Source: Mesobacillus sp. S13 | GTDB taxonomy: Bacteria > Bacillota > Bacilli > Bacillales > Cytobacillaceae | Direction: 5' to 3' | NCBI RefSeq assembly: GCF_020422885.1 | Contig: NZ_CP084622.1 | Coordinates: 1,135,001-1,199,000 of the forward strand | DNA length: 64,000 bases | In this document: positions 1 through 64,000 of the stretch, piece after piece | How positions within the stretch are numbered: position 1 is the first letter of the stretch | Layout: the number at the start of each line of letters is the position of its first letter | Translations under genes and position numbers: made by a program | The notes under the pieces: generated by a model | Database searches by the model: none | Seen by the model: the letters and a program-made list of their open reading frames with translations, nothing else | What the model was told of the DNA's origin: nothing

Positions 1-25
1 CCCGTCTTCCGCTCCAAAAATATAT

Positions 26-100
26 GGCGGCATAGCCAAGTGGTAAGGCAAAGGTCTGCAAAACCTTTATTCACCGGTTCAAATCCGGTTGCCGCCTCCA
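26..100 (+). tRNA. tRNA-Cys (anticodon GCA)
   Basis: The acceptor arms GGCGGCA and TGCCGCC pair perfectly and the CCA tail is encoded. The anticodon stem AAGGT/ACCTT carries the loop CTGCAAA, giving anticodon GCA, and the T-arm reads GGTTCAAATCC. It is the first of three closely spaced tRNAs, so this is probably the end of a longer tRNA operon that starts outside the window. Confidence 0.97.
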
Positions 101-142
101 CTAATGATTTAGTGGCAGCAAGAAAGCAAGACATATTAATAT

Positions 143-227
143 GCCGGTGTGGCGGAATTGGCAGACGCGCACGACTCAAAATCGTGTTCCTTCTGGAGTG
201 TCGGTTCGACCCCGACCACCGGTACCA
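143..227 (+). tRNA. tRNA-Leu (anticodon CAA)
   Basis: This 85-nt tRNA has the long variable arm of class II tRNAs (after the CACGA/TCGTG anticodon stem). The loop CTCAAAA gives anticodon CAA, for UUG codons. The acceptor stem GCCGGTG/CACCGGT has a G-U first pair and the CCA is encoded. Confidence 0.96.
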
Positions 228-279
228 CTTTTATTATAAACAGGATGTCCTGTTTTCTTTATTTCAAATAGATATGTAC

Positions 280-353
280 GCGGGTGTAGTTTAGTGGTAA
301 AACCTCAGCCTTCCAAGCTGATGATGAGGGTTCGATTCCCTTCACCCGCTCCA
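280..353 (+). tRNA. tRNA-Gly (anticodon TCC)
   Basis: The acceptor stem is GCGGGTG/CACCCGC with an encoded CCA. The anticodon stem CAGCC/GGCTG-like pairing holds the loop CTTCCAA, giving anticodon TCC. It is the last tRNA of the cluster and is followed at once by a strong terminator. Confidence 0.96.
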
Positions 354-366
354 TACATACGTGACT

Positions 367-410
367 AACGCAGTATGTCGTTTCCAGAAAACGATATGCT
401 GCGTTTTTTC
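367..410 (+). terminator. Rho-independent terminator of the tRNA cluster
   Basis: A long hairpin (arms 367-383 and 388-405, loop CCAG, with one or two mismatches) is followed by a run of six T. Confidence 0.9.
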
Positions 411-458
411 TTTGTCTGTGTTATAACCGAATCTTGATTTCAAATGAATGAAAAAGAA

Positions 459-480
459 ACGGAAAATTTCCGCTTGAATT
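459..480. repeat. Intergenic repeat family A, unit left of the IS
   Basis: ACGGAAAATTTCCGCTTGAATT is an imperfect palindrome of the same family as the units at 2028-2210 and 29014-29205. It lies 51 bp before the unit that the insertion sequence split, so both belong to one array. Confidence 0.75.
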
Positions 481-512
481 GTAAAAGACCTTAAATTCTT
501 TAAGAATAAGGG

Positions 513-521
513 TAGTTTTTC
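513..521. repeat. Target-site duplication, left copy
   Basis: TAGTTTTTC directly precedes the left inverted repeat and recurs at 2028-2036 directly after the right one. Confidence 0.92.
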
Positions 522-585
522 CACTAGTCTTGCAAAGCTGTTCCAAATAATGGTATTTAACCAATAAAAGGTTTTAAACAGAAAA

Positions 586-647
586 AATCCTCCTATGTAG
601 AATGGTAACAACAAGTTGCTAAACACCTATTCTACAAGGGGAGGATT
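586..647 (+). promoter_or_regulatory. Hairpin sequestering the transposase ribosome-binding site
   Basis: Arms at 586-603 and 629-647 are complementary except for a short internal bulge, with a loop of about 25 nt. The 3' arm contains the Shine-Dalgarno GGGGAGG (638-644), six bases before the ATG. A transcript entering from outside the element would fold and hide this site. IS10 and IS231-type elements are known to limit translation from readthrough transcripts in this way; that role here is inferred. Confidence 0.75.
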
Positions 648-650
648 CCT

Positions 651-1877
651 ATGAACTCAAAGAGTTCTATACCCAATCAAACTTTACCCGACTCAACTGT
701 AGTTCAAAAGTGTTTGGCACTGTTAAATCTTGAGAATTATCGTGACCCCTTTATGGACCATAAAGCACACAAACTTTTTTCTGGCCATGTCATTACCATG
801 ACGGTAGAAGGAATGCTTATGAGACGTGAATCCCTATGGGATTTGAGTGAGAACCTTAAATCCAAGAAGGTGTTCAAGGAACTGCTGGAGCTTAAGAGTA
901 TACATGGATCTTCTATTAACAGAAAGCTTATGAAGCTGCCAACCGGTCTCCTGCAGGAGACTGCATTCCGAATCTTTAAGCAGATTGACCAACATCATAA
1001 ACGCCTGCCTGGCTTTGAGAAGATAGGAAAGTTGGCCGCTGTAGACTCTTCTCAATTCTCGCTCCCTTCCAAGGCGGGTGAATGGGCTTATTCCACCAAG
1101 AAAAACAATGGAGTAAAGCTTCATCTCTGTTTGATTGTCGCGGATGAAAATACCTATTATCCTGGCAAATCGATTTTTTCTACTACCGGAGTAGATGACA
1201 AGGAAGTCGCGCTTGAACTGGTGGTCGACCAAGCTGTCACCTACATCTATGATCGAGGATACATCAGTTATGTTCTCTATTCAGATTTAATCCAAAAGAA
1301 TCTAAAGTTTGTCGCCAGGGTAAAAATGAATTCAAAGCTGACAATCGTGAATAAGCATGACATTCATGGTGAACCTAACATTGTTTTAGACGCTGAGGTT
1401 CAGGTTAAGAAGCCCAAGACGGAAGAGATCATCTCATTGCGTCTTGTAGAATTCCTTGATGACGAAGGCAATAAATACAGGGTAGTCACGAACCGACGGG
1501 ACATTACTGCAAGTGAAGTCGCAGAGATTTATCGCCAACGATGGAAAGTCGAGCTCTTTTTCAAATGGATCAAACAGCACCTTAAGTTGGTGAAGTTCTA
1601 CAGCCATAAAAAGGAGGCTGTATGGAATCAGTTATGGCTCGCCATGATCGCTTATGGGCTTTGTGAATTGGTCAGGATTCAGACTTGTTCTAAAAAATCC
1701 ACTTGGGAAATACTCAAGTACCTTCGTCAATACTGGTATGACTCATGGGATTATTTTATAGAAGCCTTATTCAGGGAGCCGAGCAGAAGATCCAAAGGAA
1801 GGCGAAAGAAAGGAAAACCCGGCCGGCCAAGAAAATATCCCAAGAAGTTGAAGACCGTCCAAATTGTCCAAAGATAA
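651..1877 (+). CDS. IS4-family DDE transposase
   Basis: The 408-residue protein would catalyse cut-and-paste transposition of the surrounding element. The DDE triad is visible: D132 in AVDSS, D201 in YDRGY, and E301 in the IS4-family signature Y294-x2-R297-x3-E301-x6-K308. The N-terminal 110 residues are helical and would bind the DNA ends; the C-terminus (about 375-405) is rich in Lys and Arg. There are no frameshifts or internal stops, so the protein is probably active. Its Shine-Dalgarno GGGGAGG lies inside a hairpin, which should keep expression low. It is the only gene of the element and reads in the same direction as the tRNA genes upstream, which end in a strong terminator. Confidence 0.96.
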   Translation: MNSKSSIPNQTLPDSTVVQKCLALLNLENYRDPFMDHKAHKLFSGHVITMTVEGMLMRRESLWDLSENLKSKKVFKELLELKSIHGSSINRKLMKLPTGLLQETAFRIFKQIDQHHKRLPGFEKIGKLAAVDSSQFSLPSKAGEWAYSTKKNNGVKLHLCLIVADENTYYPGKSIFSTTGVDDKEVALELVVDQAVTYIYDRGYISYVLYSDLIQKNLKFVARVKMNSKLTIVNKHDIHGEPNIVLDAEVQVKKPKTEEIISLRLVEFLDDEGNKYRVVTNRRDITASEVAEIYRQRWKVELFFKWIKQHLKLVKFYSHKKEAVWNQLWLAMIAYGLCELVRIQTCSKKSTWEILKYLRQYWYDSWDYFIEALFREPSRRSKGRRKKGKPGRPRKYPKKLKTVQIVQR

Positions 1878-2027
1878 ACGGATAATAAGATGCTAACTAA
1901 CTTGCTTGGTAACTTGTTGTTTTAAACAGGTATGCCTTTTTTTGTTTCCAACGCTAACTAGCTAAGTAACTAAGTTTGAAAATAAACTAAAATTAACTAA
2001 ATTTGGTGTCTCGTTGCAAAGCTAGTG

Positions 2028-2036
2028 TAGTTTTTC
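2028..2036. repeat. Target-site duplication, right copy
   Basis: TAGTTTTTC is identical to 513-521 and abuts the right inverted repeat of the IS. Confidence 0.92.
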
Positions 2037-2212
2037 CGCTTATTTCATCCAAATCGATGGATTTTGTCTTATTTTTAAGAGTTAATCGGAATAACTCCGC
2101 TTATTCCCGCAGCATTAGTGTCCTCTAAATACAATAACCGGAATATCTCCGTTTATTCCCACTTCAAAAGCATCCTCTAAGTAAGTAATAGCCGGAAACT
2201 CTCCGCTTATGA
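2028..2212. repeat. Intergenic repeat family A, four units
   Basis: Four copies of an imperfect palindrome near CCGGAATATCTCCGCTTATT have their CCGCTT (or CCGTTT) cores at 2036, 2097, 2149 and 2203, spacings of 61, 52 and 54 bp. With the unit at 459-480 they form one array interrupted by the IS. The rest of 2213-2274 holds nothing recognisable. Confidence 0.75.
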
Positions 2213-2274
2213 ATACTCATATCTACATAATCGTCACCAATGAATCATCATCACCCCAAAAAGAAAAGGATGCA

Positions 2275-2943
2275 TTAGCATCCCAAGATTTTATATGAGC
2301 CTGATCCACCATGGATTTGAATAAACATGTTCATGAGTGACTCAGTCATTTTTTGCCTACTTTCCGGTGAAGATGAAGGTTTTAAATAGACAATCTGCAG
2401 AGCATTTGTAGTATTTTCTGTTACGGCCGTCCGTTCTGAATCGACAAATGGGCTGCCAAAGGGTCCTTTTTCATCGGCAGAAATCAGCAAGCTGGCCAGA
2501 TTATTGGTACGCCCATTTAGACCTGTGTACTCTTCATTTTCTTCACCTATTGTAATCGTTACATCCCCAACGAGCTTATCGCTGTCATAAACGCCAATTG
2601 GAATTTGATATTCAAGTGAGAAGAAATTATTTAAATCTATTGCACTATGTATAGATTGGAGATAATTCTGCTTGGCAATCCGTCGGTAGAGGGCTTCCGC
2701 TGAATGTCTATAGCGGTTTGGGTCCTTACCAGTTGTTTTGAATATTGCACGCCATTCTTTGATACCCTCGAGATCGGTTATGTTTTTTTCCAGAAGGTCG
2801 AAATAAATAGATTCCTGGAAAAGCTGGAGCCTGCCTTTTAACATTTGCGGGGACTCGCCAACCTGGATGTCTTTGTACTGGATAATCCCGACTGAAAATC
2901 CGGGAATCAGATCACATATCGCCTTGGAAACTTGAATTTCCAT
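2275..2943 (-). CDS. Stand-alone B3/B4 tRNA-binding domain protein
   Basis: The 222-residue protein resembles the B3/B4 domain of phenylalanyl-tRNA synthetase beta subunits, which in that enzyme handles editing of mischarged tRNA. Stand-alone copies are common in Firmicutes, but their role is not settled. The family pattern is visible from EWRAIFKTTGKDPNRYRHSA through SIHSAIDLNNFFSLEY, IPIGVYDSD and the closing TENTTNALQIVYL. I chose the ATG at 2943 because GGAGGTGG lies five bases before it; the upstream in-frame ATG at 2982 lacks such a site. It is transcribed away from queG. A role in tRNA quality control or amino-acid sensing is inference only. Confidence 0.82.
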   Translation of the reverse strand: MEIQVSKAICDLIPGFSVGIIQYKDIQVGESPQMLKGRLQLFQESIYFDLLEKNITDLEGIKEWRAIFKTTGKDPNRYRHSAEALYRRIAKQNYLQSIHSAIDLNNFFSLEYQIPIGVYDSDKLVGDVTITIGEENEEYTGLNGRTNNLASLLISADEKGPFGSPFVDSERTAVTENTTNALQIVYLKPSSSPESRQKMTESLMNMFIQIHGGSGSYKILGC

Positions 2944-3049
2944 TGATTCCACCTCCAAATCTGCTTTAAAATAGTTTATCATAAAAGTAATTTGCTTTTA
3001 AATTTATGGATTTCAAATAGAGACCTTAAACAGAAAGGAGGAAACTTTA

Positions 3050-4207
3050 ATGGATACAGCTAGCCTGAAGAAGGATATTATCGCTTACAGCAAAAGTATT
3101 GGTATTGATAAAATTGGTTTTGCAGCTCCATCTGCCTTCGAAGAGATGAAGGTCAGGTTATACAGGCAGCAGGAATTTCAATATCAATCCGGATTCGAGG
3201 AAAAGGATATTGAGAAGAGAACGGAGCCTGGCCTGATTTTTGACCGTCCTAAATCCATCATTTCAATTGCTCTCGCTTATCCTTCTAAGATGAAGACGAA
3301 GGTTGTCAGCAAGAAAGGGGAACGGCGCGGAATCTTCTGCCGTGCTTCATGGGGGACCGACTATCATATGGTCCTCAGGGACAGGCTGAAAAAACTGGAG
3401 GATTACATTGCTATGAAGGTTCCTGAAGCCAGGTTCAAGTCGATGGTCGATACGGGTGAACTTGTTGACAGGGCAGTAGCCGAGAGGGCAGGAATAGGCT
3501 GGAGCGGGAAGAACTGTTCCATCATCACACCGGAGTTCGGTTCATATGTTTACTTAGGTGAGATGATCACGAGTATTCCATTTGAACCCGATACGCCGAT
3601 GGAGGACCGTTGTGGCAGCTGCAATAAATGTGTGGATGTCTGTCCTACTGGCGCACTTGTACAGGGCGGGCAGCTGGATGCTCAAAAATGCATCGCCTTT
3701 TTGACACAAACTAAGGGCTTGTTGGCAGACGAGTTCCGCGAAAAGCTTGGCAACCGCATATATGGCTGTGATACTTGCCAGACAGTTTGTCCTGAGAACA
3801 AAGGGAAGGATTTTCACTTCCATGAAGAAATGGAGCCAGACCCTGAAATTGCGAAGCCTCTTCTTAAACCTCTGCTAAGCATCAGCAATCGAGAGTTCAA
3901 AGAAAAGTTCGGACATGTATCCGGATCATGGCGGGGTAAAAAGCCTATCCAGCGTAACGCAATCATTGCTCTTGCGCACTATAAAGATGATACGGCCATA
4001 CCTGAATTAATCATGGTGATGAAGAATGACCCTAGACCTGTAATTAGAGGGACGGCAGCTTGGGCGCTTGGCAAGATTGGCGGACCTGAGGCATTGGAGG
4101 CTCTGAAGGTTGCTTCTGATGACGAAAAGGATGAGGAAGTACTAAATGAGATCAATAAAGGTATGGATTTTTTCAAAGATAACTCCGAGTCGAATATTAC
4201 TGTGTAG
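3050..4207 (+). CDS. queG: Epoxyqueuosine reductase QueG
   Basis: QueG catalyses the last step of queuosine synthesis, reducing epoxyqueuosine to queuosine in the wobble position of Asp, Asn, His and Tyr tRNAs, with cobalamin and two [4Fe-4S] clusters. In the 385 residues the conserved catalytic Asp is D134 in MVDTGELVDRAVAERAG. The first cluster motif is C188-x2-C191-x2-C194-x3-C198 and the second group is C214, C240, C243 and C247. The C-terminus (about 270-370) holds HEAT-like repeats, as in the Bacillus form. AAAGGAGG stands before the ATG. It heads a row with yhbB and trmL, the same order as yhbA-yhbB-cspR in B. subtilis, so two tRNA anticodon-loop modification genes are neighbours. Confidence 0.96.
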   Translation: MDTASLKKDIIAYSKSIGIDKIGFAAPSAFEEMKVRLYRQQEFQYQSGFEEKDIEKRTEPGLIFDRPKSIISIALAYPSKMKTKVVSKKGERRGIFCRASWGTDYHMVLRDRLKKLEDYIAMKVPEARFKSMVDTGELVDRAVAERAGIGWSGKNCSIITPEFGSYVYLGEMITSIPFEPDTPMEDRCGSCNKCVDVCPTGALVQGGQLDAQKCIAFLTQTKGLLADEFREKLGNRIYGCDTCQTVCPENKGKDFHFHEEMEPDPEIAKPLLKPLLSISNREFKEKFGHVSGSWRGKKPIQRNAIIALAHYKDDTAIPELIMVMKNDPRPVIRGTAAWALGKIGGPEALEALKVASDDEKDEEVLNEINKGMDFFKDNSESNITV

Positions 4208-4287
4208 GGGATGGATTTTATAAATCCATTCTTTTTTTATGCGTGAAAACCTGGAACGTTTCATAAATATGAAGGGGGAAGGGAGAG

Positions 4288-5187
4288 ATGAACATGCGTG
4301 AACAACTGCAGGAACTTCTGGAACAGCGTGTCCTTCAATGTGTTTCCATGCCGCGAAATCAACTGCATGAGTGTCCAGCTATAGAGATCAAAAAGCAAAG
4401 CTTTGCCAAAAGGTCTGCTGAAATTGTAAAAGCAAAGGCAAATGGCAGGGTTGAAGAGAAGGTTGAAGAGAAGGAAAACGCCACAGTGTTATATGAGGTG
4501 CACTTTCAATATTTAATAAAGCACCGCGGTTTATTTTATATGGAGGAAGAGGTAGAGAAGAGACAGGCTGAATTTTACAAGGGTGTGCTTGTGAAGGATG
4601 AAAAGCTGACAGAGATTCAGGGCTCTCAGGACGACAGAGAAGGGATATTGCCTGCTTTTTCACAGCGGGAGGATGAGCAGGAGAGGAAGGGTTTCAGGTA
4701 TGACAGGCTGAAGGCTGTTCAATATGCTGAAAGATGGTGGAATGATTTTAATCCTGCCTATAAGAAATTCGAGGTTGATTGTACCAATTATATTTCTCAA
4801 TGTCTGCATCAGGGCGGTGCGCCAATGCGAGGGTATCCTAACCGCAGCAATGGCTGGTGGATGCAGAATGATAATTGGAGTTTCAGCTGGTCTGTTGCCA
4901 ATGCGATGCGCTGGCATATTCCGGGGTCCAAGTTTGGATTAAGGGGGAGAGAGGTGGATCATGCCCAAAAGCTGAAGCTTGGGGATGTCATCTGCTATGA
5001 CTTTGAGGGGGATGGCCGTTTTGACCATACCACCATTGTTACGGGTCATGATGCTGATGGCATGCCGCTGGTCAATGCCCATACGTATAACAGCAGAATG
5101 AGATATTGGGCGTATGAGGATTCAACTGCGTACACCCCGAATATAAAATATAAGTTTTTTACGATTACGGATGATTCTGACGGATGA
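4288..5187 (+). CDS. yhbB: Amidase_6-domain protein (YhbB-like)
   Basis: This 299-residue protein ends in an Amidase_6-type domain (about 140-299), a papain-like fold in the NlpC/P60 class. The likely catalytic Cys is in FEVDCTNYISQCLHQGG and a His follows in GDGRFDHTTIVTGHD. The N-terminal 140 residues are charged and probably coiled. No signal peptide is visible, so it may act in the cytoplasm or inside the developing spore. The substrate is not known; a peptide or cell-wall amide is the usual suggestion for the family. The start follows a purine-rich stretch (GGGGGAAGGGAGAG). Its position between queG and trmL matches B. subtilis yhbB. Confidence 0.85.
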   Translation: MNMREQLQELLEQRVLQCVSMPRNQLHECPAIEIKKQSFAKRSAEIVKAKANGRVEEKVEEKENATVLYEVHFQYLIKHRGLFYMEEEVEKRQAEFYKGVLVKDEKLTEIQGSQDDREGILPAFSQREDEQERKGFRYDRLKAVQYAERWWNDFNPAYKKFEVDCTNYISQCLHQGGAPMRGYPNRSNGWWMQNDNWSFSWSVANAMRWHIPGSKFGLRGREVDHAQKLKLGDVICYDFEGDGRFDHTTIVTGHDADGMPLVNAHTYNSRMRYWAYEDSTAYTPNIKYKFFTITDDSDG

Positions 5188-5223
5188 TTGTGGCCTTGCG
5201 AACATGCTGCAACGCCATTTCCT

Positions 5224-5251
5224 TTGTTGTGCAGGAGTGTAGTGGTATAAT
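5224..5251 (+). promoter_or_regulatory. Candidate sigma-A promoter of trmL with extended -10
   Basis: TTGTTG (5224-5229), a 16-bp spacer, and TATAAT (5246-5251) preceded by TGG, an extended -10 motif. The site falls in the short gap between yhbB and trmL. Confidence 0.6.
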
Positions 5252-5280
5252 AGCTGTAGTTTTTATTAGAGGTGAAAGTC

Positions 5281-5760
5281 ATGGCATTGCATGTTGTATT
5301 ATACCAGCCGCTCATTCCAGCAAACACTGGCAATATTGCGCGCACATGTGCTGGTACAGATACCGAGCTTCACTTAATCAGGCCGTTGGGGTTCTCGACG
5401 GATGACAAGATGTTGAAGAGGGCGGGTTTGGATTATTGGGAGCATGTGAAGATCCACTATTATGATTCGCTTGAGGATTTTTATCAACAGAACGAGGGCG
5501 GAGAATTCTTCTATGTGACCAAATTTGGAAAAAAGGCGCATTCCGATTTTGATTATAGTGCAACCGAAAAGGATTTCTTCTTTATTTTTGGCCGGGAGAC
5601 AACAGGTTTGCCAAAAGAAGTGATTGAGAGCAATATGGAGACATGCTTGAGGCTGCCTATGAATGAAAATATCCGTTCATTAAATCTGTCTAATACGGCT
5701 GCGATTTTGATTTATGAAGCGCTTAGACAGCAGGACTATCGCGATTTGCGCAAATACTAG
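5281..5760 (+). CDS. trmL: tRNA (cytidine/uridine-34 2'-O)-methyltransferase TrmL (CspR)
   Basis: TrmL is a SPOUT-class enzyme that methylates the ribose of the wobble base in certain leucine tRNAs, using S-adenosylmethionine. The 159 residues show the family signatures: the N-terminal PANTGNIARTC, the central FFIFGRETTGLP and the trefoil-knot element RSLNLSNTAAILIYE. I start it at the ATG (5281) because GAGGTG lies six bases upstream; the GTG at 5272 sits inside that site. Length is normal for the family. It has its own promoter candidate and terminator, so it can be expressed apart from queG and yhbB. A tRNA-Leu gene also occurs in this window. Confidence 0.95.
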   Translation: MALHVVLYQPLIPANTGNIARTCAGTDTELHLIRPLGFSTDDKMLKRAGLDYWEHVKIHYYDSLEDFYQQNEGGEFFYVTKFGKKAHSDFDYSATEKDFFFIFGRETTGLPKEVIESNMETCLRLPMNENIRSLNLSNTAAILIYEALRQQDYRDLRKY

Positions 5761-5785
5761 GAGGCCAATTTGCGGCCTCCTTTTT
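5759..5785 (+). terminator. Terminator after trmL
   Basis: AGGAGGCC (5759-5766) pairs with GGCCTCCT (5774-5781), followed by T5. The arm begins inside the stop codon. Confidence 0.9.
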
Positions 5786-5824
5786 GGTATGGAAAATAGT
5801 ACGGGAGAAAAGGAGCTGTAATAA

Positions 5825-6574
5825 ATGAACCAGGTAGTTGAAACAATTCTTAATCATCGTTCAGTTAGAAATTTTAAAAAACAGGCACTGGATCATGAGC
5901 AGATCGAAGCTATTGTGAAGAGCGCTCAGGCTGCATCCACTTCAAGCTTCATCCAGGCCTATTCGATCATTGGAGTTACGGATCAAAATAAGAAGGACAA
6001 GCTGGCTGAAATTGCTGGGAACCAGGCTTATGTTGCGGCCAATGGGCATTTCTTTGTTTTCTGTGCAGATCTCTATCGACATAAGGTCATAGCGGAGATG
6101 GAAGGTACAAATCTGGATGACTCGATAGAGAGCACAGAGAAATTCATGGTTGCCCTGATCGATGCAGCTCTGGCGGCCCAGAATGCGGCTGTGGCTGCCG
6201 AATCTATGGGGCTAGGTATTTGCTATATCGGCGGGATACGCAATGATCTGGAGGCTGTTAAGGAAGTATTGAAGACGCCTGACCATGTGATACCTCTTTT
6301 TGGCATGGCAGTAGGCTATCCGGAGCAGGAAACGGACGTGAAGCCGCGCCTGCCGCTTGAGCATGTGTATATGGAAAATGAGTATCAGCAAGACCGGACA
6401 TTATTTGAAAAGCAGCTAAAAGATTATGATGCAGTTACTTCGCAATACTACCTTGAAAGAACAGGCGGAAAACGTGAGGATACCTGGACCGGACAGATGG
6501 CAAAAATGCTTGGTCGGAAATCGAGGATGTACATGAAGGAGTTTGTTGAGAAACAGAATCTGAATAAAAAATAA
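5825..6574 (+). CDS. nfrA1: NADPH-dependent FMN nitro/flavin reductase (NfrA1-like)
   Basis: A 249-residue nitroreductase-family enzyme, the same length as B. subtilis NfrA1. It should use NADPH and bound FMN to reduce flavins, nitro compounds or quinones in the cytosol. The FMN-phosphate motif NHRSVRNF is at residues 10-17, with AQAASTSSFIQAYSIIG and the isoalloxazine loop GLGICYIGGIRND further on. GGAGCTG lies before the ATG. It is monocistronic, followed by a terminator shared with the opposite-strand small ORF. The exact in vivo substrate cannot be told from sequence; NfsA-type naming would be equally valid. Confidence 0.9.
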   Translation: MNQVVETILNHRSVRNFKKQALDHEQIEAIVKSAQAASTSSFIQAYSIIGVTDQNKKDKLAEIAGNQAYVAANGHFFVFCADLYRHKVIAEMEGTNLDDSIESTEKFMVALIDAALAAQNAAVAAESMGLGICYIGGIRNDLEAVKEVLKTPDHVIPLFGMAVGYPEQETDVKPRLPLEHVYMENEYQQDRTLFEKQLKDYDAVTSQYYLERTGGKREDTWTGQMAKMLGRKSRMYMKEFVEKQNLNKK

Positions 6575-6586
6575 TGATAGAAAAGT

Positions 6587-6620
6587 AAAAAGCTGCCGAG
6601 TGGCAGCTTTTTATTTTTTC
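6587..6620. terminator. Bidirectional terminator between nfrA1 and the 31-codon ORF
   Basis: AAAAAGCTGCC (6587-6597) pairs with GGCAGCTTTTT (6602-6612) around GAGT, with T and A runs on the two sides. Confidence 0.9.
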
Positions 6621-6706
6621 GTGATTCCCGGCTTATCATCGTAACCTGAAGTGAAGATTGCAGCCAAGAATGCAATTGAAACGCCAATTATAAGAATGAG
6701 TTTCAT
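6611..6706 (-). CDS. 31-residue single-pass membrane peptide, unknown
   Basis: This short frame (MKLILIIGVSIAFLAAIF... ending ...GITKK) has a strong Shine-Dalgarno GGGAGG ten bases before its ATG. It encodes one hydrophobic helix (residues 2-18) followed by a polar tail with Tyr-Asp-Asp. Its stop codon overlaps the terminator hairpin shared with nfrA1, a typical gene-end arrangement. TATAAT-like sequences lie about 60 bp upstream on the same strand. I do not recognise it; tiny membrane peptides of this kind are common and often unannotated in Bacillaceae. Confidence 0.65.
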   Translation of the reverse strand: MKLILIIGVSIAFLAAIFTSGYDDKPGITKK

Positions 6707-6841
6707 GTATGTAAGCCTCCCTGTTTTATCGTTTTGTCCATATAGAATTCATTATATCCTATTATACCGCAACTGTGAAGGATAGGCTTATTTTTTCAAT
6801 GAAGACTTAAAAAAGGACAACCATCCGGGCGGAACGTTTAC

Positions 6842-6870
6842 GCATGTTCAAATTGTTTGCTGCATAGAAT
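6842..6870 (+). promoter_or_regulatory. Candidate sigma-E promoter of prkA
   Basis: GCATGTT (6842-6848), a 14-bp spacer and CATAGAAT (6863-6870) match the sigma-E consensus KMATATT-N14-CATACANT at 6 of 7 and 7 of 8 positions. The start point would lie about 35 bp before the prkA ATG. prkA is sigma-E dependent in B. subtilis. Confidence 0.7.
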
Positions 6871-6911
6871 TTATTAATCGTCTCTTGATAACGCTAGATG
6901 GGGAGGTCCAT

Positions 6912-8807
6912 ATGGATATTTTAAAAAAGATTGAGATGTATCGCCAGGATGAAGAAAAGCTGAAATGGGAAGGGACGTTCAGGGAGTATCTTGAAATTGT
7001 GAAGGAACAGCCATGGGTTGCTCAATCGGCACATTCGCGTGTGTTTAATATGATCAAGGATGCAGGAATTGAAAACGATAAGGGCAAAAAGCGCTATTCC
7101 TTCTTCAATTCACAGTTATTCGGGCTTGAGGAAGCATTGGAAAGGCTCGTGGAGGAATATTTTCACCCAGCTGCGAAAAGGCTTGATGTCAGAAAGCGGA
7201 TTCTATTGCTGATGGGGCCTGTGAGCGGCGGAAAATCAACTCTGGTGACAATGCTGAAACGAGGGCTTGAGGCATATTCGCATACAGACAGGGGAGCAAT
7301 TTATGCGATCAAAGGCTGCCCAATGCATGAAGACCCGCTGCATATGATTCCACATCACTTGCGCAAGGATTTTTATGATGAATATGGTATCCGAATTGAA
7401 GGAAATTTATCGCCGCTTAATATGATGAGGCTTGAACAGGAATATGGCGGCAGGATTGAAGATGTCATTGTGGAAAGAATCTTCTTCTCTGAAGATAAGC
7501 GGACAGGGATTGGAACATTCAGTCCTTCAGATCCAAAATCCCAGGATATTGCTGATTTGACTGGAAGCATCGATTTCTCCACAATCGCTGAATATGGTTC
7601 TGAATCCGATCCGCGTGCCTATCGTTTTGATGGCGAATTGAATAAGGCCAACCGGGGGATGATGGAGTTCCAGGAGATGCTGAAGTGTGATGAAAAATTC
7701 CTCTGGCATTTGCTGAGCCTGACGCAGGAAGGCAATTTTAAAGCAGGTCGTTTCGCGCTGATCAGTGCTGATGAACTGATTGTTGCTCACACGAACGAAA
7801 CAGAATACCGCTCATTCATCTCCAATAAGAAGAATGAAGCCCTGCATTCACGGATTATTGTCATGCCGATTCCGTATAACTTAAAAGTGACCGAAGAAGA
7901 GAAAATCTATGACAAGATGATCAGGGAAAGCGATGTAAATGATGTCCATATCGCCCCACATACTTTAAGGGTGGCTGCGATGTTCACGATTCTTACCCGT
8001 CTGAAGGACCCGAAAAAGGGCGACATCGACTTGATCAAGAAGATGAGGCTTTATGATGGAGAGAGTGTCGAAGGTTATAACAGAGCTGATGTTGAGGAAC
8101 TGAAAAAAGAGCATCAGGATGAAGGAATGAGCGGGATTGACCCTCGTTATGTCATTAACCGGATTTCTTCTACAATCATCAGGAAGGAAGTCAAAACGAT
8201 TAATGCCTTAGACGTCCTGAGATCACTGAAGGAAGGTCTTGACCAGCATCCATCAATCACCGCCGAGACTAGGGAGCGTTATCTGAATTACATTTCGCTT
8301 GCGCGGAAAGAGTATGATGATATCGCCAAGAAGGAAGTACAAAAGGCATTTGTGTACTCGTATGAAGAGTCAGCCAAAACGCTCATGGATAACTACCTTG
8401 ATAATGTCGAGGCGTATTGCAATAAGGCGAAGATGCGTGATCAGCTGACCGGCGAGGAAATCAATCCGGATGAGAAGCTGATGCGCTCTATAGAGGAACA
8501 GATTGGCATTTCCGAGAATGCGAAGAAAGCATTCCGTGAAGAGATTTTAATCAGAATTTCTGCCTATGCGCGCAAAGGGAAGAGATTTGATTACAATTCG
8601 CATGACCGCCTGCGTGAAGCAATCCAGAAGAAGCTGTTTGCTGATTTGAAGGATGTCGTTAAAATCACGACTTCAACCAAGACTCCAGATGAGACACAGC
8701 TTAAGAAAATCAATAATGTTGTTGCTCGACTCATCGATGAACATGGGTATAACTCTACCTCAGCGAATGAATTGCTGCGATATGTCGGAAGTCTGTTAAA
8801 TAGATAG
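6912..8807 (+). CDS. prkA: PrkA family AAA+ serine kinase/protease
   Basis: The 631 residues match B. subtilis PrkA in length. PrkA was described as a serine protein kinase and later as an AAA+ ATP-dependent protease acting in sporulation; the molecular activity is still debated. The Walker A motif is GPVSGGKST (102-110). The C-terminal region after about 500 is the PrkA-specific helical domain, with sequences such as EEINPDEKLMRSIEEQIGIS. I start it at 6912 because GGGGAGG lies five bases upstream. In many bacteria PrkA (YeaG), a YhbH (YeaH) protein and SpoVR (YcgB) travel together; all three are in this window, each behind a sigma-E-like promoter. A strong hairpin follows, separating it from the next ORF. 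Confidence 0.96.
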   Translation: MDILKKIEMYRQDEEKLKWEGTFREYLEIVKEQPWVAQSAHSRVFNMIKDAGIENDKGKKRYSFFNSQLFGLEEALERLVEEYFHPAAKRLDVRKRILLLMGPVSGGKSTLVTMLKRGLEAYSHTDRGAIYAIKGCPMHEDPLHMIPHHLRKDFYDEYGIRIEGNLSPLNMMRLEQEYGGRIEDVIVERIFFSEDKRTGIGTFSPSDPKSQDIADLTGSIDFSTIAEYGSESDPRAYRFDGELNKANRGMMEFQEMLKCDEKFLWHLLSLTQEGNFKAGRFALISADELIVAHTNETEYRSFISNKKNEALHSRIIVMPIPYNLKVTEEEKIYDKMIRESDVNDVHIAPHTLRVAAMFTILTRLKDPKKGDIDLIKKMRLYDGESVEGYNRADVEELKKEHQDEGMSGIDPRYVINRISSTIIRKEVKTINALDVLRSLKEGLDQHPSITAETRERYLNYISLARKEYDDIAKKEVQKAFVYSYEESAKTLMDNYLDNVEAYCNKAKMRDQLTGEEINPDEKLMRSIEEQIGISENAKKAFREEILIRISAYARKGKRFDYNSHDRLREAIQKKLFADLKDVVKITTSTKTPDETQLKKINNVVARLIDEHGYNSTSANELLRYVGSLLNR

Positions 8808-8815
8808 TCATAGAG

Positions 8816-8842
8816 AGGACCTGCAGATTGCAGGTCCTTTAA
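8816..8842 (+). terminator. Hairpin after prkA
   Basis: AGGACCTGCA (8816-8825) pairs perfectly with TGCAGGTCCT (8829-8838) around GAT, followed by a short T-rich stretch. It may act as a terminator or attenuator before the small downstream gene. Confidence 0.75.
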
Positions 8843-8891
8843 GTTTATAATGCGGTGATAGCGGGAATAGTACAGGCAAGAGGTGATTGAA

Positions 8892-9074
8892 ATGGCCAAA
8901 AAAGAATTACCAAAAGACTATGTCCCTAAAAATAGTTCGATGGCTCGCAATGAGGAAGAAATTGAAGATCTAGGCAAGCAAATGGAGCACCGCCGAACAG
9001 GTGAAGAATTGAAAGAGGATTATGATAAAATACCAGATCCGATCCAATTTGATAAATCGAATGAAAAGAAATGA
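8892..9074 (+). CDS. 60-residue hydrophilic protein, unknown
   Basis: This gene lies between prkA and yhbH. The start at 8892 is set by GAGGTG six bases upstream. The protein is very polar (MAKKELPKDYVPKNSSMARN...), with no Cys or Trp and no membrane segment. Acidic and basic residues are mixed, ending in PIQFDKSNEKK. It looks disordered or helical, like many small spore-associated proteins, and a terminator follows its stop. I do not recognise the family. Its position suggests a link to the PrkA/YhbH system, but nothing in the sequence proves it. Confidence 0.7.
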   Translation: MAKKELPKDYVPKNSSMARNEEEIEDLGKQMEHRRTGEELKEDYDKIPDPIQFDKSNEKK

Positions 9075-9105
9075 CCTTTGCAGAAAATGCAGAGGTTATT
9101 TTTTT
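9074..9105 (+). terminator. Terminator after the 60-residue gene
   Basis: ACCTTTGCA (9074-9082) pairs with TGCAGAGGT (9088-9096), one G-U pair, followed by TT-A-T7. Confidence 0.8.
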
Positions 9106-9204
9106 GTGGAAATGATGATACGCTGCAACAGATTTGAACTGTCAAATTTAACTTAGATTGCATTCAAGCAGGTACAAAGATAAATGAAGAAAGGCAGTCA
9201 GAAT

Positions 9205-9330
9205 TCGGTGGAACTTCGGACAGGTTTGACGTTCAAATGGGGAAAAGCTTTCTGTAACCAATGTAACTTCGGACAGGTTCAGCGGGAAAGATGGTGCCCA
9301 TCCATGCTTGCTGTCAGGTTGAGCAATACA
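9205..9330. repeat. Diverged repeat family D copies in the gap before yhbH
   Basis: AACTTCGGACAGGTTT (9212) recurs as AACTTCGGACAGGTTC (9265), 53 bp apart, with GGGAAAAGCTT between them and CTGTCAGGTTGAG at 9311. The elements resemble family D (GACAGGTTTG...GAAAAGCTGT) at 19229-19375. The 60-codon frame over this region has no ribosome-binding site and is not called. The rest of 9331-9450 shows nothing recognisable. Confidence 0.6.
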
Positions 9331-9453
9331 GGGCTATCTGTGCAAAAGAACTTATACCCGCACTAGATAGAAGGACAATAATGCGCTAAAGGATTACAAG
9401 ATAAAATGGGCTTGTCCATCCAGAGGAGAAAAGGTTAATTGTCAAAATTATTT

Positions 9454-9482
9454 GTAAATTATTTTGTCTTCCTGCATAAGAT
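9454..9482 (+). promoter_or_regulatory. Candidate sigma-E promoter of yhbH
   Basis: GTAAATT (9454-9460), a 14-bp spacer and CATAAGAT (9475-9482) match the sigma-E consensus at 5 of 7 and 6 of 8 positions. It is weaker than the prkA and spoVR sites. Confidence 0.5.
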
Positions 9483-9587
9483 AGAGTAATTACAATTCCC
9501 ACAAGGGTAAAGTCCATCGGGATATTGTATGAATGTATGCTGAATTGTGTTACTGTCAAAATGAAAAATTCAAAGGAGGGGTTGAAA

Positions 9588-10757
9588 ATGACCGATGAAA
9601 GCAGTCACCAGTTTGTGATTTCCCAGGAAGATTGGTCCCTCCACCGCAAAGGACATGATGACCAACAGCGCCATCAGGAAAAGGTGCAGGAAGCAATCAA
9701 GAGCAATCTGCCTGATTTGATCACGGAAGAGAATATTATCATGTCCAACGGCAGGGATGTCGTCAAGATTCCGATAAGGTCACTGGATGAATACAAAATC
9801 CGTTATAACTATGATAAGAACAAACACGTCGGCCAAGGGAATGGAGACAGTAAGGTAGGCGATGTCGTCGCCCGTGACGGCTCTGGGCAGCAGCAAGGAC
9901 CAGGGAAGGGCCAAGGCGCAGGAGACCAGGCCGGTGAAGATTATTACGAAGCAGAAGTATCGATGATGGAAATTGAAGAAGCGTTATTTAAAGAGCTGGA
10001 ACTTCCTAATCTCAAGAAGAAGGAAGAACAGGAGCATCTCGTTGAAAATATTGAATTCAACGATATCAGGAAGACTGGATTGATGGGCAATATTGATAAG
10101 AAGCGTACCATGATGTCTGCATACAAGCGGAATGCGATGACCGGCAAGCCGTCCTTTCATCCTATTTACAAGGAGGACTTGAAGTTCAAGACCTGGAATG
10201 AGGTCGTGAAGCCTGATTCAAAGGCCGTTGTTCTTGCGATGATGGATACGAGCGGAAGTATGGGACTATGGGAGAAATATATGGCGAGGAGCTTTTTCTT
10301 CTGGATGACGCGCTTCCTTCGTTCCAAGTACGAAACAGTCGAGATCGAATTCATTGCCCACCATACAGAAGCAAAGGTAGTTTCCGAGGAAGACTTTTTC
10401 TCGAAAGGGGAAAGTGGAGGTACGATTTGTTCATCCGCTTACCGAAAAGCATTAGAACTTATTGACGATAAATATAGCCCAAGCAAGTTTAATATTTACC
10501 CATTCCATTTTTCAGATGGTGATAACCTGACCTCCGACAACGCCCGCTGTGTGAAATTAGTAGAAGAGCTGATGAAGGTCTCCAATATGTTTGGCTATGG
10601 AGAAGTCAATCAGTACAACCGCCACTCGACCCTAATGTCCGCGTATAAAAACATTAAAGACGAAAACTTCCGTTACTATATCCTCAAGCAGAAAGCCGAT
10701 GTATTCCATGCGATGAAGAGCTTTTTCAAAAAAGAAGAAAACAAATTGTATGCTTAA
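9588..10757 (+). CDS. yhbH: YhbH sporulation protein (UPF0229/DUF444, VWA-like)
   Basis: The 389-residue protein belongs to the YhbH/YeaH family. The C-terminal half has a von Willebrand A-like fold with the metal-site motif DTSGSMG in [22 protein letters not shown]; a second acidic loop is in FHFSDGDNL. The middle carries a Gly/Gln-rich linker ([15 protein letters not shown]). YhbH is required for normal sporulation in B. subtilis and is the standard partner of PrkA. GGAGGGG before the ATG at 9588 sets the start; upstream in-frame codons have none. It is separated from prkA here by the 60-residue gene, a repeat region and its own promoter candidate. Confidence 0.94.
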
Positions 10758-10800
10758 TAAGAAAAGCGCAAGTGCCTTGGTCAGCCCCGAAAAGCGCTGG
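10756..10800. repeat. GAAAAGCGCAAG-type intergenic element
   Basis: Directly after the yhbH stop the sequence GAAAAGCGCAAGTGCC is followed by AAGCGCTGG, an inverted pair around GCGC. A similar start (GAAAAGCACAAGCAC) follows the tcyP stop at 45757. I recall related short elements after stop codons in other Bacillus genomes; that part is memory, not shown here. Confidence 0.4.
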
Positions 10801-10841
10801 GACAATTCTCAAAGTGAAACTTTTAATTTCTTATCTTTTAA

Positions 10842-10875
10842 AAAATCGGCAGGATGAATCTCCTGCCGATTTTCC
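10842..10875. terminator. Bidirectional terminator between yhbH and the C39 peptidase gene
   Basis: AAAATCGGCAGGA (10842-10854) pairs perfectly with TCCTGCCGATTTT (10861-10873). Confidence 0.93.
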
Positions 10876-10912
10876 TATTCCTTTATATAAAGACTTCTAC
10901 AATACCAATCTA

Positions 10913-11731
10913 TTATTTATCAATACCAATCGCCTGGCTGCCCATCTGTACCCATGCTTTTTCGAATGAAGTGCGCGGTACGGCTTTATACCCACCGCTG
11001 GCAAGAGGATCATTAACGTAAATGGATTTCTCGTCGTAGCCGACAATCAAGACACTGTGTTCTCTGTAGGTGATCTTTACATTTCCGCTATTTGTCTTCC
11101 AAACGGTAAACTCCGATTCGGGAAGAGGAGCGAACGTGGAGTTGATAATGACCCATACCGGAGATCCTGAGTCGATCAGTTCATATACTCCATCAATGGT
11201 TTGTCCAGTAATATCCTTGATTTTACCAGGCAGATAACTCTCAGCAAGCTTTGCTACAGGTCCATGGTATACGCCATATCCTGATTTGCTGAAGGTATAT
11301 ATATTGCCGACAAAGCCATCATATGGGTTGCCGCGTACATAATTTGCGTCACGGAAAGGAATTTTATGTATTTGCTTAGCCAGGGTCATTTTATCAGCTG
11401 AGATTCCTTCATACTGCAAAAGCATCGTTAAGCTGGTCACTTCACAGCCGCGCTGTAATTCTGGGAGCTGACTGACGTGCGGGACACCCTCAATCATTCT
11501 TTTCTCCTCAGTATTGATGAATTCCTGCAAGGCATCTTTATCAGCAGAAGCTTTTTTGACAGAATGTGCTTCCGTTCGGGTGATTTTAGGTGCAACCGAA
11601 GTTTGGGTTTCTGCTGTCGGATTTTCAATCGACCGTAAATTCTCGGCTCCCAAATAGGTCGCCAGGAAAATGCCTGCGATGGATAGTGTTCTAATAAGCA
11701 ATTTTTTATTCAAAATATCTTCTCCTAACAT
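10913..11731 (-). CDS. C39-family cysteine peptidase, exported or membrane-anchored
   Basis: The protein has one N-terminal hydrophobic segment (about 11-28, KLLIRTLSIAGIFLATYLGA), a polar linker, and a papain-like C39 domain from about 80. The catalytic Cys is C96 in QRGCEVTSLTMLL, the His is H225 in REHSVLIVGYD, and N240/D241 follows in YVNDP. The fold resembles B. subtilis YvpB; the substrate is unknown and no ABC transporter is attached. Two starts are possible: ATG at 11731 behind GGGGGAGAA (272 residues, used here), or TTG at 11713 behind AGGAG, giving a classical signal peptide that begins NKKLLIR. It is convergent with yhbH. Confidence 0.85.
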   Translation of the reverse strand: MLGEDILNKKLLIRTLSIAGIFLATYLGAENLRSIENPTAETQTSVAPKITRTEAHSVKKASADKDALQEFINTEEKRMIEGVPHVSQLPELQRGCEVTSLTMLLQYEGISADKMTLAKQIHKIPFRDANYVRGNPYDGFVGNIYTFSKSGYGVYHGPVAKLAESYLPGKIKDITGQTIDGVYELIDSGSPVWVIINSTFAPLPESEFTVWKTNSGNVKITYREHSVLIVGYDEKSIYVNDPLASGGYKAVPRTSFEKAWVQMGSQAIGIDK

Positions 11732-11966
11732 TTCTCCCCCATATAGCGCATCACTTACAAGTTTAATCAAAATTCGACAAGGATTCAATAGACTAATAGA
11801 ATAATATTGGGAATCTGTTGGTAAAAAAGTGGACGGCCAGTCAGTTCTACAAATGCAATAACGATAAGTTTTGGTTTTTGGGTAAAAATATTGGGGAATT
11901 TATTAGTTGATTCTGCAAGAAAGTGCCATTAAAAAAGTTGGATATTAGACATTCATTTTTTTCGAT

Positions 11967-11980
11967 GTATTGTGTAATAC
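11967..11980. promoter_or_regulatory. Palindrome upstream of the BCCT transporter
   Basis: GTATT-GTGT-AATAC lies about 90 bp before the transporter start and could be an operator or part of a promoter. Nothing else is recognisable in 11732-12067. Confidence 0.3.
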
Positions 11981-12067
11981 TATCTCTGTTATGAGTACAT
12001 TCTTTCAAAAAAACATTAATTTGTGTTAGGGTATTAAAGTGCGAATGTTGACGAAGGGAGTTTTTTG

Positions 12068-13582
12068 ATGAAAAAGGATTCATCTGTTTTTTTCATATCG
12101 ACAGGAATTTTGTTATTAATGGTTCTTTTCGGTGTGTTTGTTCCAGATAAACTTGAATCAGTTACAGCAAATATCCAGGCATTCATTACCGATTCTTTTG
12201 GCTGGTATTATTTAATTCTTGTATCTGCAATTGTCATTGTTTGTCTGTATTTCTTGATCAGTCCACTGGGAAAGATCAGACTTGGGAGGCAGGATGACAG
12301 ACCTGAATTTTCTACCCTTACTTGGTATGCGATGCTCTTTAGTGCCGGTATGGGAATTGGGCTGGTTTTCTGGGGCACTGCTGAACCGATCAGCCATTAT
12401 ATGGTCTCAACCCCAACTGGTGTGGAGGCAGGATCTGACCAGGCTATCCGCGATTCAATGAGGTTCACGTTTTTCCACTGGGGAATTCATGCATGGGCCA
12501 TTTATGGAATTGTTGCATTAGTTCTTGCTTACTTCAATTTCAGACATGGGAAGCCCGGGTTGATTAGTGCGACCCTCGGACCTATTTTAGGCGACAAGAT
12601 AAATGGAACAACTGGAAAGGTAATTGACGTGATTTCGGTTGTCGCAACTGTAATCGGTGTGGCAACAACTTTAGGATTTGGAGCTGTACAAATTAACGGG
12701 GGACTTTCTTACCTGTTTGGAATACCTACTGGTTTTGTAACTCAATTGTTTATTGTCCTGATTGTAACAGTATTGTTCATGATTTCTGCATGGTCTGGAC
12801 TTGGAAAAGGCATCAAGATCTTAAGTAATGTAAACATGATACTTGCAGCAGTATTGCTAGTGGCGATGCTGTTTTTGGGACCAACCCAGTTTATTCTGAA
12901 CCTTTTTACCAACACAATTGGTACATACCTTCAAAATTTGCCGACGATGAGTTTCCGGATTGCGCCATTAAATGAAGGAGTACGTTCATGGATCAATGGC
13001 TGGACTATCTTCTACTGGGCATGGTGGATTGCATGGGCGCCATTTGTAGGGATTTTTATAGCTCGAGTTTCTAAAGGCCGTACAATCAGAGAATTTGTAT
13101 TCGGTGTCCTGCTGGTACCTTCTTTGATTGGCTTCCTATGGTTTTCTGCTTTCGGAGGCTCAGCAATCATGCTTGAGCACGAAGGCATTGCAAATATTTC
13201 AGAACTTGCGACCGAAGAAGCACTCTTTGGCGTGTTTGCCAACTATCCATTAAGTTCATTATTGTCCATCCTGGCAATGATTCTTATCGGCACATTCTTT
13301 ATCACCTCAGCTGACTCAGGGACGTTTGTTTTAGGAATGATGACGACCAATGGATCACTGACACCGGGAAATAGAATCAAATTCACATGGGGAATCATGC
13401 TGGCAGCCATTTCTTTAGTATTACTGTATTCTGGCGGGCTGCAGGCTCTGCAAAATACAATGATCGTAGCTGCACTGCCATTCTCCATCATTATGGCCTT
13501 AATGGCACTAAGCCTTATTAAAGCCTTGGGTCGAGAAGCGAAAGAACTGGGAATTGGAAAGATTCCTAAACGTAAGCCTTAA
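12068..13582 (+). CDS. BCCT-family glycine betaine/choline transporter (OpuD-like)
   Basis: This 504-residue carrier of the betaine-carnitine-choline family would import a quaternary ammonium osmoprotectant with sodium or protons. About twelve membrane segments are visible. Family motifs are FSAGMGIGLVFWGTAEPISHY (TM3 region) and the Trp-rich segment WTIFYWAWWIAWAPFVGIFIARVSKGRTIREF (TM8 and loop). It lacks the long C-terminal osmosensory tail of BetP. The start is the ATG at 12068 after GGGAG, with TTG just before it rejected. It stands alone with its own terminator. Osmotic control is likely from the family, but no specific site is proved. Substrate choice between betaine, choline and carnitine is not decidable. 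Confidence 0.93.
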   Translation: MKKDSSVFFISTGILLLMVLFGVFVPDKLESVTANIQAFITDSFGWYYLILVSAIVIVCLYFLISPLGKIRLGRQDDRPEFSTLTWYAMLFSAGMGIGLVFWGTAEPISHYMVSTPTGVEAGSDQAIRDSMRFTFFHWGIHAWAIYGIVALVLAYFNFRHGKPGLISATLGPILGDKINGTTGKVIDVISVVATVIGVATTLGFGAVQINGGLSYLFGIPTGFVTQLFIVLIVTVLFMISAWSGLGKGIKILSNVNMILAAVLLVAMLFLGPTQFILNLFTNTIGTYLQNLPTMSFRIAPLNEGVRSWINGWTIFYWAWWIAWAPFVGIFIARVSKGRTIREFVFGVLLVPSLIGFLWFSAFGGSAIMLEHEGIANISELATEEALFGVFANYPLSSLLSILAMILIGTFFITSADSGTFVLGMMTTNGSLTPGNRIKFTWGIMLAAISLVLLYSGGLQALQNTMIVAALPFSIIMALMALSLIKALGREAKELGIGKIPKRKP

Positions 13583-13597
13583 TAATAAAGTGAGAAG

Positions 13598-13635
13598 GAG
13601 TCATCCCGATGCAATGGGGTGGCTCTTTATTATTT
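13598..13635 (+). terminator. Terminator after the BCCT gene
   Basis: GAGTCATCCC (13598-13607) pairs with GGGGTGGCTC (13616-13625) with two G-U pairs, followed by TTTATTATTT. Confidence 0.85.
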
Positions 13636-13700
13636 GCTTATACTTCCGCGTTCTAATTGTTCGAAATGGACTAAACATATGTAAAGGATTGGTTATTCAT

Positions 13701-13737
13701 GAACATTTTGTTCTTTTTTAAAATGTAAATGTTTTCA
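13701..13737 (+). promoter_or_regulatory. deoR upstream region: GAACATTTTGTTC palindrome and cre-like box
   Basis: GAACATTTTGTTC (13701-13713) is a palindrome sharing the TTGTTC core with the sites near nupC, so DeoR may regulate itself. TGTAAATGTTTTCA (13724-13737) matches the cre consensus TGWAANCGNTNWCA at 13 of 14 positions, pointing to CcpA control. Confidence 0.55.
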
Positions 13738-13797
13738 TTCGGATTTTTTGCTAAAATGATTGTAATGAATTTAAGTCATTACCAAGGGTGATTACGA

Positions 13798-14736
13798 ATG
13801 GAAAAAGAAAAATTATTGAAGGTAATCGAGGCAGCGAAGCTATATTATTTACTGGATTATAATCAGAATGATATTGCCAAGGAACTGGGAGTATCAAGGC
13901 CTACAGTATCCAGGTTCCTCCAAATTGCAAAGCAGGAGGGGATCGTCGATATCAAAATCATGGATCCGACAGAGGATGTAGAAAATTTGTCGGCACAGCT
14001 TGAACAGAAGTTTGGTTTGAAAAAGGCTATTGTGACCCATATTCCTCAATATGAAGACAGTGTGATTAAAACGTATCTTGGGGAGAAAGCTGCCGCTTTT
14101 TTGAATGAAGTGGTTGACCATGATGATATTATCGGTGTCACCTGGGGAACGACGCTCTATCATGTCGCTTTGGAACTGAAGCAGAAGCCATGCAAGAATG
14201 TGAAGGTCGTCCAGTTGAAAGGCGGTGTAAGCCACTCTGAAACGAATACTTACGCAAATGAAATATTGTACTTGTTCGGCAAGGCCTTCAATAGCGCACC
14301 GCATCATCTGCCGCTGCCGGCAATCGTAGACCATGTAGTGGTCAAACAAGCGATGGAGGCGGACAGGCATATTAAAAAGATCCTGGAATTGGGGAAACAG
14401 TCGAACATTGCGGTCTATACAATTGGACCGATCAAGTCCGAATCTTTGTTGTTTCAGTTAGGATACTTTACAGAAGAAGACTTGCAAGTCATTTATTCAA
14501 AAGCCGTCGGCGATATTTGTTCAAGGTTCTTTGATAAAGAGGGGAAGGTTTGCAATGAGAACCTAAATGCGAGAACCTTGGGCATCGAACTTGAAGAGTT
14601 AAAGAAGAAGAAGTATTCAATTTTAGTTGCTGGCGGAGCACATAAAATAGATGGTATTTATGGTGCTTTGAAAGGGAAATATACAAATGTGCTTGTAACG
14701 GACCAATTTACTGCTAAATTTTTGTTAGATAAGTAA
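13798..14736 (+). CDS. deoR: Deoxyribonucleoside regulator DeoR (SorC/DeoR sugar-binding type)
   Basis: DeoR of Bacillus represses genes for deoxyribonucleoside uptake and breakdown and is released by deoxyribose 5-phosphate. The 312 residues show an N-terminal helix-turn-helix (about 20-45, YNQNDIAKELGVSRPTVSRFLQIAKQEG) and a SorC-type effector domain with GVTWGTTLYHVA, QLKGGVSHSETNTYANE and the C-terminal SILVAGGAHKIDGIYGALKGKY. Length and sequence closely follow B. subtilis DeoR. It is followed by nupC, but dra (deoC) and pdp, which share this locus in B. subtilis, are missing here. A terminator separates deoR from nupC. Confidence 0.93.
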   Translation: MEKEKLLKVIEAAKLYYLLDYNQNDIAKELGVSRPTVSRFLQIAKQEGIVDIKIMDPTEDVENLSAQLEQKFGLKKAIVTHIPQYEDSVIKTYLGEKAAAFLNEVVDHDDIIGVTWGTTLYHVALELKQKPCKNVKVVQLKGGVSHSETNTYANEILYLFGKAFNSAPHHLPLPAIVDHVVVKQAMEADRHIKKILELGKQSNIAVYTIGPIKSESLLFQLGYFTEEDLQVIYSKAVGDICSRFFDKEGKVCNENLNARTLGIELEELKKKKYSILVAGGAHKIDGIYGALKGKYTNVLVTDQFTAKFLLDK

Positions 14737-14773
14737 TGGTTAGTGAATTGAAGAAAAGCCATAAGATACAAAC

Positions 14774-14812
14774 AAATACCCGATAGGTTTGAGACCTTGC
14801 GGGTATTTTTGT
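14774..14812 (+). terminator. Terminator after deoR
   Basis: AAATACCCG (14774-14782) pairs with CGGGTATTT (14800-14808), with an inner AGGT/ACCT pairing, followed by T-rich sequence. Confidence 0.85.
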
Positions 14813-14840
14813 CGAAAAGGTGAAAAGGGATAAATTTCAT

Positions 14841-14925
14841 TTTACATTTGTTCAAAAATATATTTACAAAAGTTCTTAGACTCTGATATATTTGCTATAG
14901 AAAGTTCGAGTTAAACAAATGTAAA
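14841..14925 (+). promoter_or_regulatory. Paired DeoR-type operators flanking the nupC promoter
   Basis: TTTACATTTGTTCAA (14841-14855) and the inverted TTAAACAAATGTAAA (14911-14925) agree at 14 of 15 positions and are 70 bp apart, with a TATAGA -10 candidate (14896-14901) between them. TTGAACA-type half sites recall the B. subtilis DeoR operator. Binding to both could loop out the promoter. This is inference from symmetry. Confidence 0.55.
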
Positions 14926-14954
14926 CGTTTTACTGAAATTTTTTTCATATCGTT

Positions 14955-14968
14955 TGTAAACGGTAACA
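14955..14968 (+). promoter_or_regulatory. cre site upstream of nupC
   Basis: TGTAAACGGTAACA matches the cre consensus TGWAANCGNTNWCA at all 14 positions and would lie downstream of the start point, where CcpA blocks elongation. A weaker cre-like sequence overlaps 14920-14933. Confidence 0.75.
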
Positions 14969-15006
14969 ACATTACCACAAATATTACAACAAGAGGTGGG
15001 TCAACA

Positions 15007-16221
15007 ATGAATATCTTATGGGGTTTGATGGGAATTGCAGTCGTTTTGGGAATTGCCTTTATTTTCTCTAACAACAAAAAATCCATCAATTTCAGGACAA
15101 TCCTTGGCGGATTGGCAATCCAGTTCATTTTCGCGTTCTTAGTATTGAAATGGGAGACAGGGAAACTCTTACTGAAAAAACTATCACTTGGTGTCAATGA
15201 AATCGTTAACTATACTGACGCTGGTGTGCAATTCCTTTTCGGAGGATTGTTCCAGGCCGAAAATATTGGCTTTGTATTCGCTTTCCAAGTATTAACTGTT
15301 GTTATTTTCTTCTCATCTTTAATTTCAGTGTTATATTACCTTGGAATCATGCAAGTAATCATCAAGATCCTTGGCGGAGCGCTTTCTAAATTGCTGGGAA
15401 CGAGCAAAGCTGAATCACTATCAGCTGCAGCTAACATTTTCGTAGGTCAGACAGAAGCGCCACTGGTAGTTAAGCCTTACATCGCTAAAATGACTCAATC
15501 AGAGCTTTTTGCCATCATGGTTGGAGGCTTGGCTTCTGTAGCAGGTTCTGTATTGATTGGTTATTCCTTACTGGGTGTTCCATTGGAATACCTGTTAGCA
15601 GCAAGCTTCATGGCTGCTCCTGCAGGTTTGATACTTGCTAAAATCATGGTACCTGAAACAGAAAAGTCAGAGTCATCTGATGAACTAAAAATGGAAAAAG
15701 ACACAGATTCAGTTAACGTAATCGATGCTGCAGCTAAGGGAGCAAGCACTGGTCTTCAATTAGCACTGAATATCGGTGCAATGTTGCTTGCATTCATCGC
15801 ATTGATTGCCTTGATCAATGGAATCCTTGGATTCGTAGGAGGATTTTTCGGAGCAGGCAGCTTAACACTTGAAACAATCCTTGGTTATGTATTCGCTCCA
15901 CTTGCTTTCGCGATCGGCGTACCGTGGGATGAGGCTGTGAAAGCTGGCGGGTTCATCGGCCAAAAGTTGATCTTGAATGAATTTGTAGCTTACTCTTCAT
16001 TTGCACCACAAATTGAACAATTATCTGCAAAAACTGTGGCAATCATCAGTTTTGCACTTTGTGGATTCGCAAATGTATCTTCCATGGGAATCTTGCTCGG
16101 CGGACTTGGAAGCCTTGCTCCAAATCGTCGCGGAGACATCGCTCGCATGGGTGTACGAGCTGTAATCGCAGGTATGCTTGCATCACTATTGAGTGCCGCA
16201 ATGGCAGGTATGCTTCTATAA
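15007..16221 (+). CDS. nupC: NupC-family concentrative nucleoside transporter
   Basis: The 404-residue protein is a CNT-family nucleoside:cation symporter in the cytoplasmic membrane. Hydrophobic segments are spread through the chain with a polar insert at about 215-240 (ETEKSESSDELKMEKD). Family motifs include NIFVGQTEAPLVVKPYI and KLILNEFVAYSSFAP, and the end GFANVSSMGILLGGLGSLAPNRRGDIARMGVRA. AGAGGTGGG stands before the ATG. Paired DeoR-type operators and a perfect cre box precede it, so uptake is probably induced by deoxynucleosides and repressed on glucose. It directly follows deoR. Confidence 0.94.
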   Translation: MNILWGLMGIAVVLGIAFIFSNNKKSINFRTILGGLAIQFIFAFLVLKWETGKLLLKKLSLGVNEIVNYTDAGVQFLFGGLFQAENIGFVFAFQVLTVVIFFSSLISVLYYLGIMQVIIKILGGALSKLLGTSKAESLSAAANIFVGQTEAPLVVKPYIAKMTQSELFAIMVGGLASVAGSVLIGYSLLGVPLEYLLAASFMAAPAGLILAKIMVPETEKSESSDELKMEKDTDSVNVIDAAAKGASTGLQLALNIGAMLLAFIALIALINGILGFVGGFFGAGSLTLETILGYVFAPLAFAIGVPWDEAVKAGGFIGQKLILNEFVAYSSFAPQIEQLSAKTVAIISFALCGFANVSSMGILLGGLGSLAPNRRGDIARMGVRAVIAGMLASLLSAAMAGMLL

Positions 16222-16230
16222 AAATGACGA

Positions 16231-16261
16231 AAAGAGAGGGACTTGGTCCTTCTCTTTTTTT
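16231..16261 (+). terminator. Terminator after nupC
   Basis: AAAGAGAGGGAC (16231-16242) pairs with GTCCTTCTCTTT (16246-16257) with one mismatch, followed by T. Confidence 0.85.
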
Positions 16262-16308
16262 GCTTTGGGTTATAATAGAATAAATTGAACGGAAAGCTGT
16301 GATGATGA

Positions 16309-17064
16309 ATGTGTTTGATTTTATTTGCCTATAAAGCACATCCGAAGTATAAACTGATTGTTGCTGCCAATAGGGATGAAGCATATGCCCGTGAAACTGC
16401 ATCGGCCGATTTTTGGGAGGATGCGCCCGAAGTGCTCGCTGGACGAGACCTTGAAAAAATGGGGACCTGGATGGGGGTTACATCATCAGGCAAGTTTGCG
16501 GCTCTGACCAATTATCGCGATCCGAGTGAAATCACTGTCGGGAAAAGAACTAGAGGTGAGCTTGTTGCTGATTTTCTGAAAGGGACAGTTCACCCTCAAT
16601 CCTATTTGCTGGATTTGGCCAATCGCAGTCAGGAATATCCTGGTTATAATCTTTTGGCAGGGAATATCGAAGAGCTCTATTATTATTCCAACCGTGGAGG
16701 CCCGCTGCAAAAAGTGGAACCAGGCGTACACGGGGTCAGCAACCACCTGCTTAATACGGATTGGCCTAAGGTAGAACGGGGAAAAGCAAAGCTTGCCAGC
16801 ATCATTTCAGAAGAAAAGCCTGATCTGGTTAACAGATTATTTGACCATTTGGAAAATGCCGACCCTGCACCGGATCATCTGCTGCCATCTACGGGGGTAT
16901 CGCTGGAATGGGAGCGTTTGTTATCCCCGATGTTCATAAAAAATGAAGCGTACGGGACGAGAAGTTCGACTGTCATTTTGATGAATGAGAGGGAAATCCA
17001 TTTCCATGAACGGGTTCATACAAAAGACCAGCGATCAACCCAGCAATTTATAATCACGTTATAA
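16309..17064 (+). CDS. NRDE/TANGO2-family protein
   Basis: A 251-residue member of the NRDE family (human TANGO2 relatives). The name-giving motif is AANRDEAYARETASADFW near the N-terminus, preceded by MCLILFAY with Cys at position 2, as in the family. Other matches are LAGRDLEKMGTWMGVTSSGKFAALTNYRDP and the central VHGVSNHLLNTDWPKVERGK. Function is not established; an Ntn-hydrolase-like fold and roles in heme or lipid handling have been proposed for relatives. The ribosome-binding site is weak, but the conserved Cys2 fixes the start. A TATAAT lies at 16271-16276. Confidence 0.88.
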   Translation: MCLILFAYKAHPKYKLIVAANRDEAYARETASADFWEDAPEVLAGRDLEKMGTWMGVTSSGKFAALTNYRDPSEITVGKRTRGELVADFLKGTVHPQSYLLDLANRSQEYPGYNLLAGNIEELYYYSNRGGPLQKVEPGVHGVSNHLLNTDWPKVERGKAKLASIISEEKPDLVNRLFDHLENADPAPDHLLPSTGVSLEWERLLSPMFIKNEAYGTRSSTVILMNEREIHFHERVHTKDQRSTQQFIITL

Positions 17065-17100
17065 AAACGAGACAACCTCGAATGCGGTTGTCTCGTTTTG
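17064..17100. terminator. Bidirectional terminator between the NRDE and nitronate monooxygenase genes
   Basis: AAAACGAGACAACC (17064-17077) pairs perfectly with GGTTGTCTCGTTTT (17086-17099). Confidence 0.93.
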
Positions 17101-17102
17101 AT

Positions 17103-18068
17103 TCAGGCTAAGTTTTGAGCAGCTGATCTATATTCCAATCTTAAGTTCTCTATGATTGTACGGACTGGTAGTATGTCTTTTATTTCACTTACCCTGGCGC
17201 CAGCGAATACCAGGCCATTTTCTACATCGCCGGCAACGGATGTGAGCAGAGAGTCAAGTGTGCAAAATTGATAGGAGCAATTTTTCAGGCAATCTCGACA
17301 CTTTTTAATTCTGAGTTTATCTGTAGTGGTGATTAGCTTGGTGAAATGATTGGCAATCGCACGCCCATGCAAACCCACTGTTGTTTTTACCAGCAGTGTG
17401 TCTTTCTCAGTGGCTGAAACGTATTTATCCTTGAAGCTTTGCGGAGCGTCACATTCCTCGCTGGCGACAAATCTAGTGCCCATTTGGACACCTGAAGCTC
17501 CAAGGGACAAAGCCTTCGCGATATCAGCACCAGTCATGATACCACCCGCAGCAATCACCGGGATGGACACAGCCTCCACAATTTCAGGAAGAATATCAAA
17601 AAGGGGCTTGTCTGTCCCAAGATGGCCTCCTGCTTCAAATCCTTCCACTACCACTGCAGCAGCACCCAGGCGCTCTGAGATTTTAGCTAATTTAGCAGAA
17701 GAAACAATAGAAATGACCGGGATGCCCGCTTGCTTCCCCCAGGAATACATATCCCTTGAGATTCCTGCTCCCGAAATAATGAAGTCAACTTTTTCATCTA
17801 ACGCAGCTTTCATTTTCTCTGCAAAATCATTCATCGCAAACAATACATTTACACCTATGTACCCATTACCCTGTGTCAGCTCCCTGGCTTTCCGGATATG
17901 CATCACCATCTCTTCAACCGATATCCCTGTACCGGATATGATGCCAATTCCGCCAGCGTTGGCAACCGCTGAAGCCAATCCTCTAAGCGAGATCCCAACC
18001 CCCATTCCACCTTGCATAATCGGTACACTTGGAGCCATATGGCCAATTTTAAGCTGTGGGAAATCCAT
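17103..18068 (-). CDS. Nitronate monooxygenase-family flavoprotein with a C-terminal Cys cluster
   Basis: The 321-residue TIM-barrel flavoprotein belongs to the nitronate monooxygenase (2-nitropropane dioxygenase) / FabK group. FMN motifs are PIMQGGMGVGIS (17-28), VVEGFEAGGHLGTD (140-153, with the catalytic-type H149) and the phosphate loop VIAAGGIMTGADIAKALSLGASGVQMGTRF. Such enzymes oxidise toxic nitronates or act as enoyl reductases. Unusually, the C-terminus carries C257-x2-C260-x3-C264-x4-C269 (KKCRDCLKNCSYQFC), which could bind an Fe-S cluster or zinc and is not part of the basic family. GAAAGGGG precedes the ATG. It is monocistronic and convergent with the NRDE gene. Confidence 0.88.
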   Translation of the reverse strand: MDFPQLKIGHMAPSVPIMQGGMGVGISLRGLASAVANAGGIGIISGTGISVEEMVMHIRKARELTQGNGYIGVNVLFAMNDFAEKMKAALDEKVDFIISGAGISRDMYSWGKQAGIPVISIVSSAKLAKISERLGAAAVVVEGFEAGGHLGTDKPLFDILPEIVEAVSIPVIAAGGIMTGADIAKALSLGASGVQMGTRFVASEECDAPQSFKDKYVSATEKDTLLVKTTVGLHGRAIANHFTKLITTTDKLRIKKCRDCLKNCSYQFCTLDSLLTSVAGDVENGLVFAGARVSEIKDILPVRTIIENLRLEYRSAAQNLA

Positions 18069-18190
18069 GCTAAAAACCCCTTTCTGAATTTATTCTTTTG
18101 CAGTTTAACATGGGGATTAATAAAAAGATGTGATTTTTAGCACCTAGTACTATATTTAGGTATAAATATTTGGTGGTGGTTTTTAAGTTG

Positions 18191-18224
18191 AAAAAAGACG
18201 CAGAAACTGACTGTTCTGCGTCTA
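18191..18224 (-). terminator. Terminator after the aldo/keto reductase gene (minus strand)
   Basis: AGACGCAGAA (18196-18205) pairs perfectly with TTCTGCGTCT (18214-18223); the A run at 18191-18196 is the U tract on the minus strand. Confidence 0.9.
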
Positions 18225-18238
18225 AATTCCATATGAAA

Positions 18239-19069
18239 TTAAAAATTGAAATTATCCGGATCCGGGCCTACTCGCTCATCCTTGTTTAAGCCGTTCAAAA
18301 CGCCCATATCTTCTGCAGTAAGCTCAAAATCGAAGATATCTGCATTTTGGATAATTCGGTGTTCCTTGATTGATTTAGGAATCGTGACCACTTCGTTTTG
18401 TAAATCCCAGCGGAGGATCACTTGTGCAGGTGATTTTCCATGTTTTTCAGCGATCTCAACAATCGTTGGTTCTGATAAAAGCTCTCCTTGCTTCAAAGGA
18501 GACCACGCTTCCATTTGGATCCCTTCGGCTTTGCAGAATTGCAGAAGCTCTGTCTGGGCAAGATGAGGATGATACTCGACCTGGTTGACCATTGGCTTGA
18601 TTTTAGCATCAGCCATCAGGTCTTTAAGATGATGGACATGGAAGTTGCTTACGCCGATTGCGCGAACTCGGCCATCTTTGTATAGTTTTTCAAGAGCCTT
18701 CCATGTTTCCTTGTATTTTCCTGCAACTGGCCAGTGTATCAAGTAAAGATCAAGGTAGTCCAGGCCCAGCTTGTCCATGCTTGTTTCAAATGCCTGAAGA
18801 GTCGTTTCATAACCCTGATCAGCATTCCAGACCTTCGTCGTAATAAACAACTCTTCACGCGGAACACCAGCTTCCTTGATCGCCTGTCCCACGCCTTCCT
18901 CGTTTCCGTAAACCGCCGCAGTGTCGATGCTCTTATAGTCATTTTTAAGCGCAGCTTTAACAGATTCTACAACTTCGGAACCTTCCTGAACCTTGAACAC
19001 ACCAAGCCCAAACCATGGCATTTTGACGCCATTATGTAAGGTCGTTGTATCCTGGAGATTTTGTGGCAT
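18239..19069 (-). CDS. Aldo/keto reductase (YtbE/YvgN type)
   Basis: The 276-residue enzyme is an NADPH-dependent aldo/keto reductase of the 2,5-diketo-gluconate reductase/glyoxal reductase branch. The catalytic tetrad is D49, Y54, K79 and H112 (in SIDTAAVYGNEEG, FITTKVW and YLIHWPV), and the cofactor motif is IPKSIKEHRIIQNADIFDFEL near the end. GAGGCG-type Shine-Dalgarno (AGGAGGCG) lies before the ATG. A second, similar copy is at 53213-54040. It probably detoxifies aldehydes such as methylglyoxal; the true substrate is not readable from sequence. Confidence 0.93.
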   Translation of the reverse strand: MPQNLQDTTTLHNGVKMPWFGLGVFKVQEGSEVVESVKAALKNDYKSIDTAAVYGNEEGVGQAIKEAGVPREELFITTKVWNADQGYETTLQAFETSMDKLGLDYLDLYLIHWPVAGKYKETWKALEKLYKDGRVRAIGVSNFHVHHLKDLMADAKIKPMVNQVEYHPHLAQTELLQFCKAEGIQMEAWSPLKQGELLSEPTIVEIAEKHGKSPAQVILRWDLQNEVVTIPKSIKEHRIIQNADIFDFELTAEDMGVLNGLNKDERVGPDPDNFNF

Positions 19070-19228
19070 ATGTTACGCCTCCTTTATTAATTCTATTGCA
19101 AAGATATTTTCTCATATTTTTTATTTGGTAAAAAGTAATTGGACTTTACTGAAGGCACTGTTTTATAAGATGACTTTTTGTGAGATTGTCCAATGTAGCG
19201 TGTCCGTTTTTTAGACTAACTTCAGCTC

Positions 19229-19375
19229 TTGCCAGCTTTAGCTTCATCAACGGAAAAGCTGTCAAGAAAACGCCGGAATTATGACAGGTTTGGGCCATTC
19301 AGCAGAAAAGCTGTAAGAAAACGCAGGAATCATGACAGCTTTGGTTATTCACCAGAAAAACTGTCAAAAAAGGAC
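19229..19375. repeat. Intergenic repeat family D, three units
   Basis: GAAAAGCTGT or GAAAAACTGT occurs at 19253, 19304 and 19354 (spacing 51 and 50 bp). Between copies lies ATGACAGSTTTGG, whose TGACAGCTTT is the inverse of AAAGCTGTCA, so each unit forms a hairpin. The array fills most of 19070-19446. Confidence 0.75.
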
Positions 19376-19446
19376 TTTTATTCTTAAGTTCAGGGTAAAT
19401 TCAGGATATGTAGGTAATGCTCAAAAGTGAAAGGAGTACGATACTT

Positions 19447-19674
19447 ATGATCATTAAAGTGCTGGGGCCGGGCTGCGAAAAGTGCAAAAAACTTGAAGAG
19501 AGTATTAATGCTGCTGTGAAGGAAGCTGGTGTCGCGGCGGTAGTGGAAATGGTGGAAGACAATAAGGAGATCGAAAAGTATGAGGTGAAAAGTACTCCGG
19601 CGTTGGTTATTGATGAGAAAGTTGTTTCAGCGGGGAAGCAGTTGTCTGCACAGGAAGTGAAGGGATTATTTTAA
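19447..19674 (+). CDS. Small thioredoxin-fold redox protein
   Basis: The 75-residue protein resembles the MTH895/TM0996 group of minimal thioredoxins. The active site is C10-x2-C13 in GPGCEKCKKLEES, and the cis-proline motif is KSTPALVIDEKV. It would be a cytosolic disulfide reductase for an unknown partner. The ATG at 19447 is used because AAGGAG lies about ten bases upstream; the longer frame from 19417 reads through that site. It is flanked by repeat family D upstream and a strong shared terminator downstream. Confidence 0.88.
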   Translation: MIIKVLGPGCEKCKKLEESINAAVKEAGVAAVVEMVEDNKEIEKYEVKSTPALVIDEKVVSAGKQLSAQEVKGLF

Positions 19675-19715
19675 ATCAGGACAGGCCTTATCATGCGGCC
19701 TGTTCTGATTTTTTC
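19675..19715. terminator. Bidirectional terminator after the thioredoxin-like gene
   Basis: ATCAGGACAGGCC (19675-19687) pairs with GGCCTGTTCTGAT (19697-19709), one G-U pair, followed by T6. It overlaps the end of the convergent membrane-protein gene. Confidence 0.9.
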
Positions 19716-20356
19716 TCAAGGAAAGCTTTAGTTGCCCATAATGAAATCAATAAAATTAATTCGAAGCCGTTCGTGGCGGCATCGCTCTCCAAGGGAATCG
19801 GCACGGCGCTTCCTATTCCCATCAAAATGACACCAACAGCCATCCATTTCCACTGCAGCTTTTTCCAGAGGATAAATCCTGCAAGCAGTAAAGCAAGGGT
19901 AACGCCAATAATCATGATTGGAGGCCCATGTGAACCAGCTGCTTCATAGCTTAGTACACCGTAATTCCTGGAGGATTCAAGCTTAAGTCCGATGGTATTT
20001 TGCATAAGTTCTGCAATTATCATGGCAACAGTAAATATACCTGCTGCGAGAAGTCCTGTGCGTTCGTTCAGCCAGTGAATACCTGTCTTCCTGATTGCTG
20101 CCCAGGAAAATAAGATCAACAATGGCGTAAAGAAAGCATGAAACCAGTAGCGCATCACATTTAAGCCTTTTAAAATGGGGCCTTCCCCAATCATGCTCCC
20201 CAGCGAAAGGACCAGGTTGTCATATATTAAGCCGAATGTAACAAGCAGAAGGACATTCAGCCAGGTGAAAAACCCATACTTGATGGATAATTTTAGTCCC
20301 CATAGGAATAAAAACATGTAGGCGAGGGAATATAATCCGTAGATATAAGGATCCAT
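19691..20356 (-). CDS. Multi-pass membrane protein, unknown
   Basis: A 221-residue integral membrane protein with about seven hydrophobic segments (near 4-26, 30-52, 72-88, 100-117, 146-163, 168-186 and 196-213). Short conserved-looking polar stretches are LGSMIGEGPILKGLNVMRYWFHAFFTP and NYGVLSYEAAGSHGPP. No enzyme motif or known transporter signature is recognised. GGAGGTAAG precedes the ATG. It is divergent from the DegV gene and convergent with the thioredoxin-like gene. Confidence 0.75.
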   Translation of the reverse strand: MDPYIYGLYSLAYMFLFLWGLKLSIKYGFFTWLNVLLLVTFGLIYDNLVLSLGSMIGEGPILKGLNVMRYWFHAFFTPLLILFSWAAIRKTGIHWLNERTGLLAAGIFTVAMIIAELMQNTIGLKLESSRNYGVLSYEAAGSHGPPIMIIGVTLALLLAGFILWKKLQWKWMAVGVILMGIGSAVPIPLESDAATNGFELILLISLWATKAFLEKKSEQAA

Positions 20357-20562
20357 GAGTCACTTACCTCCAGTCAGGTTTGTTACCATTCTTCCCTTTT
20401 ATAGGGAAGAGAAACATGTGTCGATGTTATTAACTTTTTCATTGTTTTTAACAAATAAATCGTATTCTTAAAAATTACTAATAGTCTTATAAGGCATCTT
20501 CATATATCATGAGAAATGTAAGCATATACACCGATATTTTTGACGAAGAACAGGAGAAATTC

Positions 20563-21408
20563 ATGACGACATTAAATGAGATTGCATGGGTAACCGACAG
20601 TACATCTGGACTTACTGAAGAATTCATTAAAAATAACCATATATACGTTGTGCCTTTGAGTATTATTTTTGGTGAGGAATCCTATTTGGAAGGGGTAGAT
20701 ATCACTGCAGAGGATTTCTATCCAAAGCTGGCAGCATCAAAGGTCCTTCCGAAAACATCCCAGCCTGCGATCGGGGAGTTTGTAGAGCTTTACCAGAAGC
20801 TGAAGGAGCAGTACAAGCATGCGATTGCGATTCATGCTTCCAGCGCTCTCACGGGAACTTTCCAATCGTCCGTAGCAGCTTCAAGCATGGTTGATTTCAG
20901 GGTCGATGTCATCGATTCGAAAATAGGTTCATACCCTTTGGGACGCATGGTGGAAAAGGGAGTTGAACTGCAGAAAGAAGGCAAGTCATATTCAGAAATC
21001 GTTTCCTATTTAAAAACGCTGCCTGACAAGGCCAATTTATATATGGCTCCGGGAAGTTTAGAGCAGCTGCATAAGGGCGGCCGTTTATCTACCACACAGG
21101 TAATCATCGGAAGCTTGATCAAATTGAAGCTGATTGTCAGATTCGATGATGGTAAGGTAGTCCTTTTTGATAAAATCAGGACTGAAAAAAAGGTCAAAGA
21201 ACGCCTGTATCAAATTTTCGAAGAGGCTTCAGGCAATGTGAAGGAAGCTAGTGTCATTCATGGAAACGTAAAGGAATTGGCTGAACAATGGCGGGAAGAA
21301 CTTCAACAGCGTTTTCCGGAAATATCTTTTACAACGACTACATTCAGTCCAGTTGCGGGTACACATACGGGGCAGGGAACAATCGGACTTGCCTGGATCA
21401 ATGAATAG
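20563..21408 (+). CDS. DegV family fatty-acid-binding protein
   Basis: DegV proteins (FakB-type) bind a single fatty acid and, with the kinase FakA, present it for phosphorylation. The 281 residues show the family marks: WVTDSTSGLTEEF near the N-terminus, LPKTSQPAIGEFVELYQ, IHASSALTGTFQSSVAAS and HKGGRLSTTQVIIGSLIKLKLIVRF. The start at 20563 follows AGGAGA and gives the usual length of about 280; the frame extends 18 codons further without a good site. It is monocistronic with its own terminator. No fakA is in the window, so its partner must lie elsewhere. Confidence 0.92.
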   Translation: MTTLNEIAWVTDSTSGLTEEFIKNNHIYVVPLSIIFGEESYLEGVDITAEDFYPKLAASKVLPKTSQPAIGEFVELYQKLKEQYKHAIAIHASSALTGTFQSSVAASSMVDFRVDVIDSKIGSYPLGRMVEKGVELQKEGKSYSEIVSYLKTLPDKANLYMAPGSLEQLHKGGRLSTTQVIIGSLIKLKLIVRFDDGKVVLFDKIRTEKKVKERLYQIFEEASGNVKEASVIHGNVKELAEQWREELQQRFPEISFTTTTFSPVAGTHTGQGTIGLAWINE

Positions 21409-21421
21409 TAAACAAACAAGG

Positions 21422-21453
21422 AATCAGCCTATGTGAAGGCTGATTTCTTTTTA
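21422..21453 (+). terminator. Terminator after the DegV gene
   Basis: AATCAGCCT (21422-21430) pairs with AGGCTGATT (21437-21445), followed by TCTTTTT. Confidence 0.9.
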
Positions 21454-21506
21454 TTGCCCATGTTCCTGTGTACACTTGAAATAACAAACTTACAGGGGGA
21501 ATACAG

Positions 21507-22415
21507 ATGTTGAAGATTGGCGTCATTGGCTTAGGGGATATTGCACAAAAAGCCTATTTGCCTGTTTTTGCAGAGAAGGGAGATATTGAGTTCCATCTTT
21601 TCACGCGTGATCAGGACAAGCTGAAAAATCTTGCTGCAAAGTACAGGTTTTCCCATATCCACTCAAGTCTGGATGTGCTCATTGAAAGTGGTGTGAAGGG
21701 AGCTTTTGTACATAGTGCAACAGAATCTCATCATCAAATTGTCAAACAACTGCTCCTGGCTGGTGTCCATGTGTATGTCGACAAGCCCATTGCCTATGAT
21801 TATGAAAAAGCCAGGGAATTGACAGAGCTGGCTGAGGAAAAAGGCTTGATCTTAATGACCGGTTTTAACCGCAGGTATGCTCCGGCATATAAGAAGCTGA
21901 CTGAGCTGAAAGAACCGAATATGGTGATCATGCAGAAAAACAGGCGGGCTCTGCCGGGGGAAATACGTAACTTTATTTATGATGATTTCATCCATGTTAT
22001 CGATACACTTAGATTCTTATTTCCGTACCCAATTGAGCGGGTCAATGTGACAGGCAAAAAAAATGGTATGTTTTTGCATCATGTGGTCATTCAGCTTCAG
22101 GCGGAAGCGGGTGTAGCAATTGGAATCATGAACCGTGACAGCGGTGTTGTAGAAGAAAAAGTGGAGATATTCCAATCAGCTGAAAAACGAACAGCTTTAA
22201 ATGTTTCTGACCTTTTCGTGCAGGAAAACAGGACTGAAACAAGGGTAGGGGGAAGTGACTGGGAACCAACCCTTCATAAGCGCGGCTTTGAACAAATTGT
22301 TTTTGATTTCCTGCAGGCTGTCGGCAGCAAAACTTCACCGCTTTTAACCGCAAGGGGTTCTTTGAAAACACATGAAATTTGTGAACAAATCGTCCTGGAA
22401 TTAGAACAGTTATAA
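21507..22415 (+). CDS. Gfo/Idh/MocA-family NAD(P)-dependent oxidoreductase
   Basis: The 302-residue protein has the N-terminal Rossmann motif GVIGLGDIAQKAYLPVF (4-20), the central VHVYVDKPIAYDYEKARELTELAEEKGLILMTGFNRRY with the family Lys in EKP/DKP, and a C-terminal alpha/beta substrate domain. Members oxidise or reduce sugars, inositols or related polyols. The substrate cannot be assigned. CAGGGGGA lies before the ATG. It stands alone between terminators, so context does not help. Confidence 0.9.
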   Translation: MLKIGVIGLGDIAQKAYLPVFAEKGDIEFHLFTRDQDKLKNLAAKYRFSHIHSSLDVLIESGVKGAFVHSATESHHQIVKQLLLAGVHVYVDKPIAYDYEKARELTELAEEKGLILMTGFNRRYAPAYKKLTELKEPNMVIMQKNRRALPGEIRNFIYDDFIHVIDTLRFLFPYPIERVNVTGKKNGMFLHHVVIQLQAEAGVAIGIMNRDSGVVEEKVEIFQSAEKRTALNVSDLFVQENRTETRVGGSDWEPTLHKRGFEQIVFDFLQAVGSKTSPLLTARGSLKTHEICEQIVLELEQL

Positions 22416-22420
22416 AAAAT

Positions 22421-22457
22421 AAGCCCCGCCTCTTATAATTGAGACGGGGCTTGTTTT
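22421..22457. terminator. Bidirectional terminator between the Gfo/Idh gene and the purine permease
   Basis: AAGCCCCGCCTC (22421-22432) pairs with GAGACGGGGCTT (22441-22452), one G-U pair, with T runs both ways. Confidence 0.92.
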
Positions 22458-23748
22458 ATACATACATAAAATAACCAACAAACAAGAAACCGAGTATATA
22501 CATAATGGGATGAACTTCTTTAAACTTCCCCATACCAAGCATCATCAAAGGATAAAGAATGAAGCCAAGGGCGATTCCTGTGGCGACGCTAAAAGTGAGC
22601 GGCATCATGATGATTGTGACGAATGATGGGATAATCACAGCAAGATTGTTCCAGTTGATTTTACTGATTTCAGTTGCCATCAACGCACCAACAATGATGA
22701 GTGCCGGAGCGGTAACTTCTGGTGTAATCACGGACAGGATCGGAGAGAAAAGCATCGCAATCCCGAAACAAGCCGCAATGATTACAGATGTAAAACCTGT
22801 TCGCCCGCCGACAGCAATCCCTGCTGAAGATTCAACGAACGACGCTGTTGTGGATGTCCCGAGTACAGCACCGGCAACAGCAGATCCTGCGTCCGCGAGA
22901 AGTGCGCGGCCTGCATTTGGAATTTTATTATCCTTCATCAGACCAGCCTGGCTGGCAACCGCAATAAGTGCTCCGGCAGTATCAAAGAACGCGACAAACA
23001 AGAATGTGAAAATAACGGCAAGGACATCAGGAGAGAAAATATCCCCAAGATGATGAAAGACGACACCAAATGTAGGTGAAATATCGGGAACAGACCCGAC
23101 GATTGCTGTTGGCTTTTCAATCAAGCCAGTAAATATTCCTATGATTGTGGCAATGACCATTCCATAAAAGATGCCGCCGCTGATTCCGCGGACCATCATG
23201 ATCACGCTGATGATGAAGCCGAACAGTGCAAGCAGGACAGGGCCTGATGTCAGGTTACCGATTGAGACGAAAGTTGCTTCGCTGCCAATGATGATTCCTG
23301 CATTTTTCAAACCGATGAATGCGACGAAGAAGCCGATGCCCCCAGCGATTGCATGCTTAAGATCCTGGGGAATCACATTAATGATTTTTTCGCGGATCTT
23401 TAAAAGACTGAGGATGACGAATAGGACACCCGCGATGAATACACCAGTAAGGGCGACTTGCCACTCAACTCCCATGCCGATACAAACGGTGAAAGTGAAA
23501 AATGAATTCAAGCCCATGCTTGGAGCAATTCCAATTGGGAAGTTTGCCAGCAGGCCGATCAGCAGCGAGCCAATAATCGCAGACAAAGCCGTAGCGGTAA
23601 AAACAGCTCCCTTATCCATGCCAGCCTGGCTGAGGATTAAAGGGTTGACGACAAGGATGTACGCCATCGACAAGAAAGTCGTGATACCGGCAAGTGTTTC
23701 CTGTTTATAATTTGTATTACGTTCAGCGAACTGGAAAAAGTTTTTCAT
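22456..23748 (-). CDS. pbuG: Guanine/hypoxanthine permease (NCS2, AzgA/PbuG type)
   Basis: A 430-residue purine base:proton symporter of the AzgA-like NCS2 branch. Family motifs include the N-terminal QETLAGITTFLSMAYILVVNP, SMGLNSFFTFTVCIGMG, FDTAGALIAVASQAGL and TSTTASFVESSAGIAVGGRTGFTSV. The ATG at 23748 follows AGGAGG; the longer frame has no site. A guanine-type purine riboswitch with its own terminator hairpin lies in the leader, so import should be shut off when guanine or hypoxanthine is plentiful. A paralog at 46603-47904 lacks the riboswitch. PbuG is named by closest type and its riboswitch; PbuO is the alternative. Confidence 0.93.
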   Translation of the reverse strand: MKNFFQFAERNTNYKQETLAGITTFLSMAYILVVNPLILSQAGMDKGAVFTATALSAIIGSLLIGLLANFPIGIAPSMGLNSFFTFTVCIGMGVEWQVALTGVFIAGVLFVILSLLKIREKIINVIPQDLKHAIAGGIGFFVAFIGLKNAGIIIGSEATFVSIGNLTSGPVLLALFGFIISVIMMVRGISGGIFYGMVIATIIGIFTGLIEKPTAIVGSVPDISPTFGVVFHHLGDIFSPDVLAVIFTFLFVAFFDTAGALIAVASQAGLMKDNKIPNAGRALLADAGSAVAGAVLGTSTTASFVESSAGIAVGGRTGFTSVIIAACFGIAMLFSPILSVITPEVTAPALIIVGALMATEISKINWNNLAVIIPSFVTIIMMPLTFSVATGIALGFILYPLMMLGMGKFKEVHPIMYILGFLFVGYFMYV

Positions 23749-23784
23749 GTGTGCTGTCCTCCTGGTTGTTTGATAATATGCTGA

Positions 23785-23822
23785 AAACAAAAAAACTCCG
23801 GCAGTTCATGCTGCCGGAGTTA
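23785..23822 (-). terminator. Riboswitch expression-platform terminator
   Basis: AACTCCGGCAG (23794-23804) pairs perfectly with CTGCCGGAGTT (23811-23821). The A run at 23785-23793 gives the U tract on the minus strand. It stands between the aptamer and the permease Shine-Dalgarno. Confidence 0.93.
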
Positions 23823-23869
23823 CCACAAAGGACAAATAGTTGCCAAAAAGAATAGCAAATATCAAAGTC

Positions 23870-23938
23870 CCTTGTAGTCACGCCTTTTACGGTAGCATGG
23901 TAGAAACGTCCGAGCCATATTCTCGAACATATACAAGG
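23870..23938 (-). ncRNA. Purine riboswitch aptamer, guanine class
   Basis: On the minus strand P1 is CCTTGTA/TACAAGG. P2 is GUUCGAG/CUCGGAC with loop AAUAUGG. The joining strand is GUUUCUACC, P3 is CAUGC/GCGUG, and J3/1 contains GACUAC. The C in that segment corresponds to C74, which reads guanine or hypoxanthine; adenine aptamers have U. All conserved loop bases I can check are present. The following terminator makes ligand binding switch transcription off. Confidence 0.95.
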
Positions 23939-23967
23939 AAAAATTATAGATTTAAATAATACTAGAG

Positions 23968-23997
23968 ATAGTATCACGCAACTCATGGAAAGGTCAA
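23968..23997 (-). promoter_or_regulatory. Promoter of the riboswitch transcript
   Basis: On the minus strand TTGACC (23992-23997), an 18-bp spacer and TACTAT (23968-23973) place the start about 23 nt before the aptamer. Confidence 0.5.
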
Positions 23998-24072
23998 TTG
24001 CAATTCATAAAGTTTATCTATTTCTTGTTTTCTGATTATTAGGTTGGTGGAAGTTATTTTAAACCAACTTAA

Positions 24073-24110
24073 GACAGGTTTGAGGGAGAAACGAGAAAAG
24101 CTGTCAAAAG
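24073..24110. repeat. Lone repeat family D junction
   Basis: GACAGGTTTGAGGG...GAAAAGCTGTCAAAAG is the tail of one family D unit joined to the head of the next, as at 19275-19315. Confidence 0.6.
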
Positions 24111-24158
24111 AAGAGTATAGCTGTGTGCGATATCCAAGTCGAATTTTGAGGGATACAC

Positions 24159-24188
24159 TTACAGTAACAATGTATTTAACGATATAAT
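24159..24188 (+). promoter_or_regulatory. Promoter of the HEPN-like/CBS gene
   Basis: TTACAG (24159-24164), an 18-bp spacer and TATAAT (24183-24188). The start point would be near 24195, past the AGGAG at 24189-24193, so that site may not be in the RNA. See the finding on the very short leader. Confidence 0.55.
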
Positions 24189-24204
24189 AGGAGAAATTCC
24201 CTAT

Positions 24205-24957
24205 ATGAAACTGTTGGAAATGGAGTTGAAAAAATTGGCTGTTATCCAAAATGAGAAGCGTTCAGAAAGATTCGAAGTGGCTTTTAACCGTATCCACGCA
24301 TGGCTGCAACGGATTACAAGAAATGCGACAACAGATAAATATTCAGAGCTGCTTAGGATCAATTATTCCAGGCACTCAATCATCCGCAAATATTATCATG
24401 ATTTGAAAATGTATGGGCGCCTGCGTAATTCACTTGTTCATGACAAAATTGCTCTTGATTATTACATAGCTGAACCACATGAAAAAGTAGTGGAGAAAAT
24501 CGAAAGGATTGCCAGCCAGGTATCAGATCCTAAGAATGCACTGGATATCGCAACAAGACCGGTGTTTTATTTTAAAGAAGATGCAAGTTTAGTTGATGTC
24601 TTGAAAATTATCCAGAAGAGGGCTTATTCACAGTTTCCTGTCTATGATGAAAATGGGTTCAAGTGGCTGTTGACTTCAAATTGTATTGCCCAGTGGCTAG
24701 CAGGCAATTTGCTGGAGGAGAGCAGGATGATAGAGGATGTAAAAATCCGCGACCTGGAATATCTTCATTCAAAGAGATTTGTAGAGTTTGCCGCAAAAAA
24801 TTCGGATATTTTCTCAATAGAGGATGTCTTTGAAAAATACCACCTTGAAAACAAGAAGCTGGAAGCAGTATTAATCACTGAAAATGGTAAAGCGTCCGAG
24901 CGGCCAATCGGGATCATCACACCATGGGATTTGGTAGAAATCGACGTTTTGGACTAA
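24205..24957 (+). CDS. CBS-pair protein with an N-terminal HEPN-like motif
   Basis: A 250-residue two-part protein. The N-terminal 95 residues are helical and hold RLRNSLVHD at 72-80, so R74-N75-x3-H79 fits the Rx4-6H motif of HEPN domains, many of which are RNases. From about 112 (ALDIATRPVFYFKEDASLVDVLKIIQKRAYSQFPVYDENGFKWLLT) to the end there are two CBS motifs, the second ending in RPIGIITPWDLVEIDVLD; CBS pairs usually bind adenine nucleotides. A nucleotide-gated RNA-binding or RNA-cutting role is a guess. The start is ATG 24205 or ATG 24220. It is monocistronic and I do not know a named family for this combination. Confidence 0.78.
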   Translation: MKLLEMELKKLAVIQNEKRSERFEVAFNRIHAWLQRITRNATTDKYSELLRINYSRHSIIRKYYHDLKMYGRLRNSLVHDKIALDYYIAEPHEKVVEKIERIASQVSDPKNALDIATRPVFYFKEDASLVDVLKIIQKRAYSQFPVYDENGFKWLLTSNCIAQWLAGNLLEESRMIEDVKIRDLEYLHSKRFVEFAAKNSDIFSIEDVFEKYHLENKKLEAVLITENGKASERPIGIITPWDLVEIDVLD

Positions 24958-25130
24958 AAAGACGATAAGGAGAAAACCCCTATATGGGTATGCGAAATCC
25001 CTTTGTTAAGGAGTTTTTGACAAATTTTTGACGAGAATATGTGAATAAAAAATGAACTAAATGGAAAAACCCCCCTGTTTGGATCTTAACTTACTATAAT
25101 GATAGTGTAATCCAAATGGAGGTGCCAATA

Positions 25131-25451
25131 ATGAACGTAACAACGATTATTGAATTGGAAAATCGTGAAGTTGAGAAGATGGCTGGCGCAAAATTAGTAT
25201 TTATACAGGAACAGATTGATGCAAATATCGTGGAAACATGCGTTGATTGTTTTAAATATGAAGGTTCTGAAGATTGCCTGGACACAGATGATGCGATGCA
25301 AAAGGTGTTTAATGCATTAAAAGCGGATGGGTTGATTCCTGAAGCAGTACAAGATTTTTCATATGAGATGCCTTCTTGTGAGAGATTGAGAAAAGATGTG
25401 TATGAAGAGCAGGACATGCCGCAAAAAGTGGTTCTAAGCTTTGCTATATAA
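25131..25451 (+). CDS. 106-residue protein with Cys pairs, unknown
   Basis: GGAGGTG stands eight bases before the ATG at 25131. The protein has a mixed alpha/beta look and the Cys pattern C37-x2-C40-x8-C49 (VDCFKYEGSEDC), with another Cys near 84 in EMPSCERL. This could bind a metal or form a disulfide. TATAAT lies at 25095-25100. There is no membrane segment, and a terminator follows. I do not recognise the family. Confidence 0.75.
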   Translation: MNVTTIIELENREVEKMAGAKLVFIQEQIDANIVETCVDCFKYEGSEDCLDTDDAMQKVFNALKADGLIPEAVQDFSYEMPSCERLRKDVYEEQDMPQKVVLSFAI

Positions 25452-25457
25452 TTCTTG

Positions 25458-25491
25458 AAAAAGGAGTTCTTTCGAGGAGCTCCTTTTTTAA
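25458..25491 (+). terminator. Terminator after the 106-residue gene
   Basis: AAAAAGGAG (25458-25466) pairs with CTCCTTTTT (25480-25488). Confidence 0.85.
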
Positions 25492-25576
25492 GTCGATTTC
25501 AAACACTTTTATTAAAAACGTGACTTTTATCAAAGAGAAGATAGGAAGAAATTTATATAATGAATTTGGTATAAAA

Positions 25577-25590
25577 TGAAAACGCTTTCA
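25577..25590 (+). promoter_or_regulatory. cre site of the oxidoreductase operon
   Basis: TGAAAACGCTTTCA matches the cre consensus TGWAANCGNTNWCA at all 14 positions. It sits 18 bp before the first gene of the operon and just after TATAAA/TATAAT -10 candidates, so CcpA should repress the operon on good sugars. Confidence 0.8.
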
Positions 25591-25608
25591 ACGGAGAGGA
25601 GGTAACCG

Positions 25609-26286
25609 ATGAAACAAGGAGCAGACATCACCATCATTACCGGCCATTTTGGCAGCGGTAAAACCGAGATATCACTCAATCTAGCTTTGGAGGCAAGGAA
25701 AACAAAGGCCAGGACGGCCGTTGCAGATTTGGACATCGTGAATCCATATTATCGCGCAAGGGACGCCAGGGAAATTTTAAATCAAAACGGAATAGAACTG
25801 ATCGCACCAGCTGAAAGACTTGCAGCAGCAGATTTACCGATTGTTCCTGGAGATATGGGCAGGGTGATTTACGATCCAGAATATAAGCTGATCGTCGATG
25901 CTGGCGGGGATAAGGATGGAGCTACGGCATTAGGGCAATTTTACAACGATTGGAAAGATATGAAGCTTGAAGTGTTGTTTATCTTGAACGCCAACCGACC
26001 ATATGTCAGTACTCTGGAGGGTGCGGTGGAGACATTGCAAAAAATTGAAGCAGCTTCGAGGCTGAAAATAACAGGAATCATCAATAACTCTAATGTTGGA
26101 TCGGAGACGACCATTCAAGATGTTGAAAAGGGGCTGGCGTTATGTAAGGAGTTGTCAGATCAATTGGGGATTCCTTTGCTGACAACGATGGTGCCAGAGC
26201 ATCTATCAGCTGAAAGTGCCCGAATTGAGGCGGAATCTCCAGTGAAGGTGATGACAAGGTATTTAAAATTGCCATGGGAAATGTAA
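25609..26286 (+). CDS. MinD/ParA-type P-loop ATPase heading the oxidoreductase operon
   Basis: The 225-residue protein has the deviant Walker A GHFGSGKTEISLNLALEA at 12-29, the switch ADLDIVNPYYRARD and IVDAGGDKDGA, as in MinD, CooC and Mrp-like ATPases. Such ATPases often load metal or Fe-S clusters. Here the gene is followed 14 bases later by a ferredoxin gene and three 2-oxoacid oxidoreductase subunits, so a maturation or chaperone role for that Fe-S/TPP enzyme is likely; this is inference. GGAGAGGAGG precedes the ATG. A perfect cre box lies upstream. It contains no membrane-targeting helix of the MinD type at its C-terminus. Confidence 0.85.
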   Translation: MKQGADITIITGHFGSGKTEISLNLALEARKTKARTAVADLDIVNPYYRARDAREILNQNGIELIAPAERLAAADLPIVPGDMGRVIYDPEYKLIVDAGGDKDGATALGQFYNDWKDMKLEVLFILNANRPYVSTLEGAVETLQKIEAASRLKITGIINNSNVGSETTIQDVEKGLALCKELSDQLGIPLLTTMVPEHLSAESARIEAESPVKVMTRYLKLPWEM

Positions 26287-26300
26287 AGGAGGTAAAAGCG

Positions 26301-26531
26301 GTGGAGCAGAGAGTTATATTTAACGAGGAAACTTGCAAATCATGTAAGCTGTGCGTGAATGCTTGTCCGACAAATGTCATTTATCTTGCGGATTACTTGA
26401 ATGAGAAAGGCTACCGGCCGGCGGTTGTGACAGACCAGGAAAATTGTATCAGCTGTGGCAAGTGCGCGCAAATGTGTCCAGATTCAGTGATTACTGTCTA
26501 TAGGCCTGAAAAAGTAAGGAAATCTGTATAG
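26301..26531 (+). CDS. 2-oxoacid:acceptor oxidoreductase, ferredoxin-like delta subunit
   Basis: A 76-residue bacterial-type ferredoxin with two [4Fe-4S] motifs, C12-x2-C15-x2-C18-x3-C22-P and C49-x2-C52-x2-C55-x3-C59-P. In four-subunit pyruvate, ketoisovalerate or 2-oxoglutarate oxidoreductases this subunit carries electrons to free ferredoxin. The start is GTG at 26301 with AAAGGAGG eight bases upstream; the in-frame ATG at 26274 lies inside the ATPase gene and has no site. It is followed by the alpha subunit gene after 16 bases. Confidence 0.9.
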   Translation: MEQRVIFNEETCKSCKLCVNACPTNVIYLADYLNEKGYRPAVVTDQENCISCGKCAQMCPDSVITVYRPEKVRKSV

Positions 26532-26547
26532 CGAAGGAGACTTGACA

Positions 26548-27612
26548 ATGGGGAAAGTACTTATGAAGGGGAACGAGGTTATCGCGGAAGCTGCTGTCCA
26601 TGCGGGTTGCAAGTATTTTTTCGGTTATCCGATCACACCGCAGAGTGAACTTGTTGCCTATATGGCCAGAAGGCTGCCAGAGGTTGGCGGGTTATTTTTA
26701 CAGGCGGAAAGTGAAGTAGCAGCAATCAATATGGTATATGGAGCGGCCGGAACTGGTGTCCGCGTGATGACATCATCATCGAGCCCGGGTTTCAGCTTGA
26801 AGCAGGAAGGGATTTCATACCTGGTCGGTGCAGAACTGCCGGCCCTGATTGTGAATGTTGTCCGTGGGGGTCCTGGACTTGGCAATATCCAGCCTGCGCA
26901 ATCGGACTATTTCCAGGTGACAAAAGGAGGTGGCCATGGTGATTACCATACACCTGTCCTTGCTCCATCAACGCTTCAGGAAATCATTGACCTGACAGAA
27001 GCAGCATTTGATATTGCCGACCGCTACCGTACGCCTGTCATCCTGCTTGGGGATGGCATGCTCGGACAGATGATGGAGCCGGTTGAATTCAAAGAATGGA
27101 AGGAAAGAGAGCCGGAACAGAAGGAATGGGCAACGACCGGTATCCGCGGCGATGGAAAACCTAGAATAATCTCCTCCCTTGAATTGAATGCCGATGCGCT
27201 TGAAAAGCGGAATGAACTTTTACAGAAAAAGTTTGCCTTGATCAAGCAAAATGAAGCAAGATACGAAACGTTTGAAATCGATGATGCCGAGTATATCGTA
27301 ACTGCTTACGGAACAGCTGCAAGGATTGCCTTGAATGCGATCAATAAAGCGAGAAAAGATGGACTGAAAATCGGGATGATCCGGCCGATTACGCTGTGGC
27401 CATTCCCTGAGCAGCCGTTCATTGAAACACGTGACAGGGTGAAAGGTTATCTTTCAGTCGAGATGAGTGCTGGCCAGATGGTTGAGGATGTCAGGCTTGC
27501 CGTTGAGGGCCGGACCCAAGTTTCATTCTTTGGGCGCACTGGCGGGGTTGTTCCTACTCAGGAAGAAATATTTGACCAAATCGTCAAGCTGGCTGGGGGT
27601 GTCGAGGTATGA
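26548..27612 (+). CDS. korA: 2-oxoacid:acceptor oxidoreductase alpha subunit (VorB/KorA type)
   Basis: The 354 residues hold the pyrimidine-binding and core domains of a TPP-dependent 2-oxoacid:ferredoxin oxidoreductase. Marks are [29 protein letters not shown] at the N-terminus, [52 protein letters not shown], and [19 protein letters not shown]. The pattern fits the four-subunit ketoisovalerate (Vor) or 2-oxoglutarate (Kor) enzymes; I cannot tell which substrate. AAGGAGA precedes the ATG at 26548. Its stop overlaps the beta-subunit start (ATGA). Confidence 0.92.
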
Positions 27613-28367
27613 CAATGAAAACTGTGTTCGAGAAAACAACAGGATTGACTGCTAACCAGACGCACTACTGCCCGGGCTGTACGCACGGAATCATCCATAG
27701 GATGGTTGGTGAAGTGCTCGAAGAAATGGGGATTCTAGAGGATACAGTTGGAGTTGCTTCTGTCGGGTGCTCTGTGCTGTCCTATGAATATTTCAATTGT
27801 GATATGACCCAGGCAGCCCATGGCAGAGCTCCTGCAGTAGCAACAGGCATCAAGCGCGTTTTGCCTGACCGTTTTGTTTTTACCTACCAGGGAGATGGCG
27901 ATCTTGCATCGATTGGGATAGCTGAGGCTGTCCATGCCGCTGCAAGAGGTGAAAATATTACCGTCATATTTGTGAATAATGCGATCTATGGCATGACGGG
28001 GGGCCAAATGGCTCCAACTACATTAGTTGGCCAGAAAACAGCAACAACCCCATTCGGCCGGGATGGGAGCATCCAGGGATTGCCGATCCGCGTGAGTGAA
28101 ATGCTGTCAACTCTGGACGGAACAGCCTATATCGAACGAGTTTCAACGCATGACGTGCCGAATATCATCAAAGCGAAGAAAGCGATCCGCAAGGCATTTG
28201 AAACACAGAAGCAGGGACTAGGTTTCTCTATGGTCGAGGTCCTTTCCAGCTGTCCGACGAACTGGGGCCTTGACCCAAATGAATCGCTGGATTGGATTAA
28301 GGATAATATGGTGCCTGCCTATCCTCTAGGAGTGTATAAGAATTCACAGAAGGGGGATGGTCGCTGA
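27609..28367 (+). CDS. korB: 2-oxoacid:acceptor oxidoreductase beta subunit (TPP-binding)
   Basis: The 252-residue beta subunit binds thiamine diphosphate. The motif [44 protein letters not shown] contains the GDG...NN TPP/Mg site, and an N-terminal pair HYCPGCTHG (C21, C24) helps hold an Fe-S cluster in relatives. It overlaps the alpha gene by four bases and the gamma gene by one, indicating translational coupling. Together with the other subunits it would decarboxylate a 2-oxoacid to an acyl-CoA and reduce ferredoxin. Confidence 0.93.
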
Positions 28368-28912
28368 TGGAGGAAATTTTGATTGCCGGCTTTGGCGGGC
28401 AGGGTGTCATGTCGATGGGCCAGTTGATTGCCTATGCCGGGATGAAGGAAGGAAAGTTTGTATCATGGCTGCCTTCATACGGACCTGAACAGCGAGGAGG
28501 TACGGCCAACTGTGCAGTCGTGGTCAGCGAGGAACAGGTCGGTTCACCGCTTGTTTCAAGACCGAGTACAGCGATCGTGCTGAATAACCCTTCATATGAA
28601 AAATTTGAGCCGATGGTCAGGGCTGGCGGGTTATTAATAGTAAACTCTTCCCTGATTTCAAAAGGATCGGAAAGAAATGATATAAGAGTGTTAAATATAG
28701 ATGCAACCGACAAAGCGAACGAACTTGGCAATTCGAAAATCGCGAATATGATTCTACTGGGAGCGTTCCTGGAGGAAACAGGCATACTATCTGATGACTC
28801 CATTTTGGAAGCATTGAAGAAAGTGCTCTCACCGGAAAAGCACTCTCTTTTGGAAATCAACCGGCAGGCACTTGAACTCGGCCGGTCCATGGCCAACATA
28901 GCTACAACGTAG
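28367..28912 (+). CDS. korC: 2-oxoacid:acceptor oxidoreductase gamma subunit
   Basis: The 181-residue gamma subunit has the family start EEILIAGFGGQGVMSMGQLIAYAGMKEGKFVSWLPSYGPEQRGGTANCAVVVSEEQVGSP, with the GFGGQGV CoA-binding loop. It ends a five-gene operon (ATPase, delta, alpha, beta, gamma) with overlapping junctions. A hairpin (GAAGCAG...CTGCTTC, about 28979-29007) follows but lacks a clear T run. Confidence 0.93.
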   Translation: MEEILIAGFGGQGVMSMGQLIAYAGMKEGKFVSWLPSYGPEQRGGTANCAVVVSEEQVGSPLVSRPSTAIVLNNPSYEKFEPMVRAGGLLIVNSSLISKGSERNDIRVLNIDATDKANELGNSKIANMILLGAFLEETGILSDDSILEALKKVLSPEKHSLLEINRQALELGRSMANIATT

Positions 28913-28978
28913 GACAGATTACTAGCAGAAGTAAACAAAAACATCCGGTAAATCTAAATAAATAACTTAACGATCAAA

Positions 28979-29007
28979 GAAGCAGTTCAAGTGAACCGGA
29001 CTGCTTC
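28979..29007 (+). terminator. Possible terminator of the oxidoreductase operon
   Basis: AGAAGCAGTTC pairs with the later GAAC...CTGCTTC. Only a weak T-rich tail follows, so the call is tentative. Confidence 0.45.
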
Positions 29008-29013
29008 ATTGTG

Positions 29014-29205
29014 TCATAAGCGGAGATTTTCCGGTTAGACTGCAAAATAGAGCTGAATTGGGGGGGATTAGCGGAGATTTTCCGGTTAAACAAAGAAAAA
29101 TCACCTAAATTTATGTTTTTTGAGTAATTAGTCGGAATCTATCCGTCTATTTAAGCTGTTTTCAAAACTATTTCGTCAATAAGAGAAAGTTCTCCGCTTA
29201 TTTTT
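29014..29205. repeat. Intergenic repeat family A, second locus, four units
   Basis: GCGGAGATTTTCCGGTTA occurs at 29020 and 29071, CGGAATCTATCCGTCTATT at 29133, and a fourth unit ends TTCTCCGCTTATTTTT at 29190. Spacings are about 51, 61 and 50 bp, nearly the same series as at 459-2212. The rest of 28913-29324 shows nothing else. Confidence 0.75.
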
Positions 29206-29324
29206 CAGCACAACTTGATTCACTGGGCTGGCTCAATTTTTGTATGCTTTTTCAAATGCTAAAATTCGTGTTAATACCAGTTTGTATAACTCAAAATCAA
29301 CTGGTCATTCAAAATACGACATCC

Positions 29325-29849
29325 TTATCCCAAGAGCTCTAAAATCAACGGAACGGCTGCCTGGAGTGAAGGAGCCTGCTGATCCGCCGCTGTTTCTTCG
29401 TTACCGATGAATACTGTTTTACAGCCCGCTTTTTTGCCTGCTTCGATATCGCGCTCATGATCTCCGACCATGACACTTCCTGTCAATTCGATATTGTGCC
29501 TGTTTGCCAGATCAAGAAGCATTCCGGCATTTGGTTTTCGGCATTCGCAGCCGGCCTTAGGTTTATGCGGGCAGTAGGCAACCTCTTTAATATGGCCGCC
29601 ATGCTCTTTGATCATCTTCACCATATGGTCATGGATTTCCTGGAGGCGTTTTTCCTTCAGGAATCCTAGGCCGACGCCTCCCTGGTTTGTAACGACAAAA
29701 ATTTCATATCCAGCTTTGCTCAATTCCGCGACTGCTTCTGCTGCTCCTTCAAGCAGATAAAGATCTTCGGGTCGATTAACGAATTTCACCCGGTGGGACA
29801 GTACTTCATTCAGGACCCCGTCCCGGTCCAGGAATATGGCTTTTTTCAT
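29325..29849 (-). CDS. HAD-IIIA phosphatase, GmhB-like
   Basis: The 174-residue enzyme resembles D,D-heptose 1,7-bisphosphate phosphatase GmhB and histidinol-phosphate phosphatase. HAD motifs are FLDRDGVLN (D8, D10), VTNQGG and VGDHERDIEAG (D130, D134). The zinc loop C93-x-H95...C101-x-C103 in CPHKPKAGCECRKP is intact. In a Gram-positive without heptose LPS the substrate is uncertain; surface glycan heptose is one possibility. Its ATG overlaps the stop of the glycosylase gene by four bases, so the two are co-transcribed although functionally unrelated. Confidence 0.9.
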   Translation of the reverse strand: MKKAIFLDRDGVLNEVLSHRVKFVNRPEDLYLLEGAAEAVAELSKAGYEIFVVTNQGGVGLGFLKEKRLQEIHDHMVKMIKEHGGHIKEVAYCPHKPKAGCECRKPNAGMLLDLANRHNIELTGSVMVGDHERDIEAGKKAGCKTVFIGNEETAADQQAPSLQAAVPLILELLG

Positions 29850-30490
29850 TTTGATTCCCCTTTATTCAAGATGATTTTATCAGCATTCTGGTGGCGGGAA
29901 ACATAGCGGTTGCCAGTGATCCAGAAACGCCATGGATAGTCTTTCGCTTCACCGGAATTATCGATGCCGATCCTTTTGCCTGCTGAAATGCTGTCTGGCA
30001 CAATTCCTTGGGTGAGGTAAAGTGGTTTCTCTGTTAAGGGATGCCCATAATCTGACATCTTTATGCCCATCGCTTTGGTCAGCTTCCCGGGGCCATTTGT
30101 CAGATTGGGAGATTCCGGCATGCCCCGTCGCGTGATCATTAAATCAAGGCCTTCCAGTGGTTCAATTGCCCGAATCAGCACAGCTTCCGGATTGCCTTCT
30201 TCTCCACTTACGACATTGAAGAGAGTATGGGTGTGCATGACATAGGTGTAAGCAAGACCAGCCTGATGGAACATGACCTCCGTTCTCTTTGTCCGGCGAT
30301 TATTATAACTGTGTGCCGCCTGATCCATCGGCCCGATATAAGCTTCCGTTTCGACGATGATTCCGGCAGCTGTCCCTTCTTCTGTTTCTTTTACCAATAT
30401 GCAACCCAGCAGGGAAGAAGCCAATTCAAGAGTGGGCTGTTCGAAAAATCCATTGTTCACCGCGCTTGAAAGATTGTATTGTTCGCCCAT
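29846..30490 (-). CDS. DNA-3-methyladenine glycosylase (AAG/MPG family)
   Basis: The 214-residue enzyme should excise 3-methyladenine and related alkylated or deaminated purines from DNA. Family marks are SLLGCILVKE, IVETEAYIGPMDQAAHSYNNRRTKRTEVMFHQAGLAYTYVMHTH with the catalytic-type Glu in ETEAYIG, NVVSGEEGNPEAVLIRAIEPLEG, and LTNGPGKLTKAMGI. It is the first gene of a two-gene unit with the HAD phosphatase. AGGAG precedes the ATG. Slightly longer than B. subtilis Aag, mostly at the C-terminus. Confidence 0.93.
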   Translation of the reverse strand: MGEQYNLSSAVNNGFFEQPTLELASSLLGCILVKETEEGTAAGIIVETEAYIGPMDQAAHSYNNRRTKRTEVMFHQAGLAYTYVMHTHTLFNVVSGEEGNPEAVLIRAIEPLEGLDLMITRRGMPESPNLTNGPGKLTKAMGIKMSDYGHPLTEKPLYLTQGIVPDSISAGKRIGIDNSGEAKDYPWRFWITGNRYVSRHQNADKIILNKGESK

Positions 30491-30657
30491 ATGATCTCCT
30501 CATCATTCGTTTTTACCTTTATACCCTGCCAGAGGTTGACGCATCCATGTAATTTCGTCCTGACGACTTGATGATAAAAATAGCGGGAAAGTCCAAGATA
30601 GTTTATAGTAACGTTAAAGCTAATATTGATTTAGTGTTAATAAAGGGAGTATCAGAT

Positions 30658-31689
30658 ATGTGGAAAAAATGGGTATCGATTGCAGTGATTGCTGTAATCA
30701 TTTTTTTCCTTGTTCCTTATAGCCTTCCGCTCATTTTTGCTATGGTAACAGCAGTCATGCTCGAAGGAATGGTTCAATGGATCATCAAACGTTTTTCATT
30801 TAAGCGTGTTCAAGCTGTGATTGGTGTTTTTATCAGCTATGTGCTCTTCCTCGGTGTAATCGGGTATAATCTGGTCTCGATGATCGCTCATCAAGCAGTC
30901 TCCCTATCAGAACGAACTCCTACATTCGTCAGGGATATTTACAAGACGGCAATCCTTCCTATGATGGGCAAGTGGGAATTTTATTCTAAAAACTTCCCGG
31001 TGGAAGTCAGTGACCAGATCGAGACGACGATTGAATCGAATATTAATACGCTTGATTCTTTCTTACAGCAATTCATTGCCGGCACAATCAATTTATTGAC
31101 GGCCATACCAGGATTCATGATTGAATTTCTGGTTTATCTTATAGCGTTATTCTTGTTCAGTCTTGAACTTCCTAATCTGAAAATGAAGCTGGAGTCTCAT
31201 TTAAAGGAGCAAACCCAACAAAAGGTTTTCCTTGTTGGAAGCCAGTTAAACAAGGCAGGCATAGGTTTTTTAAAAGCTCAGGTAATCCTGAGCGCAGTCA
31301 CCTTTATGATGGCTTTGGCAGGACTCAGCATTCTTGGTGTTAACTATACAGGACTGCTGTCATTATTGATTGTCATTGTGGATATCCTGCCAATTCTCGG
31401 AACCGGGTCTGTATTGGTGCCATGGGCTGTCATTGCGATTTTGCAGGATAATCATTTTTTGGGAATAGGATTGATCATTCTCTTCCTCGTTATCACTGTT
31501 GTCCGCAGGGTGATCGAGCCAAAAATTTATTCAACAAACCTTGGCATATCACCGCTTGCTTCCCTGGTCAGCATGTATATCGGACTCAAACTGTTCGGGC
31601 TTGCTGGTATTTTTATCGGTCCAATCATCGTAATTATCTATGACACTTTAAGAAAAGCGAATGTGATTCGCCTTAACTTCAAGATTTAA
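30658..31689 (+). CDS. AI-2E family transporter (PerM/YtvI-type membrane protein)
   Basis: The 343-residue protein has about seven to eight membrane segments and a central soluble region (about 70-155). The C-terminal signature runs SLLIVIVDILPILGTGSVLVPWAVIAILQ and RRVIEPKIYSTNLGISPLASLVSMYIGLKLFGLAGIFIGPI. Members export AI-2, move sodium, or serve in sporulation (YtvI); the role here is not determined. The ATG at 30658 follows AAGGGAG. The frame is open for 30 more codons without a good site. A sspH gene follows. Confidence 0.87.
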   Translation: MWKKWVSIAVIAVIIFFLVPYSLPLIFAMVTAVMLEGMVQWIIKRFSFKRVQAVIGVFISYVLFLGVIGYNLVSMIAHQAVSLSERTPTFVRDIYKTAILPMMGKWEFYSKNFPVEVSDQIETTIESNINTLDSFLQQFIAGTINLLTAIPGFMIEFLVYLIALFLFSLELPNLKMKLESHLKEQTQQKVFLVGSQLNKAGIGFLKAQVILSAVTFMMALAGLSILGVNYTGLLSLLIVIVDILPILGTGSVLVPWAVIAILQDNHFLGIGLIILFLVITVVRRVIEPKIYSTNLGISPLASLVSMYIGLKLFGLAGIFIGPIIVIIYDTLRKANVIRLNFKI

Positions 31690-31695
31690 TATTTA

Positions 31696-31725
31696 GGATG
31701 CTTTTTTGGATAGCAGAACATGATT
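31696..31725 (+). promoter_or_regulatory. Candidate sigma-G/F promoter of sspH (first copy)
   Basis: GGATG (31696-31700), an 18-bp spacer and CATGATT (31719-31725) approximate the forespore consensus GHATR-N18-CATNHTA (4 of 5 and 6 of 7). Confidence 0.5.
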
Positions 31726-31767
31726 AAGCATAAATTATGTTTGTTACCAAGAAGGAGGAACTCAGGA

Positions 31768-31947
31768 ATGAATGTAGGCCGGGCAAAAGAAATCGTTGAG
31801 TCAGCAGAAATGATCAATGTAACGTATGATGGGAAGCCGATCATTATCCAGCATGTTGACGAGAAGAGTAAAATGGCAAGGATTTATTCAAAATCAGAAC
31901 CGGAAGTAGAAAGAGACGTTCCAGTCTTGAATTTAATAGAGGAATAG
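31768..31947 (+). CDS. sspH: H-type small acid-soluble spore protein SspH
   Basis: The 59-residue protein matches the SspH family: MNVGRAKEIVESAEMINVTYDGKPIIIQHVDE...ARIYSKSEPEVERDVPVLNLIEE. SspH is a minor SASP made in the forespore. GAAGGAGG stands before the ATG. A forespore-type promoter candidate lies 43 bp upstream. The window holds a second copy at 50413. The terminator that follows is shared with kinB. Confidence 0.92.
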   Translation: MNVGRAKEIVESAEMINVTYDGKPIIIQHVDEKSKMARIYSKSEPEVERDVPVLNLIEE

Positions 31948-31983
31948 AAAAACGGGAGAATTTTACGTCTCCCGTTTTTCTGT
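31948..31983. terminator. Bidirectional terminator between sspH and kinB
   Basis: AAAAACGGGAGA (31948-31959) pairs perfectly with TCTCCCGTTTTT (31968-31979). Confidence 0.93.
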
Positions 31984-33237
31984 ACTATAAAGCGGCAATG
32001 TGATCTTAAATTTGGTGCCTTCGTTCAGTTTGCTTTTTACGTCCATCGTACCGCCCATTTCTTGAATGATGTTATTGACGACCATCATCCCGAGGCCTGT
32101 GCCTTTTTCGGCTTTCGTTGAAAAGTAAGGTTCGCCGATTTTGGCTAATTGCTGTGGAGACATTCCGCATCCAGTATCCTCGATGGTTATCGATACATGG
32201 CTATTTGCCATCTCACGGCAGCTGATTACAAGGTCGCCGCCGTTTGGCATGGCTTCAATACCGTTCTTTATGATATTAAGTATACATTGATGGAACTTGG
32301 CAGCTTCACCAGAAATCTTCATTCCCGCCATTAAATCCTTTTTTACATTTACCGAAAAATGGTTGGCGTAAGGAATAATCAGTTCAAGCGCTTTCTCAAT
32401 TTCTTCTTTTACAAAGATGGATGATGCCATTTTCGATTGTGGCTTTGCGAAATTCAGATAATCCTTGATGATTGTTTCTGCACGGTCGAGTTCATCAATT
32501 GCTGTATTCAAGTAATACAGTCTTTTTTTCTCATCAATGGTTGGATCCTTCAGCATTTGCAAAAAACCTCGTGTAACGGTTAGTGGATTACGGACTTCAT
32601 GACTGACGCTCGCAGCCAACTGGGAAACGACTTCAATCTTATCGGACTTGATTACAGCATTATGTAAAAGGCGGTTTTGCAACATGATCTCAATATAATA
32701 AGTCACAATGTAAATTCCGCCGGTAAGGGTAAGAGCATATAAGAGCATAAATGCAAAATTTGACAGTTCTTCAAATACCGTCGCCTTCATCAGGAAGATG
32801 AGGATTGTATAGAATAGTGCGACCGTCACAACAGTAAGCAATTTTCTTGTCAACGGGAAAGATCTGAACTTGTTTGAAAGGTATGCGGTTAATACGCTGA
32901 TTGTAAGCATGTTGAAAAAGTTGATCCAAATCCCGTTGCCGCCGAAGGGGATTCTTGCTACTACAACGATGATGAAAAGCATAGTGCTGACAACCGGGCC
33001 CCCGTACAACCCCCCGAGGACAACTGGGATCAATCGCAGGTCGAAAATAAAATCAGGACTGCCAACCACCGTGAATGACATACAAAAAAGGATTTGAAAT
33101 CCGCCCAGGGTGATAACGAAGAGTTTGGAGTACTTCTTATATAAACTTGGAATTTTCTTAATGATGATGTATTGGAAGACAAATGTAGAAAACAGGATGA
33201 AGATCAGATTCAATACGAGAACTGTTAATTGGTCCAT
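31963..33237 (-). CDS. kinB: Sporulation sensor histidine kinase KinB-like
   Basis: A 424-residue kinase with the 5TMR-LYT type membrane domain (six hydrophobic segments, about 3-190; LRLIPVVLGGLYGGPVVS is characteristic) and a cytosolic kinase core. The phosphoacceptor is in QLAASVSHEVRNPLTVTRGFLQML. ATP-binding boxes are IIKNGIEAMP, ITIEDTGCGMS and KAEKGTGLGMMVVNNIIQEMGG. KinB in B. subtilis feeds phosphate into Spo0F and the sporulation relay. GGAG precedes the ATG at 33237. No lipoprotein gene (kapB) adjoins it here. It is divergent from the c-di-GMP operon. Confidence 0.88.
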   Translation of the reverse strand: MDQLTVLVLNLIFILFSTFVFQYIIIKKIPSLYKKYSKLFVITLGGFQILFCMSFTVVGSPDFIFDLRLIPVVLGGLYGGPVVSTMLFIIVVVARIPFGGNGIWINFFNMLTISVLTAYLSNKFRSFPLTRKLLTVVTVALFYTILIFLMKATVFEELSNFAFMLLYALTLTGGIYIVTYYIEIMLQNRLLHNAVIKSDKIEVVSQLAASVSHEVRNPLTVTRGFLQMLKDPTIDEKKRLYYLNTAIDELDRAETIIKDYLNFAKPQSKMASSIFVKEEIEKALELIIPYANHFSVNVKKDLMAGMKISGEAAKFHQCILNIIKNGIEAMPNGGDLVISCREMANSHVSITIEDTGCGMSPQQLAKIGEPYFSTKAEKGTGLGMMVVNNIIQEMGGTMDVKSKLNEGTKFKITLPLYSTEKRET

Positions 33238-33517
33238 AGTCTTAATCTCCAGTCGACAAGGAGCACCCTGCTCCATCAAAGAGTAATTTCATGAAAAGAG
33301 ACAAATTATTCAAATATATTACTTTTACTTTAACATAAAATTTGCCTTCCGTTTCTATTTTTTGCTCTTTTTTGACTAACACTTTAAGCGTTTTCAGGAA
33401 AACTCCTAATTAAGATTGCTTTTTATACTTAAAAAAAACTGGGTGACTTTGTTTACTTATGGTTGAAGAAGCAATATAGTTTGCTTTAAAAAAAGAATTC
33501 GAATTAAGAAAGTTTTA

Positions 33518-33558
33518 CTAGCAAATCAAAGGATGATTTATAATCATCTATGTGCTAG
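33518..33558 (+). promoter_or_regulatory. Nested palindrome upstream of the c-di-GMP operon
   Basis: CTAGCA (33518-33523) pairs with TGCTAG (33553-33558) around an inner GATGAT-TTATA-ATCATC hairpin that contains a TATAAT (33539-33544). It could be an operator over the -10 region. The rest of 33238-33609 is AT-rich without recognisable signals. Confidence 0.4.
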
Positions 33559-33609
33559 ATTACAGTTAGTATAAACAAATGTTTGCGACTTAATATTGAG
33601 GTGTAGAAA

Positions 33610-35226
33610 TTGGCGATCGAAAAATACCAGAATCTCCTGTTCGAAAAGATAAAAACACAGATTTCCGAATGGTTTGATTTAAACAATTCAGAAGTAATCA
33701 GAAACGAAGATGTTTATAGCTTTTTGCACTCATTGAAAGGTACGGCAGGTACAATCCAGTTAGGAGGGCTTTTTCATCTAGCCTCAAAACTAATGGATCA
33801 GCTTGAATTGAAAGCAAAGGAACAATGGAAAAAGTGCGAGCTGAGGGAATTTCTGTTTGAACTCGTCAGCCTGAGTTACCAGTACGAACACTTCAAGGAA
33901 ACAGACCTGAAAAAAGCTGAACCGTCGGATAATGAACTTCCTGTAGTACAAATGGTTTGTGAAGATGTTTCGATGCTGATCCTCTTGAAGGAGACTCTGG
34001 AGGAGAACGGCTGGATGGTGATGACGAGTTCAAACCCAGAGAAAGCCGTCTCCCTGTATTATGATCTCCAACCAGATTGTCTGGTCATCGATATCGACTT
34101 TACTGATATAGACGGTTTTCAGATTTTGGAGAGCATCCAGCAGCACAATCATAAACAATTTGTTCCTAAAGTGATTCTTAGCGCCGAAAATACCCGCCAT
34201 ACTCGAATCAGGGCATATGAAATAGGAGCTGATGACTTTATTGGCAAGCCCGTTGATATGGAAGAATTCAGTGTTCGGATCAAAAGACAATTGCAGAGAA
34301 AACAAATCTTTGACCAATCAGTCCTGATTGATGAACTGACGAAGGTTTATAATAGAAGATTTCTATTCGATATCCTTGAGCGTTACTTAAAAGACCTGGA
34401 ACGGACAGACAGTGTATTTTCAATCGCTCTTTTGGACCTCGATTATTTTAAAAAGATAAATGACACATATGGCCACCTAACCGGTGATAAAGTGCTGGAA
34501 GATTTTGCTGACTTTTTGAAAAAAAGCCTTAGAGGCAGCGATATTGTCTTCCGATATGGTGGAGAGGAATTTGTCATCCTGCTCCCAAGGACCAAAAGTC
34601 AGGAAGCGATCGAGGTCATCAATCGGATATTGGAGCAATTTAAGGCGATTGAGTTCGACGAACAGGGCAGGGCATTTAATGTCAGCTTTTCAGCAGGGGT
34701 TTATATGGCAGATAATCCAGCCGAGGGCAGCCAGGATATCCTGAAAATGGCCGACCAAGCACTATATGCAGCAAAGGAAAAAGGACGCTCAAGAGTCCAG
34801 GGTGCCAATGTATCCGATCAGTCTGCAAGTAATATTCTGCATGTATCAGTTATCGATGATGATGCGATTATCCGTACGCTGCTGGTCCGGGTCCTCCAAA
34901 CAATCGATACGGAAAAAGTAGAGTTGAACATCAAATCCTTCGAAAATGGAGAGAAATTCTTTGAATCAGGGCGGCTTACCGAGAAGGGCAAGCATTTTCT
35001 CATTCTCGATGGTGTCATGCCTGTCATGGATGGAATCGAAGTTCTGGACAAGGTTAAAAATAGCCCTCAATCTAGGGGAGTCCATGTCCTGATGCTTACT
35101 GGAAGGAAGTCTGAATATGATATCGCTCGAGCATTGAAGCTTGGTGCAGATGATTATGTGACAAAGCCATTCAGCATAACGGAACTGCAAGCAAGAATTC
35201 AAAGGCTGATCAAGAGGATGTTTTAG
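33610..35226 (+). CDS. HPt-REC-GGDEF-REC diguanylate cyclase
   Basis: The 538-residue cytosolic protein has four domains. An N-terminal HPt has H40 in FLHSLKGTAGTIQLG. REC1 (about 111-230) has acidic E118/D119 and D161 as likely acceptor. A GGDEF domain (about 238-398) has the active site GGEEF at 317-321 and an intact inhibitory site R308-x2-D311 five residues before it. A second REC (about 410-535) has D416/D417, acceptor D467 in LILDGVMPVMDG and K519. It should make c-di-GMP under phosphorelay control with product inhibition. The TTG start follows GAGGTG by six bases. It heads a six-gene operon, and its stop abuts the next start. Confidence 0.93.
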   Translation: MAIEKYQNLLFEKIKTQISEWFDLNNSEVIRNEDVYSFLHSLKGTAGTIQLGGLFHLASKLMDQLELKAKEQWKKCELREFLFELVSLSYQYEHFKETDLKKAEPSDNELPVVQMVCEDVSMLILLKETLEENGWMVMTSSNPEKAVSLYYDLQPDCLVIDIDFTDIDGFQILESIQQHNHKQFVPKVILSAENTRHTRIRAYEIGADDFIGKPVDMEEFSVRIKRQLQRKQIFDQSVLIDELTKVYNRRFLFDILERYLKDLERTDSVFSIALLDLDYFKKINDTYGHLTGDKVLEDFADFLKKSLRGSDIVFRYGGEEFVILLPRTKSQEAIEVINRILEQFKAIEFDEQGRAFNVSFSAGVYMADNPAEGSQDILKMADQALYAAKEKGRSRVQGANVSDQSASNILHVSVIDDDAIIRTLLVRVLQTIDTEKVELNIKSFENGEKFFESGRLTEKGKHFLILDGVMPVMDGIEVLDKVKNSPQSRGVHVLMLTGRKSEYDIARALKLGADDYVTKPFSITELQARIQRLIKRMF

Positions 35227-36273
35227 ATGATAAACGATGATATCAAGTTTTTACTGACGGTATTTGAGTGGCTGATGGGCATCCTTATGTTATTGCTAAT
35301 CTACCTGATTGCCAGAAAAACAATGGAGATTCGGCTTCGAAAAAAAGTCGAGGAACATAAGATCCTGATGAATGATAAGCTCCTTCATTCCATCCTGACT
35401 GGAGATTTCCTGAGATCATTACAAGCGGATACGAAAGCGAAAAAGCTGGCAACGGAAGAATTGCTAAGCCATTATTCGGACATCCTCGAAGGAACGGAAG
35501 AAAAGAAGAATCTCAATCTGTTGGCAGAAAGCAGGCTGAGCGGGGATTATCGAAGGGCGTTGTCCAGTTATAGATGGAGCACCAGGATGAATGCCCTTTT
35601 TCATATCGAAGCCTTTGAGATGGAAAGTTTAAAGGAAGACATTCAAGACATGCTGAAGCGAAGCAGGGTGACGAAAGAGGAAAAAATAAAGGGATTGTCT
35701 TTTCTGGCTCAAATTCAGCATAAGGGAATCTACCGTTTAGTAACCGAAGAATATAAAGACCTTTCTTATCTGGAGTACAGAAACATCCTATCCAGGCTTG
35801 ATGAAAAAGGGTTGGAACAGTTCATGCTTGGATATCATTCCTGTCAGCTTCAATTGAAATTCGCCATAATTGATCTAGTTGGATTGAAAAAGAATTTGGG
35901 CTACCTGAACTTTGTTGAATCTATTTTTTCCAACAGCAATGGCGAGGAACGGGTACGGGCCTTAAAAGCTCTTGCATCAATTGGCCATACGAGCAATGCA
36001 AATCATTTCCTCCCGTTATTGAGTTCACCGAATTGGGAAGAACGGATGCTATCTGCAAGATTGGCTGGGGAAATGAAATGTGTTGAAGCCATCGAAGAGC
36101 TGGTGTTGCTTCTTCAGGATTCATCATGGTGGGTACGTTCCCAGGCAGGGCAATCCATCACCCGTTTTCCGGAAGGGAAAAAGATCCTCCAGGAAGTCAT
36201 TGAATCAAGCAGCGATTCCTTTGCGAAAGACATGGCATGGGAATGGATGAATAAAGGAGTCTATCAGTCATGA
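35227..36273 (+). CDS. Membrane-anchored HEAT-repeat protein
   Basis: The 348 residues begin with one membrane helix (about 5-27, FLLTVFEWLMGILMLLLIYLIA) followed by a basic stretch and helical repeats. The C-terminal third shows HEAT/PBS-type units: GEERVRALKALASIGHTSNANHFLPLLSSPNWEERMLSARLAGEMKCVEAIEELVLLLQDSSWWVRSQAGQSITRF. It probably acts as a scaffold at the inner membrane for the neighbouring glycosyltransferase or cyclase. The start follows the previous stop directly (TAGATG) and the end overlaps the next gene by four bases. Confidence 0.82.
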   Translation: MINDDIKFLLTVFEWLMGILMLLLIYLIARKTMEIRLRKKVEEHKILMNDKLLHSILTGDFLRSLQADTKAKKLATEELLSHYSDILEGTEEKKNLNLLAESRLSGDYRRALSSYRWSTRMNALFHIEAFEMESLKEDIQDMLKRSRVTKEEKIKGLSFLAQIQHKGIYRLVTEEYKDLSYLEYRNILSRLDEKGLEQFMLGYHSCQLQLKFAIIDLVGLKKNLGYLNFVESIFSNSNGEERVRALKALASIGHTSNANHFLPLLSSPNWEERMLSARLAGEMKCVEAIEELVLLLQDSSWWVRSQAGQSITRFPEGKKILQEVIESSSDSFAKDMAWEWMNKGVYQS

Positions 36274-37673
36274 ATCTGCAGGACATCGGTGTTTATTTTT
36301 CTTGGTTCATTTTAATTTATATGCTAATCGTCATCACCTTCTATTCTGTTGTCATGTTAATATCCGTCATCCAGTTAAGAAAAGAATATAGGCTGGATCG
36401 GGAGAAATCTTTTGGCGATTATGCTGAGGATATCTATACAAAGCCAGTTTCCATCATTGTGCCTGCCTTTAACGAGGAAGCGGGGATTGTCCACAGTATC
36501 CGCTCACTGCTCAGTATCAACTACCCGGTATATGAGATCATTGTAGTGAACGATGGTTCATCCGACATGACAGTGGATGTGCTGATTAAACAGTATGATA
36601 TGAAGGAAATCAAGAAAGTGATTCGCAGGCAGGTCAGCTCTAAACCTATAAAGAAAGTCTATCAGTCTCAAATACTTCCTAATCTTTACCTGGTTGATAA
36701 AGATAATGGAGGAAAAGCAGATGCACTTAACGCCGGATTGAATTTTTCACATTATCCATATGTTTGTTCCCTGGATGGTGATTCAGTCCTCGAAAGAGAT
36801 GCATTTTTAAAGGTGATGAAGCCGATCATTGAGTCAAACGAAGAAGTCATTGCCTCTGGGGGAAGCATCCGGATTGCCAATGGCTGTGAAATAAGGAATG
36901 GAGAAGTTCTTAAAATAGGATTAGCCAAGAATCCACTGGTCATCATGCAGGTAATAGAATACTTGCGTGCGTTTTTGATGGGAAGGATTGGCCTGAGCAG
37001 ACATAATTTGCTGCTGATCATCTCGGGTGCCTTTGGTGTCTTCTCCAAGCACTGGGTGGTGCAGGCTGGAGGATACCGGTCCGATACGGTCGGGGAAGAT
37101 ATGGAGCTTGTTGTCAGAATCCATCGGCTGCTGAAAGAAACACGGCAAAAGAAACGTATTGTGTATGTGCCGGACCCAGTATGTTGGACGGAGGTTCCGG
37201 AAAGCACGAAATATTTGAAGCGGCAACGGCGAAGATGGCATAGAGGGCTTTTTGAAAGCTTGTGGATTCACAGAAAGCTGACATTCAATCCTAAATATGG
37301 ACTGATTGGGTTCGTTTCCTTCCCCTATTTCTGGATTGTTGAATTCCTTGGGCCTATCGTCGAGCTCTCCGGCTATATCTATATCGTCATTTCCTTGTTT
37401 GCCGGGGGAATTTACCTTGAGTTTGCGATATTAATCTTCCTGTTGTCTTGCTTATATGGATCGATCTTTTCAGCATTTGCGATTTTGCTGGAAGAATGGA
37501 GCCTTAGAAAATATCCCAGAATATCCGATTTGCTTAAGTTATTCCTGTATTCATTGACAGAAACCATCTGGTATCGTCCGCTCACTGTGTTCTGGCGCTG
37601 TCAGGGGATCTGGCAAATGATCAGGGGCGAAAGCGGCTGGGGCGAAATGAAGAGAAAAGGTGTATCACAATGA
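36270..37673 (+). CDS. Processive family 2 glycosyltransferase
   Basis: The 467-residue membrane enzyme resembles PgaC/IcaA and related poly-sugar synthases. After an N-terminal helix (about 10-33) the GT2 domain has IIVVNDGSSD (D95), NGGKADALNAGL (D151), SLDGDS (D169, D171), the acceptor motif GEDMEL (276-281) and QRRRW at 319-323, the mark of processive enzymes. Three or more helices follow (about 345-460). It would polymerise a sugar nucleotide and export the chain. The operon's cyclase suggests c-di-GMP control; no PilZ domain is present, so the receptor is unknown. Sugar identity is not readable. It overlaps both neighbours by four bases. Confidence 0.92.
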   Translation: MNLQDIGVYFSWFILIYMLIVITFYSVVMLISVIQLRKEYRLDREKSFGDYAEDIYTKPVSIIVPAFNEEAGIVHSIRSLLSINYPVYEIIVVNDGSSDMTVDVLIKQYDMKEIKKVIRRQVSSKPIKKVYQSQILPNLYLVDKDNGGKADALNAGLNFSHYPYVCSLDGDSVLERDAFLKVMKPIIESNEEVIASGGSIRIANGCEIRNGEVLKIGLAKNPLVIMQVIEYLRAFLMGRIGLSRHNLLLIISGAFGVFSKHWVVQAGGYRSDTVGEDMELVVRIHRLLKETRQKKRIVYVPDPVCWTEVPESTKYLKRQRRRWHRGLFESLWIHRKLTFNPKYGLIGFVSFPYFWIVEFLGPIVELSGYIYIVISLFAGGIYLEFAILIFLLSCLYGSIFSAFAILLEEWSLRKYPRISDLLKLFLYSLTETIWYRPLTVFWRCQGIWQMIRGESGWGEMKRKGVSQ

Positions 37674-40600
37674 AATCACTATTCGAGAAGCACTCACATG
37701 TCTTTGTCCTGGTCTTCGTTTTTTTTACAGTATCTGCCCTTTCAAGCCCTTTTTGGCTCTGGCAATTGAAACCGGAAGAAACACTGGATATTTTGATTGT
37801 AGACAAAACTGTACCGGATAAGGATTATCGTGAACACAAAGGACTAACATGGGTTTTAAATAATGAAAAGTATATAAAGTCTGATGGCACACACTATTCG
37901 GCTGCCTCAGACTATATCGGGTTCAAGCATGTGGGTCAAGATGCTTTTTCCGGAGAAACAATCCCTGAAAATCTGGACCAATATAAGGTTATCTATCTAG
38001 CGGACCTGTATGGAGTGTACGAAGAAGAGTTTCGCGGTGAAAATGAAGCCGGCAAAAGGTCTGAGCAGCTGTATGGCGGATTGCAGCTTGAAGATGTCAA
38101 AGTGTTAGAAAGAGAGCTGCTAAAGGGGAATAAAACGCTGATCTCAGAATTCAACACCTTCGGCAGTCCGACTGAAGAATCGGTAAGGAAGGAAATGACC
38201 AATTTGCTTAATGTCCGCTGGAGTGGTTGGACGGGCCGCTATTTCACCAAGCTTGAGGGAAATGAAGTCCCTCAATGGATCATCTCCCAGTATGAGTCCC
38301 AGAACAAGGAATGGAATTTTACCGGATCGGGATTTGTATTTGTCAATGAAGGTGATTTTATAGCAGTCCTTGACCATACAAAGCTTACAGGTAACGGGTT
38401 GGATTTCAAGCTAACCGAAAAGGGCAAGGACCAATTCACCTCTGACCTTGATACAAGCTATATCTACTGGTTCGATATTGTTGAGTCATTGGATGAGAAT
38501 GAGGTACTGGCAAGCTATCATTTGCCAATCAAGGATGAGGCTCAGGCTGAATTAGCGGAGTATGGAATTCCCGACAAGTTTCCTGCTGTCATCCATCACC
38601 AAAACCGCCAATTTTCAACCTATTATTTTGCGGGTGATTATGCAGATGAGGCAGAGGTTCCGGATATCTATCAAACGAAAGGTTTAACTTCCTGGAAAAA
38701 AGCCGTTGAAGGAAAACGGTCTTTTTACTGGTCAGCGTATGTACCGATGATGAAAGAAATCCTTTCGAATGGCTTACATGGAGCTTCCAAAGAGACGGAA
38801 GCCCCTGAAGTTGCCGTTGCTGGGGATATCCAGTATAACAGCAGCAACTCCGCCGATTCCATCCAAATTCAAAAAGATGGAAAATGGGAGGACATCCTGA
38901 TAAAAGGCGTCAATATCGGTATGGGGAAGCCCGGAGCCTTCCCAGGTGAAGCGGCCATCACAAAGGAGGAATACTTCCGCTGGTTCAAGCAGATTGGCAG
39001 CATGAATGCCAATGCAATCCGGATTTACACTTTACATCCTCCTGAATTCTATCAAGCTTTCTATGAATATAATCAGCTAGCAAAAGAACCTTTATATTTG
39101 TTCCATGGCGCCTGGGTGAATGAAGAAATCATTGTTGAAAGCCAGAATGCTTTTTCAGATGAAGTAGTGAAGGATTTCAAGCGCGAGTTAAAGCAAATGG
39201 TGGATATTGTTCATGGAAATGCAGATATAGCGCCAAGTCCCGGCCATTCATCCGGAAAATATGAATATGATATTTCCCCATATGTTCTGGGATTCATCAT
39301 CGGAATAGAGTGGGATCCTGGAGCTGTCCTGAGCACGAACACTATCAATAATGAGATGGAGCCATTCGCTGGAACGTATTTCAGGACGGAAAATGCAGAG
39401 CCCTTCGAAAACTGGCTTGCATCAATGATGGAATTTACTGCTGACTACGAAACAGAGCACTACCAGTGGCAGCATAGTATCAGCTTCACGAATTGGGTGA
39501 CGACTGATTTACTGGAGCACCCAAGTGAACCGCTTGAAACGGAAGACATGGTGTCTGTGAATCCAAATCATATACAAACAAACAAAGCGTTCAAAGCTGG
39601 AATGTTTGCCTCGTATCATGTTTACCCTTACTATCCGGACTTTTTGAACTTTGATGAAGCTTATCAGAATTATAAGGATCAGAAAGGTAGAAAGAACCAT
39701 TATGCCGGTTATTTAAGGGATCTCATCCAAGCCCATGACATGCCAGTCCTGATTGCAGAATTTGGTGTCCCTTCGTCAAGAGGACAAACTCATAAAAATG
39801 ATTCTGGAATGAATCAGGGCTTCTTGAATGAACAGCAGCAGGGTGAAATGAACAGTTTTATGTTCGATTCGATGGTTGACGAGGGTGCAGCCGGGGGCCT
39901 TGTGTTCGCATGGCAGGACGAATGGTTCAAACGTACATGGAACACGATGGATTATGATAACCCGAACCGACGGCCTTTTTGGGCTAATCGCCAAACGAAT
40001 GAACAAAATTTTGGACTAGTAAGCTTCGAGCCGGGCAAAAAAAGCCTGCCTATGATTGTGGATGGAAGAAAAGGTGACTGGGAAAAGAAAGGGGTTGAGC
40101 CTCTTGGTGATTCGAACACCGGATCAATCAAGCGGGTGTTTACAACCTCGGATGAATCATCTCTTTATTTCAGGCTTGACCTGGAAAAAGCTGTTGACTG
40201 GTCAGAGCAAGCCGGCTACCTCTTCCTGGATACCATTCCAGACCAGGGGCAGCACCATGTCCAATTGGATGATGGACAGGAAATAGATTCTGAATTTGGC
40301 ATTGATTTTATCATAGAACTTAAAGGGCCAGACGAATCAAGGATTCTTGTCGACAGTTATTATGACCTGTTCTACTATCAGTACGGAAAAACGCTGAAAA
40401 TGATACCTGAGGTTAAGTATGCTGATAAAAAAAACAATGGCATGTTCCATCCGATTCGACTTGCGCTCAACAAGGAGATGATTCTTCCTGAAGATGGCAG
40501 GAAAGTACCATTCCAATCATATGAAACAGGGAAACTTAAATTCGGAACTGGCAATCCGGCTGATGAAAATTTTGATTCTCTGACCGATATAAGTATAAGC

Positions 40601-40921
40601 AATGACAAAAAGACGGTGGAAATCCGGATTCCATGGCAGCTTTTGAATGTTAAGGATCCAAGTACGAAAGAGATAATCGCCGATCTTTACAAAACAGGCC
40701 TGAAGGGAAGTAAATACATCGATGGAATCGATGTGGCTGCGGCTTGGGTCTCAACAAGAGAGGATGTTACGGTCCTGCCTGAAAACCAATCCATAATAAA
40801 CAGCATGTTCTTCTACGAATGGAAGGGTTGGGAAGAACCGCAATATTATGAACGGCTGAAAAAATCCTATTACATTATGAAAGAAGTTTTTGAAAAAGCA
40901 GGGAACGAGGAGAACAATTGA
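37670..40921 (+). CDS. Large membrane-anchored glycosidase-like protein
   Basis: This 1083-residue protein has one N-terminal helix (about 11-33) and should face outward. Residues about 40-380 look like a class I amidotransferase/ThuA-like alpha/beta domain (TLDILIVDKTVPDKDYREHKG, YKVIYLADLYGVYEEEF). A TIM barrel of glycosidase type runs from about 400 to 790 (VNIGMGKPGAFPGEAAITKEEYFRWFKQIGSMNANAIRIYTLHP). Candidate catalytic acids are E547 in GIEWDP and E697 in IAEFG, 150 residues apart as in clan A barrels. The end (about 800-1070) is a beta-sandwich like CBM9/DOMON. It probably trims or binds the polymer made by the preceding transferase. The substrate is unknown. Confidence 0.8.
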   Translation: MKSLFEKHSHVFVLVFVFFTVSALSSPFWLWQLKPEETLDILIVDKTVPDKDYREHKGLTWVLNNEKYIKSDGTHYSAASDYIGFKHVGQDAFSGETIPENLDQYKVIYLADLYGVYEEEFRGENEAGKRSEQLYGGLQLEDVKVLERELLKGNKTLISEFNTFGSPTEESVRKEMTNLLNVRWSGWTGRYFTKLEGNEVPQWIISQYESQNKEWNFTGSGFVFVNEGDFIAVLDHTKLTGNGLDFKLTEKGKDQFTSDLDTSYIYWFDIVESLDENEVLASYHLPIKDEAQAELAEYGIPDKFPAVIHHQNRQFSTYYFAGDYADEAEVPDIYQTKGLTSWKKAVEGKRSFYWSAYVPMMKEILSNGLHGASKETEAPEVAVAGDIQYNSSNSADSIQIQKDGKWEDILIKGVNIGMGKPGAFPGEAAITKEEYFRWFKQIGSMNANAIRIYTLHPPEFYQAFYEYNQLAKEPLYLFHGAWVNEEIIVESQNAFSDEVVKDFKRELKQMVDIVHGNADIAPSPGHSSGKYEYDISPYVLGFIIGIEWDPGAVLSTNTINNEMEPFAGTYFRTENAEPFENWLASMMEFTADYETEHYQWQHSISFTNWVTTDLLEHPSEPLETEDMVSVNPNHIQTNKAFKAGMFASYHVYPYYPDFLNFDEAYQNYKDQKGRKNHYAGYLRDLIQAHDMPVLIAEFGVPSSRGQTHKNDSGMNQGFLNEQQQGEMNSFMFDSMVDEGAAGGLVFAWQDEWFKRTWNTMDYDNPNRRPFWANRQTNEQNFGLVSFEPGKKSLPMIVDGRKGDWEKKGVEPLGDSNTGSIKRVFTTSDESSLYFRLDLEKAVDWSEQAGYLFLDTIPDQGQHHVQLDDGQEIDSEFGIDFIIELKGPDESRILVDSYYDLFYYQYGKTLKMIPEVKYADKKNNGMFHPIRLALNKEMILPEDGRKVPFQSYETGKLKFGTGNPADENFDSLTDISISNDKKTVEIRIPWQLLNVKDPSTKEIIADLYKTGLKGSKYIDGIDVAAAWVSTREDVTVLPENQSIINSMFFYEWKGWEEPQYYERLKKSYYIMKEVFEKAGNEENN

Positions 40922-41301
40922 TGAAGAGAATTTTGCTGGCTGAGGACGAGGAAATTTTAAGAATGCTGATTACTGATACACTTGAAGATGAAGATTATCA
41001 AGTGGACGAAGCTTGTGACGGCCAGGAAGCATTGGACCTATTGCAGGATGGTAAATATGATTTGATTGTGCTTGATTATATGATGCCGCTATATTCAGGT
41101 CTTGAGGTCATCTTGAAAATCAAGCAGGGGGGTATCAATCGTGATGTTCCGATTATGATGCTATCAGCGAAAAGCCAGCTTTCAGAACAAGAACAAGTGA
41201 TTGCGGCAGGGGCGGATTATTTTATGGCCAAGCCATTCAGCCCGCTTGAATTACTGGGAAAAGTGAGAGACATCCTTCATGAAAAAAATACAATTCAATA
41301 A
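40921..41301 (+). CDS. Single-domain response regulator (Spo0F/CheY-like)
   Basis: The 126-residue receiver stands alone with no output domain. Acidic residues D9/E10, acceptor D52 in LIVLDYMMP, and K104 in FMAKPF are present. GAGGAG precedes the ATG, which overlaps the previous stop by one base (TGATG), and its end overlaps the kinase gene by 23 bases. Like Spo0F it could pass phosphate between the kinase and the HPt domain of the cyclase. Confidence 0.93.
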   Translation: MKRILLAEDEEILRMLITDTLEDEDYQVDEACDGQEALDLLQDGKYDLIVLDYMMPLYSGLEVILKIKQGGINRDVPIMMLSAKSQLSEQEQVIAAGADYFMAKPFSPLELLGKVRDILHEKNTIQ

Positions 41302-43729
41302 AAATAGCATAGTCCGGCGTTACCTTTTCCTGATGGGGGTATTCATTGGCGCATTCTTGTTGCTGGCAGGTATCCTGCTGTATTCTTTTAACGAGCTGAA
41401 TGAAGAATATACATCAAAGAACAGCCAGCTTGAGAAAAAAGAACGGCTGGTTCAGGAGATGGAGGCAGCTTTTATACAGGCCTTCATGGATATCCGCGGT
41501 TACTTTGCATATGGTACAGAAGGTTTGAAGAAAAATGCGCTTAAGCAAGAGCCGCAGATTTTGAATTCCATGAAGCAGCTTGCGGAAATGGAAGAAGATT
41601 ATCAAGATCAGGCATTCCTAAATAAGGTAGACGATTTCAGAGAATATTATTTTATTGACGTTCTGCCTGTCACTCTGGAAGAATATGAAAAAGGGAATAT
41701 TGAGGCTGTCAAAGCGACTGCGAATGGTGGAGCAACAAAGAAAATTGAGGCCATTAAGACAGAAATCAATGAATATAATAAGGCAGTCAATGACCAAATT
41801 GATGCGAATTTTAATGAACTTAAGAAAATCCAGACCTATGTACAGATCGTTTTTGTTGCTTTTGTCCTCGTATTCCTGATTGTCCTGCTGCGGATCACAA
41901 GGTTGATGTTCAGTGAGATTGCCAGGCCGCTTGCAGGATTTGCATTAGCTGCCAATGAGATTGCCTATGGCAGGGAGGCGGTCATCGAAGTCGAAAAAGA
42001 CCGTAATGATGAACTTGGGGTGCTGTCGATCGCCTTTAATCGAATGCTTGAGGGAATCCAGGAAAACGAACAAAATCTGCTTGCCCAAAACGAAGAGCTA
42101 GTGGCCCAACAGGATGAGCTCCATGCGCAGCAGCTAGAGCTTCAGGAGGCTCTTGAGTTTGTAAAAAACAATGAGCAGAAGCTTAGCAACAGGAATGAAC
42201 TGATCAACAAATTGGCTAATTCGCTTGATAAGCAAGAGGTTCTGGAAAGTGCGGTCTTGAATATGTGCCCCATCATCGGTGCCGAAAAAGGAATCATAGC
42301 ATTTATCGAAGACTCAACATATGCTTCATATGGAATATCAACTGGAGGAGTCAAACAGTTCAGGGACAATCTTCTGTTCAGCGGAGTGATTGACCGATTG
42401 AAGATGGAGCGCAAGCCTTTTGCCACGAAAAGGCAAGCGATGGAGGAGGAGAAGGGTTTCCATACTGGTAATCTCCTTTCTTTTGACCTGTATATCCCAA
42501 TCTTTTTATCTGGGAAAAAACTGATTGCCGTTATGGCCTTCAGCCGCTATGATGCACCTTTTGATAGCCGGGATATGGAAGAGTATGAGGCGATGGCGAA
42601 GAATGTCGGTATTGCGATGGAAAAGATCAATATATATCAAGCATCTGAAGAAGCCAGGCGCTTGAATCAGGAAATTCTGGATACTATCCAGGAGGGTATT
42701 CAGTTAGTCAATACGGAGGGCGAAATTCTCCAGGTCAATAAAAAGTTCTGTGAGCTATTCGGATGCCAGGAGAAGCTTCAAGGTTTGACCGGTTGTTCGT
42801 GGACCGAATGGATTGTCCTATTGGCGGATACGATTGAAGAAGCCGATGATTTCATCCACTTTTTGAAATCAGAAGTTGCCAGTCAGGAAAAATATCCATC
42901 TAACGAGGTGCAATTCATCTATAGAAACAAAGAAGGTAAGGTTTTCAAGGTATATTGTGAAGGACTTTTCGATGGAAGTACGAAGTTAGGCACAATTTTC
43001 GTACATCGCAATATAACAAAAGAGTTCGAAGTAGACAGGATCAAATCCGAATTTGTCAGTACGGTCAGTCATGAACTCCGAACACCGCTGGCAAGCATTC
43101 TTGGCTTTACCGAATTGATGCTCAACAGAGAGTTAAAACTCGACCGCCAGAAGAAATATTTATCGACTATTCACGATGAAGCAGGAAGATTGACTGATTT
43201 AATCAATGATTTTCTCGATATCCAGCGGATGGAATCAGGAAAACAGGAATATGAGAAAAAACAGCTGGCCGTGCTGCCAATCATCAAGAAGGTAATCGAG
43301 CTTCAAAAAGTCCAGTCGGAGAAGCATGAATTAGCCTTAGAGTTCCTAGGTGGCCTTGATATTGTCATCGGGGATGCAGGGAAATTAGAGCAGGCACTGA
43401 CAAACCTGATTCATAATGCAATTAAGTATTCACCGGAAGGCGGCAAGGTCGGAGTGGTTGTTTTTGAAAAAGACGGCCAGGTGAACATAGAAATCCAGGA
43501 TGAAGGCCTTGGAATCCCTCCTGAAGCTATCGATAGACTTTTCGAAAAGTTTTATCGTGTGGATAATTCCGATCGCAGGGCCATTGGAGGGACAGGCCTT
43601 GGGCTTGCTATTGTTAAGGAAATCATCCAAGACCACGGTGGAGAAATAAGGGTTAAATCACAGTTTGGAAAAGGAAGTACCTTCACCATCTCTCTGCCTG
43701 TTTCAGACTGCCAGACTGATTTAGCGTGA
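41279..43729 (+). CDS. Hybrid-sensor histidine kinase with HAMP, GAF and PAS domains
   Basis: The 816-residue kinase has TM1 (about 13-33), an extracellular helical sensor (about 35-185), TM2 (about 186-206), HAMP (about 210-265), a coiled coil rich in Glu/Gln (260-310), a GAF domain (about 310-460), a PAS domain (about 465-580), HisKA with H598 in VSHELRTPLASILGF, and HATPase with LIHNAIKYSPEGG, IQDEGLGIPPE and GGTGLGLAIVKEI. It lacks a receiver of its own, and a separate one is encoded just upstream. It is the last gene of the operon and ends at a terminator. The signal is unknown. Confidence 0.93.
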   Translation: MKKIQFNKNSIVRRYLFLMGVFIGAFLLLAGILLYSFNELNEEYTSKNSQLEKKERLVQEMEAAFIQAFMDIRGYFAYGTEGLKKNALKQEPQILNSMKQLAEMEEDYQDQAFLNKVDDFREYYFIDVLPVTLEEYEKGNIEAVKATANGGATKKIEAIKTEINEYNKAVNDQIDANFNELKKIQTYVQIVFVAFVLVFLIVLLRITRLMFSEIARPLAGFALAANEIAYGREAVIEVEKDRNDELGVLSIAFNRMLEGIQENEQNLLAQNEELVAQQDELHAQQLELQEALEFVKNNEQKLSNRNELINKLANSLDKQEVLESAVLNMCPIIGAEKGIIAFIEDSTYASYGISTGGVKQFRDNLLFSGVIDRLKMERKPFATKRQAMEEEKGFHTGNLLSFDLYIPIFLSGKKLIAVMAFSRYDAPFDSRDMEEYEAMAKNVGIAMEKINIYQASEEARRLNQEILDTIQEGIQLVNTEGEILQVNKKFCELFGCQEKLQGLTGCSWTEWIVLLADTIEEADDFIHFLKSEVASQEKYPSNEVQFIYRNKEGKVFKVYCEGLFDGSTKLGTIFVHRNITKEFEVDRIKSEFVSTVSHELRTPLASILGFTELMLNRELKLDRQKKYLSTIHDEAGRLTDLINDFLDIQRMESGKQEYEKKQLAVLPIIKKVIELQKVQSEKHELALEFLGGLDIVIGDAGKLEQALTNLIHNAIKYSPEGGKVGVVVFEKDGQVNIEIQDEGLGIPPEAIDRLFEKFYRVDNSDRRAIGGTGLGLAIVKEIIQDHGGEIRVKSQFGKGSTFTISLPVSDCQTDLA

Positions 43730-43748
43730 ACGTAAAGCAAGAGAAATC

Positions 43749-43779
43749 AAAAGGCGGCAGAGATGCCGTCTTTTCTTTT
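43749..43779 (+). terminator. Terminator of the c-di-GMP operon
   Basis: AAAAGGCGGCA pairs with TGCCGTCTTTT around GAGA, with one G-U pair, followed by CTTTT. Confidence 0.85.
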
Positions 43780-43878
43780 GCAGAATGCAGGTTAACAGAA
43801 TGTAGGCGTAATAGTGGATGGATGATGACGGCAGGCGATATACTATTTGTACAAAAATACAGCGGGGAGGAATCCAAT

Positions 43879-44157
43879 GTGGCAAATAACTCGTTAACCC
43901 TATTCACAAGGCCAATGTGAACAGATTGCCAGGAAGCGAAGGAGTTTCTTTCGCGGAATCAGGTAGAATATGAAGAAATCAATGTCCAGGGAGAACCTGA
44001 ACAGGAGAAAAAGCTTAAAGAAGTGACGGGTACTGTTATTGTACCTGCATTCATTTTCATCAGCACGAAGCTCTTTTTCATGAAGGATAAAAAGGTCTTG
44101 ATCGGTTTTGCAAATAACAGGAGCGAAATTGAAAAACTGGTTGGAAATTTGAAATAG
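43879..44157 (+). CDS. Glutaredoxin-like protein with in-frame TGA at the active-site Cys; candidate selenoprotein
   Basis: GTG at 43879 follows GGGGAGG by eight bases. The 93-codon frame runs to TAG at 44155-44157 with one interruption, TGA at 43918-43920 (codon 14). The reading is ...LTLFTRPM-TGA-TDCQEAKEFL, then EINVQGEPEQEKKLKEVTGTVIVPAFIF with the glutaredoxin cis-proline. The TGA replaces the first Cys of the C-x2-C site (C17 is the second), the usual place of selenocysteine in redox selenoproteins. A hairpin at 43936-43954 fits the bacterial SECIS form. Everything else is intact: start, frame, terminator. The alternative is a pseudogene by one Cys-to-stop change. If read through, the product has 92 residues. 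Confidence 0.7.
43936..43954 (+). promoter_or_regulatory. Bacterial SECIS-like hairpin
   Basis: GCGAAGG (43936-43942) pairs with CUUUCGC (43948-43954), including one G-U pair, around the loop AGUUU. The G at loop position 2 is 24 nt after the TGA. The published bacterial SECIS model asks for a G in the first two loop positions, about 16-37 nt from the UGA. The hairpin lies in codons that also fit the protein. Confidence 0.55.
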
Positions 44158-44171
44158 AGGATAGACAAATG

Positions 44172-44205
44172 AGGGTGTCCATTTAATTTTGGGACATCTT
44201 TTTAT
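44172..44205 (+). terminator. Terminator after the glutaredoxin-like gene
   Basis: GGTGTCC (44174-44180) pairs with GGACATC (44192-44198), one G-U pair, followed by T6. Confidence 0.75.
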
Positions 44206-44302
44206 ATTGGGTTGAAAAATTATAATGACATGGAACCAATCATAGCAACATAAATTATAATATATAACTCTATGAGAAGGAGGTTAACATTTTAATTCCG
44301 AG

Positions 44303-44331
44303 TTGACTTATCAGAATACATGTATTATATT
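44303..44331 (+). promoter_or_regulatory. Sigma-A promoter of tcyP
   Basis: TTGACT (44303-44308), a 17-bp spacer and TATATT (44326-44331), 34 bp before the start codon. Confidence 0.7.
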
Positions 44332-44364
44332 ATTTCAGAAAGATAACATAGGAGGGGAAAATCA

Positions 44365-45753
44365 GTGACCACTGGACTAGTGATTCTAAATATTGCAATC
44401 ATGCTGGGCATTATAGCTGTTTTATTTTACTTACAAAAGAAACATGTATCATTTTCTAAAAGAGTATTCATTGCACTCGGAATCGGGATTATCTTCGGTT
44501 TCGCACTGCAATTCATTTATGGAGCGGGTTCCGAAATCCTTGCCAAGAGTACGGATTGGTTCTCGATTGTCGGAAGCGGTTATGTAAAGTTCTTGCAAAT
44601 GATCGTAATGCCGCTCGTATTTATATCCATTTTGGCAGCTTTCACGAAGTTAAAGTTGACAAATAATATCGGGAAAATTTCTACATTGATTCTTGGCCTG
44701 CTGGTTGGCACGACCGCTGTAGCGGCTGCTGTAGGGATTGCCACGGCTGTTGGTTTCGACCTTGAAGCAGTACAAATCACTCAGGGTGAGGCAGAACAGG
44801 CACGTGCAGCGAAGCTTGAGGAAACGTATGGAGGAATCGAAGGGCGTACAATGCCTCAGCAAATTCTGGACCTCCTGCCAGCCAATCCATTCCTTGATTT
44901 CACTGGGGCAAGGCCAACTTCAACCATTTCAGTGGTAATTTTTGCAGCGTTCCTGGGTATCGCTTTCCTGGGAGTCAGAAGGAAATCACCTGATCAGGCA
45001 GAGCTTTTCGCCAAGATTGTGGATGCTTTCTATGCCATCATCATGAGGGTTGTTACGTTGATCTTGAGGCTGACTCCATACGGTGTTCTGGCAATCATGA
45101 CGAAGACAGTGGCTTTAAGTGATTTCGATGCGATCTTGAAATTAGGTAAGTTCGTAGTCGCCTCTTACGTTGCGCTTGGAATCATGTTCATCATCCACTT
45201 GATATTACTGACCATTGCCGGACTGAATCCAGTCACTTATGTGAAGAAAGCATTCCCAGTGCTTGCGTTTGCTTTCACTTCAAGAACAAGTGCGGGGGCA
45301 TTGCCGTTGAATATCAAAACACAACGTTCTTTGGGAGTACCTGAAGGGATTGCGAACTTTGCAGGCTCCTTTGGACTATCGATCGGACAAAACGGCTGTG
45401 CGGGTATTTATCCTGCCATGCTGGCAGTCATGATTGCACCGTCGGTTGGTATAGATCCATTGACACCGTCATTTATCGCAACCGTCATCGCAATCGTAGC
45501 GATCAGTTCCTTCGGAGTTGCTGGAGTCGGTGGCGGCGCCACATTCGCAGCTCTTCTGGTTCTATCAGCATTGAATCTGCCGGTAGCACTTGCTGGTTTG
45601 CTGATTTCAATCGAACCATTGATTGATATGGGACGTACCGCAGTGAATGTAAGCGGCTCGATGACATCTGGTATCCTGACAAGCAGAATCACAAAAGAAA
45701 TTGATTCATCCGTCTATACAGATATGAATCAAAAAATCGAAGCAGAAGCTTAA
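44365..45753 (+). CDS. tcyP: L-cystine symporter TcyP
   Basis: The 462-residue sodium/proton-coupled carrier of the dicarboxylate/amino-acid:cation symporter family closely follows B. subtilis TcyP (463 residues), which imports cystine. Marks are the N-terminal YFLQKKHVSFSKRVFIALG, the re-entrant loop FTSRTSAGALPLNIKTQRSLGVPEGIANFAGSFGLSIGQNGCAGIYPAM and GVAGVGGGATFAALLVLSALNLPVALAG. The start is GTG behind AGGAGGGG. It adjoins the glutaredoxin-like gene, a thematic fit in thiol metabolism, but the two have separate signals. Sulfur control (CymR) is known for B. subtilis tcyP; I cannot confirm a CymR box here. Confidence 0.93.
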   Translation: MTTGLVILNIAIMLGIIAVLFYLQKKHVSFSKRVFIALGIGIIFGFALQFIYGAGSEILAKSTDWFSIVGSGYVKFLQMIVMPLVFISILAAFTKLKLTNNIGKISTLILGLLVGTTAVAAAVGIATAVGFDLEAVQITQGEAEQARAAKLEETYGGIEGRTMPQQILDLLPANPFLDFTGARPTSTISVVIFAAFLGIAFLGVRRKSPDQAELFAKIVDAFYAIIMRVVTLILRLTPYGVLAIMTKTVALSDFDAILKLGKFVVASYVALGIMFIIHLILLTIAGLNPVTYVKKAFPVLAFAFTSRTSAGALPLNIKTQRSLGVPEGIANFAGSFGLSIGQNGCAGIYPAMLAVMIAPSVGIDPLTPSFIATVIAIVAISSFGVAGVGGGATFAALLVLSALNLPVALAGLLISIEPLIDMGRTAVNVSGSMTSGILTSRITKEIDSSVYTDMNQKIEAEA

Positions 45754-45756
45754 TTA

Positions 45757-45800
45757 GAAAAGCACAAGCACTGCAAGGCAGACGAAAGAAACCTCGGTGC
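45757..45800. repeat. GAAAAGCACAAGC-type element after tcyP
   Basis: GAAAAGCACAAGCAC directly after the stop resembles GAAAAGCGCAAGTGCC after yhbH (10756). Confidence 0.35.
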
Positions 45801-45821
45801 CGAAATTTATTTTGATAAAGA

Positions 45822-45867
45822 GAATGCAAAAGCCAGCCAAGGAAACTTTGGCTGGCTTTTGCATTCC
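45822..45867. terminator. Bidirectional terminator between tcyP and the YitT gene
   Basis: A perfect 19-bp stem (45822-45840 with 45848-45866) encloses a 7-base loop. Confidence 0.93.
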
Positions 45868-45874
45868 CAAAAAA

Positions 45875-46450
45875 TCAATGAACAATATCCTTTTTTATCA
45901 CACACAATGATGTCATCAATCCCACACAGGTGATTGTAAGCAGAGAATAGAAGAATTTTTCCATTCCAATGATCTTCAATCCCGATAAAACCACAATTCC
46001 GTCTATGAGGAAAATCAAGATTCCAACGTTCACTGGAAAAAATTTATGAATCAGCTGGGCTAATAAATCCATCCCGCCAGTACTCGTTTCATAGCGCAGC
46101 ATCAAGCCGATTCCACAGCCGACTAAGATCCCTCCCAGGATTGAGCTTGGGAGAATGCCCAGGTGGATTCCTTTTTCAACAGGTGCGAATAAATCTATGA
46201 AAAAGCTTGAGACCAATAAACCATTCAGGCTGTGAAAAAAGTATTTCCGTTCCAATATCCATGCCAATACGTAAAGGGGGATACTCAGGAAGATCATCGT
46301 AAGACCTGTAGGAAATCCGTAAAAGTAATGAATGATCAACCCTATTCCAATCATGCCGCCGTCCAGGAGATGGTGAGGGACCAGAAATCCATTCACTCCT
46401 ACTCCAAGCAATATGCTTCCCACAAGTACAGCAAGAATTTTACCCATCAT
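45875..46450 (-). CDS. YitT family membrane protein (short form)
   Basis: A 191-residue protein with five to six membrane helices of the DUF161/YitT type: ILLGVGVNGFLVPHHLLDGGMIGIGLIIHYFYGFPTGLTMIFLSIPLYVLAW and SSILGGILVGCGIGLMLRYETSTGGMDLLAQLIHKF. It stops before the cytosolic DUF2179 domain that most YitT proteins have, so it is a short member. Function is unknown. GGTGAT-type weak site precedes the ATG. It is convergent with tcyP and upstream of, but separate from, the purine permease. Confidence 0.87.
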   Translation of the reverse strand: MMGKILAVLVGSILLGVGVNGFLVPHHLLDGGMIGIGLIIHYFYGFPTGLTMIFLSIPLYVLAWILERKYFFHSLNGLLVSSFFIDLFAPVEKGIHLGILPSSILGGILVGCGIGLMLRYETSTGGMDLLAQLIHKFFPVNVGILIFLIDGIVVLSGLKIIGMEKFFYSLLTITCVGLMTSLCVIKKDIVH

Positions 46451-46553
46451 CCGAGATCACCTGCCTTGTCCCTTCTCCCATTATTTTTATGTGGAAAGAC
46501 AAGCGTTAGAACTCGAATATAAGCGTAATATTCAGGGATGAACCATCAGGGAG

Positions 46554-46590
46554 AAAAAAAACAGAACCTTCCATTTGGCAGGTTCTGTTT
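46554..46590 (-). terminator. Terminator after the second purine permease (minus strand)
   Basis: ACAGAACCT (46561-46569) pairs with AGGTTCTGT (46580-46588); the A run at 46554-46560 is the U tract. Confidence 0.88.
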
Positions 46591-46602
46591 GGCTTAAATA
46601 TT

Positions 46603-47904
46603 TTAGTGAGGCAGGAATGCCAGCTGGTAGAAGAACAGCACAGCGAATACATAGAGAAGCGGGTGGACTTCACGCCATTGTCCTTTTACAACCTTTAGTA
46701 AAGGATAAGAAATGAAGCCAAGAGCGATCCCTGTTGCAATGCTTGAAGTAAGCGGCATGCTCAGGATGATCAGGAAAGCAGGGAAGGCTTCATCTAGTTC
46801 ATCCCAGCTGATTTGAGAGATGCTTCCCATCATCAGGCTTCCGACAATGATCAATGCAGGTGCAGTAATAGCTGACAATCCAGATACCGCACTTACAAGC
46901 GGCCCGAAGAAAGCAGCGACAATGAACAGCCCAGCTACCGTCAGTGAGGTTAGCCCGGTGCGTCCTCCTGCTGCAACACCTGATGATGATTCAATGTAAG
47001 CTGTCGTAGGGCTTGTACCGAACATGGCACCAGCAGCAGTGGCGATTGAGTCAGAAAGCAGAGCTTCCCTGGCACGGGGCATCGTATTCCCTTTCATCAA
47101 TCCAGCCTGGTGCGCAACTCCGATCATTGTGCCGGTAGTATCAAAAATGGTCACAAGGATAAAAGAAAACACTACAGCGTATAAGCTGTTCTGAATAACA
47201 TCCATCAAGGCTGTCCAAGGATTTAGGACAATCATCCCTTCTGGAAGAGATGGCATCGACATGAACCCTTGATTGAATTCGAGTTGGCCAGTAAAAAAGG
47301 CGATGATCGCCGTAACGACCATTCCAAGGAACAAAGCGCCATTAACCTTTAAAACCATTAAGATAAGCGTAATTGCAAGACCAGCTAGAGCAAGCATAGC
47401 AGATGGAGAATGTAAGTCACCAAGTCCAACCAAGTTCGAAGGATGGCTTGTGATGATTCCTGTCAGACGCAAACCGATAAAAGCAATGAACAGGCCGATT
47501 CCGGCTGTGATTCCATGCTTCAAGTTGGCCGGAATCGCCTCAATCAATTTTTCGCGAAAAGGAGTAAGAGACAAGATGACAAATATCAAACCTGCGATAA
47601 AAACTGCAGCGAATGCAGTCTCATATGAAATGTTTTGATGATTGCCAACAACAGAGTAAGCAAAGTAAGCGTTAAGCCCCATACCCGGAGCAATCGCGAT
47701 AGGATAATTAGCAAATAAAGCCATCCACAGCGTACCGATCACCGCAGCAATGATTGTCGCTGTAAATACCTGCTCGAAAGGAACACCGGCATCGGCGAGG
47801 ATGATAGGGTTGACAACCACGATATAGACCATCGTAAAGAAAGTCGTTATACCAGCCATCATTTCTGTTTTTACATTCGTGTTGTTCTCTTTTAATTTAA
47901 ACAT
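46603..47904 (-). CDS. pbuO: Adenine/hypoxanthine permease (NCS2, AzgA/PbuO type)
   Basis: The 433-residue permease is a paralog of the one at 22456-23748. It shares KTEMMAGITTFFTMVYIVVVNP, GMGLNAYFAYSVVG, FDTTGTMIGVAHQAGL and TSPTTAYIESSSGVAAGGRTGLTSL. The ATG at 47904 follows GGAGG by five bases. Its promoter (TTGTAA-N17-TATTAT on the minus strand) overlaps two inverted CGAA-containing boxes like PurR sites, whereas the paralog has a riboswitch. The likely job is purine base uptake under purine limitation. Symbol given by type; which base it prefers is not certain. Confidence 0.9.
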   Translation of the reverse strand: MFKLKENNTNVKTEMMAGITTFFTMVYIVVVNPIILADAGVPFEQVFTATIIAAVIGTLWMALFANYPIAIAPGMGLNAYFAYSVVGNHQNISYETAFAAVFIAGLIFVILSLTPFREKLIEAIPANLKHGITAGIGLFIAFIGLRLTGIITSHPSNLVGLGDLHSPSAMLALAGLAITLILMVLKVNGALFLGMVVTAIIAFFTGQLEFNQGFMSMPSLPEGMIVLNPWTALMDVIQNSLYAVVFSFILVTIFDTTGTMIGVAHQAGLMKGNTMPRAREALLSDSIATAAGAMFGTSPTTAYIESSSGVAAGGRTGLTSLTVAGLFIVAAFFGPLVSAVSGLSAITAPALIIVGSLMMGSISQISWDELDEAFPAFLIILSMPLTSSIATGIALGFISYPLLKVVKGQWREVHPLLYVFAVLFFYQLAFLPH

Positions 47905-47916
47905 GAGTTCCTCCAA

Positions 47917-47975
47917 AAATACGAACGATTTTTAAACACAATAAATATAATATTCGTTTTTAAGGACTTTTACAA
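47917..47975 (-). promoter_or_regulatory. Promoter and PurR-type operator of the second purine permease
   Basis: On the minus strand TTGTAA (47970-47975), 17 bp, TATTAT (47947-47952). AAATACGAACGAT (47917-47929) and the inverted AAAAACGAATATT (47949-47961 on the minus strand) each match the PurBox AWWWCCGAACWWT at 11 of 13 positions. The 19-bp gap is slightly wider than the usual 16-17. Confidence 0.5.
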
Positions 47976-48072
47976 GGGGGGATTTAAAGAAAATCATTTA
48001 ATTCTAGTTCAGTGAGATTGAAAGCCTATGCATCGTTTATCTTCTCCTTAAAAGTATGGATTAATCCGAAAG

Positions 48073-48320
48073 ATACCCTTAGGTGAGGTTTTCTTCTTCA
48101 TAAGGGTACGATTCGAGTTGAACCATACCCTTATGTGAGGATTTACTTCTTCATAAGGATACGATTCGGGGTGAACCATATCCTTATGTGAGGGTTTTCC
48201 TCTTCATAAGGATACGATTCGAGTTGAACCATACCCTTATGCGAAGGTTTTCCTCTTCATAAGGATACGATTCGAGTTGAACCATATCCTTATGCAACGA
48301 TATTCTTCCCCATAAGGGTG
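48073..48320. repeat. Intergenic repeat family B, exact 53-bp period
   Basis: Four full hairpin units start at 48099, 48152, 48205 and 48258, each exactly 53 bp apart, with partial units at 48073 and 48311. Each has arms CATAAGGRTA/TAYCCTTATG around a 17-base loop (CGATTCGAGTTGAACCA) and a 16-base linker. The arms of units 1, 2 and 4 match with compensatory changes (GGG/CCC versus GGA/TCC). The array fills most of 47976-48387. Confidence 0.92.
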
Positions 48321-48387
48321 CTGAACAAGCTGAAAAGTTATTTAATGGTGTCATTAACAGTTTGAGAAATTTGAATCGTAATGCGCC

Positions 48388-48435
48388 AAAAAAAACTGCA
48401 GAACAAACACCTTTTCAAGGTTTCGTCTGCAGTCT
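48388..48435 (-). terminator. Terminator after the DHODH-like gene (minus strand)
   Basis: ACTGCAGA (48395-48402) pairs with TCTGCAGT (48426-48433), with inner pairing AAAC.CCTT/AAGG, and an A run at 48388-48395. Confidence 0.85.
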
Positions 48436-48441
48436 TAAATG

Positions 48442-50262
48442 TCATATCTGTTTAAAGTAATCCTTCGTCAACACCAGGCCTCCAATGTACAGCGTGAGTG
48501 CGAAATAGGCTGGAAGTAGGTGGATGAAATCAAGATATCCAATATAGAAATGTGTGAGAAGCCCTGCTGCAAATGCTGGAATTCCTCCGAATAGGAATGT
48601 TCTCCATATCCAGGCTGATCCTTCATGGAATCCCCACAGCGAGAGCGTGAGTACCAGCAGCCCCACGCTGAAGAGGGCGCTGCCGAATCCGGCACGGTCA
48701 TGTGCAATGACGGGGATCAGTTTCTCGTTCAATTCATTCATTTGGTCTGGTGTCATGCAAATATATGTCAGGTCGGTTTCAACAAAAACAGATGTCGCAC
48801 CAATTGTCGATATCACAATACCTCCAAGCACAAACGAGAAGCCAAGGATGACGAACAGAAGCTGTCCATATACTGCTTTTTTCCAGGAAGGACTGTTTAC
48901 GCGATTTTTTGAGGAAGGTGCTTCATTGGCTCGCCGTGTCTTTCTATACCCGACGATGTAAAAAGGAAGCAGAATAAGCCAAAATAAACCGTGAAGCCAG
49001 TCAAAATATCCAAACCCAAGAAAAAGCAAGATGCCAAGAAAGCCAGTAATTGCCCCTAAATTAAATGCTTTTCTTGCCCAGTGGAGTCGGTATCGTATTC
49101 CGTGGCGGGCCAGCTGCATGTAGATATAGCCCCCGGAAATCATCGTTCCTGCGAGTGTCATCCTGTCATGTGACATGAATTGATAAAGATTTGGATTGTA
49201 GGCCATCAACTCAAGCCGGGTCATTTGCATGAATGCTTCATCATAGAAGAGGATAACCTTCGTGAAACTGAAAAATAACACAACAGCTCCTCCAAGCAGG
49301 ATGAATAATCCAAACAGCCAATACCAGATCCAGCCAGGAAGCTCTGTACGTTCCTCTTCCAGTTCGTCCATGAGAGCCTCATTGATTCTTTTAGGCAGTC
49401 CGGGACCTGTGGCGACATAACCTCCGGATAAGAAAACTAGCTCCGCACCGGCTTCAAACAGGGTGAGTGCATCAGCAGGCTGGGCAACTCCACCTGAGGT
49501 TATGACAGGGATATCGAATTCTTTTTTCATCCGCAAAACTGCATCAACCATCCCAGCCGTTTGCTGGAGGGGCAAGACCTGTTTGCCGGCAGTTGCTATA
49601 GAGTCTTCTTCAATCATGAAGCCATCTGCAAGCTGGCTTGCTGCGTGCAGACTCGAGAAATTGTCAACTACCATCGAATGGCTGATCGATATAAGAACAG
49701 CTTTGTTATCAAGAAGCGATTTAATAGTTGAAAGATCTTCGATGCTATGAATTTGATTAGGTTCAATTATGAAAGCATCGCCGGCATCTTTTATATGTTC
49801 AGCAATCTTCAAGGGTTCCTCGAGCCGAATCAAGATCGGCACTGACCGTGTATTGGTTAATTTGTTTTTTGTGGCGAAATGTCCAATGCTCTCGGCATGT
49901 TCTGGCAGGATCAGGGCATCTTTAGTTTTTGAAAGAGATGCTGCTGTTTCTGGCGTTCTTGGATAACTGGAGACCGGACCAACTTCAATAGCACCAAAAC
50001 CAAGACTCCCGAAAACATTGATTCCTGATAACTTTGGATCAATCTTCCCGCTTAATCCAACCGGACTGTCAAATTGAAGCCCAAAAAGGTTCCTCGATAA
50101 TTTTTCCGAGGGAGACATATGCCCAAGAAATTCGATGAATGACCTGCCCCCAGGGATTTGTGAAAGGAAGGACATCCCCCGGTGGATGAATTCCCGGCCT
50201 CCGTTTCCAGGTAAAAGAGGCAGCCAAGGTTTAAATAATGGGTGATAGGACCAATCAGGCAT
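48442..50262 (-). CDS. Dihydroorotate dehydrogenase-like domain fused to a polytopic membrane domain
   Basis: The 606-residue protein starts like a class 2 DHODH (HPLFKPWLPLLPGNGGREFIHRGMSF...LFGLQFDSPVGLSGKIDPKLSGINVFGSLGFGAIEVGPVS) and ends that domain with the FMN-phosphate loop ITSGGVAQPADALTLFEAGAELVFLSGGYVATGPGLP (about 250-290). The usual catalytic Ser/Asn motif NxSSPNT cannot be found; LISISHSM stands near that place, so orotate chemistry is doubtful. From about 315 there are at least eight membrane helices to the end. GGAGG precedes the ATG at 50262. It is monocistronic. A flavin-linked membrane redox or sensing role is only a guess. Confidence 0.8.
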   Translation of the reverse strand: MPDWSYHPLFKPWLPLLPGNGGREFIHRGMSFLSQIPGGRSFIEFLGHMSPSEKLSRNLFGLQFDSPVGLSGKIDPKLSGINVFGSLGFGAIEVGPVSSYPRTPETAASLSKTKDALILPEHAESIGHFATKNKLTNTRSVPILIRLEEPLKIAEHIKDAGDAFIIEPNQIHSIEDLSTIKSLLDNKAVLISISHSMVVDNFSSLHAASQLADGFMIEEDSIATAGKQVLPLQQTAGMVDAVLRMKKEFDIPVITSGGVAQPADALTLFEAGAELVFLSGGYVATGPGLPKRINEALMDELEEERTELPGWIWYWLFGLFILLGGAVVLFFSFTKVILFYDEAFMQMTRLELMAYNPNLYQFMSHDRMTLAGTMISGGYIYMQLARHGIRYRLHWARKAFNLGAITGFLGILLFLGFGYFDWLHGLFWLILLPFYIVGYRKTRRANEAPSSKNRVNSPSWKKAVYGQLLFVILGFSFVLGGIVISTIGATSVFVETDLTYICMTPDQMNELNEKLIPVIAHDRAGFGSALFSVGLLVLTLSLWGFHEGSAWIWRTFLFGGIPAFAAGLLTHFYIGYLDFIHLLPAYFALTLYIGGLVLTKDYFKQI

Positions 50263-50348
50263 AGTAACCTCCATAACTTATGGTATTACTTTTATTCTAT
50301 CGTAAATGAGCATCTTCGTGGCAGATAGCCTATTTAATTTTCGGGGGC

Positions 50349-50378
50349 GAATAAAAAGAAAAGCTTCTAGCTAAAATA
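50349..50378 (+). promoter_or_regulatory. Candidate sigma-G/F promoter of sspH (second copy)
   Basis: GAATA (50349-50353), an 18-bp spacer and TAAAATA (50372-50378) fit GHATR-N18-CATNHTA at 5 of 5 and 5 of 7. Confidence 0.5.
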
Positions 50379-50412
50379 GTGGAGAAAAAACTGATTGCGG
50401 AGGGAACCAAGA

Positions 50413-50595
50413 ATGGATTTGAATCGTATCAAGCAAATACTGTCTTCGTCGGCAGAAATCGATGTCATATATAACGGTGCATCTGTGTGGATTGATCATT
50501 TAAATGAGGATGGACGCACTGCCACTGTCCATTTGCGCGGACCGCTGGAAGAAAGGACAACTGTCGAAATCTCGGAGCTGCAAGAGAGATCGTAA
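50413..50595 (+). CDS. sspH: H-type small acid-soluble spore protein SspH, second copy
   Basis: The 60 residues MDLNRIKQILSSSAEIDVIYNGASVWIDHLNEDGRTATVHLRGPLEERTTVEISELQERS keep the SspH pattern (R-K-I-x4-I-V-Y-G-x2-V-I, then R-A-V-E-V) though divergent from the copy at 31768. GGAGGGAA precedes the ATG, with a forespore-like promoter 35 bp before it. A terminator follows. Two H-type SASPs in one genome are common in Bacillaceae. Confidence 0.88.
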   Translation: MDLNRIKQILSSSAEIDVIYNGASVWIDHLNEDGRTATVHLRGPLEERTTVEISELQERS

Positions 50596-50627
50596 GTATA
50601 TTTCCTGGATAAAGACGATATGATCTC

Positions 50628-50664
50628 AACCGCCGAATGCAAAATAGTGTACGGCGGTTTTTCT
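50628..50664 (+). terminator. Terminator after the second sspH
   Basis: AACCGCCG (50628-50635) pairs with CGGCGGTT (50652-50659), followed by TTTTC. Confidence 0.87.
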
Positions 50665-50747
50665 CTATGGCACAATGTTTATAATACCTATAGTGGTTTA
50701 TTTACTTTTAAAGAGAGGTATTTTAAAAATCGGAAGGAGAGATGAAT

Positions 50748-51131
50748 ATGTTCCATCATACGATTGAAGTGGATAAGTCATTGAATGAAGCAGTATCTGC
50801 ACTTGAAGCAAGTTTGAAAGAGGAGAAATTCGGTGTCCTTTGGTCTTTGAATATGAAGGAAACATTAGCGGGTAAGGGAGTAGAGCTTGACGGTGAGTAT
50901 ATCATCCTTGAAGTATGCAATCCTCATGAAGCGAAAAGGGTACTTGAGAAGAATCCGATCGTAAGCTATTTTCTTCCTTGTAAAATTGTCGTGTACAAAG
51001 AGAATGGTACAACAAAGGTGGGCCTGCCAAAGCCAACTGAACTGATTAAATTTGTTGGGAATGATGAACTGCAAGCCATCGCGGCAGATATTGAAAAAAG
51101 GCTGATCGGTGCAATTGACAATATTAAATAG
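50748..51131 (+). CDS. DUF302 domain protein
   Basis: A 127-residue DUF302 protein: the pattern MFHHTIEVDKSLNEAVSALEASLKEEKFGVLWSLNMKETLAGKG, then EVCNPHEAKRVLEKNPIVSYFLPCKIVVYKENGTTKVGLPKP. The family has an antiparallel alpha/beta fold and no known biochemical role; some are linked to redox or membrane stress. The ATG at 50748 follows AAGGAGA by seven bases; the ATG at 50742 is too close to it. It stands alone with its own terminator. Confidence 0.9.
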   Translation: MFHHTIEVDKSLNEAVSALEASLKEEKFGVLWSLNMKETLAGKGVELDGEYIILEVCNPHEAKRVLEKNPIVSYFLPCKIVVYKENGTTKVGLPKPTELIKFVGNDELQAIAADIEKRLIGAIDNIK

Positions 51132-51138
51132 AAAAGGG

Positions 51139-51170
51139 AAGCCCAAGGAAAATTCCTTGGGCTTTTTATA
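51139..51170 (+). terminator. Terminator after the DUF302 gene
   Basis: AAGCCCAAGGAA (51139-51150) pairs perfectly with TTCCTTGGGCTT (51153-51164), followed by TTT. Confidence 0.93.
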
Positions 51171-51214
51171 AGGCTACCAAATGTATTCAACAAACAAATG
51201 AATAAATACCTGAT

Positions 51215-52213
51215 TTAAAAAATAGCATTCAATATAAAATAGGAGATAGCCGCAACCGTTGCTGAAATTGGCAGTGTAATCACCCATGTAATGATCATGC
51301 GCTGAGCAGTTGTCCATTTCACGCCTTTAACACGGTGCGCAGAGCCTACTCCAAGAATGGAAGAGGAAATGACATGTGTTGTGCTTACAGGCAAGTGAAT
51401 GTAAGTTGCTCCGAATATGATCAGGGCACCTGTCAGATCTGCTGCCACTCCGTTCACTGGACGGATTTTCATGATGTTTCCGCCTACTGTTTTAATGATT
51501 TTCCAACCGCCAACTGAAGTCCCAAGACCCATAGCAAGCGCACACGAGAGCTGGACCCAGAATGGAATATCACTTGTGGTGAGATAATTATTCGCAATCA
51601 ATGCCATGGTTATGATCCCCATGGCTTTTTGGGCATCATTCGTTCCGTGTGTAAAAGACTGCAATGCGGCCGTAGCAACCTGGAAATAACGGAAATTCCG
51701 GTTCGTTCTTGTGAGGTTGTTATTCCTGAATAAAACTTTAAAAATACTATACACAATAAACCCAAGACCAAATGCAAGAAGTGGAGAAATGATCAACGCT
51801 TGAAGAATCTTCAAGAAACCACTGTAATTCAAAGCTTCAAATCCTGCTGCTGCTAGAGCTGCACCGGCAATAGAACCGATAATCGCATGTGAAGAGCTGC
51901 TTGGTATTCCATAATACCAAGTCAACAAGTTCCAAAAGATTGCCGCAATCAGGGCCGCTAAAATCACGATGGAACCATTTTCAAGGGTGAAAGGATCCAC
52001 AATATCTTTCGTAATGGTTTTTGCTACACCAGTAAAAGTCATGGCTCCAACAAAATTCATGATGGCAGCCAATAGTATGGCGTGGCGAGGTTTAAGAGCT
52101 TTTGTTGATACGGAAGTTGCGATCGCATTTGCTGTATCATGAAAACCATTAATGAAGTCAAATGCAAGAGCCCCAATAACAATCAATACTGTTACGATAA
52201 AAACTACATCCAT
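51215..52213 (-). CDS. pit: Low-affinity inorganic phosphate transporter PiT family
   Basis: The 332-residue permease has about ten helices. Signature sequences are FDFINGFHDTANAIATSVSTKALKPRHAILLAAIMNFVGA near the N-terminus and the repeat FTHGTNDAQKAMGIITMAL in the second half, the family GANDxAN-like marks. It imports phosphate, probably as a metal-phosphate complex with protons. It is the second gene of a pair with the DUF47 protein, 12 bases apart, as in B. subtilis ykaA-pit. Confidence 0.94.
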   Translation of the reverse strand: MDVVFIVTVLIVIGALAFDFINGFHDTANAIATSVSTKALKPRHAILLAAIMNFVGAMTFTGVAKTITKDIVDPFTLENGSIVILAALIAAIFWNLLTWYYGIPSSSSHAIIGSIAGAALAAAGFEALNYSGFLKILQALIISPLLAFGLGFIVYSIFKVLFRNNNLTRTNRNFRYFQVATAALQSFTHGTNDAQKAMGIITMALIANNYLTTSDIPFWVQLSCALAMGLGTSVGGWKIIKTVGGNIMKIRPVNGVAADLTGALIIFGATYIHLPVSTTHVISSSILGVGSAHRVKGVKWTTAQRMIITWVITLPISATVAAISYFILNAIF

Positions 52214-52225
52214 TTCTCAGGCTCC

Positions 52226-52843
52226 TTACGCGTTTTTCATGACGATGCTCTCAAGTGTGTTTGCAACATCTTGGCAGCTGTCTGCGATTTCTTCAAGACC
52301 TTCATAAATCTCCTTGTACTGAATGATCCTGATCGGGTCTTTTTCAACCGAGAATAGGTGTTTGATGGATTGGCGCAGCACACCATCACACTTTGACTCC
52401 AGGTCTTTGATGCGGATTGCATGATCACGTACTTGCTTCAGTTTTTTAGTAGTCAATAACTGGACAGCTTGTTCAATTTCGAAAGAAGCACTTTTGATTG
52501 CTGCAACGAACTCCATCATGAAGTTGTCTGCTTTAGTGATCGAATACATGTCAAAAAGATTCGCGCAATGTTCCATACCATCAAGTACATCATCCATTGT
52601 CATTGAAAGGGCAAGAATGTCTTCTCTTTCTATAGGGGTAATAAAAGCGTTATTAAGTTCCATGATCACTTCATGGATCATATTGTCGCCCTTCGTCTCC
52701 ATATCCTTCATTTTTTCCGTGAAGATTTTCAGATCGCTTGCATTGTTCAGCTTGTAATCAGCAAAATACTCACTGCTCTCTTTAAGATTTACGGAAATGT
52801 CCGTCAGCAAAATTGCAAACTTATCTTTCTTGCGGAAAACCAT
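52226..52843 (-). CDS. ykaA: DUF47/PhoU-like accessory protein (YkaA type)
   Basis: The 205 residues form an all-helical PhoU-like protein: VNLKESSEYFADY, MKDMETKGDNMIHEVIMELNNAFITPIEREDILALSMTMDDVLDGMEHCANLFDMY, and IKDLESKCDGVLRQSIKHLFS. Family members regulate or assemble with PiT transporters, and the E/D-x3-D patterns may bind metal. The ATG at 52843 follows GGAGG; the ten extra codons upstream have no site. It is the first gene of the pit operon. Confidence 0.92.
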   Translation of the reverse strand: MVFRKKDKFAILLTDISVNLKESSEYFADYKLNNASDLKIFTEKMKDMETKGDNMIHEVIMELNNAFITPIEREDILALSMTMDDVLDGMEHCANLFDMYSITKADNFMMEFVAAIKSASFEIEQAVQLLTTKKLKQVRDHAIRIKDLESKCDGVLRQSIKHLFSVEKDPIRIIQYKEIYEGLEEIADSCQDVANTLESIVMKNA

Positions 52844-53134
52844 AATATAACCTCCACATTTAACCATTTTCATTTTTTAAAAGCGAAGTTAATTTTAGCT
52901 TATAATTGTCGAAATAAGAAGATGTTTGATGAAAATAATTTTGTGAATGTTTATCAATACAATGGTATCCATAGCATTTCATTCCCGTTATTCAAGATCT
53001 CCAACCGAATTTTTAAGGGATAAGCCCATTTTGAAAAAATGGATTGTCCGGTTGTTTAGGACAATTTTTTGCCGGGAACTTAAAGACTAATCAAAAAGAA
53101 AACTTCGGCCAATGAGCCGTTTATATAGATTTAG

Positions 53135-53161
53135 CGGCTGTCAGGATGGCAGCCGTTTTGA
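53135..53161 (+). terminator. Hairpin upstream of the second aldo/keto reductase
   Basis: CGGCTG (53135-53140) pairs with CAGCCG (53150-53155), then TTTTG. No gene precedes it on this strand, so it may be an attenuator or relic. The remaining 52844-53134 shows nothing else. Confidence 0.5.
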
Positions 53162-53212
53162 TTTGTCTTCATACTGGCTGAGGGATAAAATGGATTAAAG
53201 AGGAGGCGAATG

Positions 53213-54040
53213 ATGGTGAGTATTTTTGATAAGGTGGAATTACATAACGGTGTGCAAATCCCGGCGTTGGGCCTCGGTGTCTATAAGGTTGAGGATGGGC
53301 AACAAATTGAGGAAACAATTCAGACAGCGCTTGACCTCGGATATCGTCTCATAGATACAGCTTCTTTTTATCAGAATGAAGAAGGTGTTGGACGAGCGAT
53401 CCGCAACAGCAGTATTCCGAGGGAAGACTTATTTATCACTACGAAGGTCTGGAATTCTGAACAAGGATATGAAAATACGCTGAAAGCCTTCGAAGAAAGC
53501 ATGGATAGGTTAGGATTGGATGTTCTGGACCTATATCTTGTTCATTGGCCTGTAAAAGGGAAATACTTGGATACTTGGCGTGCTCTCGAGCAGCTGTACC
53601 AGGAAGGCAGGGTGAAGGCAATTGGTGTCAGCAATTTTAACATACACCATCTGGAGGATCTTCTGGACCATTGCAAAGTAAATCCGGTCATCAATCAAGT
53701 CGAGCTGCACCCGCTTCTGTCCCAGGCCGAATTGCGAAATTTCTGCCTGGACCATGGCATCAAAGTTGAGGCTTGGTCCCCATTGTCCAGAGGCAGGTTT
53801 CTTGATGAACCTGTTTTAGGGAAGATTGCGGAACAGCACGGCAAGACTCCGGCTCAGGTTATTTTGAAATGGCATCTGCAAAATCAAATCATCCCGATTC
53901 CTAAATCTGTCACACCGTCAAGGTTAAAGGAAAACGTTGATCTGTTTGATTTCAAGCTGGATCAAAAAGAAATGGAAGAGATCAATGGGCTTAACAAGAA
54001 TCAGCGTTTTGGGGCTGATCCTGACCATATCGATTTTTGA
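53213..54040 (+). CDS. Aldo/keto reductase, second copy (YtbE type)
   Basis: The 275-residue reductase is a paralog of the one at 18239-19069. Tetrad D48, Y53, K78, H111 (LIDTASFYQNEEG, FITTKVW, YLVHWPV) and cofactor motif IPIPKSVTPSRLKENVDLFDFKL are intact. The ATG at 53213 is six bases after GAGGAGGC; the ATG at 53210 is too close to it. An intrinsic hairpin at 53135-53161 lies in its leader. Terminator follows. Confidence 0.92.
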   Translation: MVSIFDKVELHNGVQIPALGLGVYKVEDGQQIEETIQTALDLGYRLIDTASFYQNEEGVGRAIRNSSIPREDLFITTKVWNSEQGYENTLKAFEESMDRLGLDVLDLYLVHWPVKGKYLDTWRALEQLYQEGRVKAIGVSNFNIHHLEDLLDHCKVNPVINQVELHPLLSQAELRNFCLDHGIKVEAWSPLSRGRFLDEPVLGKIAEQHGKTPAQVILKWHLQNQIIPIPKSVTPSRLKENVDLFDFKLDQKEMEEINGLNKNQRFGADPDHIDF

Positions 54041-54084
54041 TGTTGTAAATACTGCTGTAATGTCAGAAATGAATATTTTTATAA

Positions 54085-54119
54085 AAAACGGACTGAATGA
54101 CAATCAGTCCGTTTTTTAT
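54085..54119 (+). terminator. Terminator after the second aldo/keto reductase
   Basis: AAAACGGACTGA (54085-54096) pairs with TCAGTCCGTTTT (54104-54115), followed by TT. Confidence 0.92.
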
Positions 54120-54279
54120 TTGCGGAAATGGATACATTAAGAGAAAGAGAAAAACTGCATGTTGAAAGATGTTAGAGGATTAATTGAATCCTGGTAGGTT
54201 TTAAAATATTCTATGGGTGGTAATGTAGGTGTACAAGCAGAAAACAACATGATTTCACATCTTAGACTCTGCTTGTTAG

Positions 54280-54430
54280 ACTGCAGAACAACCGGGTTTA
54301 ACACCATGGTTTTCGAGGTAAGATAAGGTTAGAGCAAGCTGGTTAGCTCCCGGGAAGCAAACAAATCAGCAAAGGCTAAATTTATTTCGCTGCAGTTTGA
54401 ACTCTTTGAAGGGTGTAAAACCCCTTAGCA
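54280..54430 (+). other. Possible structured leader before the YeaQ/GlsB gene
   Basis: ACTGCAG (54280-54286) can pair with CTGCAGT (54390-54396), enclosing CCGGG (54292-54296)/CCCGG (54349-54353); a small AAGGG/CCCTT hairpin follows at 54409-54426. No known riboswitch is matched. The stretch 54120-54279 holds nothing recognisable. Confidence 0.3.
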
Positions 54431-54476
54431 CTATTACTACTTGTAAAATACATCTATTTTAAGGAGGAATTACATT

Positions 54477-54734
54477 ATGATGAGTTTTCTTTGGGCATTA
54501 ATTATTGGTGGTATTATTGGTTGGGTAGCAGGATTGATCTTGGGTAGAGATATTCCTGGCGGCATCATCGGTAACATCATCGCTGGTTTCGTTGGTGCTT
54601 GGATTGGACAAGCAATCTTAGGAAACTGGGGACCTGTAGTTGCTGACTTTGCGATTGTCCCGGCATTGATTGGTGCAATTGCATTGGTATTCATCGTCAG
54701 CCTTGTAATGAAGAGCATGCGTAAAGCTGACTAA
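54477..54734 (+). CDS. GlsB/YeaQ/YmgE-family membrane protein
   Basis: The 85-residue protein has three membrane helices with glycine-rich motifs: WALIIGGIIGWVAGLILGRDIPGGIIGNIIAGFVGAWIGQAILG then the C-terminal IPALIGAIALVFIVSLVMKSMRK. This small family is often induced by general stress; function is unproven. AAGGAGG precedes the ATG. A second ATG three bases on is equally possible. A terminator follows. Confidence 0.9.
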   Translation: MMSFLWALIIGGIIGWVAGLILGRDIPGGIIGNIIAGFVGAWIGQAILGNWGPVVADFAIVPALIGAIALVFIVSLVMKSMRKAD

Positions 54735-54742
54735 TAGAAATA

Positions 54743-54776
54743 AAAAAATCCTTCCGTTCTGGAAGGATTTTTTTTG
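54743..54776. terminator. Terminator after the YeaQ-like gene, shared with rluA-like
   Basis: AAAATCCTTCC pairs with GGAAGGATTTT around GTTCT, with T8 following. Confidence 0.92.
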
Positions 54777-54784
54777 GCGTTTTT

Positions 54785-55705
54785 TTAAATCTCATAAGGA
54801 TCAATGTTAATAAATATCGTTGGTTGGTCGATAAAAGGTGCGTGACATATTATTTCTTCCCGTGTGAACGGGTGGGTGAATTCCATTTTTACTGCGTGCA
54901 GCGCTTGTCTGTGAAAAGTATCGCTTCCACCGTATAATGTATCTCCCGCAAGAGGGTGACCAATCTCACTGAAATGCACCCGGATCTGGTGGGTCCTGCC
55001 GGTGTCGAGTGAGCATTGAACAAGGGTTAGGTTTTTATGCTTTATTTTATCCATTACTTTGAAGTGGGTGATGGCTTGCTGGCCTGTCTCGGATACTCGT
55101 CTCCTGGTTGGGTGATGCCGATCACGGCCAATTGGCTTATTGATGGTCCCTTTTTTCTGATGGATCATTCCATCGGCCATAGCCAGATAGGTTCTCTTAA
55201 TTTTGCGTTCCTCAAGCATCTTATCAAGAATGGCTGTAATAAGCGGATTTTTTGCGAAAAGTACAGCACCGGTTGTTTCGCGGTCAAGCCTGTGTATATG
55301 TCGCGGCCGGTTAGCTTCTCCATTGGACAACATATGGAAAGCAGCTGCATTTGCAAGAGTACCGCCTTGACCGCTCACATTTGGATGGGTGTCCATGCCG
55401 GCTGGTTTATTGAAAACAATCAGATGTTCATCTTCATAGACGATATCCACATTCAAGTATTCAGGGCTGAAAGTCTGCTCTTCTTCAGTAAAAAGCTTCA
55501 TGCTTAAGCGGTCATTCTTTTTTAGGGGGAGTGTCCAGTCTGGAACATGCCCGTTAATCAGGACGTTCTTTTCCGTCCTTAACAGATGAACCAACTTTTT
55601 GGGGGCTTTCCAAAAATCCTTGAAAAGTGTTTCAAGGCTGTAACTTTCCCATTCAGCGGGAATGACGAGCTCACACCATTCGCCTTTTTTATTAGTATGA
55701 ATCAT
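54785..55705 (-). CDS. RluA-family pseudouridine synthase (YhcT-like)
   Basis: The 306-residue enzyme isomerises uridine to pseudouridine in rRNA or tRNA. The catalytic Asp is D141 in HIHRLDRETTGAVLFAKN. Also present are EHLIVFNKPAGMDTHPN and the C-terminal DTGRTHQIRVHFSEIGHPLAGDTLYGG. There is a short S4-like N-terminus (about 20-70). TAGGAGA precedes the ATG. In B. subtilis yhcT lies next to yhcU, as here, so it is the YhcT equivalent. Target base unknown. Confidence 0.93.
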   Translation of the reverse strand: MIHTNKKGEWCELVIPAEWESYSLETLFKDFWKAPKKLVHLLRTEKNVLINGHVPDWTLPLKKNDRLSMKLFTEEEQTFSPEYLNVDIVYEDEHLIVFNKPAGMDTHPNVSGQGGTLANAAAFHMLSNGEANRPRHIHRLDRETTGAVLFAKNPLITAILDKMLEERKIKRTYLAMADGMIHQKKGTINKPIGRDRHHPTRRRVSETGQQAITHFKVMDKIKHKNLTLVQCSLDTGRTHQIRVHFSEIGHPLAGDTLYGGSDTFHRQALHAVKMEFTHPFTREEIICHAPFIDQPTIFINIDPYEI

Positions 55706-55902
55706 ATTAGTCTCCTAACTTGATTTAATTTTGATTGGATTAGGTGAAGACCTTCAAAATCATGTTTCCTTTAGTGGAGAATCTGTCAACTTTTACCGCA
55801 TGCATGGGCATAATTACCACCCAGTTAATTGGAATGAATATGTTATTCTAAGTATATATATTACGAATAGATTACAAAGGGTAAAAAAAGGTGGGTCGAT
55901 CA

Positions 55903-56301
55903 TTGAAAATTGTATTTGCGTCTACACCCGGACAAGAAGAGAAAGTAGTAGAACTGGCAAAGTATTTTTACACAGATATTTTTCCATTATACTTTACGGA
56001 TGAAGATATTCATGAATTTGAAAGGCTTGAAGTGTTACATACGAGACCCGAACAGTTCGAGAGATTCAGTACACTTGGCGATGCATTCCAGGTAATCACA
56101 AGCATGCAGACATTGATCTCTATTTTGGAGTCTGGCCATATTCCTGAAAAATATCAGTCGATGTTCCGTAAAAACGTCCAGACATTGACAGACTACGGAA
56201 TATGTTTCCCGTTTAATTACAGTCAATTTTCTGACTCGAAGCATGTTCATCTTGATTATATCAGTACTTATACAAAAGCCGCCAATAGACTGCTATTATA
56301 A
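55903..56301 (+). CDS. yhcU: YhcU-like protein (DUF5365)
   Basis: The 132-residue protein begins (M)KIVFASTPGQEEKVVELAKYFYTDIFPLYFTDEDIHEFERL, close to B. subtilis YhcU, and remains all-helical with no known motif. The start is TTG at 55903 behind AAGGTGG eight bases upstream; the more upstream GTG at 55891 lies in that site. It is divergent from the YhcT-like gene, the same neighbours as in B. subtilis. Function unknown. Confidence 0.85.
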   Translation: MKIVFASTPGQEEKVVELAKYFYTDIFPLYFTDEDIHEFERLEVLHTRPEQFERFSTLGDAFQVITSMQTLISILESGHIPEKYQSMFRKNVQTLTDYGICFPFNYSQFSDSKHVHLDYISTYTKAANRLLL

Positions 56302-56336
56302 TCGACAATTGTGAAATTTCATATCAAACCAAATAG

Positions 56337-56368
56337 AAAACGCCTGCGAAAACGCAGGCGTTTTTGTA
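56337..56368. terminator. Bidirectional terminator between yhcU and the thioredoxin-like gene
   Basis: AAAACGCCTGCG (56337-56348) pairs perfectly with CGCAGGCGTTTTT (56353-56365). Confidence 0.93.
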
Positions 56369-56369
56369 T

Positions 56370-56840
56370 TTACTTCAATGTGTTCTCATTGAACCAATTC
56401 TCGAATGTTGCTTCTTCCTGATAGCCGACAATTCGATTGACTTCTTTTCCATCCTTGTATTGGACGATGGTTGGCGTTGATTCGATTCCGTAGTCATTCC
56501 ATCCTTGTTCGAATTCGAGAAGGTTGTATTGAACGAGATCCACATCCATATCTTTTGCAAGAGGCGCAACGATCGGGGTGGTGCGAACGCAGTGAGGGCA
56601 TGTCGGACTGTGGAAATAGACAGTAACATCCTCGCCGTTTTCAATTTTTTCTTCCAGTTCATCAGGAAGGATGATGTTTTGATAGTTAGGATCATCCAGC
56701 TGTTTGACTGTTTCAGGGTGAAGCGTGTCCTTGCCGTATGGATTTCCTTCCGCTTTTTCCTCGTTTTGTGCCTTATTCAGGAAAAATAATGCTGCAAATA
56801 AACCAATGATGATGAAAAGAAAAATAATGACCTTTTTCAA
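56370..56840 (-). CDS. Membrane-anchored thioredoxin-like protein partnered with BdbC
   Basis: The 156-residue protein has an N-terminal membrane anchor (about 3-21) and an extracytoplasmic thioredoxin fold. The active site is C81-x2-C84 (TCPHC, the DsbA-type dipeptide PH) and the cis-proline is STPTIV. It lies one base after the bdbC stop, so the two form an operon. Together they would make an oxidising pair: BdbC reoxidises this protein, which forms disulfides in exported proteins. It is Trx-like rather than DsbA-like (no helical insert), so it is not a plain BdbD. Confidence 0.9.
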   Translation of the reverse strand: MKKVIIFLFIIIGLFAALFFLNKAQNEEKAEGNPYGKDTLHPETVKQLDDPNYQNIILPDELEEKIENGEDVTVYFHSPTCPHCVRTTPIVAPLAKDMDVDLVQYNLLEFEQGWNDYGIESTPTIVQYKDGKEVNRIVGYQEEATFENWFNENTLK

Positions 56841-56841
56841 T

Positions 56842-57279
56842 TTACGCTTCCTCCTTAGATTTCTGCCAGATCAACAGGCTCAATATAAAAATGATGATGA
56901 ATGCCGTTAAAGCCAGGAACGGGATCGAGATAAAGCCAAGCCAGTTGATATATTGGCCTGTACAAGGCACTCGGCCGCAAGTATCAGCATTGTCAGCCAT
57001 GAAGGGCACCTTTTGCAATGAATAATGGTAGAGGGATATCAATCCGCCAACAGCTGACATAATCATTGTATAAAAGCTAATTCTATAATCTTTTTTTACA
57101 ACAGCGATCCCGAGTATCAAGGCAAAAGGATACATCAAGATTCGCTGGTACCAGCATAACAGGCAGGGCTCATACTGGCGGATTTCCGAAAAATACAAAC
57201 TGCCGAACATCGCGATGATCGATGTAGCCCAAGCCGCAAATAGAAACGACTCCCTCGAATCTTTTTTCGTCTTTTCCAA
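56842..57279 (-). CDS. bdbC: DsbB-family thiol:quinone oxidoreductase BdbC
   Basis: The 145-residue protein has four membrane helices. First cysteine pair C39-x2-C42 (CLLC, before WYQRILMYP) and second pair C101...C106 (TCGRVPC). It passes electrons from its partner's thiols to menaquinone. Sequence and length match Bacillus BdbC. A weak leader lies upstream in 57280-57515, an AT-rich gap without other signs. The partner gene starts right after it. Confidence 0.94.
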   Translation of the reverse strand: MEKTKKDSRESFLFAAWATSIIAMFGSLYFSEIRQYEPCLLCWYQRILMYPFALILGIAVVKKDYRISFYTMIMSAVGGLISLYHYSLQKVPFMADNADTCGRVPCTGQYINWLGFISIPFLALTAFIIIFILSLLIWQKSKEEA

Positions 57280-57515
57280 GCTAATCTCCCCTAAGCTATG
57301 TAATTTCTATTTAAACACTCTATATAAAAGAAACATTTCCCTCATTACATCTTAAGGAATGTAATAAAATATTTCAATTAACATTCTGTGAATTTATTTT
57401 TCCCAATAGAAAAGGGGAAGATAAACAAACAGTATTATAACATGGCAATTTAGGGTATAGGGATATGATGAGCAATTTTACATACATGATTTTTTAATGA
57501 GAGGGTGCAGTTTGT

Positions 57516-59054
57516 ATGAGTGAATTGGATTTGTCCAAATTTGAAAAAAGAATGATCATCCGCAACACAAGGGAAGAGGATATTGATGGAATCATCAAAA
57601 TGCAGAACAGCTGCTTTCCTGGAATGGATCCCTGGAAGCGGGATCAGCTGGAGAGCCATCTTGAAATTTTCCCTGAAGGGCAATTTGTCGCTGAGTATGA
57701 CGGGGAAGTGGTCGGTTCTTGTTCAAGCTTGATTATAAACTTTGATGAATACGATGATCGCCACAGCTGGGATGATGTAACCGATGAGGGTTATATTACA
57801 AACCATAACCCTGATGGCTATAATCTCTACGGCATTGAAGTCATGACTCATCCCGAGTTCAGGAGAATGAAGGTAGGCTATCGTTTGTATGAAGCGCGGA
57901 AGGATCTTGCTCGGCAGATGAACCTGAAAAGTATCATCATCGGCGGACGGATTCCGAACTATCATCTTCACGCGGAGGAAATGTCGCCTCGTGAATATGT
58001 AAGGCAGGTCGCATCACATAAAATTTATGATCCGGTGCTTTCATTCCAGCTGAGGAATGATTTCACGCTGATGAGGATCAATCCGAACTATTTGCCTGAT
58101 GATCTTCAGTCCAACAAGTACGCGACCTTGATGGAATGGAATAATGTAGACTATCAGCCAAAATCGAAGCGGTTTTATAAAACAAGTAATCCTGTCCGGA
58201 TTTGTGTTGTCCAGTATATGATGAGACAAATCGAGTCATTTGATGATTTTGCTCATCAGTGTGAATATTTCACGGATGTCGCATCGGATGCCGGATCGGA
58301 TTTTGCCGTGTTCCCGGAAATCTTCACGACCCAGCTCATGTCCTTCATGGATGAGAAGTCCCCATCGCTCGCAGTCCGCAGGGTGACAGAGTATACGGAG
58401 CAATATATCGAGCTGTTCACCGATCTGGCTGTCCGCTACAATGTGAACATCATAGGTGGTTCTCATTTGGTAAAGGAAGATGATGATGAGATATATAATA
58501 TTTCCTATCTGTTCCGTCGCGATGGCACAATCGATAAGCAATATAAGCTTCACATCACGCCAAATGAGCGCAGGTGGTGGGGCATCAGCCGCGGCGATGA
58601 ACTGAAGGTGTTCGATACGGATTGCGGCAAAATCGCTATCCAAATTTGTTATGATATCGAGTTCCCTGAGCTTGCAAGGATTGCCACTGATATGGGAGCC
58701 AAAATCATCTTCACACCATTCTGTACTGAAGATCGCCAAGGGTACCTGCGGGTGCGGTACTGTGCCCAGGCCAGAGCGGTCGAGAACCAGGTGTACACGG
58801 TCATTTCTGGTACCGTCGGCAATCTGCCGCAAACAGAGAACATGGATATCCAGTATGCACAATCAGGAATCTTCGCACCATCTGATTTTGAATTCGCGAG
58901 AGATGGAATTGTCGGCGAAACGAACCCGAACATTGAAATGGTCATGATCGGCGATGTCGATCTGGAAATTTTGCGCCGCCAGCGCCAGGACGGCACAGTC
59001 CGCCAGCTGAAGGACCGCAGGCATGATATTTACCGCATACAGTATAAGAAGTAG
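57516..59054 (+). CDS. yhcX: GNAT-nitrilase fusion protein YhcX
   Basis: The 512 residues match B. subtilis YhcX in length and layout. The N-terminal GNAT acetyltransferase domain (about 1-200; MIIRNTREEDIDGIIKMQNSCFPGMDPW, GIEVMTHPEFRRMKVGYRLYEARKDLARQM) is joined to a carbon-nitrogen hydrolase domain (about 220-500). The hydrolase triad is E268 (VFPEIF), K344 (QYKLHITPNER) and C378 (IQICYDIEFPE). The substrate is unknown; GNAT-nitrilase pairs suggest an amide that is acylated and hydrolysed. GAGAGGG precedes the ATG. A large repeat array follows. Confidence 0.93.
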   Translation: MSELDLSKFEKRMIIRNTREEDIDGIIKMQNSCFPGMDPWKRDQLESHLEIFPEGQFVAEYDGEVVGSCSSLIINFDEYDDRHSWDDVTDEGYITNHNPDGYNLYGIEVMTHPEFRRMKVGYRLYEARKDLARQMNLKSIIIGGRIPNYHLHAEEMSPREYVRQVASHKIYDPVLSFQLRNDFTLMRINPNYLPDDLQSNKYATLMEWNNVDYQPKSKRFYKTSNPVRICVVQYMMRQIESFDDFAHQCEYFTDVASDAGSDFAVFPEIFTTQLMSFMDEKSPSLAVRRVTEYTEQYIELFTDLAVRYNVNIIGGSHLVKEDDDEIYNISYLFRRDGTIDKQYKLHITPNERRWWGISRGDELKVFDTDCGKIAIQICYDIEFPELARIATDMGAKIIFTPFCTEDRQGYLRVRYCAQARAVENQVYTVISGTVGNLPQTENMDIQYAQSGIFAPSDFEFARDGIVGETNPNIEMVMIGDVDLEILRRQRQDGTVRQLKDRRHDIYRIQYKK

Positions 59055-59115
59055 GATAAGTACAGCACCTGGGGAAAAAGAACTCGGCTCCCTAGGTGTT
59101 TTTCATTATAGGTGA

Positions 59116-59590
59116 CCAATCAAGCCTATTGGGCCCCCATGAGTCCTAGGAACTGGAAAAAGAGGAAACCAATGAAGCCTATTGGTGCCCTGGAATCCCA
59201 GAAATCGGAAAAAGAGGTCACCAATGAAGCCTATTGGTGACCTTAAATTCCAAAAATCGGAAAAAGAAGACACCAATGAAGCCTATTGGCGCACTGAAAT
59301 CCCGGAAATTGGAAAAAGAGGACGCCAATGAAGCCTATTGGTGCCATGAAATCCTAGAAATTGGAAAAAGAGGTCACCAATGAAGCCTATTGGTGCCCTG
59401 AAATCCCAGAAATCGGAAAAAGAGGTCACCAATGAAGCCTATTGGTGCCCTGAAATCCCAGAAATCGGAAAAAGAGGACACCAATGAAGCCTATTGGTGC
59501 CCTGAAATCCCAGAAATCGGAAAAAGAGGACACCAATGAAGCCTATTGGTGCCCTAAAATCCCAGAAATCGGAAAAAGAGGTCACCAATA
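59116..59590. repeat. Intergenic repeat family C, exact 52-bp period, nine to ten units
   Basis: CCAATSAAGCCTATTGG cores start at 59116, 59169, 59221, 59273, 59325, 59377, 59429, 59481, 59533, and a partial at 59585, so all steps but the first are exactly 52 bp. Each unit is CACCAAT-GAAGCCT-ATTGGTG (a 7-base loop) plus a linker with GAAATCCCAGAAATCGG and AAAAAGAGG. Unit 3 has a perfect 10-bp arm (GGTCACCAAT/ATTGGTGACC). There is no coding potential and no spacer diversity, so it is not CRISPR. The array accounts for nearly all of 59055-59719. Confidence 0.95.
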
Positions 59591-59719
59591 ACCCACTAAT
59601 AAAGAGTTTTGCACTGTATCATTCTCCATCAAATAAAATAAACAAAAATTATCAATCAAGCACCATCTTGTTTTATAATTAGCTGTAAGATTCAAATCTT
59701 ATTTTCAGGAGGTCATTTC

Positions 59720-61465
59720 ATGGATTGGAAAATGAAAGCCGACAAGTGGCTTGGTTTTGCCGGATTGGATCCGGAGCTGAAAACCGAACTTGATTCATTA
59801 AAGGATAATGATAAAGCTTTAGAGGAAGTATTTTATAAAAACCTGGAGTTCGGGACTGGCGGAATGCGCGGTGAGATTGGCGCAGGTACCAACCGGATGA
59901 ACTTATATACTGTCCGTAAAGCATCAGCCGGACTGGCAGCATACATAGAAGAGCAAGGAAATGAAGCAAAACAGCGTGGTGTGGCGATTGCCTATGATTC
60001 TCGCCATAAATCACCTGAATTCGCTATGGAAGCAGCGAAGACATTGGCAACTCGCGGCATCCAGACATATGTATTTGAAGAGTTAAGACCAACACCGGAG
60101 CTGTCGTTCGCAGTCCGTCATCTGCATGCATACGGTGGAATCGTCATTACAGCCAGCCATAACCCACCTGAATACAATGGCTATAAAGTTTATGGTCCGG
60201 ACGGCGGGCAGCTGCCACCTGACAGTGCCGATGAAGTGATCGAGAAGGTTAATGAAATCGAAAATGAACTGTCAATTCAGGTGATGGACGAGCAGGAACT
60301 GAAGGAAAAAGGCTTGATCAAGATGATTGGTTCTGAAGTGGACCGCGCGTATCTTGAGAAGCTGATGACGATTTCCGAAAATCCGACACTCTCTGATGAA
60401 GCCGATGTAAAAGTGATATTCACACCGTTGCATGGTACTGCCAATATGCCTGTACGAAATATCCTGACTAACCTGAAATACCAGAATGTCACAGTCGTAA
60501 AAGAGCAGGAGCTGCCGGACCCCGAGTTTTCAACGGTAAAAAGCCCGAATCCGGAGGAGCCTGCTGCATTTGAACTGGCAATCCGTGAAGGAAAGAAAAT
60601 CGATGCGGATGTTCTGATCGCTACAGATCCTGATGCTGACCGTCTTGGTATCGCTGTAAAAGACCAGGATGGGGAGTATGTTGTGTTGACTGGAAACCAG
60701 ACGGGAGCGCTGCTTCTGCATTATATCCTGACGCAAAAACAAGAGAAAGAAACATTGCCGGCCAATGGAGCTGTGTTCAAGACAATCGTAACATCCGAGC
60801 TTGGACGAAAAGTCGCTTCTTCTTTCGGGGTTGAAACCATCGATGTCCTGACAGGATTCAAGTTCATCGCGGAGAAAATCAAGCAATATGAAGAGTCAGG
60901 GGAGTATAAGTTCCTTTTCGGCTATGAAGAAAGCTATGGATACTTAATCGGGGACTTTGCCCGCGATAAAGACGCAGTCCAGGCAGCGATGCTTGCTGTC
61001 GAGGTTTGCGCATATTACAAAAAGAAGGGCATGTCTTTATACGAAGCGCTTCTTAGTGTTTTTGAAGAATACGGTTATTATCAGGAAGGGCTGCGTTCTT
61101 TGACTCTGAAAGGAAAAGAAGGCGCTGAGCTAATACAGAAAACACTTGGAGTCTTCCGCCAGGACCCTCTTAAGCAGCTTGGTGAATTGAAAGTCACAGC
61201 AGTGGAAGATTATTTAACAGGTGTAAGAGTGAATGAGAACAACGAGGAAGAAAAAATCCAGCTTCCTTCTTCAAACGTTATCAAATACTATCTCGAAGAT
61301 GGTACATGGATGTGTCTTCGCCCATCTGGAACAGAACCAAAGATCAAGTTTTATTTTGGTGTGAACGACAAGAGCCTTGCTGATAGCAAGCAGAAACTGC
61401 AGAAAATCGAGCAGGATTTCATGCAGGAAGTTGAAAAGAAAATGGAAGCAGCAAAAAACCTGTAA
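59720..61465 (+). CDS. pgcA: Alpha-phosphoglucomutase PgcA
   Basis: The 581-residue enzyme interconverts glucose 1- and 6-phosphate, feeding UDP-glucose, teichoic-acid glucosylation and glycolipid synthesis. The phosphoserine is S146 in [21 protein letters not shown]. Metal loop [12 protein letters not shown] (about 302-313), sugar loop [20 protein letters not shown] and phosphate loop [15 protein letters not shown] are intact. AGGAGGT precedes the ATG. In B. subtilis this gene (yhxB) lies near yhcX. It may supply precursors for the polysaccharide operon, but no direct link is shown. Confidence 0.95.
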
Positions 61466-61503
61466 TCACAGCTTAGAACCTCAGCACGAAAGGAAGTAAT
61501 CAT

Positions 61504-62226
61504 ATGTTAAAGGAACAAGTCGCTATTGTCACAGGTGCCTCAAGAGGAATCGGCAAGGAAATCGCTGTGAAATTGGCTGAGCAAGGAATGAAGCTCGCAA
61601 TCGCAGGCAGTTCAGACGAAATCAATCAGACAGCGGAAGAAATGAAACAAAAAGGTTTTTCGGATATCATTGCCGTTCAGACGGATGTCAGCGATGAACA
61701 GCAGGTGAAGAATCTTGTTGAAATAACAATGGAGACATTCGGGCAGATTGATGTACTAGTCAATAATGCTGGAATTGGCTTTTTCAAGCTCGCAGAAGAA
61801 GTTACGGTTGAAGAATGGAAAAAGCTATTTGAAGTGAACGTTCAAGGTGTCTTCCTTGGTGCTAAAGCCGTTCTCCCTCATATGAAAGAGCGTAAATCAG
61901 GTACGATCATCACGATTTCCTCTGATGTAGGCAGATACACGATTCCTAATGGAAGTGCTTATACAGCTTCGAAGTACGCTGTGCAGGGTTTCAGCGGAGC
62001 GCTGGCACAGGAAGTCAGGGAATACGGAATTCGTGTTGGCACCATCAACCCGGGAATGGTTGATACTTATTTTGCTCAATCAAAACAGGGACTTCCGGAA
62101 AAGCATGATTGGTTAAAGGTGGAAGACATCGCAAACGCAGTTGTTTATATGGCTTCCGCGCCTAAACATATGCTGATTGATGAAATTGTCATCCATCCTC
62201 TCGTGCAAAATTACCCGATTGCCTAA
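61504..62226 (+). CDS. SDR-family oxidoreductase (3-ketoacyl-ACP reductase-like)
   Basis: The 240-residue classical SDR has the NADP loop TGASRGIGKEIA (10-21), NNAGIG, the catalytic Ser in ISSDVGRY and Y-x3-K in YTASKYAVQGFSGAL. This fits a reductase of 3-oxo-acyl or other ketones; the substrate is unassigned. GAAAGGAAG precedes the ATG, 38 bases after pgcA, so the two may be co-transcribed. A bidirectional terminator lies downstream. Confidence 0.92.
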   Translation: MLKEQVAIVTGASRGIGKEIAVKLAEQGMKLAIAGSSDEINQTAEEMKQKGFSDIIAVQTDVSDEQQVKNLVEITMETFGQIDVLVNNAGIGFFKLAEEVTVEEWKKLFEVNVQGVFLGAKAVLPHMKERKSGTIITISSDVGRYTIPNGSAYTASKYAVQGFSGALAQEVREYGIRVGTINPGMVDTYFAQSKQGLPEKHDWLKVEDIANAVVYMASAPKHMLIDEIVIHPLVQNYPIA

Positions 62227-62295
62227 TCGAGCCGATTCAATATAGAGAAAAACAGTACTATTTATTTCCAGCGAAAATCAGCATAAAAAATAATA

Positions 62296-62336
62296 AACAC
62301 GGCACCTTAATATAGGTGGCCGTGTTATTTTTTTTT
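62296..62336. terminator. Bidirectional terminator between the SDR gene and yhdB
   Basis: AACACGGCACC pairs with GGTGGCCGTGTT with one bulge; T-rich on one side and A-rich on the other. Confidence 0.87.
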
Positions 62337-62351
62337 GGTGGAATTCTCTTG

Positions 62352-62606
62352 TTAAATCGAGCCGGTGACAGCGGTTTCCAGGTAGTCATCGCCGGCGGCT
62401 TCATTTGCGTGGTCGATATATCTGAGAAGGGAATACAGGCGCTTTTCAATGACAGCATAATCTTTTTCAAAGTTGTATGCGTGGAGAAAATGTTCAATCT
62501 TCTTGGCCAGGAACTGGTCCTCGGTCCTGACCATAAGGATAAGCAGGTTATCCCATTGAGATCGGTGCGTGTAATATAGTGCCCGATCGTAATCCGTTTT
62601 GTTCAT
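62352..62606 (-). CDS. yhdB: YhdB-like small protein
   Basis: The 84 residues MNKTDYDRALYYTHRSQWDNLLILMVRTEDQFLAKKIEHFLHAYNFEKDY... fit the YhdB family (PF14148-type). It is small, helical and without known function. AAGGAGG stands seven bases before the ATG. It is divergent from yhdC, the same order as yhdB-yhdC in B. subtilis. Confidence 0.82.
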   Translation of the reverse strand: MNKTDYDRALYYTHRSQWDNLLILMVRTEDQFLAKKIEHFLHAYNFEKDYAVIEKRLYSLLRYIDHANEAAGDDYLETAVTGSI

Positions 62607-62787
62607 ATCCCATCCTCCTTATGAGGAGTTGATAATATTATATGGATTTGACGCTGGAACTTCCTCAGAAAATGTTGGACAACCCTGTTTACTGGGGTTT
62701 TCAAGTTTTACCTGTATAAATGCGCACCGGATTGACTACATATTGAAGCGGGAATCACAAAGCTGGAAGCACAAAAGGAGTGTATTC

Positions 62788-63111
62788 ATGAAGAAGTATT
62801 TCGCCGCAATGGCTGTATTATTAATTTTGTTATTGGGATTCCAAAGAGTCGATACTTATGCACAAAGGCCGGATTATGAAAAATATGGCCGGATCGCTAC
62901 TGCCGTGATCAAGGAAGATTTCCCCGGGGAAGCTGTCCAGGATTATCAGTATATGGGCAGGAAGCAAATAGACGATCGGCAGGTGCTCGATTCATTTCAG
63001 TACAAGGTCAGTGTCAACGGTAAACCTGTTATCATGACCGTCCAAGTCACCCATGATTTAAAAAGTGACAGGTTGTTGAGTCTTACCGTTACTGAACAAC
63101 ACCAGCAGTAA
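62788..63111 (+). CDS. yhdC: YhdC-like secreted protein (DUF3889)
   Basis: The 107-residue protein has a signal peptide (MKKYFAAMAVLLILLLGFQRVDTYA, cleavage near 25) and a DUF3889 body: RPDYEKYGRIATAVIKEDFPGEAVQDYQYMGRKQIDDRQVLDSFQYKVSVNGKPVIMTVQVTHDLKSDRLLSLTVTE. It lies just before spoVR as in B. subtilis, so it is probably the YhdC equivalent. AAAGGAG precedes the ATG at 62788. Function unknown; perhaps a spore or envelope protein. Confidence 0.87.
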   Translation: MKKYFAAMAVLLILLLGFQRVDTYAQRPDYEKYGRIATAVIKEDFPGEAVQDYQYMGRKQIDDRQVLDSFQYKVSVNGKPVIMTVQVTHDLKSDRLLSLTVTEQHQQ

Positions 63112-63125
63112 AGTTTCTAACCTGT

Positions 63126-63154
63126 TCATCTTTCTCCTTTTTTCCTCATACATT
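63126..63154 (+). promoter_or_regulatory. Sigma-E promoter of spoVR
   Basis: TCATCTT (63126-63132), a 14-bp spacer and CATACATT (63147-63154) match KMATATT-N14-CATACANT at 6 of 7 and 8 of 8 positions. Confidence 0.75.
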
Positions 63155-63179
63155 GTTGTAAGAGGTGAAAGGGGGAGAG

Positions 63180-64000
63180 ATGGTGTCAGAGGATCAAAAA
63201 TCACTGGAATATGCCATTTCTGAAATTACCGAAATCGCTAAAGGGTTTGGACTGGACTTTTATCCGATGAGGTATGAAATATGTCCTGCAGAAATCATCT
63301 ATACATTTGGTGCCTATGGAATGCCAACAAGATTTTCCCATTGGAGCTTTGGAAAACAGTTTCATAAAATGAAGCTTCATTATGACTTAGGGCTCTCAAA
63401 AATTTATGAGCTAGTCATCAACTCCAATCCATGCTATGCCTTTTTATTGGATTCGAATTCGCTGATTCAAAACAAGTTAATCGTTGCCCACGTCCTTGCC
63501 CATTGTGATTTCTTCAAGAACAATGTCCGTTTCCAAAATACGAAGCGCGATATGGTTGAAAGCATGGCAGCAACAGCGGAAAGAATCCGCAAATATGAAA
63601 TACTGCATGGCAAACAAAAGGTTGAATCCTTTCTTGATGCGGTTCTGGCTATTGAAGAGCATATTGATCCTTCGCTGATGAGACCGAAGCTTGCATGGTC
63701 AATTGAGGATGAAGATGAAGACGATGAGCCCATGTCTGCATCGACGCCGTATGATGATCTCTGGGATCTTGATTCAAAAAAGACCGAAGCAAAAGATAAA
63801 AACAAGAAAAAGAAATTTCCGCCGCGTCCTGAAAAAGACTTACTCTTGTTCATTGAGAGCTATAGCCGTGAGCTGGAGGACTGGCAGCGGGATATACTGA
63901 CGATGATGCGTGAAGAAATGCTCTATTTTTGGCCGCAGCTTGAAACGAAAATCATGAATGAAGGCTGGGCTTCTTACTGGCATCAACGCATTCTCAGGGA
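63180..64000 (+). CDS. spoVR: SpoVR family stage V sporulation protein, 5' part
   Basis: The frame is open to the window end (273 codons; the full protein is about 470). Family marks are [53 protein letters not shown] and [18 protein letters not shown] with the conserved His-rich core. SpoVR is needed for spore cortex formation in B. subtilis. It is the third partner, with PrkA and YhbH, in a set often co-inherited across bacteria. GGGGGAGAG precedes the ATG (63180) and a strong sigma-E promoter lies 26 bases upstream of it. Confidence 0.95.

Follow-up and report, generated by a model that had tools for sequence, protein, structure and literature searches.

A probable selenocysteine glutaredoxin of Mesobacillus sp. 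S13, from a family often encoded near copper genes

Introduction

Selenocysteine (Sec)-containing glutaredoxins are UxxC selenoproteins of few bacterial species, according to the available sections of PMC13188914, PMC1794560 and PMC9312934. Those of Geobacter sulfurreducens and Alkaliphilus are found in selenoproteome surveys (PMC1794560, PMC13188914), and the sections of these two papers available to us name neither Bacillales nor copper for them. The glutaredoxins cGrx1 (PDB 7c10) and cGrx2 (PDB 4tr0) of Alkaliphilus (Clostridium) oremlandii have the same glutaredoxin fold as the protein described here, with a CxxC/UxxC site. We take cGrx1 to be a Sec form, the organism of 7c10 to be A. oremlandii, and 7c10 to be the Cys form; the motif of cGrx1 is presumably UPYC, compared with UTDC in our protein. 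References 85 and 109 of PMC13188914, as cited there in the available sections, fit cGrx1 as a Sec form.

We describe here a gene of Mesobacillus sp. S13 whose product shares with the Geobacter and Alkaliphilus proteins the Pfam family PF00462, the UxxC motif and the selenoprotein family Grx. A sequence-only reading of the locus had proposed a glutaredoxin in which TGA stands for the first Cys of the CxxC site. No Sec-glutaredoxin of Mesobacillus was found in the titles and abstracts of the literature searched, and the main text of PMC5029168, as far as available, makes no mention of glutaredoxin.

Results

The window analyzed is a stretch of 64,000 nucleotides from the Mesobacillus sp. S13 genome (NZ_CP084622.1, positions 1,135,001 to 1,199,000). 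On its forward strand, the frame at 43879–44157 encodes 92 residues followed by a TAG stop and reads VANNSLTLFTRPM*TDCQEAKEF...GNLK* (asterisks, stop codons). The only in-frame TGA, at 43918–43920, is codon 14 and occupies the first, nucleophilic position of the C-x-x-C motif (UTDC). The TGC at 43927–43929 encodes Cys17, the presumed resolving cysteine, which is invariant in the 17 rows of our alignment A1 and is Ser in three distant loci (L108–L110). The GTG start is preceded at a distance of 8 nt by a Shine–Dalgarno sequence, GGGGAGG (43864–43870), and AGGAGG-type sites occur at the equivalent place in forward-strand homologs. The frame is followed at 44171–44201 by a terminator-like hairpin (10 bp, loop of 11, z −2.0) and a U-rich tail, which was missed by a consensus terminator scan that allows loops of 3–8. 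Thus, the active-site TGA, the strong ribosome binding site and the terminator of the sequence-only reading were all borne out. The gene stands alone, flanked by a histidine kinase and a dicarboxylate symporter. Elsewhere in the window, a 1083-residue ORF at 37670–40921, beside a response regulator gene, has no Pfam match at E ≤ 0.001.

With the UGA read as a residue, the protein matches Pfam PF00462 (Glutaredoxin) with 51.4 bits, against a cut-off of 22.9. A structural model built from A1 with Cys at the site has a mean pLDDT of 91.3 and the order of elements E-H-E-H-E-E-H. The top PDB match is 7c10, both by sequence profile (8e-11) and by fold (5e-5, 32% identity, probability 1.00, TM 0.68 on the query). 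Pro56 (in IVP; 44044–44046) is invariant, and by analogy would be the cis-Pro position of the thioredoxin fold. The window protein passed no NCBIfam cut-off. Its best match is TIGR02196 (YruB-family glutaredoxin-like), with 46.6 bits against 88.55; a second glutaredoxin of the same genome, with a UPYC motif, is nearer to this family at 84.7 bits, still just below the cut-off. The score for NrdH (TIGR02194) is 36.6 bits, against a cut-off of 85.75. The Uxx-star families NF041212, NF041211 and NF041114 are likewise small glutaredoxin-like selenoproteins, but the window protein lies below their cut-offs, with 44.3, 36.3 and 13.6 bits against 66, 100 and 72. Metal ligands have been proposed for Uxx-star proteins, according to the available part of PMC13188914.

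Downstream of the UGA is a SECIS-like hairpin, GCGAAGG-AGUUU-CUUUCGC (43936–43954), in which 43936–43942 pairs with 43948–43954 around the loop AGUUU (43943–43947), with G at loop position 2. A spacing of 22 nt separates the UGA from the loop, which places the loop G 24 nt downstream of the UGA. The bSECIS limits given in the available sections of PMC13188914 are a stem of 4–16 bp, a loop of 3–9 nt, a G at loop position 1 or 2, and 16–37 nt from the UGA. By comparison with these published limits, rather than by a bSECISearch score, the hairpin lies within them (7-bp stem, 5-nt loop with G as its second base, spacing of 22 nt), as the sequence-only reading had claimed. Taken alone, the hairpin is weak evidence: the z of the single-sequence fold is only −1.73 and, as a gauge of chance, 66 of the 2901 TGA trinucleotides counted over the two strands of the window (2.3%) have a similarly placed hairpin. 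An Rfam scan of the locus found nothing near a gathering score. The case is carried by the comparative data: a conserved TGA, a hairpin conserved with compensatory changes, and the presence of the Sec machinery.

Standard base pairs fill 193 of the 196 pair cells of the 28 distinct Sec sequences, all of which have the G at loop position 2; the weaker hairpins are those of genomes G402 and G007, which keep five and six of the seven pairs. The corresponding values for the 22 distinct Cys sequences are 77 of 154 cells and G in seven. The mean folding energy of nt 13–45 is −9.2 kcal/mol in 30 Sec loci, versus −3.2 kcal/mol in 24 Cys loci. The outer pairs covary (GC, UA, UG in one; CG, UA, GC in the other). 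The covariation, which rests on these two variable pairs, is 0.241, as high as in none of 500 shuffles (0.113), and at most 0.081 when slid; two of the five covariation measures were unexceptional, being reached by 235 and 35 of the 500 shuffles. When codons were resampled with the protein fixed, equal pairing was obtained in 0.34% of draws for the window sequence and in 0.3–8% over nine hairpin types.

A survey of 61 genomes included the Mesobacillus sp. S13 genome and 20 relatives of the same genus. The gene was found in the former and in 18 of the latter (19/21), and every copy found carries the TGA; it was not found in G010, which is 66% complete, or in G016. The selA match of G016 (L066; G016:C1:1845480-1846866) is split over two frames, and this genome retains the Sec-UPYC glutaredoxin while the UTDC one is absent, a pattern that represents either early loss of the Sec trait by real decay or an assembly error. 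The 11 closest relatives in named records all have TGA, and are from Mesobacillus (five: boroniphilus, selenatarsenatis and three subterraneus), Bacillus sp. ISL (four), Cytobacillus (one) and Chryseobacterium (one). The 75 codons 3′ of the UGA contain no further stop in any of the 19 loci of the genus, and the decay around the codon that would have spoken against the sequence-only reading is not seen. Pooled dN/dS (Nei–Gojobori, 19 loci) is 0.104 after the UGA and 0.117 before it, and the synonymous difference, at 0.132 across the codons of the hairpin, rises to 0.610 in the codons beyond. That the frame downstream of the UGA is under purifying selection and functional is well supported by these comparisons. 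A sequencing error, also considered in that reading, is very unlikely, since the TGA is present in 19 separate assemblies.

Twenty-six relatives were found in a protein database, of which 16 were examined. All 11 of those that cover the site, which are metagenome proteins, have W there, which fits TGA read under another code. The five NCBI-sourced entries are each 50–65 residues long, and the three examined start after the UGA. A conserved selenoprotein thus appears to have been overlooked in public annotation.

The genome of Mesobacillus sp. S13, one contig of 4,806,131 bases, has the complete set of Sec genes for which the sequence-only reading had recommended a search: selA (561.6 bits, cut-off 267.9), selB (364 bits, cut-off 242), selD (394.7 bits, cut-off 125) and tRNA-Sec (67.1 bits, gathering score 47), with the anticodon UCA by ARAGORN. 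The selA and selD genes adjoin at 2575976–2578819. There is an in-frame TGA within selD, followed by a strong hairpin (L064:3924; G000:C1:2577923), and the selenophosphate synthetase is probably itself a selenoprotein. The UPYC Sec-glutaredoxin has 77 residues (L063:4738-4971; G000:C1:2108737-2108970) and a hairpin with the loop GGG after its UGA. Within the genus, 20 of the 21 genomes have it with one TGA, as does G039, and all 21 also have a paralog of it without an in-frame stop, at 69–75% identity. Two matches to formate dehydrogenase alpha also contain an in-frame TGA, one over the family cut-off (L116; G000:C1:2836740-2838761) and one below it (L120; G000:C1:4685255-4686007); the hairpins after both UGA codons have the loop GGUCU.

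The order was searched with alignment A1 in 397 genomes, of which 105 matched at E ≤ 1e-9, many with more distant glutaredoxins; the family set was limited to matches with an E of at most 5e-20, to which the genus was added. Fifty-eight loci were entered, of which 30 have TGA, 24 have TGC or TGT (Cys) at the codon, and four were unmatched by the search pattern. These last, L106 (a second copy in G071), L107 (G265), L111 (G266) and L112 (G072), have no in-frame stop, and L106 and L107 read CSDC. L108–L110, which read CEDS and are without the second Cys, were counted as Cys loci, and a single TAA inside the match of G111 is the end of its frame. Outside Mesobacillus, TGA loci occur in 11 genomes of eight genera. 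The prediction that homologs would carry a Cys codon at codon 14 held in other genera, with TGC or TGT at exactly that position. A search of 398 genomes of the phylum at E ≤ 1e-14 gave no further clear member: two of the genomes matched belong to the genus, and two weak matches with an in-frame TAG or TAA were left out of the counts.

Among the 36 family genomes outside Mesobacillus, selA is over its cut-off in all 11 with TGA and in 11 of the 25 without. With G265, G266 and G072 left out, the split of selA is 11/0 for Sec and 11/11 for Cys (Fisher p 0.005, without regard to relatedness); with relatedness taken into account, which leaves two to four independent pairs, the association is not demonstrated. 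A tree of the family (53 rows, 92 columns), which has long branches, needs four changes between Sec and Cys, with three to four over bootstraps and two forced by well-supported branches. Constraining Sec to one clade gives an AU p of 0.05, compatible with one origin or with several. A near-identical SECIS core, AARGAGUUUCUUUC, is found in distant Sec branches.

Neighborhoods reaching about 6 kb to either side of the gene, or to the contig end where that came first, were collected from 30 genomes outside Mesobacillus (10 with TGA, 20 without), and their ORFs were clustered. A CopA/CopZ-type (HMA) cluster lies within the stretch in 22 of the 30, or 23 with G196, in which an HMA gene is about 0.9 kb from the glutaredoxin; counted by genus, this is 12 of 18. 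HMA matches number 3–14 per genome; even with every match counted as a separate site, chance would place one within 6 kb in at most about 0.6 of the 30 genomes. Four more genomes have a multicopper oxidase (G068, G402, G287) or a CsoR-type repressor with a cupredoxin (G153), giving 27 of 30 (8/10 Sec, 19/20 Cys) under a definition of copper genes that was widened after the data had been seen, while the chance estimate applies to the HMA genes only. The count becomes 28 if G036 is taken too, which has only a cupredoxin-domain gene, 4.4–4.8 kb away, and no copper gene was found among the ORFs scanned in G053 and G111. Representative neighbors in the subset scanned are over the NCBIfam cut-offs for CopZ, the copper ATPase TIGR01511 and CopY/TcrY, and PF02583 repressors are also found. 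The loci L145 (G389) and L146 (G112) have the order copY-like, copZ-like, copA-like, grx (Cys form), with about 15–20 nt from copA to grx and a further copZ-like gene 3′ of grx; the genes scanned in these two clusters were the copY-like gene, the copA-like gene and the copZ-like gene after grx of G389. A family of His-rich proteins (cluster 5; L127:5250-5951, L138 and others) is encoded no more than 6 kb from the glutaredoxin in nine genomes, and the one member scanned has no Pfam match.

In Mesobacillus sp. S13 itself, no copper gene was found within 6 kb among the seven larger ORFs scanned, one of which has no Pfam match, and none was recognized by eye in two other Mesobacillus stretches, L152 and L153. 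The copA–copZ pair of the genome has no glutaredoxin among the listed flanking ORFs.

Discussion

We are confident that the window gene encodes a translated Sec redoxin, and from the comparisons made here its in-frame stop codon is almost certainly read as selenocysteine. The recoding of the UGA, the conserved hairpin, the function of the frame after the UGA and the predicted fold are each well supported by sequence comparison. The sequence-only reading is supported, and three features go beyond it: the copper genes near the relatives, the exchange of Sec and Cys over the order, and the additional UPYC Sec-glutaredoxin of this genome. A pseudogene, in which a nonsense mutation fell by chance on the active-site codon and the remaining frame is a remnant, would account for the in-frame stop and for the five short NCBI-sourced database entries. 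The sequence-only reading had not expected a simple nonsense mutation to strike this one codon. We consider a pseudogene barely conceivable, given that 19 of the 21 genomes of the genus, as well as 11 from other genera, carry the identical TGA, that the post-UGA dN/dS is 0.10 over 75 codons without another stop, and that synonymous change is suppressed in the hairpin codons. Suppression of the UGA as Trp or another standard residue, without selenium, would agree with the W in the eleven metagenome proteins, the residue that gene prediction under a different code would put there. But of the seven larger genes checked in the window, four terminate with TGA, which makes UGA an everyday stop in this host; the genome has tRNA-Sec (UCA) and the other Sec genes; and homologs without TGA have Cys at the codon. 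Such a reading is exceedingly improbable. Could the hairpin simply follow from conservation of the peptide AKEFLS, or serve some local regulation, with the UGA mostly terminating and the downstream part rarely made? The peptide does favor pairing, with a mean of 3.4–4.8 of 7 pairs when synonymous codons are drawn at random. However, full pairing is reached in only 0.3–5% of the draws for the seven fully paired types, and the two types with five or six pairs are reached in 8%. The outer pairs also covary, and the Cys homologs, which use other codons, lose the hairpin, leaving this explanation very unlikely.

What is the function of the protein? The gene could encode a real selenoprotein that is a general thiol-disulfide reductase, serving for example methionine sulfoxide reductase, peroxiredoxin or ribonucleotide reductase, with the copper neighborhood of its relatives incidental or lost. 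The isolated position of the window gene between the histidine kinase and the symporter is in keeping with this, as is the best-studied Sec-glutaredoxin, which serves a methionine sulfoxide reductase according to the title of reference 85 of PMC13188914. Against it, 23 of the 30 genomes outside Mesobacillus have HMA genes no farther than 6 kb away, where at most about 0.6 is expected. We regard a general reductase as a serious possibility, short of an even chance. For the family as a whole, a copper-thiol role is the most likely one because the gene is near copper genes in most relatives, and gene context makes a copper-stress redoxin somewhat probable. The copper role is weaker for the Mesobacillus gene since it stands alone there, and we extend it to this gene only tentatively; the gene may have moved out of a copper cluster, or may serve general thiol repair.

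Following the preferred reading of the gene as a Sec redoxin, SelB and Sec-tRNA(UCA), directed by the hairpin 22 nt downstream, would read the UGA at codon 14 as Sec, yielding a small selenoprotein of the cytosol with a glutaredoxin fold. The chemistry that we propose follows from the glutaredoxin family. Sec14 would be the nucleophile, attacking a disulfide or an otherwise oxidized thiol, and Cys17 would resolve the mixed selenylsulfide, like other U/CxxC redoxins. Bacillaceae use bacillithiol; the use of glutathione by the window protein is doubtful, and we infer that its reductant is thioredoxin reductase or bacillithiol. In the relatives, the family may keep the Cu(I)-handling thiols of CopZ and CopA, or thiols damaged by copper, reduced. 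A broader proposal is that redoxins of copper stress form an order-wide family whose active site switched several times between Sec and Cys, and in which the Sec form acts on the Cu(I)-binding thiols of CopZ and CopA or binds Cu(I) itself; we consider this conceivable but rather doubtful.

The near-identical hairpin core in distant Sec branches leads us to favor an ancestral Sec form from which Cys forms arose repeatedly. It suggests that the hairpin eroded with the change from Sec to Cys, even in genomes that kept selA. This direction runs against the change from Cys to Sec, the trend reported in PMC1794560 for most bacterial selenoproteins. Sec and Cys versions occur in related bacteria with similar neighborhoods, and some Cys forms occur alongside selA, so that the question of why cells pay for Sec becomes testable. 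The same survey, of 2006, counted three selenoproteins in Bacillales, and the family described here would connect the use of selenium with copper handling where few selenoproteins had been counted.

Compared with known systems, the window protein is 32% identical to cGrx1, which is from another order, and differs from it by the copper genes near its relatives. Glutaredoxins have been associated with copper in mammals, where Glutaredoxin 1 is a glutathione-dependent Cys form, and in the proteobacterium Acidithiobacillus ferrivorans. The mammalian protein is linked by the title of Singleton 2010 to the copper P-type ATPases ATP7A and ATP7B. In A. ferrivorans ACH, grxA is in a possible copB–copZ operon (PMC7463520), so that a glutaredoxin gene lies beside a copper ATPase and a copper chaperone, as in the present family; Sec is unmentioned in the available sections of that paper, and the likeness noted here concerns gene placement. 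A copper link of this kind therefore has a precedent, and Sec-glutaredoxins are already known as a kind; what is new is the copper neighborhood of this family.
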